From the IMG/VR virus record IMGVR_UViG_3300006754_000108, positions 1 through 28,710 of that record: 28,710 nucleotides of DNA; one strand, given 5' to 3'. This DNA is from a virus. The notes under the pieces are model-generated. The model ran no database searches. It had not been told where the DNA came from and worked only from the letters and a program-made list of their open reading frames with translations. Both the position numbers and the translations under genes were made by a program. Shown piece by piece: positions 1-28,710 of the stretch (position 1 is the first letter of the stretch; every line of letters starts with the position of its first letter).

Positions 1-390
1 GTATACAGTGCCCCACTTAGTGGCGAAGGCGGCTCTGTTGGGAGAACAATTAAGGCACCACCACTTCTTTGGGTTAAGTTTGTCAACTTTGTTCAAGCAG
101 CCAACGGCCAGGACGCCTTACTTGGATGCATTGAAGGTCTCGATTTTAATCCTGCCAAGGAGGCTGGTTATTTTATCGAGAAATCAGGTGAAATTTTTCC
201 AAAGCATTTTAATATTAGTTTTAGATTTTCACCACAGCACGAGGATCCATTGGGCTGGGACGCGACCACAAAAGAGTTTATAACAGATACTTTCCCGTAT
301 TCTGCCGCGCCAACTGTCATTGAAAATACCAACAGCGGCGGACAAAATAAAAAATTAAATGATGCTGAAACTGCTCGGTCTCTAGAGTAG
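1..390 (+). CDS. C-terminal fragment of a probable phage virion/baseplate protein (5' truncated)
   Basis: Reading frame 1 is open from the first base to a TAG at 388-390, giving the last 129 residues of a protein whose start lies outside the window. The fragment is rich in aromatic and small residues around PKHFNISFRFSPQHEDPLGW and ends in a polar tail rich in Asn, Gly and Lys. It lies 26 nt before a gp53/LysM-like baseplate gene and in the same direction, so a tail or baseplate role is likely. I do not recognise a specific family. An overlapping frame-2 open reading frame at 8-283 is out of phase and is a shadow. Confidence 0.6.
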   Translation, partial: VYSAPLSGEGGSVGRTIKAPPLLWVKFVNFVQAANGQDALLGCIEGLDFNPAKEAGYFIEKSGEIFPKHFNISFRFSPQHEDPLGWDATTKEFITDTFPYSAAPTVIENTNSGGQNKKLNDAETARSLE

Positions 391-416
391 GGTACAGTAA
401 GAGAGGTTAACTTACT

Positions 417-764
417 ATGGCAAATAGAAACATATACAGAGATTTTTTGATTACCGATTCGAAGCTAAGAGAAAACATTCATGACAGAAAGTTCACTGAT
501 GAAATAACAATTTTATCACGAATGCTGCCAAGTGAGCCGACAGAAGAAGAATTAAAAAATGACTTGACACACGTCCAAAGAATTTATACAATGGGAGATA
601 GGCTTTATAAATTCGCCTATGAATATTATGGTGACGTAGATTATTGGTGGGTTATCGCATGGTATAACAACAAGCCCACCGATGGCCATTTTGAAATTGG
701 AGATGTAGTGTATATTCCCAGAGAACTCGACGTGGCCATCAGAATCGCGACAAGAGAAAGATAA
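417..764 (+). CDS. gp53-like baseplate wedge protein with LysM-like domain
   Basis: The 115-residue protein has an extended N-terminus and a C-terminal half (about residues 57-102) with the pattern GDRLYKFAYEYYGD, then WWVIAWYN, then a Gly-Asp and VVYIP. This is the signature of the LysM-like module in T4 gp53-type baseplate proteins: a start-up GD, a tyrosine-rich helix, a WW pair and a final I/YIP strand. In T4, gp53 helps join the baseplate wedges around the hub. The size is smaller than T4 gp53 but usual for gp53-like proteins of marine myoviruses (from memory). ATG start after the purine-rich AGAGAGG at about 400-406. It ends one base before the next virion gene, indicating co-translation. 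The gp53 assignment is by motif only. Confidence 0.65.
   Translation: MANRNIYRDFLITDSKLRENIHDRKFTDEITILSRMLPSEPTEEELKNDLTHVQRIYTMGDRLYKFAYEYYGDVDYWWVIAWYNNKPTDGHFEIGDVVYIPRELDVAIRIATRER
564..592 (+). promoter_or_regulatory. Possible sigma-70 promoter inside the gp53-like gene
   Basis: TTGACA at 564-569 is followed after 17 nt by TACAAT at 587-592 (11 of 12 consensus bases). It lies inside a coding region of a structural gene, where a host-type promoter is not expected, so chance is a real alternative. Confidence 0.3.
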
Positions 765-765
765 A

Positions 766-3513
766 ATGGCAGAGATCACCTTAAATTCGTTTCACCCACA
801 AGCTTATCTTATGTATCTGAACTTTTCATCAGCCAAATCCCTTAAGCTTAGTACATTGACACCCGCTAGCAAGACAACAGGCGTGCATCAGCTTAGAGGG
901 TTATACCAGCCCGAAGCTGTTATGTCAAAAGTATACAATGCGAAAGACTCAACAGGTAAGAAACTTATAAAAGCACATTTTTTCAACTTAGAAACACATA
1001 AGATAAGTGCATTGGTACCTGAACTTCGATTTTATAAGGCTCAAAATGGTACCCTTGAACCCTTCTTCTTTCCTGTGTCAACTATTGCAGATGAAGCGGC
1101 CACAACCCTCGGACACAGTAGGACAAAGGGGTCTGGAATTAAATCCTTTAATGTGAAAACTGAGGGTAGTAATCCTTTTGAAGCTCCCAAATTCCTGTCA
1201 GCCGACCTTGTCCTTTATGTTGACAATTTGGCAAACCTTTTTGACACCCAGCCTGGCTATGCCCCACTTGCAGACCTTTTTACGATTTCAATAGCCAGAT
1301 CAGCCCAGAAAAGCTCAGTCGGCGGCGCAACACTAACTTCAGGTGATTTTGTCCGGCCAATTGAAGTCGCAGCAACTTTGGGTTATAGTATACCTGACAC
1401 CTCCCTCTTCACGCAGGAAGAAATAAGAGAAATACAGGATTCAAACTTAGATATAAGGATGAATGTGTTCCACCACTCGATTGATATTAACCAGGACGGC
1501 TCCGCGAATATATCTATAAAATACACGGCAAGAATAAACAATACTGGTAGGGACCGTATATTTAGCGCAACCGACCATCCGGTTGACCTCCTGAAGAGGG
1601 CAAATATAAAGCAGTTATTTGCACCCCAGAAGAAGAAAATAAATAAGCTATTAAAAAAGAAAAAGATTTCTGCAGCCGAATCTTCCCGACGGAGCCAAGT
1701 TGAGAAGATGGCCGAAATTAGAAAAATATTAGAAATTCTTGAATCTGAAAAAAAGATCTTTTCTTTATATACCGTAGACACAAAACTAGCTCACTTTGCT
1801 CAGTTAGGGATCCCAGATAATGTAAAGGGGTTCTCTAATACTACTCGTGGCATTGCTAAGGACATATTTGGCCCCACTGCAGTAGACGTAGCGGGAAGTC
1901 TAGTACCTGCGCTAGCACCGACACCAGAAGAGAAATTGCTTGAAAAAGACGCAGAGACTTTCGAAAAAGGGTTAGCGAACCTTGATAACTCGAAAAGAAG
2001 AGTATATTATGTGGCTTTTGGAGATTTAATTCAAGCTTTCTTTGAGAAAACTAGGATAGCTTTGGATGACGCTAAAAAGATATTGAGTAATGCGTCCAGT
2101 TATCTAAACCAGAATCGACCTAGCTTAGACGAATCTGAAATAAATGAAATTACTGAAATCGCAAAGAAATCTGCAGATGAGAGAACAAAAATAAGAAAAG
2201 TTCTCGAAGATGCGATTGGTAAGCTCAAGACATTTAGAGTGTACCTTCCAGATATTGAATATAAGTATTATAAGATTGATTCCAGCGGGGTTTCGGAAGA
2301 TATCAAGAGAGTCAACTTGTCGGATATCCCAATTTCTCTCGAAACCTATCAGGCTTTTATGTTTGATAAAGTGATGAACTCTCACAGAAATACTTATACG
2401 ATTCCGCAATTTTTAAATGATTGTGTAACCGATTTGTTGCCATCTGCTTTTGGGCAAAAGTGGTCCAAAGTTGGTATTGCCCCAAGGGTTATATCTACTG
2501 CTCCAAAATTCACAACTGCTACTTTTTCTGGCCCACAACTGAGGGGATCACTATCTAGAAGTCCTGTAATTGACGCTGAGAAGACACCAAGTCCCCAAAA
2601 GAACTTTAGGAGTTCTAATATGGACGATGCATGCGATTATTTTATAATATACCAAGAAGTAGATAGAGAGATGTCGAGTGACCGCTCAGGCGCTGAAGAT
2701 CAAGATTCCAGGGACGGCATATATCACTTTGAAATTGGCAAAAATAGAGGTCTAACAAAGAAGATTTCTTTTAAAAGATTTGAGGTCGAAGGCGCCCAAG
2801 AACAGCTGATGACAAACCAGGTGGGCCTTTATGACGAACTTAAACTGCCTTATAGTGCAGATATCAGTATGGTCGGAAATAACTTATTTATTCCAGGAAG
2901 CCAGATATATATTAATCCCAGTAATATTGGGTTTGGTTCTCCGACAGATCATGAATCACCTGCCTTTAAAATAGGCCTGGGAGGTTATTACACTGTTTTA
3001 AAGATTGCAACCTCCTTTAATGATGGCATTTTATCGACAGACTTGGAGTGTACTTTTGGATCCCACGCTTCATATACAGTCAATCTATCGGGAGAGAAAA
3101 TAAAAGAAAAAAGAATAGACTCTCTAGACTCGCCAGAAGCCAGTAACGACGCTACACCGCAAGAGATCCCGGATTTAGATATCAACAATGTTCTTGTTGC
3201 GCAGAGTCACTACTTACAACAACTACAACTGCTTAAAAATCCAACAACAGGAGAACAGGTATTGGACGCTCATACAGCGAAACAAATTTCAAATGATTAT
3301 ATTTTACACCAAGATTCTAATCTTGTCGCCATTCCTGGAGTATTGGGTAAATCAATTAACTCTCAATCTGGCGCCGTAAGATATAATTTAAGTACTGGCC
3401 AGTCTGTAGAAATCGACGACGGCGCCCACGCAGACGAGGCAGTAAAGTTAGTTAAAAGTTCGGTAACCACACTCAGTTCAGCTAATCCAACCTCAGCGAA
3501 TACAGGCAGCTAG
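766..3513 (+). CDS. Large virion structural protein (probable tail/baseplate component)
   Basis: A 915-residue protein that I cannot assign to a named family. It is soluble with no signal peptide or membrane segment. The N-terminal 200 residues are mixed alpha/beta. A Lys-rich, probably coiled-coil stretch runs from about residue 285 to 330. The C-terminal third (about residues 690-760) contains SADISMVGNNLFIPGSQIYI and a GLGGYYTV motif, a beta-rich pattern typical of large phage tail/baseplate proteins. The last 100 residues are Ser/Thr/Asn-rich. ATG lies one base after the gp53-like stop, and the next virion gene follows after 17 nt. Size and position suggest a baseplate or hub component; this is inference from context. 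Confidence 0.6.
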   Translation: MAEITLNSFHPQAYLMYLNFSSAKSLKLSTLTPASKTTGVHQLRGLYQPEAVMSKVYNAKDSTGKKLIKAHFFNLETHKISALVPELRFYKAQNGTLEPFFFPVSTIADEAATTLGHSRTKGSGIKSFNVKTEGSNPFEAPKFLSADLVLYVDNLANLFDTQPGYAPLADLFTISIARSAQKSSVGGATLTSGDFVRPIEVAATLGYSIPDTSLFTQEEIREIQDSNLDIRMNVFHHSIDINQDGSANISIKYTARINNTGRDRIFSATDHPVDLLKRANIKQLFAPQKKKINKLLKKKKISAAESSRRSQVEKMAEIRKILEILESEKKIFSLYTVDTKLAHFAQLGIPDNVKGFSNTTRGIAKDIFGPTAVDVAGSLVPALAPTPEEKLLEKDAETFEKGLANLDNSKRRVYYVAFGDLIQAFFEKTRIALDDAKKILSNASSYLNQNRPSLDESEINEITEIAKKSADERTKIRKVLEDAIGKLKTFRVYLPDIEYKYYKIDSSGVSEDIKRVNLSDIPISLETYQAFMFDKVMNSHRNTYTIPQFLNDCVTDLLPSAFGQKWSKVGIAPRVISTAPKFTTATFSGPQLRGSLSRSPVIDAEKTPSPQKNFRSSNMDDACDYFIIYQEVDREMSSDRSGAEDQDSRDGIYHFEIGKNRGLTKKISFKRFEVEGAQEQLMTNQVGLYDELKLPYSADISMVGNNLFIPGSQIYINPSNIGFGSPTDHESPAFKIGLGGYYTVLKIATSFNDGILSTDLECTFGSHASYTVNLSGEKIKEKRIDSLDSPEASNDATPQEIPDLDINNVLVAQSHYLQQLQLLKNPTTGEQVLDAHTAKQISNDYILHQDSNLVAIPGVLGKSINSQSGAVRYNLSTGQSVEIDDGAHADEAVKLVKSSVTTLSSANPTSANTGS

Positions 3514-3530
3514 GCTTAGGAGAGATTATC

Positions 3531-4709
3531 ATGGCTAAAGAAATAAGATTTTTGGGCGGTTCTACTCCGTTTTTAAGGACGGAGTTTGAGGAGCGGCTTA
3601 AATATAAAAACCTTATTAATCTCCCCGGAATGATAGACACATTATATGATCAACGTGCATATGGGCTAATTAACAAGAATTTTGAACCAGTTTATCTTGT
3701 TAACGATCAAGAAGTGCTGTCAAACTTTCCGAATTTAGCTGATGGAGTATTTTGCTTGAACTTCGTCGCGGCCGCCTTTAAAAACTTTAGAAGAGACTAC
3801 ACCGGACGCATTTCCAATACAAACCTAGGTTTTCCGCCTTTCTTAGACCAGGTCATCCCCACTGCTGGTCATGTACCCTTCGAGGAGGCCTATTCTGATT
3901 ATTCGATTTATACTGGTGTAAAATATTCTACTTTTTTGCAGAATGACACAAGAATAAACGATTATAATTGTTACTTGACCGCGATAAAAGAGACTTTCAT
4001 GCAAAACTTAAAATCTTTTCCTATTACGCGCAGCGGCTTTTTGCTTTCAAGGCATAGTAATATAAGAACTTCTGGGTTAGTGTTGGAGTTAGCAAATCTA
4101 GATTATAACCGAGACTTGGAAAAAGGACAAATAATACAAAGTCAAGAATTCCAGTGCTTTATTGACTATGCAAACGTTGCAGGGTTCTATGTTGATAAGT
4201 TTAATCCATGGCGCCTCTACGCAGATCTTAATAGTTCTGCCATGGCTTCACAAATCCGTAGAGCAGCACCCCCTGCAGCCGGAGAATATAATCAAAATAA
4301 TGACACCGAAAAGGTCCTCAATTCAATCTACCGCCTCCGGTCTCAAGAGGATGACCTTTACGACTTGCAAGATTTCATAATAAAAACTTACAATGATATA
4401 AAGAAAAGGGTTCCATTTTATACGAAAACAGTGTATAATAATACTAGCAATACAGCAAACAATAAGAGTATCTTCCGCCCGGACATAAATTTGCTGACAG
4501 CAGAAGAGTGGCTTGAAATGCTCTTAATGGTCCGCCTTCTAGAGCTGGGCAGATATACAGATCCGACTTTTAAGACTCTTAAAGGTTCGGTGTTGCAAAA
4601 CTACAGAATTTATGGCACGAAACAAGCCATTGGCAGAATTGGCCAAATATGTTCACAGATTATAAAAGAGAATTATGAAAAAGGAAATTCAGATACTTCA
4701 ACCCCTTGA
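3531..4709 (+). CDS. Virion structural protein of unknown role
   Basis: A 392-residue protein, preceded by a good ribosome binding site (TAGGAGAG, ending 7 nt before the ATG). It is rich in Tyr, Phe, Asn and Arg, with repeated aromatic-plus-Asn clusters such as KFNPWRLYADLNS near residue 225. It has no signal peptide, membrane helix or enzymatic motif that I can identify. It follows the large virion protein by 17 nt and its last 35 nt overlap the start of the family A polymerase gene, so it is the last structural gene before the replication block. A tail or neck-region role is inferred from position only. Confidence 0.55.
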   Translation: MAKEIRFLGGSTPFLRTEFEERLKYKNLINLPGMIDTLYDQRAYGLINKNFEPVYLVNDQEVLSNFPNLADGVFCLNFVAAAFKNFRRDYTGRISNTNLGFPPFLDQVIPTAGHVPFEEAYSDYSIYTGVKYSTFLQNDTRINDYNCYLTAIKETFMQNLKSFPITRSGFLLSRHSNIRTSGLVLELANLDYNRDLEKGQIIQSQEFQCFIDYANVAGFYVDKFNPWRLYADLNSSAMASQIRRAAPPAAGEYNQNNDTEKVLNSIYRLRSQEDDLYDLQDFIIKTYNDIKKRVPFYTKTVYNNTSNTANNKSIFRPDINLLTAEEWLEMLLMVRLLELGRYTDPTFKTLKGSVLQNYRIYGTKQAIGRIGQICSQIIKENYEKGNSDTSTP

Positions 4710-5814
4710 CGTTGAAAACAATTGCATCGGAATCCACTATAAAAATAAACTTACATTTGAAGATTTCCAATCGGTCGCAAAAGAAGGCGACATCGCCTGG
4801 CAGCACTCTCACATTTTTGAAGAAGACCAAAAGTATACCTATCTTAATTTATTTATTAAAAACAAGGATTTAACACAATATTCGCAAGACCCTACAGCAC
4901 TTAACTCATGCCAATCGCTTCTGGAGTCTCAAAAGCTAGCTGCAATAACGGCGCAGGTTGATTTTTCGGATCTCTGCTTCTTTGAGCTTCTTCCCGATCA
5001 TTTACTTAAAAAATGGTTTTCCCTCCGAGAGCTTGCCATGCAAAATATCGCAATGAAAGTGGAGAGGCCACCTGATTACGAGATTCTTCATAGAATTCAC
5101 GTACTTACGGCAAATGTAGCAAAGCAGGCCATCATCATCAACGGCCAAGAAGAAAAAATAAAATATGATATCTTCTCCTCCGCTACGGGCCGCTTATCGA
5201 CCGCAAAAGGTTCATATCCTATACTCAGTGTTAGTAAAGAAGAGAGAAGTAATGTGGTACCCCAGAACGATCTTTATTTAGAGATTGACCTTAATGGGGC
5301 TGAGATAAGGACACTGCTGGCTTTCTCAGGGATTGACCAACCACTCGAAGATATTCACATGTGGAATATGAGAGACCTGCCGCCTTGGATCACCCGCAAA
5401 GAAGCAAAAGAGGAATTTTTTGCATGGCTCTATAATCCTGCATCCGAGAACAAGAATTATGAGAAATTTTATAATAAAAAAGCATACTTAGACCACTTCG
5501 ACGGCACGTCTGTTACCACCCCTTTTGGAAGAAAGCTACCAGTCGATGAAAGAAAAGCATTAAATTACTTGCTTCAATCAACAACATCTGATATAGTATT
5601 ATATAACACATACGAAATTATGAAGAAGTTGAAGAAAAAGAAAAGCTTCGTAGCTTTCACAATGCATGACTCTGTGGTTCTTGACTTCGCCAGAGAAGAC
5701 TACGATTTGGTTTCAGAATTAAAAGATATTTTTGAAAAGAACATGTTCGGCAGGTTCTTATCAAGTGTTAGAATAGGAAAGGATTTCGGCACAATGAAGG
5801 AAATAGTAATTTGA
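4675..5814 (+). CDS. Minimal family A DNA polymerase (fingers/palm, no exonuclease domain)
   Basis: At 379 residues this is far shorter than Pol I (about 930) or T7 polymerase (about 700). The N-terminal 150 residues do not resemble a 3'-5' exonuclease. The polymerase core is clear: SATGRLST (169-176), motif A with D205, E210 and R212, motif B with R241, K245, F249 and Y253, and motif C H331-D332. The spacings equal those of E. coli Pol I (D705/E710/R712, R754/K758/F762/Y766, H881/D882). Motif C ends in Ser instead of Glu (HDS for HDE), and YG of motif B is YN. Both catalytic aspartates remain, so activity is plausible. The ATG lies 35 nt inside the previous virion gene. The missing exonuclease could be encoded elsewhere (split polymerase), or proofreading may come from another protein. 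Its last codon overlaps the next TTG start. Confidence 0.88.
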   Translation: MKKEIQILQPLDVENNCIGIHYKNKLTFEDFQSVAKEGDIAWQHSHIFEEDQKYTYLNLFIKNKDLTQYSQDPTALNSCQSLLESQKLAAITAQVDFSDLCFFELLPDHLLKKWFSLRELAMQNIAMKVERPPDYEILHRIHVLTANVAKQAIIINGQEEKIKYDIFSSATGRLSTAKGSYPILSVSKEERSNVVPQNDLYLEIDLNGAEIRTLLAFSGIDQPLEDIHMWNMRDLPPWITRKEAKEEFFAWLYNPASENKNYEKFYNKKAYLDHFDGTSVTTPFGRKLPVDERKALNYLLQSTTSDIVLYNTYEIMKKLKKKKSFVAFTMHDSVVLDFAREDYDLVSELKDIFEKNMFGRFLSSVRIGKDFGTMKEIVI

Positions 5815-6668
5815 AGAATATATTGGCTTTAGGTAATGCTGCATGCAATATAGTTAATGCCTTATCCAGATACAACGCCTACAACATTTATAGAATATGC
5901 AACGAAGATGCTGATCCAGGTAAGAACACTTACGTTATACCTGAATTAGCTCACGCAGAGGATTACGAGAACTTAAACATTCTGAGTAAAATTAAATTTC
6001 TGAAGAGCATTAAGGAAGAGGTAACTTTTTTTGTCTGCGGGGCATCAAGGTCAAGCGCTCTCACCCTTAAGATACTGGAATCCTTACATAAAAAAGGCGT
6101 AAAGATAAAGGTGGTATATTTCCAACCAGAAATCGAATTCTTATCAGAAGAACAAATTCTGCAGGAACGCTTAACCAGAAACGTCTTGCAAGAGTACGCA
6201 CGATCTGGCGTATTCCAAGACATTACGCTGGTCGCGAACAAAGCACTAGAAAATTTTAGTGAATCTCTTAACGTTTTTGATTATTATAAACAAATTAATT
6301 CTATTTTTTGCGATTCTTATCACATGACTGAAGTCTTCAAGAACACCAAACCAGTTATGTCAACGTTTTCAAGGATTAAGGAATCGTGCAGAATAAAGTC
6401 TCTAGGGATAAGTACTGCGGCCTGCGAAGATAAATTATTTTCTCCTTTCAGTCAGGAGGTAGAGGTGTTATACTATTTTGGTATTAACGAAGAAAAGCTG
6501 AAAACTCAAGGAAACTTCTTCAGAGAGCTTACAACCAGTGTGAAAGGCAGAATGACCGAAGAAACCAAAGCATATTTTGGTATCTACCCCACGGACTACG
6601 AAGATGACTACATTTATGTAGAATATTTTTCTCCAAAAATTCAACAAATAACTGTTGACACAGAATAA
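5811..6668 (+). CDS. Conserved phage protein, possible divergent tubulin/FtsZ-like fold
   Basis: 285 residues, read from a TTG at 5811 that overlaps the TGA of the polymerase gene (TTGA), indicating translational coupling. The order of elements resembles FtsZ/tubulin: an N-terminal beta strand and loop LALGNAACNIV (residues 5-14, compare GxGGxGxN), an acidic segment, a strand and Ser-rich loop FVCGASRSSALT (74-85) where FtsZ has GGGTGTG, a strand KIKVVYF (98-104), a helix, then ITLVANKAL (138-146) where FtsZ has IxIPNDKL. The GTP-binding glycine signature is largely lost, so the fold call is an inference. From memory, similar proteins occur in marine myoviruses as unknowns. The downstream promoter's -35 box lies in its last codons. 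Confidence 0.5.
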   Translation: MKNILALGNAACNIVNALSRYNAYNIYRICNEDADPGKNTYVIPELAHAEDYENLNILSKIKFLKSIKEEVTFFVCGASRSSALTLKILESLHKKGVKIKVVYFQPEIEFLSEEQILQERLTRNVLQEYARSGVFQDITLVANKALENFSESLNVFDYYKQINSIFCDSYHMTEVFKNTKPVMSTFSRIKESCRIKSLGISTAACEDKLFSPFSQEVEVLYYFGINEEKLKTQGNFFRELTTSVKGRMTEETKAYFGIYPTDYEDDYIYVEYFSPKIQQITVDTE

Positions 6669-6683
6669 AAAATATAGTATTAT
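6655..6683 (+). promoter_or_regulatory. Sigma-70-type promoter for the SSB gene
   Basis: TTGACA at 6655-6660, a 17-nt spacer and TATTAT at 6678-6683 (11 of 12 consensus bases). The -35 hexamer overlaps the end of the upstream gene, and transcription would start about 70 nt before the SSB start codon. Confidence 0.75.
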
Positions 6684-6763
6684 ATAAACAGTTGGTCAGG
6701 ATATTTGCTGACCTGCTATAGCCAAACGTGCAAAAAACAACATACCATAGGAGGTAACATAAA

Positions 6764-7519
6764 ATGGCACTTAATTTAGACGCAATGAAAGCGAAGTTAG
6801 ATAAACTAAACGGAAGGGGAGATGGAAAGAACCAGTTCTGGCGACCTGACGACGGTGAGAGCAATATTCGTATTGTTTCTACATCTGATGGTGATCCCTT
6901 CAAGGAAAGAAGCTTCCACTACAATGTAGGAACATCAGGGTTTCTCTGCCCAAAACGAAACTTCGGAGACGAATGCCCAGTCTGCAACTTTGCAAACAAG
7001 TTGTGGAATGAGGGTACAGAGGAGAGCAAGAAACAAGCAAAGGATCTCTTTGCAAAGCAACGCTTCTTCTCACCAGTTCTTGTCAGGGGAGAGGAAGACC
7101 TAGGTATCCGCATCTGGGGATATGGGAAGATGGCTTATGAAAAGCTCCTGACCATTGTTCTTGATCCGGATTATGGAGATGTTACGGACCCTGAGAACGG
7201 CAACGACCTCAAGCTCATGTATGGAAAGCTGCCAGGTGCATCCTTCCCTAGAACTGACATTCGTCCACGACCCAGAAAGACCATCCTTTGTGATGACGCT
7301 GTTGGTGGAGATGAGCGATGTGCAGAGTTACTGGAAACTATTCCAGACTTTGACACACTCTTTGACCGTAAGAGCACCGAAGAGGTCCAATCTATTTTGG
7401 ACCAATTCATGGCTTCCGACGCCGGAAGCAACGACCTTGAGAAGTATGGCGCCAGCACAAGCGCTGACAAGCCTGCAAGTTCTGTTGAAGCCGCCTTCAA
7501 CGACCTTCTGAACTCGTAA
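6764..7519 (+). CDS. T4 gp32-like single-strand DNA-binding protein
   Basis: 251 residues with a gp32-type zinc site, H52, C62, C71 and C74 (FHYN, then CPKRNFGDECPVC), matching the H-x12-C-x9-C-x2-C arrangement of T4 gp32 with slightly shorter spacing. The N-terminus (LDAMKAKLDKLNG) resembles the basic cooperativity segment of the family. The C-terminal 40 residues are a low-complexity linker ending in an acidic/Leu tip, as expected for the domain that recruits replication proteins. It coats single-stranded DNA in replication and recombination. It has its own promoter and a very strong Shine-Dalgarno (AGGAGGTAAC, 6751-6760), fitting a highly expressed protein. The recombinase follows 12 nt later. 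Confidence 0.88.
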   Translation: MALNLDAMKAKLDKLNGRGDGKNQFWRPDDGESNIRIVSTSDGDPFKERSFHYNVGTSGFLCPKRNFGDECPVCNFANKLWNEGTEESKKQAKDLFAKQRFFSPVLVRGEEDLGIRIWGYGKMAYEKLLTIVLDPDYGDVTDPENGNDLKLMYGKLPGASFPRTDIRPRPRKTILCDDAVGGDERCAELLETIPDFDTLFDRKSTEEVQSILDQFMASDAGSNDLEKYGASTSADKPASSVEAAFNDLLNS

Positions 7520-7531
7520 AGGTGGTGCACT

Positions 7532-8662
7532 GTGGCTAAATCCAAAGTAACAAAGCTTAAAAAAGGCTCATTAGATATAGCAGCAGTCCGTAGCATTATC
7601 AATAAGAAAGCTGGCCGCCAAGTTGCTCATTCACTACACGATAACAATCCGACAGAAGTGAAAGAGTGGATCCCAACGGGATCCAGGTGGCTGGACTCTA
7701 TTATTTGTAAGGGGAAGCTTGCTGGCATACCTGTCGCCAAAATATCTGAAATTGCAGGGTTGGAATCAACCGGCAAATCATTTTTGGCTGCGCAGGTTGC
7801 CGGTAATGCTCAAAAGATGGGAATTGACGTGGTTTACTTTGATTCAGAGTCAGCCATTGACCCATCCTTCCTTGAACGTGCCGGCTGTGACCTCGACAGG
7901 CTTATGTATATCCAAGCAGAATCTGTAGAGTTTGTCCTCGAAACGATTGAAGAATTGCTCGGGACTGGAAATAAATGGCTGTTCATCTGGGACTCACTAG
8001 CCCTAACACCTTCTCTTTCAGATGTCGCTGGAGATTTTAACCCTAACGCTGAAGTTGGCAAGAAAGCCAGAATTCTGTCTAAGGGGATGTCAAAACTTGT
8101 TGTACCAATTGCGAATGCCGATGCAACATTGCTGATTCTCAATCAGCTTAAAACTAACATTACGAGATCTCCATCAGAGGCAATGACAACACCTTATATG
8201 ACCCCTGGCGGCAAGGCCCTTTCTTATTCTTATTCATTGAGAATATGGCTCACTGGCCGAAAAGCCAAAGCCTCATTCTTGGTGGACGATAATGGATACA
8301 GGATAGGGTCAGAAGTCAAGGTCAAACTTGAGAAATCTAGGTTTGGGTCCGCCGGTCGCACCTGCAACTTTAAGATCCTCTGGGGTGACGATGATATTGG
8401 TGTTCAAGACGAAGAAAGTTGGTTTGATGCAATCCAAGTATCACAGAGACTTTCGCAGTCTGGAGCATGGTTTGCTCTAGCTCAAAATGACGGCACTGAA
8501 GTTAAGTTTCAGCGCAAGCAATGGGCAGAGAAGCTTCAGGACCAAAATTTTAGAGAAAGTGTCTTGACAATCATCGACGAAGATGTTATTATTAAGTTCA
8601 AGAATAGAGAAGGTAAAGCTGACGATTTCTACGATACGGATGACCCGGTCGAGAAGACTTAG
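7532..8662 (+). CDS. uvsX: RecA/UvsX-family recombinase
   Basis: 376 residues. Walker A is GLESTGKS (76-83), the catalytic glutamate is E106 within FDSESAID (compare FIDAEHALD in RecA), and Walker B ends at D154 (LFIWDS). The L2/ATP-sensing segment contains ILNQLKTNI. It would polymerise on single-stranded DNA and catalyse strand exchange for recombination-dependent replication and repair. The Walker and core motifs look closer to RecA than to T4 UvsX, though length and neighbourhood suit a phage UvsX. The start is GTG at 7532 after AAAGGTGGT. The 3' end contains a consensus promoter (8564-8592), and an intrinsic terminator follows 11 nt after the stop. The C-terminus is acidic. Confidence 0.9.
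   Translation: MAKSKVTKLKKGSLDIAAVRSIINKKAGRQVAHSLHDNNPTEVKEWIPTGSRWLDSIICKGKLAGIPVAKISEIAGLESTGKSFLAAQVAGNAQKMGIDVVYFDSESAIDPSFLERAGCDLDRLMYIQAESVEFVLETIEELLGTGNKWLFIWDSLALTPSLSDVAGDFNPNAEVGKKARILSKGMSKLVVPIANADATLLILNQLKTNITRSPSEAMTTPYMTPGGKALSYSYSLRIWLTGRKAKASFLVDDNGYRIGSEVKVKLEKSRFGSAGRTCNFKILWGDDDIGVQDEESWFDAIQVSQRLSQSGAWFALAQNDGTEVKFQRKQWAEKLQDQNFRESVLTIIDEDVIIKFKNREGKADDFYDTDDPVEKT
8564..8592 (+). promoter_or_regulatory. Near-consensus sigma-70 promoter inside the end of the recombinase gene
   Basis: TTGACA at 8564-8569, 17-nt spacer, TATTAT at 8587-8592 (11 of 12 bases). Initiation near 8599 would run into the terminator at 8674-8703, giving a short RNA of about 100 nt unless transcription reads through to the 5' exonuclease gene. 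Confidence 0.55.
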
Positions 8663-8673
8663 CAGAAAAGCAT

Positions 8674-8703
8674 AAAGCCCGCCTCTTCTGGCGGGCTTTT
8701 TTT
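8674..8703 (+). terminator. Intrinsic terminator after the recombinase gene
   Basis: A perfect inverted repeat AAAGCCCGCC / GGCGGGCTTT (8674-8683 and 8690-8699) with a 6-nt loop is followed by a run of T to 8703. This is a textbook Rho-independent terminator and ends the SSB-recombinase unit. The T run ends right at the ribosome binding site of the next gene. Confidence 0.93.
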
Positions 8704-8715
8704 ATGGAGAAAATA

Positions 8716-9681
8716 ATGAAAAGAGTAATGATCGTTGACGCATTCAATCAGTTCCTACGGGGATATATCGTCGACCCAAGCAAAAACCCCAATGGCCAGC
8801 CAATCGGTGGTATGAGAACGTTCATCAATATAATGAACAAGATTACCAGAGAGATCGAACCTGATATGATTGTGGTTGTCTGGGATGGTCAAGGCGGTTC
8901 AAAGAAACGTCGAGCCATGAACAAAAACTATAAAGCTGGCAGAAAGCCTCTTAGGGTTAACTGGTCCTCAGACGAGATGACAGCTCAGGATACAGATAAC
9001 AATAAGTTGTGGCAACAGCTGAGAGTAGTGGAATACCTGAACCAGACACCAATAATCCAGTTTATGGAAGCTGAAGTGGAAGCCGATGACGTAATCTCTT
9101 ATGTTAAGTCTTCCTCGATGTTTGAAGACTGGCAAAAAGTAATTGTGTCCGCGGACAAGGACTTCATTCAATTATTGGATGATAAGACACTTCTTTTCCG
9201 GCCGATACAAAAGGAAGTTTTAAATAAGAATTCAGTAATTGAAAAGTTTGGTATTCATCCTAGAAACTTTGCCCTCGCCCGAGCCATGGCCGGAGACCCA
9301 AGTGATAACCTGCCAGGCGTCCCTAGGGTCGGTATGGGTACAATAGCGAAACGCTTTTCATTTCTCAGTGAAGAAAAAGATTACTTTGTATCTGACCTTA
9401 TTGAGGAGTGTCAAAATTCAGAAAACCAAAACCTAAAAATCTATACCAACGTTATAGAGTCGGAACAGCTGATAAAGGAGAATTATAATATTATGCAGCT
9501 CTCTTCCCCTCAGATATCCCCTCAGTCTAAAAATAGGATAGATGAAACGTTTGAAGGGTATAAGCCACACTATAACCAAACAGAAGTAAGAAAATTGATG
9601 ATTCAGGACGGTGTTTTAACTGTAAACATGCAAGATCTAGAACAGAAATTTAATGATATTATTACTTCCTTTTCTGATTAG
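8716..9681 (+). CDS. 5'-3' exonuclease / RNase H (FEN family, T4 Rnh-like)
   Basis: Structure-specific 5' nuclease expected to remove RNA primers and process flaps. From the ATG at 8716 the protein is 321 residues. This start is preferred over the in-frame ATG at 8704 because GGAGA (8706-8710) is spaced 5-6 nt before it. Metal-binding acidic residues fall in the usual order: IVDAFNQF (D8), VVVWDGQGG followed by a basic KKRRAMNKNYKAGR helical arch, EAEVEADD, SADKDF, and AGDPSDNLPGVPRVG, which is the helix-hairpin-helix region with its two aspartates. The size is close to T4 RNase H (305 residues). It follows a strong terminator directly and precedes the helicase, whose promoter overlaps its end. 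Confidence 0.87.
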   Translation: MKRVMIVDAFNQFLRGYIVDPSKNPNGQPIGGMRTFINIMNKITREIEPDMIVVVWDGQGGSKKRRAMNKNYKAGRKPLRVNWSSDEMTAQDTDNNKLWQQLRVVEYLNQTPIIQFMEAEVEADDVISYVKSSSMFEDWQKVIVSADKDFIQLLDDKTLLFRPIQKEVLNKNSVIEKFGIHPRNFALARAMAGDPSDNLPGVPRVGMGTIAKRFSFLSEEKDYFVSDLIEECQNSENQNLKIYTNVIESEQLIKENYNIMQLSSPQISPQSKNRIDETFEGYKPHYNQTEVRKLMIQDGVLTVNMQDLEQKFNDIITSFSD

Positions 9682-9685
9682 AATC

Positions 9686-9694
9686 TGCTATAAT
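9686..9694 (+). promoter_or_regulatory. Extended -10 promoter for the helicase gene
   Basis: TGCTATAAT at 9686-9694 is a perfect extended -10 element. The best-placed -35 (9666-9671, TTCCTT) is weak, which is normal for extended -10 promoters. It lies just after the exonuclease stop codon and 27 nt before the helicase ATG. Confidence 0.55.
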
Positions 9695-9720
9695 ATATAT
9701 ATATTACGTTAGGACACGGT

Positions 9721-11100
9721 ATGGAAACGGAAGTTAGTTTTTCAAAATTCGGGAAGTCATTCCAAGAGGATTTATGTCATCTTGTATTGAATGACAGGCC
9801 ATTTGCAGATCAGATGTTTGAGGTTCTTGACCTCGGCTTCTTAGAATTAAAACATTTAAGAGTTTTTATTAATTGTATTGTAAAGTACAGGAAGAAATAC
9901 GGGGTACACCCCACTTCCAATATTATGCACTCCATCATACGCACCGGCCTTGATGGGGAGGCAGAATCAGTAAAGGTTCGAATCCGCGAATATTACGCCC
10001 GAGTATTATCTAAGGGTCATATTCCTAAATCATCGGAATACATCAAAGATACTGCTTTAGACTTTTGTAAGAAACAAAAACTGAAAGAAGCACTGATTAA
10101 GTCTGTTGACCTGATTAAGTCTTCTTCTTTCGATGAAGTTTCCAAAGTTATAGACACAGCACTCAAGCTGGGTTCTGACAATTCTTTTGGATATGATTAC
10201 CTTGCTGATTTTGAAGAACGTTTTCAGCTTAAAGCCCGTAACCCAGTTTCCACTGGCTGGACACTAATCGACGAAGTCGCCAAGGGAGGCCTAGGCAAAG
10301 GCGAATTAGGGGTTGTGGTGGCACCTACTGGTGCGGGCAAGTCCATGGTGCTGGTACACTTAGGTGCCCAGGCCTTATTGCAGGGAAAGAACGTTCTACA
10401 CTATACATTAGAACTTGGAGATACTATTGTCGCGTCAAGATACGATTCCTGCATCACCGGAGTAGAATTGCGCAACCTGACAGTCTTTAAAGAAAAAATA
10501 TATGATGAAATAAAAGATTTAAAGGGGAAGTTAATAGTAAAAGAATACCCAACAAGATCCGCTTCAATTCAGACAATCAAGAATCATATTGATAAGTTAC
10601 GGAGGAGGGACTTTGTACCAGATATGATTATTTTGGATTACGGCGATCTGATCAAGCCAGAATCGTCAAAAAGAGACGAGAAAAGGCACCAATTGGAAAC
10701 TATTTATGAAGAGCTTAGGGGCCTAGCCCAAGAGTCAAGATGTCCGGTCTGGACCGCCTCGCAAACAAACAGATCCGGACTGAATGCAGAAGTTATAACA
10801 ATGGAGTCAATTTCAGAGGCTTTCAACAAATGTTTTGTAGCAGATCTTATCTTTACAGTTTCTCGGACAATAGAAGATAAAAGCACCAACACTGGCCGTA
10901 TCTTTCTGGCAAAGAATCGAAACGGCCCTGATGGATTAGTATTTCCTATTTTCATGGATACTAGTAATGTAAATATAAAAGTTCTAAGCCAAACAAACGA
11001 GTCGATCAGTGATATAATGGAGAAATCTTCAAAGGAACGATTGGATAATCTTAAACAAAAGTACGCATCATTTAAAAAGGAACAAAAGGGAGAAAAATAA
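9721..11100 (+). CDS. Replicative DNA helicase (DnaB/T4 gp41 family)
   Basis: 459 residues. The N-terminal 150 residues form an all-helical domain like the DnaB/gp41 N-terminal domain. The RecA-like motor has a Walker A APTGAGKS (201-208), a catalytic glutamate E231 in LHYTLELGD, a Walker B LDYGD ending at D306, then TASQTNRSG (the switch motif) and an FLAKNRNGPDG segment that supplies the arginine finger region. These match superfamily 4 hexameric helicases. It would unwind DNA 5'-3' at the fork and recruit a primase; no primase is visible in this window. Its TAA overlaps the ATG of the reductase gene (TAATG). The best ribosome binding site is AGGA at 9711-9714. Confidence 0.88.
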   Translation: METEVSFSKFGKSFQEDLCHLVLNDRPFADQMFEVLDLGFLELKHLRVFINCIVKYRKKYGVHPTSNIMHSIIRTGLDGEAESVKVRIREYYARVLSKGHIPKSSEYIKDTALDFCKKQKLKEALIKSVDLIKSSSFDEVSKVIDTALKLGSDNSFGYDYLADFEERFQLKARNPVSTGWTLIDEVAKGGLGKGELGVVVAPTGAGKSMVLVHLGAQALLQGKNVLHYTLELGDTIVASRYDSCITGVELRNLTVFKEKIYDEIKDLKGKLIVKEYPTRSASIQTIKNHIDKLRRRDFVPDMIILDYGDLIKPESSKRDEKRHQLETIYEELRGLAQESRCPVWTASQTNRSGLNAEVITMESISEAFNKCFVADLIFTVSRTIEDKSTNTGRIFLAKNRNGPDGLVFPIFMDTSNVNIKVLSQTNESISDIMEKSSKERLDNLKQKYASFKKEQKGEK

Positions 11101-12962
11101 TGGAAATATCAAACAAGATCTTATCAGAAATAACAGTGCACATGAAATATGCTAGATACCTGGAAGAAGAAAAGCGAAGAGAAACATGGAAGGAATTAGT
11201 AGATCGTAATATGAAAATGCATCTTAAAAAGTTCCCTCAACTCGAACTCCAGATTATAAAAGCTTATAAAATGGTTATGGATAAGAAGATATTGCCATCA
11301 ATGAGGTCGATGCAGTTTGGCGGCAAGCCAATTGAAGTCGCTCCTAATCGTATTTTTAACTGTGCGTTCATGCCAATCGACGACATCAGAGCATTTAGTG
11401 AAACAATGTTTCTTCTCCTCGGCGGCACCGGCGTAGGATATAGCGTACAGAAGCACCATGTTGAACAACTACCAGAAATTAGAAAGCCCAACTCTAAGCG
11501 CACACGACGTTATCTAATCGGCGACTCAATCGAAGGCTGGGCTGATGCAATCAAGGCTCTTGTCCGGACCTATTTCCATGGGGGCTCACGCCTCCGCTTT
11601 GACTTCTCTGACATTCGCCCCAAGGGAGCCCTCTTGGTGACCTCTGGTGGCCAAGCTCCGGGCCCACAGCCCCTTCGGGAGTGCCTAGTGAAGCTGGAGG
11701 GCATGTTCTGTGAGAAAGAAGACGGAGACAAGCTTGAACCAATTGAAGTTCACGATATGATTTGTCATATTGCGGATGCTGTCCTTGCAGGTGGAATTAG
11801 GAGAGCAGCCCTCATATCTTTATTTTCAGCAGATGACCAAGAGATGATATCAGCTAAGGCCGGCGATTGGTGGGAGAAGAACCCTCAACGCGGCAGAGCG
11901 AATAACTCAGTTGTTTTGCTCCGTCACAAGATTGATAAAGAATATTTTATGAACCTTTGGGATAGAGTTAAAGCTTCCGGCGCCGGGGAACCTGGCTTTT
12001 ACTTCTCGAACGATAAGGACTGGGGCACGAACCCGTGCTGCGAAATAGGGCTCCGTCCATTTCAGTTCTGCAATCTAACTGAAGTCAACGTTTCCAACGT
12101 CGAGAGCCAAGATGACCTCAACGAGCGAGTCCGATCAGCTACTTTTATTGCAACACTACAAGCTAGCTATACTGACTTTCATTATCTTCGCGATATCTGG
12201 AGAAGAAATACAGAGAAAGACGCCTTAATAGGCGTGTCCATGACTGGCATAGCTTCAGGAAAGGTATTAGAACTTGATCTCTCTTCGTCAGCCTTAGAAG
12301 TGAAGAAGGAAAATAGAAGAGTTGCTAATCAAATCGGCATCCGCCCTGCAGCAAGAACTACATGTGTTAAGCCCGCTGGCACAACTAGCTTAGTCCTGGG
12401 GACATCTTCAGGAATTCATGCTTGGCATAGCGATTATTATATCCGCCGCGTCAGGGTCGGCAAAAACGAAGCAATATATGATTATTTGCATTGGACCCAT
12501 CCAAACCTGGTGGAAGATGAATATTTTAGCCCACATTCAACAGCTGTTATTTCTCTGCCTCAGAAGGCGCCTGAAGGCTCGACACTTCGAACTGAATCAG
12601 CACTGCAGCTCTTGAAGCGAGTACAAAACGTCTCAGAGAACTGGGTCAAGCCTGGCTTTCAAAAAGGGCAGAATACACACAATGTTTCAGCAACAATCTC
12701 TATCAAAGAAGCAGAGTGGGCAGACGTCGGAGAATGGATGTGGGAAAACCGATCCTCTTATAACGGCTTATCCGTTCTTCCGTTCGACGGAGGAAATTAT
12801 ACACAAGCACCATTTGAGGACTGTTCAAAAGAGACCTACGAAGCAATGCTGGCTTCACTTAGCAACATTGATCTAACTAATATTACAGAAGAAGAAGACA
12901 ATACAGACTTAAAGGGCGAATTGGCCTGCGCAGGCGGCTCCTGTGAACTTAAATTTATTTAA
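11100..12962 (+). CDS. nrdJ: Class II adenosylcobalamin-dependent ribonucleotide reductase
   Basis: Reduces ribonucleotides to deoxyribonucleotides using a B12-derived thiyl radical, independent of oxygen. The 620-residue protein matches the monomeric Lactobacillus-type triphosphate reductase: C88 (compare C119), the N311-P-C313-C-E315 motif (compare C408/E410), C324 (compare C419, same +11 spacing) and the C-terminal redox pair C610/C615 (compare C731/C736). PAGTTS and the glycine-rich LLLGGTGVG loop are also present. It is about 120 residues shorter than the Lactobacillus enzyme, as in many phage versions. Co-translated with the helicase through a TAATG overlap. No cobalamin riboswitch fits upstream because there is no leader. 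The host must supply or import B12. Confidence 0.92.
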   Translation: MEISNKILSEITVHMKYARYLEEEKRRETWKELVDRNMKMHLKKFPQLELQIIKAYKMVMDKKILPSMRSMQFGGKPIEVAPNRIFNCAFMPIDDIRAFSETMFLLLGGTGVGYSVQKHHVEQLPEIRKPNSKRTRRYLIGDSIEGWADAIKALVRTYFHGGSRLRFDFSDIRPKGALLVTSGGQAPGPQPLRECLVKLEGMFCEKEDGDKLEPIEVHDMICHIADAVLAGGIRRAALISLFSADDQEMISAKAGDWWEKNPQRGRANNSVVLLRHKIDKEYFMNLWDRVKASGAGEPGFYFSNDKDWGTNPCCEIGLRPFQFCNLTEVNVSNVESQDDLNERVRSATFIATLQASYTDFHYLRDIWRRNTEKDALIGVSMTGIASGKVLELDLSSSALEVKKENRRVANQIGIRPAARTTCVKPAGTTSLVLGTSSGIHAWHSDYYIRRVRVGKNEAIYDYLHWTHPNLVEDEYFSPHSTAVISLPQKAPEGSTLRTESALQLLKRVQNVSENWVKPGFQKGQNTHNVSATISIKEAEWADVGEWMWENRSSYNGLSVLPFDGGNYTQAPFEDCSKETYEAMLASLSNIDLTNITEEEDNTDLKGELACAGGSCELKFI

Positions 12963-12970
12963 AAAAGTAT

Positions 12971-12998
12971 TTGACATTTTAGCTGAATATGATATAAT
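12971..12998 (+). promoter_or_regulatory. Consensus sigma-70 promoter for the ParB-like gene
   Basis: TTGACA at 12971-12976 and TATAAT at 12993-12998 are both perfect, with a 16-nt spacer. It lies right after the reductase stop and about 45-50 nt before the ParB-like start, and probably also transcribes the downstream tRNA. Confidence 0.85.
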
Positions 12999-13050
12999 GA
13001 GATCATGTTGTTGAGAGAACAGCAAAACTTAAATTGAAAAGGAAACGAAA

Positions 13051-14244
13051 TTGACATCAGCACAGTTAAGACAGATAGCCTCCTCTGGCTACTCTCATTT
13101 GAACACAAACCAAAGAATTCAGGCAGCATGCGCCGAGCATACGAACTTTATAAAATCAAACTTTGTCTTGGGTGGGGACCTTCATATCCTTAAGACTAAG
13201 GACATAGTGTTTGACTATAAAGGAATGGCCCATCAACCTCGCCTAGGCAACCTGGATCCTACAACTGTAAGGAAATATAGCGCTCAAGCAAAAAACGGAG
13301 TAAATGGGGTTTTCGGGATCCGAAAGCCAATTACTGTCTATTGGAGCACAGTTCAGCAAAGTTTCATTGGTATCAAGGGTCATCATAGGTATTCGGCCGC
13401 AAGGGAAATAGGATATAATTATATCATAGCTCACATTGATGATATCTTTCCAAGCCTATCGAAGCAAGAACAAATTGATTGTCTGATGAGCGATAATGCA
13501 TTTGCTGATAATGGCATGCAAAGTTGTACTCGCAGTATTGCAGAGGCATTAAAAGCGACCCTACAGGACGAAACATTCATGCGCGCCGAGAGAAAGATGC
13601 AACAGCAATTGCAGGAAAAACTTAAATCTTGCAACGAAGAATCTAGAAGAAAAGAGATTGAAAAGAACATCAAGGAAATTAGTAAGAAAATTCGTGGACC
13701 ACTTGATATTCTGGCCCAAAAGTGGAATCCATCGACGGCTAGTTCGTCTAATAAGACATTAGTTACAAGAGCTTTAAATAACTACCAGGCGAAGCACTTG
13801 GTCCAGGTTTTTAACCATACGACTAAGCAAAGAAAAGCATATATTTCACATGCTGTCAACACGTTGGGAAATGATGATCTTTATTTTGATTGGGGCCAAG
13901 CGGTAACAAACAATAACGTGCAAATTAACTTGCCAACTGCCGAATTTCTCGCTAAGGTAAGAGAGTATAAGAAAGCGAATAATAGCGGAAAGTTGCCTTC
14001 TTCTTTTACTTTTTTTACTTGTATTCCAGGTGGAGTAAAAGATTATCAACACCTTTTTCAATTGCGCAGCCGTATAGAAGAGAGTATTATAGATAGAGTG
14101 GCAGATGTTTACCCATCCGTTCCTCGTCACTTTAAATTCTTAGGTCAGGTCCTTAATCAAAACTCTCCCTGTGCAGAAGACCCTAAGAAACTATATGATT
14201 CGTCCTATGTTACCAGCTATATTAAGCAGAGCAAAAAGAATTAA
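13051..14244 (+). CDS. ParB/Srx-domain protein
   Basis: 397 residues from a TTG start at 13051 with AAGGAAAC just upstream; no better in-frame ATG is present. Residues about 49-130 look like a ParB/sulfiredoxin domain: KDIVFDYKGMAHQPRLGN, a strand ITVYW, then GIKGHHRYSAAREIGY (108-122), corresponding to the GERRxxAA motif that binds or hydrolyses nucleotide in ParB proteins. A charged helical segment follows at about 185-225. The rest is unassigned. Stand-alone phage ParB-like proteins are often nucleases, CTP/ATP-binding switches or modification partners rather than partition proteins; no parA is visible here. It ends 10 nt before a tRNA and is followed by a Mom-like gene, so a link to DNA modification is possible. 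Confidence 0.7.
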   Translation: MTSAQLRQIASSGYSHLNTNQRIQAACAEHTNFIKSNFVLGGDLHILKTKDIVFDYKGMAHQPRLGNLDPTTVRKYSAQAKNGVNGVFGIRKPITVYWSTVQQSFIGIKGHHRYSAAREIGYNYIIAHIDDIFPSLSKQEQIDCLMSDNAFADNGMQSCTRSIAEALKATLQDETFMRAERKMQQQLQEKLKSCNEESRRKEIEKNIKEISKKIRGPLDILAQKWNPSTASSSNKTLVTRALNNYQAKHLVQVFNHTTKQRKAYISHAVNTLGNDDLYFDWGQAVTNNNVQINLPTAEFLAKVREYKKANNSGKLPSSFTFFTCIPGGVKDYQHLFQLRSRIEESIIDRVADVYPSVPRHFKFLGQVLNQNSPCAEDPKKLYDSSYVTSYIKQSKKN

Positions 14245-14254
14245 AAAGATATTA

Positions 14255-14328
14255 GCCCAAGAGACCCTATAGGAATGGGTGCCTCACCCCCAGTGAGGAA
14301 GCTGCAGGTTCGACTCCTGCCTTGGGCT
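14255..14328 (+). tRNA. Unusual tRNA-Gly (anticodon CCC), without encoded CCA
   Basis: All four stems are perfect: acceptor GCCCAAG/CTTGGGC (14255-14261, 14321-14327), D stem ACCC/GGGT with GG in the loop, anticodon stem CCTCA/TGAGG (14282-14286, 14294-14298) and T stem GCAGG/CCTGC with a canonical TTCGACT loop. The 7-nt anticodon loop reads CCCCCAG, placing CCC at 34-36 (14289-14291), which reads GGG. U73 with C35/C36 agrees with known bacterial glycine identity elements. Odd points: C33 replaces the near-universal U33, and the U8-A14-A21 core appears swapped to A8-U14-U21. It may be a functional tRNA, a decoy or a processed element. CCA would have to be added after transcription. Confidence 0.72.
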
Positions 14329-14348
14329 CAACCCTTTCCCCCCTGCTT

Positions 14349-14402
14349 TCTCCTCATAGTGCGGAGATAGTACTTGACAATCTCCCCAAAAAAGTGTAAT
14401 AT
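14349..14402 (+). promoter_or_regulatory. Promoter and operator-like inverted repeats for the Mom-like gene
   Basis: TTGACA at 14374-14379 is followed after 17 nt by TAATAT at 14397-14402 (TGTAAT at 14395-14400 with a 15-nt spacer is an alternative -10). The -35 box lies inside an inverted repeat GGAGAT (14363-14368) / ATCTCC (14380-14385). A third copy, TCTCC at 14349-14353, makes a second inverted pair with GGAGA. This arrangement suggests a repressor or activator site over the -35 element. Confidence 0.6.
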
Positions 14403-14437
14403 AAATATATAAACAATCATATTAATGAGGACTACAA

Positions 14438-15610
14438 ATGATTAGTGAAAAAAAACCAGATTACTCCGACCGTACAAAATATTGTAAAAAGGTTTCATAT
14501 GAAATTAAAGAGATCGATAAAATAAAAGCAATAGAGTTAGTTCAAGAAAATCATTACTCGCCAGTGATGCCGACACTAACAAAGCATTTTCTGGGTGTCC
14601 ACAAGGATCAAGATCTGGTTGGAGTAATCACACTCGGCTGGGGGACGAAGCCGATGCATACTATCCAAAAAGTTATAAACAAAGAGATGACGTCTAAAGA
14701 CTATTATGAGATAGGCAAGATGTGCATGCTAGACGAAGAGCTAGGTAATTCAGAGACGCAGATGCTCTCGCAAGTTGTTCGCTGGCTTAAGAGCAATCAT
14801 CCGGACGTTAAGTACTTATACACTCTCGCAGACGGCATCATGGGAAAATGCGGAAGCGTTTATCAGTCAGCAAACTTTTATTATGGAGGTGAGTATTGGA
14901 CTGACAGCTATATGTCAGCCAAGGGAGAAAAAGTACACCCAAGAACAACGCGGCAGCTTTGCTTTGATAACTGGGAGTGGCATTACAATTCTAAATCACC
15001 AGGCCATATTCCAGAGTTCAAGAAAACTCATGATGTAAAAGCTGCAGCAAAACGCCAGAGTTATACAGAAGCTCTCGAGTCCCTGATACACAATATTCCA
15101 CCAGAGTTAAGCGAAGAAAAGGCCTCTCAAATCCGCCAATTTTCAGCTGACTTTTATGAGTCCCGAAGCAAATATATTCGGGCATACGACGAATTCGTCA
15201 GTTCAAAGGCCGCATTCAGTCAACGACCAGTAGAGAAGTCTTTCTTGCCAAGTGTTCCAAAGGGCCTATCAGAATACCTCTCTAATCCGAAGAAAGATTA
15301 TATTAAGAAACAGCAAGTATTTTGGCTAACCCCTGAGTACATGAAACATATCGGTCTTCGCAAGATTAAAGGTAAAATGTTTAGATATATTTATCCTCTA
15401 AGCAAGAGTGCAAAAAAGCTCCTGAAAAAGAGTGAACAGATTGAGTGGAAGATCGGTTCCGGCGTATACCCAAAGGAAAATAACGGTGTATTGCAATGGA
15501 AAGAGATGATGGGAAGAAACGATTATCAAATTCTAGAAGAGATGCCAGCATGGGACTTGCAAGTCACTGAACACAACGAGAAAAATGTAAATGCACATAA
15601 AAGCAAATAA
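14438..15610 (+). CDS. Mom-like GNAT-fold DNA modification protein (candidate)
   Basis: 390 residues. The N-terminal part (about 20-170) follows phage Mu Mom: NHYS (38-41), a strand pair with LGVHKDQDLVGVITLG, EIGKMCM..E..GNSE (91-106) matching the ELNRM..D..PRNSES pattern, a helix, then YLYTLADG (126-133) and a GSVYQSANF segment (139-147). Mom is a GNAT-like protein that converts adenine in DNA to N6-carbamoylmethyladenine and protects phage DNA from restriction. Residues about 210-390 are additional, Lys/Tyr-rich and unassigned, perhaps DNA-binding. It has its own promoter with an operator-like repeat, and ATGAGG as a partial ribosome binding site. Another GNAT acyltransferase role cannot be excluded. 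Confidence 0.65.
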   Translation: MISEKKPDYSDRTKYCKKVSYEIKEIDKIKAIELVQENHYSPVMPTLTKHFLGVHKDQDLVGVITLGWGTKPMHTIQKVINKEMTSKDYYEIGKMCMLDEELGNSETQMLSQVVRWLKSNHPDVKYLYTLADGIMGKCGSVYQSANFYYGGEYWTDSYMSAKGEKVHPRTTRQLCFDNWEWHYNSKSPGHIPEFKKTHDVKAAAKRQSYTEALESLIHNIPPELSEEKASQIRQFSADFYESRSKYIRAYDEFVSSKAAFSQRPVEKSFLPSVPKGLSEYLSNPKKDYIKKQQVFWLTPEYMKHIGLRKIKGKMFRYIYPLSKSAKKLLKKSEQIEWKIGSGVYPKENNGVLQWKEMMGRNDYQILEEMPAWDLQVTEHNEKNVNAHKSK

Positions 15611-15614
15611 ATGC

Positions 15615-15643
15615 TTGACTTTTAGCAAAAAATATATTATTAT
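15615..15643 (+). promoter_or_regulatory. Sigma-70-type promoter for the small gene/groES-like/thyX operon
   Basis: TTGACT at 15615-15620, 17-nt spacer, TATTAT at 15638-15643 (10 of 12 bases), with a further TATAAT at 15641-15646. It lies in the short gap between the Mom-like gene and the next start codon at 15677. Confidence 0.7.
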
Positions 15644-15676
15644 AATTAAAGAAACAATCAACAAAAGGAAAAACTC

Positions 15677-15949
15677 ATGAGTTTCAACGAAGACAATAAA
15701 ATTTTAACAGAAGAGGAGCACCTCTCTAACTACGTCAAAGAGTTCGCAGCAATTGAAGACGCGATGGAACCTTATAAGGAACAACGTCGAGATCTAAGAG
15801 AATCATATGATGAAAACGGTTGGCTCTCAAAGGAAGAGATGCGCCTTGCAGTGAAGGCATATAGGCTGGTTAAATCAGACACTGATATGGAACAGCTGAC
15901 AGAGTATTTCAACAGGCTGAAAAGAACAGTGAGGAGTATCAATGTCTAG
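15677..15949 (+). CDS. Small helical protein, possibly GapR/DUF2312-like
   Basis: A 90-residue, charged, almost entirely helical protein. The stretch from about 34 to 86 (EQRRDLRESYDENGWLSKEE, then AVKAYRLVKSDTDMEQLTEYFNRL) resembles in layout the GapR/DUF2312 DNA-binding proteins: a helix, an NG turn, a helix with a Lys/Arg-rich face, then a short helix. GapR proteins bind overtwisted AT-rich DNA. The similarity is by eye and weak. It is the first gene after its own promoter and overlaps the groES-like gene by 8 nt. Confidence 0.45.
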   Translation: MSFNEDNKILTEEEHLSNYVKEFAAIEDAMEPYKEQRRDLRESYDENGWLSKEEMRLAVKAYRLVKSDTDMEQLTEYFNRLKRTVRSINV

Positions 15950-16265
15950 AATTCCACCTGTGCTCAAGCCGGTCAATAGGCACTTAACAATTGTCCCACA
16001 TGTTCAGAAAAATGAAACATCAACAGGAGTACTTCTTCCAGATGGTTTTGAACCAGAGGAAGATAAATATATTACAGCAACGGTCATAGACATCGCTAGC
16101 GACTGCTCCCCCGCGTTGAGAGAGCTGCGAGGCTCTAACAGTCGAAACAAGGTTATTGTCATTGACCGGAGCATGATGGAAGAAATAAAAGTAAGAGACA
16201 AATCATACTTTACCATTTTAGAGAACTATGTTATCGGGATGCTAAGAGGGCTTAATGAAAATTGA
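15942..16265 (+). CDS. GroES/gp31-like cochaperonin
   Basis: 107 residues. LKPVNRHLTIVPH (8-20) matches the first strand of GroES (IRPLHDRVIVKR), followed by a mobile-loop-like segment around ETSTGVLLPDG (25-35) where GroES has its GroEL-binding loop, then an ATVIDIASD strand (GEVLAVG position) and a VIGMLRG C-terminal strand (DILAIV position). T4 gp31 replaces host GroES for capsid protein folding, and phage versions are about this size and highly divergent. Start at 15942 with AGGAG five nt upstream; its end overlaps thyX by 11 nt. The chaperonin partner would be host GroEL. Confidence 0.62.
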   Translation: MSRIPPVLKPVNRHLTIVPHVQKNETSTGVLLPDGFEPEEDKYITATVIDIASDCSPALRELRGSNSRNKVIVIDRSMMEEIKVRDKSYFTILENYVIGMLRGLNEN

Positions 16266-16959
16266 TCTTTTCGGCGATGACATCGGATCTGTTGAGTACA
16301 TCACTCATATGGGTAACGATCTGAGTGTTGTGAACGCCGCCCGCGTTTCATTCGGCGCAGAAAAAGAAGAGCTGGATGAGAAAGATATTAAGCTTATTAA
16401 ATATCTCATGAAACACAACCACACTAGCCCTTTTGAGCATTGCACAATCACTTTTCGATTTGTAGTACCATTGTTCGTTAGGAGTCAACATCACCGCCCT
16501 AGGACATGGGCATTTTCGCTCATCAGCCGCAGATATACCTCAACTGATATGCAGTTTTATAATCCGGCCGCATTTCGAAGTCAACATGAATCAAACAGGC
16601 AAGCTAGTAATGAAGATGTGATTGACCCAACGTTAAACTCTTCTTACATGGGAATCGGCTTTGAGAAAGCATCTAATGCTGTAAAGATGCACAGCTCTAG
16701 AAGTTTGAGCTTATACAACGCCCTATTAGACGCAGGGATTTGTAGGGAGCAAGCTAGAGGTGTGCTTCCTCAAAACCTCTATACCCAATACTATGGCACA
16801 ACAAATCTTCATAATTTGTTAAAGTTTATTAGCTTGAGAATACACGAAGGTGCTCAATGGGAAATACAACAAGTAGCCAAAGCATGCTTAAATGTCGCCC
16901 TTATCCATTACCCTGTTGTGACAGAGACTTACATTCAAAAATATATATCGGAGAAATGA
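16255..16959 (+). CDS. thyX: Flavin-dependent thymidylate synthase ThyX
   Basis: Converts dUMP to dTMP with FAD, NADPH and methylenetetrahydrofolate. 234 residues, a normal ThyX length. N-terminal VVNAARVSFG, then KHNHTSPFEHCTITFRF, then the signature region FVRSQHHRPRTWAFSLISRR (74-93), and later REQARGVLPQNLYT and LRIHEGAQWEIQQVA. These match ThyX throughout. The RHRx7S signature is RPRx7S here (R81-P82-R83, S91), and the usual SxNE that follows is changed, an uncommon variation around the flavin site. The ribosome binding site AAGAGGG is 4 nt before the ATG. It pairs functionally with the dUTPase and the reductase. The stop lies one base before the lipoprotein GTG. Confidence 0.9.
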   Translation: MKIDLFGDDIGSVEYITHMGNDLSVVNAARVSFGAEKEELDEKDIKLIKYLMKHNHTSPFEHCTITFRFVVPLFVRSQHHRPRTWAFSLISRRYTSTDMQFYNPAAFRSQHESNRQASNEDVIDPTLNSSYMGIGFEKASNAVKMHSSRSLSLYNALLDAGICREQARGVLPQNLYTQYYGTTNLHNLLKFISLRIHEGAQWEIQQVAKACLNVALIHYPVVTETYIQKYISEK

Positions 16960-16960
16960 C

Positions 16961-19150
16961 GTGAAAAAGTTATTATTATTTTCAGTTTTAACATTGGCCT
17001 GTTCCGCGGAAACAATATCATTTACGGAACCCCCACGAGATGGCGCCATTTCGGTACCACAAGATTCACAGGCACCCGACTATCATGTTATTGATTCTTC
17101 CGTTCGGCCGCCAATTATTGATGCATCACCCCCGGTGCTTCCATGCCAAAATTTGGATGTTTCGGATCATGAAAAGTACTGCTTGTGTCTCCCTCAATGT
17201 TGTGAAACACAAGAGTGGTATTGTCCTCCTACCCCAGACCAGACGATTCAATCTATGCAGGTTGTCCTAGAGGTGTGCGATGAAGAGGAGGTATCTTGTG
17301 TTTTCGGTGAGGATGAAGACTGCCCACCACCACAAATAATCCATAGGAGTCCATGCCAGGTTACTCATGAATGTCCCCCCGGTTCGACGAGAGATTTTTT
17401 ACGCTGGTTTGAGTGCCAACTGGAAGACGGCACATTCGGCCGTCAACGCGTCTTATGTGATAAGGGGGTGGTTGTCCATGGTCCTTGTACTTCTTGTGAC
17501 CCAGAAGTCTGTGATGGCATCGACAACGATTGTGATGACCGTATCGATGAAGACCCAATCCTCTGTGAGGACGAATGTGGCCCCGGAGTCGGCCTTTGCC
17601 AGAATGGGGTGTTGGTGGAATGTGTTAACAGGGATCCAGAAGAAGAAATTTGTAATTTTATCGATGATGACTGCGACGGAGAGATAGATGAAGATCAACG
17701 GAATGACTGCGATGGTTGTGGGGAACTCCCTTTGGAAGTTTGCGACAGCGTCGATAACGATTGTGACGGAAGGACTGATGAGTCTCTTTTACGAGAGTGC
17801 GAGACACAATGTAACCGCGGCCTTGAAACGTGTATCAACGGTCGATGGGGTTCCTGTACCGCACGTCAGCCAGTTCAAGAAATATGCGACGGCTTAGACA
17901 ATGACTGTGATGGCATCCCAGATGAAGGCATTAACTGTCTATGCACAATAGACCAAGTTGGGGTACTCATCCCCTGCGCTGAGCCGCCTTTATTCTGTGG
18001 GATGGGCTTTAAAACTTGTCAATGCCGCGACGTGGACTGTCAAATAATCGAGCTAACTCCCTGTCTGGCACTCTGTGTTTATCTCCCTGAGCGTGAGGGG
18101 GAAGAATGTCATCCTGGCATTGGTCGTCCCGTGGAGCCTGAAATATGTAATAATTTTGACGAAGACTGCGACAACCTGGTTGATGAACAGCTCACTCAAG
18201 CATGCTATACGGGTCCCCCTGGCACTATAAATGTGGGGATTTGCCTACCTGGAGAGCAGTCTTGCGTCGAGGGACAGTGGGGTGGCCCCAACGGAGACGG
18301 CCGTTGGACTGAAAATATTTGCAGCGGCGAAATTATACCAGCCGAAGAAGTCTGCGATGGTGCTGATAACGATTGCGACGGCGAGAACGATTACGGAGAG
18401 GACTTGCACCCAACCGATATCCTGTTAATTATTGACACTAGCGGTTCAATGAGTGGTGAAATTAGAGCAGTTACTGCAGCTCTATCCCGTTTCGGCCAGC
18501 ATTTCGCCGCAGAAGATGCAATCCATTGGGGCCTCATCATCGGCCCAACACGAGCACCCAATCCGGACTTTCCAGGCTCAGACCATGAGGTTCTAACACG
18601 CGTGTCGGATATCGCACCATTTCAGCAGTTCTTTGACGCATTTGTAAATTTGGACCCTTTGACTTTTGATGGGGGTTTCGAGATGCTCATGGACGCAGTA
18701 ATGTTATCTTTGAGAAACCTTAGCCCACTGCATGTTGACCTCGCCGCACGCAATTGGATCAGGGGAGTAGTATCGGTCCCTGAAAAGGATAATTTTATTA
18801 TTAACTGGCGTCGGAATACGGACCGAATCATTATCGTCTTTACTGACGAGAATGAGCAGTCTTATTTCAACCCGCCGTTTCATCGTAACGACCTTACTAA
18901 CGCGCTCGCTGCGGCACCAAACACAAAATTATACACTTTCGCTTTGGCCTTCTATTTCTGGGATGAGTTCGCGATTGCCACTGGCGGTAGAAATTTTGAC
19001 CTTACTTCTCGTGCTGGCCAAATGTACGATAATTTAATGTCGATTATAGATGAAATATGTCTGCCACAACCGGGAGAACAAGCTGGTTTTAGGAGGATTC
19101 CGCAGAGTGTAGTGAAATACCAGTTTGCTTCTGAATTGATGTGTTTTTAG
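16961..19150 (+). CDS. Lipoprotein with six MopE-type metal-binding repeats and a VWA domain
   Basis: 729 residues from a GTG start with GGAG (16950-16953) inside the end of thyX. A signal peptide MKKLLLFSVLTLAC gives a lipoprotein cysteine at C14. The next 470 residues are extremely rich in Cys and Asp and carry six copies of a CDxxDNDCDGxxDE motif, at about residues 183, 230, 260, 308, 396 and 464, matching the putative metal-binding (MopE) motif. A C-terminal von Willebrand factor A domain (486-715) has a complete MIDAS start, D492-T-S494-G-S496. Such proteins are surface adhesion or metal-binding proteins of bacteria, notably Myxococcota-like groups. Inside a phage metabolic operon it is unexpected; a role at the host cell surface, such as superinfection exclusion, is speculation. 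Confidence 0.85.
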   Translation: MKKLLLFSVLTLACSAETISFTEPPRDGAISVPQDSQAPDYHVIDSSVRPPIIDASPPVLPCQNLDVSDHEKYCLCLPQCCETQEWYCPPTPDQTIQSMQVVLEVCDEEEVSCVFGEDEDCPPPQIIHRSPCQVTHECPPGSTRDFLRWFECQLEDGTFGRQRVLCDKGVVVHGPCTSCDPEVCDGIDNDCDDRIDEDPILCEDECGPGVGLCQNGVLVECVNRDPEEEICNFIDDDCDGEIDEDQRNDCDGCGELPLEVCDSVDNDCDGRTDESLLRECETQCNRGLETCINGRWGSCTARQPVQEICDGLDNDCDGIPDEGINCLCTIDQVGVLIPCAEPPLFCGMGFKTCQCRDVDCQIIELTPCLALCVYLPEREGEECHPGIGRPVEPEICNNFDEDCDNLVDEQLTQACYTGPPGTINVGICLPGEQSCVEGQWGGPNGDGRWTENICSGEIIPAEEVCDGADNDCDGENDYGEDLHPTDILLIIDTSGSMSGEIRAVTAALSRFGQHFAAEDAIHWGLIIGPTRAPNPDFPGSDHEVLTRVSDIAPFQQFFDAFVNLDPLTFDGGFEMLMDAVMLSLRNLSPLHVDLAARNWIRGVVSVPEKDNFIINWRRNTDRIIIVFTDENEQSYFNPPFHRNDLTNALAAAPNTKLYTFALAFYFWDEFAIATGGRNFDLTSRAGQMYDNLMSIIDEICLPQPGEQAGFRRIPQSVVKYQFASELMCF

Positions 19151-19926
19151 AGAAGGTTGTTATTGGGCACACCCCAGAATCTGTGGCATATGCTTATCTT
19201 AACGGGTGTTACCACATACAGAGTACAAGTTTCCAGCCTCTCTTCTTCGAAGAATATAAAGATTTCTCTTTTTTTGGCACAAAAAACAAAAGCCAGATCT
19301 GGCAGAAGTTTAAACTGTGGCTTGGTTTGCTAGCTAAGAATATAGATTATCCAGATTTGGAGCGAATTCGCCTGCAGGACAATAAGGTGAGATTGTTTGG
19401 CGATAGCCTATTGGCGGAGTTTGAATTCGAAAAATGTTATATATTTGAAAGCTTAAATGTGACACACGAAAATAAGATACAAGAAACCAAACCTCAAGTT
19501 TATAAGGTCATCGACGATTTTACCATTTCGCGAATAGGGAAAGACGTCACACATATAGATCCAGTGTATACGAAGGACAGTCTCTTGAGGGAATCGTACT
19601 TCTACAACTCTTTAAGGGTTGACGGAGCAAAATTTGTGACGGATGCGGTGACAGCCTCTTATCTTACAAAGAAGCAGCTTTATGATTTTGAATATTCAGA
19701 CACAATGGCTAACTTCAAACTCAAGAGCCAGCTGAATTCCAGGGGCTATATCGGCCGCAAAGAGAAGGGCAAGTATAAGAATGGGACAGACATCTATAAA
19801 AAGTTTATAATAAAACATATTAAGCGATATGTGTTGGAACAAGATTCATGCAAATATTTGGATACACAAAACATAAAGTTTTTAACCGCAAGCATGCAGG
19901 ATCTCTTTAATGCAGCCGGCTCCTAA
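19141..19926 (+). CDS. Conserved phage protein of unknown function, Rossmann-like N-terminus
   Basis: 261 residues, GTG start at 19141 overlapping the lipoprotein end by 10 nt; no other good start exists and no Shine-Dalgarno is close, so the start is uncertain. The N-terminus KVVIGHTPESVAYAYLNG (5-22) looks like the first strand and turn of a nucleotide-binding Rossmann-like domain. The C-terminal third has a motif rich in charged and aromatic residues, YDFEYSDTMANFKLKSQLNS then RGYIGRKEKG, followed by a basic helix. From memory, proteins with such a C-terminal motif occur in marine myoviruses as unknowns. It overlaps the nucleotidyltransferase-like gene by 17 nt, so the two probably act together. 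Confidence 0.5.
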   Translation: MFLEKVVIGHTPESVAYAYLNGCYHIQSTSFQPLFFEEYKDFSFFGTKNKSQIWQKFKLWLGLLAKNIDYPDLERIRLQDNKVRLFGDSLLAEFEFEKCYIFESLNVTHENKIQETKPQVYKVIDDFTISRIGKDVTHIDPVYTKDSLLRESYFYNSLRVDGAKFVTDAVTASYLTKKQLYDFEYSDTMANFKLKSQLNSRGYIGRKEKGKYKNGTDIYKKFIIKHIKRYVLEQDSCKYLDTQNIKFLTASMQDLFNAAGS

Positions 19927-20743
19927 AAGTCGAATCCTGGCTGGCATAATACCCATCACAGGTCGAGAAAATACTCTTGGCCTTCCATGGGATGACTGCT
20001 TGCAGCCGCTCTCTTATGAAGTTACAGCATTAGAGCGTTCAGTATACGAGTGTGCTGTTATGAATTGTGATTCCATCTGGATTATATGCAATGATGATAC
20101 AGCCCCACTGATAAAGAAAAGAATAGGAGATTATGTCTTAAACCCAAACATATATGATGATTGGAGATTTAAGAAATATCCGAAAGCACAAAAGAAATAT
20201 ATTCCAGTTTTTTATACGCCGGTATTGCAGAAGGATCGAAACAGGAAGGATACCTTGGGCTGGTCGATTATCCATGGTGCACTGACTGCTTTTATTGTAT
20301 CAAAGAAGATATCCAAATGGGTCGCTCCAACAAATTACTATGTTTCTTTTCCATACGGCATATATGATGTCAGGGCTCTTAAGAGCGCCAGAGCAGATAT
20401 AAGATCAGGGAAAAGCTATTACGGCTCGTATCAAGGGAAGACAGTGAGAGATAATCTGTATTTGCCATTTAGCTTTACCCCAGAAGACTGGTTAGAGCTT
20501 CGCAGAGGAGTCAATGAAAAGAATACAGGAGGGAGTAGAGATCTCTCTATAGAAGAACGCTGGTCTGCAAAGAATTTTACACTTGACAAAATCTTTAATA
20601 ATGATAGAATAGATATAGATAAGAAAATAGAGATAGAAGAATATTACACACTTGATTCCTGGGCAGAGTTAAGAGAATATTATAAATCAGATTTAATAAT
20701 TAAGAAAATGCCAAAGTCTATGGCAAAACCATTCACCTTATAG
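19910..20743 (+). CDS. Nucleotidyltransferase-like (GT-A fold) protein
   Basis: 277 residues. The N-terminus ILAGIIPITGRENTLGLPW (9-27), followed by LQPLSYEVTALERSVYECAV and DSIWIICNDD (54-63), has the order of a sugar-phosphate nucleotidyltransferase: a glycine-rich first loop, a PL motif, a helix and a second strand ending in acidic residues that bind metal. The usual GGxGTRL-PxxxPK signature is not conserved, so the substrate cannot be named and activity is uncertain. Later aromatic-rich segments (around NYYVSFPYGIYD) may form the substrate side. It overlaps the preceding gene. A role in capping, sugar or base modification is possible. A promoter-like site lies in its 3' end. Confidence 0.5.
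   Translation: MQPAPKSRILAGIIPITGRENTLGLPWDDCLQPLSYEVTALERSVYECAVMNCDSIWIICNDDTAPLIKKRIGDYVLNPNIYDDWRFKKYPKAQKKYIPVFYTPVLQKDRNRKDTLGWSIIHGALTAFIVSKKISKWVAPTNYYVSFPYGIYDVRALKSARADIRSGKSYYGSYQGKTVRDNLYLPFSFTPEDWLELRRGVNEKNTGGSRDLSIEERWSAKNFTLDKIFNNDRIDIDKKIEIEEYYTLDSWAELREYYKSDLIIKKMPKSMAKPFTL
20583..20610 (+). promoter_or_regulatory. Possible sigma-70 promoter in the end of the nucleotidyltransferase-like gene
   Basis: TTGACA at 20583-20588, 16-nt spacer, TAGAAT at 20605-20610, with TG one base before the -10 (extended -10 form). It would drive the 70-residue gene at 20756 and the polymerase. Confidence 0.5.
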
Positions 20744-20755
20744 GAATACAATACA

Positions 20756-20968
20756 ATGAAAGAAAATAAAAGTTTATCAATCGAAGAACGCTATAACGAT
20801 TTGTCAGATTTGACAAAGGAAGATATCGGCTTCCCTTCCACATATTTATGCTTGACAAATGCTCAAGAGTCGTTTATACTGGATATATTAAGTGGTCATG
20901 AGAAAGCCATCAAAGAAGAATTATCCTCACTTTTAGGGGAAATGAAAGAATTAGTAGATGACATCTAG
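20756..20968 (+). CDS. Small acidic helical protein, unknown
   Basis: 70 residues, rich in Glu, Leu and Ser, predicted helical, with no recognised motif. TAGGAATAC just upstream supplies a ribosome binding site. It overlaps the DnaE-type polymerase start by 11 nt, so it may be a small partner of the polymerase or only a translational leader for it. A consensus promoter lies within its coding sequence. Confidence 0.5.
   Translation: MKENKSLSIEERYNDLSDLTKEDIGFPSTYLCLTNAQESFILDILSGHEKAIKEELSSLLGEMKELVDDI
20852..20880 (+). promoter_or_regulatory. Near-consensus sigma-70 promoter upstream of the DnaE-type polymerase
   Basis: TTGACA at 20852-20857, 17-nt spacer, TATACT at 20875-20880 (11 of 12 bases). 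It lies inside the small 70-residue gene and about 70 nt before the polymerase start codon, in the right place to drive polymerase expression separately. Confidence 0.6.
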
Positions 20969-23900
20969 AACAAAATCAAACATCCCATTCGTGGGACTTC
21001 ACGCGCACTCTGTCGCAGGCTCGCCATTCGACGCGCTAGGGTACCCAGCAGAGCATATGGACTTTGCCTACAAAAATGGTATGAATGCTCTGGCTTTGAC
21101 TGACCATGGTAATGCCAACGGCCTTGCTGGCCAAGTGCTTCACGCCAAGAAAATGTTAAAGGATGGCAAAGACTTCAAGCCAATCTTCGGTGTCGAAGCT
21201 TACTTCATTCCTTCCGTCGCGAAATGGAAGGAAGAATATGAAAATATCAAAGCTGCAGCCAAAAATAAATCAGAATATGAAGCTGGCAAATCTGGTACCA
21301 CCATCGAGAACGAGGCCTCAAAAAAGAAGATGAAGTCTGTGCTGAACCGAAGACGACATATGATTCTTCTTGCGCAGAACCAAGAAGGCCTCCAAAACAT
21401 ATTTAAAATGATCTCTTCTTCTTATGCGGGCAACAACTTTTACCGGTTTCCCCGTGTGGACTATGCGCTCCTTAGAAAATATAATAAGGGTGTCATTGCA
21501 GCTAGTGCTTGCCTAGGTGGCGTGTATGCTGGAAACTACTGGGAAAATAGGGATGAAGGAGCTGACGCCATTCTCGATGCAATGAGAGAAACAACCCAGA
21601 AGATGCAATCCATCTTTGGCGACCGTTGGTACGGAGAACTGCAATGGAACAGCATCCCTGAGCAGCACGAGTTAAACCAATATATAATTCAGATGCATCA
21701 TGAGTTTGGCATTGAGTTAATTTCAACGGCCGATTCACATTATTATGATCCGGATGCCTGGAAAGACCGCGAGCTGTATAAGCGCCTCGGTTGGCTTGGA
21801 AGGGGCAAACCAGATTATTTATCTGACGAACTGCCAAATTCTGTTGAAGAAATCGGATATGAGTTATACCCAAAGAATGGTGACCAAATGTGGGAATCCT
21901 ACCAGAGGTATGCCAAAGGGGCCAAGGCTGAATACAATGATAAAATAGTGCGTGACTCGATTGAGAGAACGTATAACATCGCTCATGAACGCATCGAAAC
22001 CTTTCTACCAGACAACAAGGTAAGGCTTCCCAGCTTCGTCGTGCCAGAAGGCTCTACAGCAGGCCAAACCTTGGCTGCGCTCTGCGTAGAGGGCGCACGA
22101 ACCCTAGGGCTAGGGGAGAACAAAGAATACACGGAGAGGCTTGAATACGAGGTCGCAATCATTGAATCCCGCGGCTTCTCAAAATACTTTCTGACGATGA
22201 AAGCAATTGCGGATATTGCTGTAGGGCGACAACTTGTCGGTCCAGGTAGAGGCAGCGCTGCTGGCTCCTTGGTTTCTTATATCTTAGGAATCACACAAGT
22301 CGACCCGATTAAATATGGCCTACAGTTTGAACGCTTCCTGACAAAGGGAGGCACAGGCTATCCGGACATTGATTATGATGTCTCTGAGCCTATGCTTCTC
22401 AAAGAGTATTTAATTGAAGAGTGGGGTGATGATACTGTTGTCCCAATCACAAACTGGAATACGCTGCAACTTAGATCTCTGATAAAAGACATATCAAAGT
22501 TTTATGGAATTGAATTTACAGAGGTGAATAATGTAACCAGCAAGATGGTTTATGAGGCCACCCCGTTAGCGAAGAAAGCACATGGCATTACAGCAGGAGT
22601 ATATGCCCCGACCTTTGAAGAGCTGATGCTATATTCAGAGACACTTCAGGCCTTCCTGAAGAAATACCCACACATCAAAACCCATGTAGAGAAGTTATAC
22701 GGGCAGACTAGATCAGCCAGCCGACATGCTGGTGGAGTTGTGGTGGGAGAACGATTAAACGAATGGATGCCACTTATTAATAGTGGAGGCGTCCGCCAAA
22801 CACCTTGGAGTGAGGGACAAAATGTTAGACATCTGGAACCAATGGGCTTTATTAAGTTTGATATACTGGGACTGGCTTCTTTGCGAATGGTTGAGGGTGC
22901 TATAGAGCGCATACTTCAAAGGCATCATGATGTCGAAAATCCAACGTTTGAGCAAGTGAGAGCTTTTTATGATGAACACTTGCACCCAGACAAGATTGAT
23001 TTAAGTGATAGTGAAGTCTGGAAGAATGTTTTCCACAAAGGAAAGTGGGCTGGTATTTTCCAGTTTACTGAAACAGGCGCACAATCATTCTGTAAGAACG
23101 CCAAGCCAGATAATATTACTGACTTGGCAGCTATCACTAGCATATACCGACCAGGACCTCTATCGGCCGGCGCGGATAAGATGTTCATCGGCGCCAAACG
23201 TTCACCCGAAGATGTAGAATATTTGAATGATACAGTGAAAAGAGAGACAGAGGAAACTTATGGTTTCTTAATCTTCCAAGAGCAGATAGCAATGCTTGCG
23301 CATAAGTTGGGTAAAGATCTATCCCTAGATGAAGGAAATAAACTTCGTAAACTTTTAACGAAAAAGGGCACTGGCTCGGTTCAAGAGCAGAAGGATAAAA
23401 TCTTTGATAAGTTTCACAAGGGTTGTCTTGAAAAAGGTATCGCATCTCATGACGCAAGAGAGCTATGGAACAAATTTGAGTATTTCTCAGGCTATGGTTT
23501 TAATAAGTCCCATGCAGTTTCATACTGTATACTCTCTTTCCAATGTGCCTGGCTTTTAAATTATTACCCGACTGAGTGGCTTGCAGCCTTTTTAGATAAG
23601 GAGCCCGAGACAAGAAAAGAAAGGGCAATCTCAACTGCAAAGTCTTTTGGCTATAATGTTGAAGCACTAAATGTTAACACTTCTGGTGTGACTTGGGAGA
23701 TAAAAGATGACGGTAGGACACTTGTCCAGCCACTGACTTCAATTAAAGGTTTAGGTAGTGTGGCCATTCAGCAGATTATTAAACATAGACCATTCAATAC
23801 TATCGAAGAGTTCTTGTTTCATGATGAAGTAAAATACTCTAAACTGAATAAGAAAGCACTTGATGCTCTATGCCGGGCCCAAGCCCTCAATGATTTGGTC

Positions 23901-24389
23901 GACGACCGTTTCACCGGTCTGAAGCATTTTTGGCAGGCGGCCGTTACTGATCGGCCAAGAAAGTTAAAGAATCTGGAAGAAAATATTGTAACGTATGCTG
24001 CAGAAGGGGACTTCACAGAAGAGGAGAAATTGGAATATTTAGTTAACCTCACTGGAGTGTTCCCGATAAACTCAGTTATTACTGATGTAGTGAGGAACAA
24101 ACTTGACGAGCTTTATATCCCTCCAATTTCTGAGTATGATGCAGAGTTAGGTGTGACTTGGTTTATTCCAAGAGAATGCAAACTAAAGAAATCAAAAAAT
24201 GGTAAGAATTTCTATGTCGTCAAAGTTATTGACGACAACAACGAAACCAATACAATCAGATGTTGGGCAGTAGATCCGAAGAGGGATGTTGTCCACATCA
24301 ATCGTCCATATATGGCAAGACTTAACTATGACCCAAACTGGGGGTTCTCAACCTTCAGCGTAAGAAGAATGTTTAAACTATTAGCATAA
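20958..24389 (+). CDS. dnaE: Family C DNA polymerase (DnaE-type alpha subunit) with PHP domain
   Basis: A full-length 1143-residue alpha subunit. The N-terminal PHP domain has H15-x-H17, D49-H50 and E80, later C185, and D259 and H261 in a TADSHYY segment, suggesting an intact metal centre. The palm has GPGRGSAAGS (428-437), D470/D472/D474 in YPDIDYD and D635 in KFDILGL, the three catalytic positions. Fingers-type motifs RHAGGVVVG, IYRPGPLSAG, FQEQIAML and GYGFNKSHAVSY follow. A helix-hairpin-helix lies near 920-950 and an OB fold at about 1060-1143. Likely the main replicative polymerase. No beta-clamp or epsilon gene is visible here. The start overlaps the small upstream gene. Its co-existence with a family A polymerase in one phage is unusual. 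Confidence 0.95.
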   Translation: MTSRTKSNIPFVGLHAHSVAGSPFDALGYPAEHMDFAYKNGMNALALTDHGNANGLAGQVLHAKKMLKDGKDFKPIFGVEAYFIPSVAKWKEEYENIKAAAKNKSEYEAGKSGTTIENEASKKKMKSVLNRRRHMILLAQNQEGLQNIFKMISSSYAGNNFYRFPRVDYALLRKYNKGVIAASACLGGVYAGNYWENRDEGADAILDAMRETTQKMQSIFGDRWYGELQWNSIPEQHELNQYIIQMHHEFGIELISTADSHYYDPDAWKDRELYKRLGWLGRGKPDYLSDELPNSVEEIGYELYPKNGDQMWESYQRYAKGAKAEYNDKIVRDSIERTYNIAHERIETFLPDNKVRLPSFVVPEGSTAGQTLAALCVEGARTLGLGENKEYTERLEYEVAIIESRGFSKYFLTMKAIADIAVGRQLVGPGRGSAAGSLVSYILGITQVDPIKYGLQFERFLTKGGTGYPDIDYDVSEPMLLKEYLIEEWGDDTVVPITNWNTLQLRSLIKDISKFYGIEFTEVNNVTSKMVYEATPLAKKAHGITAGVYAPTFEELMLYSETLQAFLKKYPHIKTHVEKLYGQTRSASRHAGGVVVGERLNEWMPLINSGGVRQTPWSEGQNVRHLEPMGFIKFDILGLASLRMVEGAIERILQRHHDVENPTFEQVRAFYDEHLHPDKIDLSDSEVWKNVFHKGKWAGIFQFTETGAQSFCKNAKPDNITDLAAITSIYRPGPLSAGADKMFIGAKRSPEDVEYLNDTVKRETEETYGFLIFQEQIAMLAHKLGKDLSLDEGNKLRKLLTKKGTGSVQEQKDKIFDKFHKGCLEKGIASHDARELWNKFEYFSGYGFNKSHAVSYCILSFQCAWLLNYYPTEWLAAFLDKEPETRKERAISTAKSFGYNVEALNVNTSGVTWEIKDDGRTLVQPLTSIKGLGSVAIQQIIKHRPFNTIEEFLFHDEVKYSKLNKKALDALCRAQALNDLVDDRFTGLKHFWQAAVTDRPRKLKNLEENIVTYAAEGDFTEEEKLEYLVNLTGVFPINSVITDVVRNKLDELYIPPISEYDAELGVTWFIPRECKLKKSKNGKNFYVVKVIDDNNETNTIRCWAVDPKRDVVHINRPYMARLNYDPNWGFSTFSVRRMFKLLA

Positions 24390-24399
24390 GGAATAAAAT

Positions 24400-24720
24400 A
24401 TGACAGATTTACCAAAGTTAGTGAGAGACAACATCCCCGGTATTATAATGGCCACAGGCCGTCATTGTCGGTCTCATATTGCAGCTGCTCCGGAATTTGA
24501 GCAAAGGCTAAAAGAGAAGATGTATGAAGAGACCGAAGAGCTATATGAATCTCCATCGCTTTCAGAAGCCGCAGATGTTTATGAAGTGTTTTTGGCGATG
24601 TTAAAACAATTTAAACTGAAACTTTCAGATGTTATAACGATATCTGAGCAAAAGAATTCAATAAATGGGGGCTTTTTTCAAGGGGTCATCCTTGACGAGG
24701 TTATAGAGAAAAGTGATTAA
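24400..24720 (+). CDS. MazG/PRA-PH-like nucleoside triphosphate pyrophosphohydrolase
   Basis: 106 residues. It begins with LPKLVRDNIPGII, the KLVRDKIPEII start of small all-alpha MazG-like proteins, and carries the EExxE...ExxD-type metal motif (YEETEELYE, then EAADVYEV) and an NGGFFQGV C-terminal segment. Members hydrolyse (d)NTPs or related compounds to monophosphates, and phage versions are proposed to adjust nucleotide pools or lower host ppGpp. The preceding polymerase stop is 10 nt upstream, with AAGGAAT as ribosome binding site. It sits next to the dUTPase, another pool-sanitising enzyme. Confidence 0.75.
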   Translation: MTDLPKLVRDNIPGIIMATGRHCRSHIAAAPEFEQRLKEKMYEETEELYESPSLSEAADVYEVFLAMLKQFKLKLSDVITISEQKNSINGGFFQGVILDEVIEKSD

Positions 24721-24744
24721 ACTATTAACACAAGGACTAGAATA

Positions 24745-25200
24745 ATGTTAGAAGAAAAAGTAAAAGTATATAAAATAAGAAAGAATGCCAAGCTGCCAGA
24801 CAGGGCACATGCGACGGATGCAGGAATGGATTTGTTCTTCGCTCCGGAGAATGGGGAAAATGTGGTGGTTCAGCCCGGACAGTCCCTCATCCTAGGCACT
24901 GGCCTTAAGATTGCTGTGCCAATTGGGCACATGCTGCAGATTATGAACAAGTCCGGAGTCGCAACAAAGAGACAGCTCGTCACAGGAGCATGTGTGGTTG
25001 ATAGGGGTTACAACGGAGAGATCTTCATAAACCTTCAGAATATTGGCCGACACCCGCAAACAATCCTACCAGGCACCAAATTAGCACAGGGAGTGTTTAT
25101 TCCCGTCTCTATGCCGATTATGGTTGAAACTGCGGAGGATAAAGTGTATAGTAGTGTTACAGAGAGAGGCTCAGGTGCGCTTGGATCAACAGGAGAATAA
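24745..25200 (+). CDS. dut: dUTPase
   Basis: Hydrolyses dUTP to dUMP, preventing uracil incorporation and feeding ThyX. 151 residues, standard trimeric dUTPase length. The five motifs are visible: 1 ATDAGMDLFF (23-32), 2 MNKSGVATKR (67-76), 3 GACVVDRGYNGEI (81-93, catalytic D86), 4 LAQGVFIPV (113-121), and 5 RGSGALGSTGE (141-151), where the usual Phe that stacks on uracil is Leu146. The ribosome binding site is AAGGAC. It lies between the MazG-like and zinc-ribbon genes on the same strand. Confidence 0.92.
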   Translation: MLEEKVKVYKIRKNAKLPDRAHATDAGMDLFFAPENGENVVVQPGQSLILGTGLKIAVPIGHMLQIMNKSGVATKRQLVTGACVVDRGYNGEIFINLQNIGRHPQTILPGTKLAQGVFIPVSMPIMVETAEDKVYSSVTERGSGALGSTGE

Positions 25201-25202
25201 TA

Positions 25203-25439
25203 ATGGGATTAGCTAGAAAAATCAAAAGAAAACAGCAAGGTATTTTTATGAAAGAATTCAAGAAGAAAATGAAACATTTCAAGAAAATGGTAAAGTGCTC
25301 CAACTGTGGAAAAGTGCCTACTGAAGATGAAAACATTGACGATTGGAAAATCAACAAGAGTAGTGAAAACCTTGATTTGCTGTGTTTGGATTGTTTCCAT
25401 CCCGCTGACGAGAAAATAGAGATACAAAATGAAGATTAA
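25203..25439 (+). CDS. Small zinc-ribbon protein
   Basis: 78 residues with a basic N-terminal 30 residues (many Lys) and a four-cysteine metal site, C32-x2-C35 and C61-x2-C64, followed by an acidic tail. It resembles small nucleic-acid-binding zinc ribbons. AGGAG of the dUTPase end precedes the ATG. Its last 11 nt overlap the IMP dehydrogenase start. Function unknown. Confidence 0.6.
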   Translation: MGLARKIKRKQQGIFMKEFKKKMKHFKKMVKCSNCGKVPTEDENIDDWKINKSSENLDLLCLDCFHPADEKIEIQNED

Positions 25440-26463
25440 ACCATCTCACTCTTTCGATGATGTTCTTCTTGTTCCATCAAAAAGTTCAATCGAATCCAGA
25501 CAAGAGATTGATCTTACAACTTCTTTAGGAGATTCTAGTTTCCGGCTGCCGATTATTTCCAGTCCCATGGATACCGTTACTGAGCTTGAGATGATGCTAA
25601 CTCTTTTGCGCCATGGCGGCCTAGGTGTAATTCATCGCTACAACAGCATTTCTCAGCAGGCCAATATGTGTGCTATAGCCCGGGACAGACTGGAAGAGTC
25701 GAGCGACAACGCAACTAATATTGCTGCGGCCCTGGGAGTTTCATCGGATATACAGGACCGGTCCACATCTTTGTATGACGCTGGAGCGCGCATATTTTGT
25801 ATCGACATCGCCCATGGACATCATATATATATGGAACGGGCCCTCAAAACTCTACGTGATATCTTTGGTAAAAGCATAACCATAATAGCTGGCAACATAG
25901 CTACTCCAGACGCATATCGCGATTTATCAGATTGGGGAGCTGATGCAGTACGCATCGGCATCGGAGGCGGCTCCATCTGTTCCACTAGGATTCAGACTGG
26001 CCATGGCATGCCTACTTTCCAATCAGTCTTAGACTGCAGCTTTATGCCCGGCGCCTCAATAATCGCAGACGGTGGTATAAAAAACTCTGGAGACATTGTT
26101 AAAGCACTTGCTGCCGGCGCAGATATGGTTATGCTAGGTTCTCTTTTGGCAGGGACAGATGAAAGCCCTGGAGAGGTCTTCTCCACCGCCACCGGAAGTA
26201 AATATAAGGTTTATCGTGGCATGGCATCAGTCGAAGCTCAGGTTGATTGGCGCGGCCATGCAAGGTCACTGGAGGGTGTTTCCACGACGATCCCATATAA
26301 GGGTAGCGTGAAAAATATCCTAAATAATTTAGAGCAGAACATTAAGTCTGGTTTATCTTATACCGGTGCTAGAACGATTGCGGAGTTTCAAGCAAAGGCG
26401 CGCTTTATACAACAGACACATGCAGGTCAGCTAGAGAGTAGCACTCATATCCTAAGAAAATGA
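25429..26463 (+). CDS. guaB: IMP dehydrogenase lacking CBS domains
   Basis: Oxidises IMP to XMP, the committed step to guanine nucleotides. The 344-residue TIM barrel has SSPMDTVTE (44-52), DIAHGHH (126-132), the catalytic loop [11 protein letters not shown] (177-187, C184), ADGGI and the KVYRGMAS flap. The AHGH signature and the C-terminal [15 protein letters not shown] favour IMPDH over the similar-sized GMP reductase, which has ANGYS. The two CBS (Bateman) domains that let GTP/ATP inhibit cellular enzymes are absent, so allosteric feedback by GTP would be lost. GMP reductase remains the main alternative. Unusual in phages; coupled by overlap to genes on both sides. Confidence 0.85.
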
Positions 26464-26771
26464 CCACAAAGAAAGTATTTTTTGAGGAAGATGATAATCA
26501 GCATGCCAGAATGCTGATCCGACTCCGATATGATAGGTTGACACAGGGCAAATTTTTCCGAGGCCTTGTGGAGATGTATGTGAAAAATGATTTAGATATG
26601 ATAAAAGTGATTGAAAAAATTAAAATAGAAAAAAGCACAATGGGTCGCCTCAAGCGCGAAAAATCTGTGAAAGAAATAGAAAAAGGAGAGAATATGATGC
26701 AAGACCTAGGTCTATCAAAAAACGAAAAGAATTTTATATATGATTTAATAGAGGAAGATTTTGAAGAATAA
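26460..26771 (+). CDS. Small phage protein, possible ribbon-helix-helix-like regulator
   Basis: 103 residues, highly charged. The N-terminus VFFEEDDNQHARMLIRLRYDRLTQGKFFRGLVEMY has a strand-helix pattern like ribbon-helix-helix proteins (a short strand with alternating residues, then two helices), followed by KSTMGRLKREKSVKE and an acidic C-terminus. From memory, close relatives are common unknown proteins in marine myoviruses. It starts in the ATGA overlap with IMPDH and overlaps the sigma-like gene at its 3' end, so the three are probably co-translated. A DNA-binding role is an inference. Confidence 0.5.
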   Translation: MTTKKVFFEEDDNQHARMLIRLRYDRLTQGKFFRGLVEMYVKNDLDMIKVIEKIKIEKSTMGRLKREKSVKEIEKGENMMQDLGLSKNEKNFIYDLIEEDFEE

Positions 26772-26973
26772 AGAAAACAAAGAGTGCTCAGAAGAAAATT
26801 GCAGATGCTGGATTGACTACCCAGAAGACGATAATTGCATATACGAGGCAATACGAAAACACGGAAATATGACTTTGGATGAAACGTCTAAGAGGTTAGG
26901 TATATCTTTGGTGAGGGTATCTCAGATTGAGAAGCAAGCTCTGAAGAAGCTTTCGAAGAGAATAAAAAAATGA
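26761..26973 (+). CDS. Sigma-70 region 4-like helix-turn-helix protein
   Basis: 70 residues from a TTG start overlapping the previous stop by 11 nt. The C-terminal half MTLDETSKRLGISLVRVSQIEKQALKKL (37-64) matches the region 4.2 helix-turn-helix of sigma-70 (LTLEEIGxxLGISxxRVxQIExxALxKL). The N-terminal half has four cysteines (C9, C14, C16, C26) and no region 2. It could act as a minimal promoter-specificity factor, a co-activator or an anti-sigma-like decoy. Phages often encode such small region 4 proteins. No target promoter family can be tied to it from this window. Confidence 0.6.
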   Translation: MKNKENKECSEENCRCWIDYPEDDNCIYEAIRKHGNMTLDETSKRLGISLVRVSQIEKQALKKLSKRIKK

Positions 26974-27044
26974 GTTTGTTGCGTATGGAGACTATTTATT
27001 TATGTATTTTACACCATTTTTGTATACAAAAGGAGATTTTTTAA

Positions 27045-27533
27045 ATGAGTGAGAAGAAACTACTTAACGAAAACACCATTCGTCGTTTTATGAAGCTAGC
27101 AAATGTGGGTCCATTGACCAACAATTTCATTGCTGAGAATTATGAGGAAGAGGTTGTCGAAGAGGCAGCTGAGGAAGAAATGCCTGAGGACGAAGAGATG
27201 CCTGAGGACGAAGAGATACCTGAGGACGAAGAGATACCTGAGGACGAAGAGCTTGAGATGGAGCTTGGAGATGAAGATGGGGAGGTCATGGGCGAAGCCG
27301 ATATCAGCCTTACAGAAGAAGAGGCCCAACTCCTTATCGATCTAGGCGATCGCCTTCGCGATGCCATGGGCCCAGAAGAGCCTGAGATGGAAGAGCCAGA
27401 GACGGAAGAGCCAGAGACGGAAGAGCCAATAGGAGCGGAAGAGCCAGAGCCAGAAGCTCCTGAGGACGACCTCATACAGGAAGTTCTTCGTAGAGTGACC
27501 AAACGTTTGATCCGCGAAAGAACACGCCGCTAA
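27045..27533 (+). CDS. Acidic repeat protein, possible scaffold/structural protein
   Basis: 162 residues, extremely acidic between about 35 and 145, with two repeat blocks, and a basic C-terminus (RRVTKRLIRERTRR). The N-terminus KKLLNENTIRRFMKLANVGPL resembles, from memory, a short segment found at the N-termini of several virion-associated proteins in marine myoviruses. Low complexity and the acid-then-base layout suit a scaffold or prohead core protein. A strong ribosome binding site (AAAGGAGAT, about 10 nt upstream) and its own 70-nt leader suggest high expression. The stop is followed by a terminator at 27571. Function is inferred only. Confidence 0.5.
   Translation: MSEKKLLNENTIRRFMKLANVGPLTNNFIAENYEEEVVEEAAEEEMPEDEEMPEDEEIPEDEEIPEDEELEMELGDEDGEVMGEADISLTEEEAQLLIDLGDRLRDAMGPEEPEMEEPETEEPETEEPIGAEEPEPEAPEDDLIQEVLRRVTKRLIRERTRR
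27180..27251 (+). repeat. Four tandem 18-nt repeats (coding MPEDEE/IPEDEE)
   Basis: Four consecutive 18-nt units of the form ATR-CCT-GAG-GAC-GAA-GAG at 27180, 27198, 27216 and 27234. Only one base differs among them (ATG in the first two, ATA in the last two). Near-identity at the third codon positions indicates recent duplication by slippage. Confidence 0.95.
27375..27425 (+). repeat. Tandem 15-nt repeats (coding EEPEM/EEPET)
   Basis: Three 15-nt units of GAAGAGCC(T/A)GAGA(T/C)G start at 27375, 27390 and 27405, followed by degenerate GAAGAGCCA copies at 27420 and 27438. This is the second slippage-type block in the same acidic gene. Confidence 0.9.
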
Positions 27534-27570
27534 TAATACAAAACCTTTACACTCATTTAGGTTTCCAAAT

Positions 27571-27606
27571 ATCCCTCAAATTTTTTAAAATCTTTGGGGG
27601 ATTTTT
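27571..27606 (+). terminator. Intrinsic terminator after the acidic repeat protein
   Basis: The inverted repeat ATCCCTCAAA (27571-27580) / TTTGGGGGAT (27593-27602) pairs over 10 positions with one G-T pair and is followed by a T run. The 12-nt loop is AT-rich. It separates the acidic protein gene from the next unit. Confidence 0.78.
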
Positions 27607-27607
27607 A

Positions 27608-27636
27608 TATACATACCAAAACTTTTCTGATATAAT
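27608..27636 (+). promoter_or_regulatory. Extended -10 promoter for the small gene/ClpP unit
   Basis: TGATATAAT at 27628-27636 is an extended -10 with a perfect TATAAT (27631-27636). A TATACA (27608-27613, 4 of 6) lies 17 nt upstream. It starts immediately after the terminator tail and precedes the gene at 27679. Confidence 0.65.
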
Positions 27637-27678
27637 AGTTATAACATACACGAGCCACAAAAGAGGAGAGTGCTTGTT

Positions 27679-27936
27679 ATGGCCAAAAACGTAGAAGGAG
27701 TTTATTGGGAAACGGATCAAAACGAATACAACGTTCAGATACATCACAAGTATGATGAGACGGCCACCATCAGCAGAATTTTTCATGATTGGGAACTCAC
27801 TGCAACAGGGGCTTACACAAAAGAAGACCAAAAGATTTCAATTTTTAGAAAAAAGTTCACCCATCGCATGGAACTTAAAATAGCAGTGCGAGATATAAAA
27901 TATAAAAATAACATTACCTTGAAAGAGATTAAATGA
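27679..27936 (+). CDS. Small phage protein, unknown
   Basis: 85 residues from the ATG at 27679, preferred over the in-frame GTG at 27670 because AGGAG (27664-27668) is 10 nt before the ATG but almost touches the GTG. The protein is beta-rich and polar with several Trp and Tyr, and has no motif I recognise. It ends in an ATGA overlap with the ClpP-like protease gene, so the two are co-translated and may act together. Confidence 0.55.
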   Translation: MAKNVEGVYWETDQNEYNVQIHHKYDETATISRIFHDWELTATGAYTKEDQKISIFRKKFTHRMELKIAVRDIKYKNNITLKEIK

Positions 27937-28658
27937 CTACTGAAACAAAAAAGAATAAGAAAACCAAGAAAACCAAGAAGAATAAAAAGAAGGACGTCAC
28001 AGCTGTAAGCCCTCCAATGCAGATGATGGAAACTCCAGATGGAAAGCAGATTGTTATAGTTAACAACCTGCAGCCACCAGTCGACCCTGTCCCTGAACTA
28101 AGGACAATAAACCTATATGGTGACATTACAGAGCAGAGAGGCTCAGAAGTTGTCGCAGCGCTTTTGTATCTTGAAAATTCAGCCCTGACTCAGATGCTTA
28201 AAGACCCTTCTGACCCCATGTCAAAGATCGTCACCGTCGCCAAATCAATAAATATGTATGTCTCGACTCGTGGAGGAATTGCAAGCGATATGTTTTCAAT
28301 TCTGGATGTAATGGATATGGTTAAGAAAAAGACTTGTGATATTTATACCTATGGTGTTGGAAAAGTGATGTCAGCGGGCGTCCCCATTCTTGCCGCAGGA
28401 ACTCCAGGCAAGCGAAAGGTAGGTCGTAACTGCCGAATCATGCTCCACAGCGTCCTTGCTGGTGCCGGCGGCACGATCTCTTCTATGGAAAACGAACTAG
28501 AAGAGATCAAATGGGTCCAAGATAGCTACATAGAAACCCTTGCTGGCTATACAAAAATGACTAAGGCCAAAATTAAAAAGATGCTCAAAACTCAAAGAGA
28601 TGTTTATATCTCAGCCGAAGAGGCAATAAAATTGGGAATTGCAGACGAAATAATCTAA
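27933..28658 (+). CDS. clpP: ClpP-type serine protease with Lys-rich N-terminal extension
   Basis: 241 residues. The Ser-His-Asp triad is intact: S147 in GVGKVMSAGVPILAAG (141-156), H172 in RIMLHS, and D223 in QRDVYISAEEA, the last matching RDxFxSAEEA of ClpP. The oligomerisation and oxyanion glycines (STRGG, 111-115) are present. The first 20 residues contain eleven or more lysines, unlike processed ClpP. Phage ClpP-like proteins serve as prohead maturation proteases or act with host Clp ATPases. No capsid genes are visible beside it, so the role is open. It has its own promoter upstream with the preceding small gene. Confidence 0.85.
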   Translation: MTTETKKNKKTKKTKKNKKKDVTAVSPPMQMMETPDGKQIVIVNNLQPPVDPVPELRTINLYGDITEQRGSEVVAALLYLENSALTQMLKDPSDPMSKIVTVAKSINMYVSTRGGIASDMFSILDVMDMVKKKTCDIYTYGVGKVMSAGVPILAAGTPGKRKVGRNCRIMLHSVLAGAGGTISSMENELEEIKWVQDSYIETLAGYTKMTKAKIKKMLKTQRDVYISAEEAIKLGIADEII

Positions 28659-28678
28659 TTATATAGAGGTATTATATT

Positions 28679-28710
28679 ATGACTTGGCACAAAGAATTTC
28701 TATCAGAGAA
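28679..28710 (+). CDS. Start of the next gene (3' truncated)
   Basis: An ATG at 28679 follows AGAGGT (28664-28669) by 9 nt. The visible frame reads MTWHKEFLSE and is open to the window edge. It is too short to identify. Confidence 0.55.
   Translation, partial: MTWHKEFLSE

What the first reader, a model, noticed from the sequence alone, without database searches (positions are those of the whole stretch)
12971..15610. Candidate DNA hypermodification cassette: ParB-like protein, tRNA and Mom-like GNAT
Seen: a Mom-type motif series (HYS, E..GNSE, ADG, GS.YQ) in a 390-residue protein with an extra C-terminal domain, next to a ParB/Srx protein and a tRNA-Gly. Known: Mu Mom modifies adenine to N6-carbamoylmethyladenine in a reaction using a glycine-like unit whose donor is not fully settled. 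Inference: the neighbouring tRNA-Gly is intriguing as a possible glycine carrier for this modification, with the ParB-like protein as a nucleotide-dependent DNA partner. The glycyl-tRNA donor idea is speculative.
Basis: partly seen in the sequence, partly recalled or inferred. Interest (0 to 1): 0.75.

Follow-up and report, generated by a model that had tools for sequence, protein, structure and literature searches.

The report
Mom DNA-modifier with dedicated glycine tRNA
A phage gene for the DNA-modifying enzyme Mom sits beside a glycine tRNA that looks unable to serve normal protein synthesis, and the same pairing recurs in several unrelated phage lineages, which suggests that Mom takes the glycine unit it adds to DNA from a tRNA.

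Summary
Window 14438-15610 is a full Mom protein (Pfam Mom 5e-49; AF2 model against Mu Mom 8BV8 Z 21.7). The "extra C-terminal domain" is an insertion inside Mom. The tRNA-Gly at 14255-14328 is not a chance neighbour. Ten viral contigs in IMG/VR carry this tRNA, and all ten have mom just downstream. At the RNR locus, tRNA and mom are gained or lost together (9/9 against 0/78, at least 5 events), while the gene upstream is swapped. The tRNA keeps every bacterial glycyl-tRNA synthetase identity base, but its anticodon loop is broken for decoding: U33 is lost in 7 of 8 (58 of 58 other phage tRNAs have it), and two loops have 8 bases. Tested on 159 Mom loci of all families, Gly-type tRNA-like genes are strongly enriched beside mom (16 in 178 kb against 1 in 601 kb). 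They occur in about six Mom lineages, including cultured Microbacterium and Psychrobacter phages, often lacking D-loop GG, the D-arm or the T-loop. Best reading: a dedicated Gly-tRNA is the donor for Mom's glycinamide modification. This is inferred; no chemistry was tested. The ParB-like partner is weak and dispensable.

The parts
14438..15610 (+). Mom-family DNA modification enzyme (GNAT fold), 390 aa
   Evidence: PF25680 5.1e-49; AF2 model pLDDT 88.6; 8BV8 Mu Mom Z 21.7 over 196 residues, next GNAT Z 12.7
14976..15316 (+). Approximate lineage-specific helical insertion inside Mom (about aa 180-293), found in window, L005 and L125; about 30 aa in other members of the clade
   Evidence: Alignments; Mom profile split at 150/165; helices in the model
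14255..14328 (+). tRNA-Gly-like gene, G1 to U73; loop CC-CCC-AG (C33, not U33), A8, no encoded CCA; G1-C72, C2-G71, C35, C36, U73 kept
   Evidence: ARAGORN; conserved upstream of mom in all ten tRNA-bearing contigs; covariation
13051..14244 (+). ParB/Srx-like protein, 397 aa; exchangeable upstream cargo gene
   Evidence: Weak phrog ParB hits; only 4 contigs in IMG/VR carry it, all next to tRNA-mom; replaced by other genes in relatives
12971..12998 (+). Promoter-like TTGACA-16-TATAAT in front of ParB-like gene and tRNA
   Evidence: Consensus scan 12/12; not evidence of function
14374..14402 (+). Promoter-like site between tRNA and mom
   Evidence: Consensus scan 10/12; suggests that tRNA and mom can be separate transcripts

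Best explanation
The tRNA-Gly and Mom are one functional unit. The tRNA is charged by the host glycyl-tRNA synthetase, is poorly or not used by ribosomes, and hands its glycyl group to Mom, which places it on N6 of adenine in phage DNA. Direct acyl transfer would give N6-glycyl-adenine. A Smiles-type rearrangement, in which the glycine amine attacks C6 through a five-membered intermediate, would turn it into the known product N6-glycinamide (carbamoylmethyl) adenine without any separate amide source. Phages that carry their own tRNA avoid draining host glycyl-tRNA from translation. Shown here: the genes, their recurrent linkage, the Gly specificity and the decay of decoding features. Inferred: charging, donor role, chemistry, and that the window's phage DNA is modified.
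For: (1) Mom identity by profile and fold. (2) 10/10 contigs with the window-type tRNA have mom immediately downstream. (3) At the RNR site, 9/9 loci with mom have the tRNA and 0/78 without mom have it; the joint state changes 7 times on the RNR tree, at least 5 forced, while the gene upstream is swapped. (4) U33 absent in 7/8 distinct tRNAs of this clade against 58/58 present in other phage tRNAs; two loops of 8 nt; stems keep pairing by compensatory changes. (5) Independent lineages: lambdoid Mu-type Mom, 3/3 contigs with that tRNA have mom; L329/L330/L340/L341/L342 and Psychrobacter phage Y8A; L011-type and L298; 10/10 Microbacterium Appa-type records. (6) Descriptor scan 16 hits in 178 kb near mom against 1 in 601 kb of control; anticodon 35-36 is CC in 15 of 22 near-mom hits. 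(7) Across 15 tRNAs of six lineages G1, C2, C35, C36, A37, G71, C72, U73 are invariant. (8) S. aureus uses tRNA-Gly with GG18-19 lost as glycine donor for cell wall (PMC4052509).
Against: Nine close Mom relatives placed elsewhere in related phages have no such tRNA nearby, and Mu itself has none in the fetched region, so a dedicated tRNA is not required; host tRNA would have to serve there. Lambdoid and Microbacterium tRNAs keep U33 and may decode. Neighbouring genes can travel together as passengers. The descriptor scan asked for a G1-C2 acceptor and CC anticodon, though several tRNAs were found without that filter. No binding, charging or base analysis is available. The published view names an acyl-CoA such as glycyl-CoA as donor (PMC7824862), and the nearest folds after Mom are CoA-using GNATs.
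Confidence: 0.72

Rival explanations
1. The tRNA is an ordinary phage tRNA that helps translation and sits next to mom by shared inheritance.
For: Phages often carry tRNAs; lambdoid and Microbacterium examples keep U33 and canonical loops. The window's genes use GGG 67 times out of 513 Gly codons.
Against: U33 lost in 7/8, 8-nt loops, wobble base free (C, U, A) so no fixed codon; D-arm or T-loop lost in other lineages; only Gly recurs in about six Mom lineages; it is the sole tRNA on the fetched 60, 64 and 30 kb contigs.
Confidence: 0.1
2. The tRNA-like RNA is a regulator or sensor for mom (a Com-like or T-box-like switch), or titrates glycyl-tRNA synthetase.
For: Lies within a few hundred bases of mom in each lineage; Mu mom is under tight translational control by Com (annotated upstream of mom).
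Against: Found upstream, downstream and on the opposite strand of mom, and mom has a promoter-like site of its own after the tRNA; the conserved bases are charging identity bases, not pairing to mom.
Confidence: 0.09
3. The tRNA is a decoy or replacement that resists anticodon nucleases of the host.
For: The anticodon loop is the variable part, as expected for evasion.
Against: Does not explain the link to Mom or the loss of D-arm and T-loop; a non-decoding tRNA could not replace a cleaved one.
Confidence: 0.04
4. The cassette is a restriction-modification-like weapon: Mom protects phage DNA and the variable cargo (ParB-like, GmrSD-like, GHKL ATPase, fused PD-(D/E)XK) attacks unmodified DNA. 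This adds to, rather than excludes, the tRNA-donor reading.
For: Cargo hits GmrSD_N 1.4e-14, NsnA 1.8e-25, HATPase 2.8e-13; L134 Mom fused to PDDEXK_11 2.5e-5; a type II restriction endonuclease is annotated beside mom in phage DSL-LC03; jumbo-phage review reports Mom-nuclease fusions.
Against: Two carriers have no cargo (L125, L008); the window's ParB-like protein has no recognised nuclease domain.
Confidence: 0.35

Closest known systems
Phage Mu Mom (PDB 8BV8)
   Same: Fold, motif set and Mom profile over the whole protein
   Different: 27-30% identical; the window protein has a large insertion and a linked tRNA-Gly; Mu has Com upstream and no tRNA was found near its mom
S. aureus FemXAB and its non-proteinogenic tRNA-Gly (PMC4052509)
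   Same: Dedicated tRNA-Gly that keeps charging identity but loses decoding or EF-Tu features, paired with a non-ribosomal glycine transfer
   Different: Acceptor is peptidoglycan, not DNA; the Fem and Mom proteins are not shown to be related here
Microbacterium phage Appa cassette ParB-Mom-tRNA-Gly (NC_047972)
   Same: Same three parts, in ten phage records
   Different: tRNA is on the opposite strand after mom and keeps U33; Mom and ParB are very distant from the window's
Jumbo-phage Mom-nuclease fusions (PMC7824862)
   Same: Mom joined with restriction-type partners; L134 shows a PD-(D/E)XK fusion
   Different: That review proposes acyl-CoA donors; no tRNA link appears in the passages read

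Membership tests
Mom (PF25680) | Mom profile above curated cut-off | tested here: met
   167 bits against cut-off 27.1
Mom (PF25680) | Fold of Mu Mom | tested here: met
   Z 21.7, 2.7 A over 196 residues, against 12.7 for the next GNAT
Mom (PF25680) | Conserved HY, E, N, D, Y and C-terminal YP residues shared with Mu | tested here: met
   Invariant or nearly invariant columns in alignment A8
Mom (PF25680) | Makes N6-carbamoylmethyladenine | not testable with these tools
   Needs nucleoside analysis
Elongator tRNA-Gly | Gly identity bases G1-C72, C2-G71, C35, C36, U73 | tested here: met
   All clade members, and invariant over 15 tRNAs
Elongator tRNA-Gly | U33 and a 7-nt anticodon loop | tested here: not met
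   Window C33; 1/8 have U33; two loops of 8 nt
Elongator tRNA-Gly | Aminoacylation with glycine in vivo | not testable with these tools
   Needs acid-gel or sequencing assay
Aminoacyl-tRNA-dependent transferases (Fem, L/F-transferase) | Fold relation to Mom | tested here: inconclusive
   Not in the displayed rows, which does not exclude them
ParB/Srx superfamily | ParB N-terminal profile | tested here: inconclusive
   Weak phrog hits only, no Pfam hit; the model of the ParB-like protein is too poor to use, pLDDT 43

The most novel reading that the evidence does not exclude
Mom is an aminoacyl-tRNA-dependent DNA-modifying enzyme: a dedicated, often non-decoding and sometimes D-armless tRNA-Gly is a substrate of a DNA base modification, which would link the translation pool to DNA chemistry and settle the Mom donor.
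Probability: 0.68. Interest if true: 0.95.

Novelty: new variant of a known kind. Interest (0 to 1): 0.86.

Why it matters
The donor of the glycine-like unit in Mom's reaction has long been open. A charged tRNA as donor would be, as far as I know and as far as the papers searched show, the first aminoacyl-tRNA-dependent modification of DNA. It would explain why phages keep a lone, decayed tRNA-Gly, and would give a genome signature for finding such systems. Cultured phages (Appa on Microbacterium foliorum, vB_PmaS_Y8A on Psychrobacter) make it testable now.

Tried and rejected
Extra C-terminal domain: rejected, it is an insertion. Long insertion as the tRNA-binding part: not supported, since tRNA-linked Moms L006 to L010 lack the long form. 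ParB as an obligatory partner: rejected for this clade. tRNA present at the RNR site independently of mom: rejected, 0/78. Every clade Mom has the tRNA: rejected, nine at another locus do not. E. coli genomes: no match to the lambdoid tRNA-mom unit. AF2 of the ParB-like protein: pLDDT 43, not used. Relaxed ARAGORN alone: too noisy, 9/172 control windows hit, hence the stem descriptor. Fem and L/F-transferase were not among the displayed fold matches, which excludes nothing. Paper searches found no report of a tRNA-Mom link, but subscription papers and preprints are not held.

Full report
Observation. The three parts exist at the stated place. ORF 14438-15610 is Mom (Pfam 5.1e-49, phrog_1384 9e-32). 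A profile of 16 relatives finds Mu Mom 8BV8 at 4.8e-26 across its length, and the AF2 model (pLDDT 88.6) aligns to 8BV8 at Z 21.7, well above other GNATs at 12.7. The C-terminal part belongs to the Mom fold; what is extra is a helical insertion of about 112 aa in window, L005 and L125 and about 30 aa in other clade members. The tRNA-Gly(CCC) lies at 14255-14329, ten bases after the stop of the ParB-like gene and 108 bases before mom.

The window is a 28.7-kb linear virus record with RNR, ThyX, DnaB-like helicase, DNA polymerase III alpha, GroES-like and Clp-like genes.

tRNA and mom travel together. A scan of 2.9 million viral contigs for the tRNA's 3' part gave ten contigs; all have mom just downstream. 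In this phage group mom lies between RNR and a 90-aa gene. Of the RNR loci surveyed, nine have mom there and all nine have the tRNA; 78 have no mom there and none has the tRNA. A few of the 78 contigs end soon after RNR, so their negatives are weak. On the RNR tree the joint state changes seven times, at least five forced by well supported branches; L125 and L171 (without) have nearly identical RNRs. The gene upstream of the tRNA is a built-in control: ParB-like in window, L005 and L095; GmrSD_N-like in L136; a GHKL ATPase in L007; an unknown family in L126 and L134; nothing in L125 and L008. So the passenger position is free while tRNA-mom is not. The counter-evidence is nine further close Moms (52-70% identical) that sit between DNA polymerase III/dUTPase and IMPDH-type genes with no tRNA found.

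The tRNA is built for charging, not decoding. Anticodon loops in the clade are CCCCCAG, TGTCCAG, CTCCCAG, TGCCCAG, TGACCAG and the 8-nt CAATCCAG. C35, C36, A37 and G38 are fixed, while 33 and 34 vary. Only one of eight distinct sequences has U33, against 58 of 58 other tRNAs in the same data. Stems are kept by compensatory changes (4 of 5 anticodon-stem pairs; 0 of 500 shuffles reach the score). From general knowledge, bacterial GlyRS reads G1-C72, C2-G71, U73, C35 and C36; all are kept.

The link is wider than the window's clade. Lambdoid phages with Mu-type Mom carry tRNA-Gly(UCC) upstream of mom; a pattern for it hits three contigs, all with mom, and L288 and L290 show what look by eye like tRNA remnants at the same place. 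A Mom group with a ParB_N protein overlapping its start (L329/L339, L340, L341, L342) has tRNA-Gly-like genes right after mom, with G33, an 8-nt loop CATTCCAG, or no D-loop GG and no normal T-loop; L330 is similar; L341 was identified by eye from homology to L340, with a compensatory change in the acceptor stem. The cultured Psychrobacter phage vB_PmaS_Y8A has two tandem tRNA-like genes without D-arm between mom and terminase, read by eye. Ten Microbacterium phage records show ParB, Mom and an annotated tRNA-Gly. A stem descriptor found further ones after mom in L011, L012, L014, L031, L054 and in L298 (D-armless, loop CGACCAG): 16 hits in 178 kb near mom against one in 601 kb of control, and that one is a normal tRNA-Gly. 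Without a fixed anticodon, 15 of 22 near-mom hits are Gly (CC at 35-36), against one non-Gly hit in 184 kb of control. On a Mom tree the tRNA label changes eight times, at least six forced. Across 15 tRNAs from six lineages G1, C2, C35, C36, A37, G71, C72 and U73 are invariant; this is partly by selection for the descriptor-found ones, but not for those found by ARAGORN or CM.

Mechanism. A GNAT-fold enzyme with a product that contains a glycine unit, and a linked tRNA that keeps glycine charging but loses ribosome features, points to Gly-tRNA as donor. The parallel is S. aureus, where tRNA-Gly copies with altered GG18-19 and weak EF-Tu binding feed the cell-wall FemXAB enzymes (PMC4052509). 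Acyl transfer to N6 followed by a Smiles-type shift would yield exactly the glycinamide known from Mu, with the old N6 as the amide; this chemistry is my inference. Lineages without their own tRNA would use the host's. The literature names an acyl-CoA such as glycyl-CoA as a possible donor (PMC7824862).

The ParB-like gene. It occurs in only four IMG/VR contigs, all next to tRNA-mom. Its replacement by restriction-like genes, and the PD-(D/E)XK fusion in L134, suggest an exchangeable attack module protected by Mom; this is a secondary hypothesis.

Limits. Contigs are partial, genes were called mechanically, neighbouring genes can co-transfer as passengers, and no wet data exist. Subscription literature and preprints could not be searched, so prior report of the tRNA-Mom link cannot be excluded.

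Noticed in passing
L134:7518-8948 (same contig as L089): Mom fused at its N-terminus to a PD-(D/E)XK nuclease domain (PDDEXK_11 2.5e-5).
   Followed up: partly
G005 43329-44661 and G006 310460-312131 (contigs of L017 and L051): Two Mom genes side by side, one of them divergent.
   Followed up: no
L016, L020, L035, L048, L071, L075: Mom matches span 1283-1512 bases instead of about 774; possible intein or other insertion within mom.
   Followed up: no
L169:62-1000: Mom in a Flavobacteriales MAG contig is flanked by tRNA-His (15 nt upstream) and tRNA-Pro downstream; not Gly.
   Followed up: no
L343 and L085 (Psychrobacter phage vB_PmaS_Y8A): One phage carries two distantly related Mom genes, one with ParB and tandem D-armless tRNA-Gly-like genes, the other at the right end of the record.
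   Followed up: partly
L111:9641-9927: A tmRNA gene on the 185-kb contig G002, whose mom also has the tRNA-Gly.
   Followed up: no
L288 and L290, upstream of mom: By eye, a decayed tRNA-Gly(TCC) (L288) and a 3' tRNA fragment (L290), as if the tRNA had been lost recently.
   Followed up: no
window 16961-19150: Predicted secreted protein with six MopE-type metal-binding repeats and a VWA-like domain in a phage genome.
   Followed up: no
L345:1544-2723: Lactobacillus amylovorus plasmid-prophage with ParB_N gene overlapping mom but no tRNA-like gene seen.
   Followed up: partly
L253:2373-3543 (Synechococcus phage DSL-LC03): Annotated type II restriction endonuclease overlapping the start of mom.
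   Followed up: no

Follow-up and report, generated by a model that had tools for sequence, protein, structure and literature searches.

What is a protein of host-like surface modules doing in the nucleotide operon of a phage? The question is raised by a gene, here called LIP, that encodes a 729-aa lipoprotein with MopE-type repeats and a VWA domain. The window (the whole stretch of DNA analysed, 28.7 kb) carries the genes of a T4-like virus with DnaE: structural and other genes (baseplate wedge, ClpP-type head protease, ParB-like, Mom-like and GroES-like), genes of replication and recombination (gp32-like ssb, UvsX, exonuclease, DnaB helicase and DnaE) and genes of nucleotide metabolism (ribonucleotide reductase, thyX, dUTPase and IMPDH). 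As an earlier note on this DNA had stated, and as the coordinates confirm, LIP starts one base after the end of thyX (16959/16961) and its 3' end shares 10 nt with the following gene D, for which family searches gave no match (Table 1). Elsewhere in the window, a short PolA-like ORF (4675-5814) occurs together with a full DnaE (20958-24389), a perfect sigma-70 type promoter (TTGACA-16-TATAAT, 12971-12998) lies ahead of the ParB-like ORF at 13051-14244, a 390-aa ORF with a Mom-family DNA-modification domain (14438-15610; 5e-49) is absent from this place in most relatives, and a 70-aa ORF similar to sigma factor region 4 (26761-26973) is kept in relatives.

Table 1. Position in the window of LIP, of its neighbours and of its parts.
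Feature	Position	Strand	Basis
LIP, 729-aa lipoprotein, MopE-type repeats + VWA domain	16961..19150	+	ORF, GTG start
thyX, FAD-dependent thymidylate synthase, partner in exchangeable thyX-LIP pair	16255..16959	+	Pfam Thy1 6.5e-46
Gene D, overlapping downstream neighbour	19141..19926	+	Conserved neighbour in relatives
Signal peptide, lipoprotein type (residues 1-13, lipobox LTLA)	16961..16999	+	Sequence; helix 2-11 in model
Cys14, predicted lipid-bearing residue	17000..17002	+	Invariant in 50 sequences
Variable low-confidence linker (residues 15-57)	17003..17131	+	pLDDT <50 for 13-57; mean pairwise identity 0.24
N-terminal Cys-rich beta region (residues 58-180)	17132..17500	+	pLDDT mostly 67-93
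MopE-type repeat 1	17510..17551	+	CDGIDNDCDDRIDE
MopE-type repeat 2	17651..17692	+	CNFIDDDCDGEIDE
MopE-type repeat 3	17741..17782	+	CDSVDNDCDGRTDE
MopE-type repeat 4	17885..17926	+	CDGLDNDCDGIPDE
MopE-type repeat 5	18146..18187	+	CNNFDEDCDNLVDE
MopE-type repeat 6	18353..18394	+	CDGADNDCDGENDY
VWA (integrin beta I-like) domain, residues 482-704	18404..19072	+	AF2, Foldseek, VIA
MIDAS motif DTSGSM (residues 492-497)	18434..18451	+	D, S, G, S, M invariant in 50 sequences
Loop-3 MIDAS Asp629 (FTDE)	18845..18847	+	Invariant in 50 sequences
Disordered C-terminal tail, conserved C-aromatic end	19073..19147	+	pLDDT <50 from 704

The host-like module and the G+C content of LIP, 0.48 against 0.42 for the whole window, might point to an assembly chimera or to bacterial contamination. 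We consider such an origin virtually impossible and rejected it, as the borders of LIP are conserved across dozens of contigs. Relatives were found at 74 IMG/VR loci (42-100% identity), in most of which thyX lies immediately 5' of LIP, and numerous independent contigs, at 42-66% identity, repeat the gene order. The canonical order thyX-LIP-D-E-dnaE was observed in contigs of up to about 193 kb, and LIP in other gene contexts in contigs of up to 284 kb. The earlier note had proposed to look for the gene at the same locus in related phages: scanning with the VWA profile gave 171 confirmed stretches, of which 80 were kept, and 57 of the 80 had the arrangement thyX-LIP-D. Moreover, the best GTDB-set matches listed, from Myxococcota and related marine MAGs, did not exceed 27-44% in the best segment, mainly over the repeats, and the bacterial matches listed included no host homologue of nearly the same sequence; the bacterial contig scan used generic repeat patterns, and a full-length homologue could lie outside these matches. 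LIP is truly part of a conserved phage locus, and neither of the conditions under which the earlier note would have given up its claim, chimerism at the borders or contamination from a host, applies.

In phages with a more distant DnaE (65-68%), LIP is absent from its canonical place, and a MopE-repeat gene lies elsewhere in three of the larger contigs of this group (G018, G019 and G022), with weak VWA matches besides the repeats in G018 and G019; no MopE-repeat gene was seen in the 95 kb contig G020, and small fragments are uninformative. MopE repeats occurred in 19/19 large contigs tested, a frequency that is not unbiased, most of them having been picked for carrying LIP, and one contig (G012) has two LIP genes in tandem (L280 7952-12578). 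Since related large phages have a protein of this kind in other places of their genomes, LIP is close to core in this lineage. The dN/dS values of the whole gene, between 0.03 and 0.12 in pairs not saturated at synonymous sites, indicate purifying selection, and mean pairwise identity is 0.60 in the repeats and 0.51 in the VWA domain, against 0.24 in the linker and 0.22 in the tail. Isolated phages seem to include no close relative: DnaE was about 30% identical to the best-listed INPHARED records, and every match was below 60%. LIP itself had no match in INPHARED, PHROGs, NCBIfam or PADLOC, and a search of the open-access literature gave no paper describing a phage MopE/VWA lipoprotein, in agreement with the earlier note, which knew of no described phage system with this protein. 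An anti-defence reading was dropped, as PADLOC gave no match. LIP is thus a real, conserved and undescribed phage lipoprotein of surface type, made of known parts. As a separate observation, ORFs sharing amphipathic N-terminal tags (MKLLFENWRKYLKE, MRITKRQLRRIIKEE, MKLLREYIRELLNE) occur in the window at 27045-27533 and in L275, L276, L277, L279 and L280, and many of them surround LIP in other phages; these are perhaps virion-targeting tags.

The anatomy of LIP is well supported. By motif and alignment it begins as bacterial lipoproteins do, with an n-region, a hydrophobic stretch and a lipobox Cys, which bears out the lipoprotein signal noticed before, and full-length relatives have a lipobox-like start. 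Of the 52 lipoboxes found by pattern, 48 have Asp or Glu at +3 and none has Asp at +2; the pattern skipped four proteins, including the LIP of the window, whose lipoboxes are plain by eye. Given that no Asp occupies +2, we infer a location in the outer membrane. The N-terminal Cys-rich region gave no match to solved structures at E<0.1, in Foldseek lists that were filled by the VWA head, so that the fold of this region and of the stalk was hardly probed.

All six repeats of CDxxDNDCDGxxDE type that the earlier note had counted were found (D-N/D/E-D-C-D/N, starting at residues 188, 235, 265, 313, 400 and 469), in a protein with 54 cysteines in 729 aa. The family profile PF11617 (Cu-binding_MopE motif) matched LIP with E 1.3e-16 and 60.9 bits, the curated cut-off being 27, and matched 50/50 relatives (E<=0.01), in which a regular-expression count gave 4-8 repeats. 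The name of the family, and its presence in all 50 relatives, could suggest that LIP scavenges metal, namely copper. However, MopE binds Cu(I) through His132/His203/kynurenine130 and not through the CDxxDNDCDG motif (PMC3423442), so that the repeats lend the copper reading no support. In a structure search, moreover, LIP did not match any solved MopE chain at E<=5. A scavenger of copper is therefore most improbable, and the suggestion of a surface metal binder, as far as copper is concerned, was left unsupported.

The head was modelled both within the whole protein and alone. The whole-protein AlphaFold2 model had a mean pLDDT of 80.8 and a pTM of 0.44; the individual domains appear well predicted, but not their mutual arrangement, and the extended stalk is consequently deduced from the repeats and not from the model. 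The VWA domain alone reached pLDDT 88.6 and pTM 0.85. Although the Pfam VWA profile was sub-threshold on the LIP of the window (E 0.0073), it matched 32/50 relatives (best 2.2e-5), and the fold was recognised by Foldseek and VIA, whose neighbours were integrin beta I-like domains, TFIIH p44, ITI heavy chain and other VWA domains. Integrin beta I-like domains and TFIIH p44 were among the closest solved folds, with a VIA Z of about 16; with the integrin beta I-like domains identity is about 13%, a likeness of fold only. In the 50 aligned sequences the invariant positions comprise the lipobox Cys, many Cys and Asp of the repeats, DxSGSM, Glu574, Asp578 and Asp629, and hence the MIDAS DxSxS and the loop-3 Asp. 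By contrast, the loop-2 Thr is Phe in the LIP of the window and variable in relatives, which makes the MIDAS only partly canonical; Glu574 and Asp578, close by, are among the residues that never change. Of the MIDAS-type VWA domain claimed earlier, the fold, DxSGSM and D629 stand and the canonical loop-2 Thr does not. LIP has no C-terminal membrane helix and no Arg tail. The conserved C-aromatic end may be a sorting or beta-signal, as it looked at first. In most loci the codon of this Cys is partly dual-coded, sharing bases with the gene D start codon, but the Cys is also kept in L025, L032, L042, L045, L070 and L104, where gene D does not overlap. Taken as a whole, LIP is very probably a lipid-anchored stalk and head.

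The flanking genes appear to have a history that differs from that of LIP and thyX. Pairwise distances of exo, dnaB, o15677, D and E correlated with each other at 0.85-0.95 (Spearman), those of thyX and the LIP segments with the same flanking genes only at 0.15-0.34, and thyX with the LIP segments at 0.34-0.61 (0.61-0.68 for the whole LIP); inter-taxon distances are not independent, and the correlations describe a pattern. This pattern indicates exchange of LIP and thyX, with the flanking genes inherited together. Because the distances of the LIP_V segment and of gene D, given dnaB, are uncorrelated (0.01), one border of exchange can be placed near the LIP/D overlap, and the second upstream, near groES/thyX. 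LIP is itself a mosaic, the distances of its N part and of its VWA part correlating at 0.33. In the pair L038/L040 the VWA part is nearly identical at synonymous sites and the rest of the gene is not, which argues for recombination inside LIP, and three loci (L091, L104 and L105) have a 27-28% allele at the same place. On the other hand, dut (dUTPase) and IMPDH are likewise decoupled from the flanks, so that nucleotide genes are exchanged in general and LIP may simply travel along with thyX. One could read the exchangeable thyX-LIP cassette of this large lineage of uncultured marine phages as encoding a surface recogniser on the infected cell, with a VWA head varying by allele and with host-type modules put together in the opposite order; it would be an integrin-like, allele-specific system of superinfection exclusion or cell recognition, a reading that we regard as rather doubtful.

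The earlier note had called the architecture typical of Myxococcota-like bacteria. This proved true of the repeats and not of the whole, because the bacterial proteins with both modules, from Myxococcota and marine 'Deltaproteobacteria', begin with the VWA part and frequently close with MYXO-CTERM. In fact, a MIDAS-type motif was present in 9/102 repeat ORFs of the bacterial loci fetched, with the VWA before the repeats in 9/9, and most such ORFs with a complete end had a MYXO-CTERM-like tail, an element that directs proteins to the cell surface (PMC11980579). These proteins share with LIP a VWA-type MIDAS motif and PF11617-type repeats, but their order is VWA-repeats-MYXO-CTERM, whereas that of LIP is lipobox-repeats-VWA, and their VWA sequences are only distantly related to that of LIP: tblastn with its VWA part reached at best E 0.02 in the fetched loci. 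Since inverted orders go with anchors at opposite ends, both kinds of protein would be expected to carry the head on the tip of the stalk, in a common layout of membrane anchor, stalk and VWA head. Other bacterial MopE-repeat lipoproteins (for example L160, L161, L168 and L219) have, like LIP, a lipobox and then PF11617-type repeats and, unlike LIP, no MIDAS-type VWA motif was found in them. The phage VWA profile gave four weak hits at 1e-6 in 235 genomes and none at 1e-8 in 188 genomes or 5 others, in overlapping sets that included no bacterial positive control, and the best VWA hits of the sampled Myxococcota genomes were generic VWA. Apparently, Myxococcota-type bacteria share the repeats of LIP but not its VWA subfamily. 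As to the host, the phage helicase had one weak hit (31%) in Myxococcota genomes, and phage DNA matched them almost only in repeat regions, over 30-60 nt, as a consequence of the shared motif; a Myxococcota-like host is suggested by the repeats only. One genome, G035 (MAG NP119, 10.8 Mb), shows a large expansion of MopE-repeat proteins, with 285 repeat-region matches.

The likeliest reading is that LIP is a surface lipoprotein. It would be made together with the replication and nucleotide genes of the phage; its lipidated N-terminal Cys would anchor it in the outer membrane, and a disordered linker would lead to the Cys/Asp-repeat stalk, stiffened by disulphides and probably by calcium, which would lift the VWA head off the membrane so that its MIDAS metal site could bind a ligand. 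In this way the surface of the infected cell would be remodelled and, above all, the receptor masked or occupied, with the result that other virions would fail to adsorb. That LIP is displayed outside the cell is probable, even if outward exposure would require a host export route not visible in the sequence. The complete picture, of an outer-membrane surface lipoprotein whose head binds a ligand during replication and which serves mostly for superinfection exclusion or receptor masking, is plausible but tentative, and somewhat more tentative is the single claim that exclusion or masking is its main role. The place of LIP directly after thyX, in a neighbourhood of replication and nucleotide metabolism, would suit early or middle expression, although operon position is no proof of it. 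A precedent is the T5 lipoprotein Llp, an outer-membrane superinfection-exclusion protein of a kind that many phages express early (PMC9586334). Llp, and Cor of T1 and phi80, are like LIP phage-encoded lipoproteins directed to the host outer membrane; but they are small and periplasmic and act on a TonB-dependent receptor (PMC9586334), while LIP has 729 aa with repeats and a VWA domain, and a sequence relation is not known. Given their size, location and different mechanism, the precedent is loose. The phage VWA proteins reported so far (TerF-type, MoxR-vWA cochaperones and CobT-like) share the fold with LIP and are described as chaperone partners or as proteins below the membrane (PMC7824862); unlike in LIP, a lipobox or MopE repeats have not been reported in them.

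A display outside the cell could also serve contact. LIP might copy host VWA/MopE adhesins, so that infected cells stick to cells or particles and progeny find more contacts, or it might shield the infected cell from predators or from being recognised by kin. The modules are common to surface-type VWA/MopE proteins of Myxococcota-like bacteria, the head is integrin-like, and the alleles vary and are exchanged; yet the host is not known to be a member of the Myxococcota, the head subfamily was not found at E<=1e-8 in the sampled genomes of that phylum, where generic VWA was best, and free-living plankton would presumably gain less from aggregation. We consider adhesion unlikely, and shielding no less so. 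Many outer-membrane lipoproteins face the periplasm, and LIP could do the same, stabilising the envelope, delaying or aiding lysis or holding a phage envelope protein. Its neighbourhood in G018, G019 and G009 indeed has small lipoproteins or short N-terminal membrane ORFs which, judged by eye, resemble spanins, but the canonical locus is without such neighbours, and a long stalk with a ligand-binding head would be odd for an envelope job, which makes this role improbable. Finally, in several phages LIP is surrounded by ORFs whose tag-like N-termini may be a sign of virion proteins, a position that would be consistent with an accessory adhesin on the particle. The lipobox-like start of full-length relatives and a main locus of replication and nucleotide metabolism speak against a virion-associated protein, as does the lack of the T4-type late promoter TATAAATA near thyX-LIP (the nearest is at 14400, and its frequency is no higher than chance), and we give it very little credit.

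If the reading of LIP as a surface lipoprotein is true, a large integrin-like surface protein, described for no phage in the sources searched, would be a near-core phage gene expressed in replication. It would give access to the means by which uncultured marine phages keep second infections or cell contacts under control, and its head could be used as bait for host identification.
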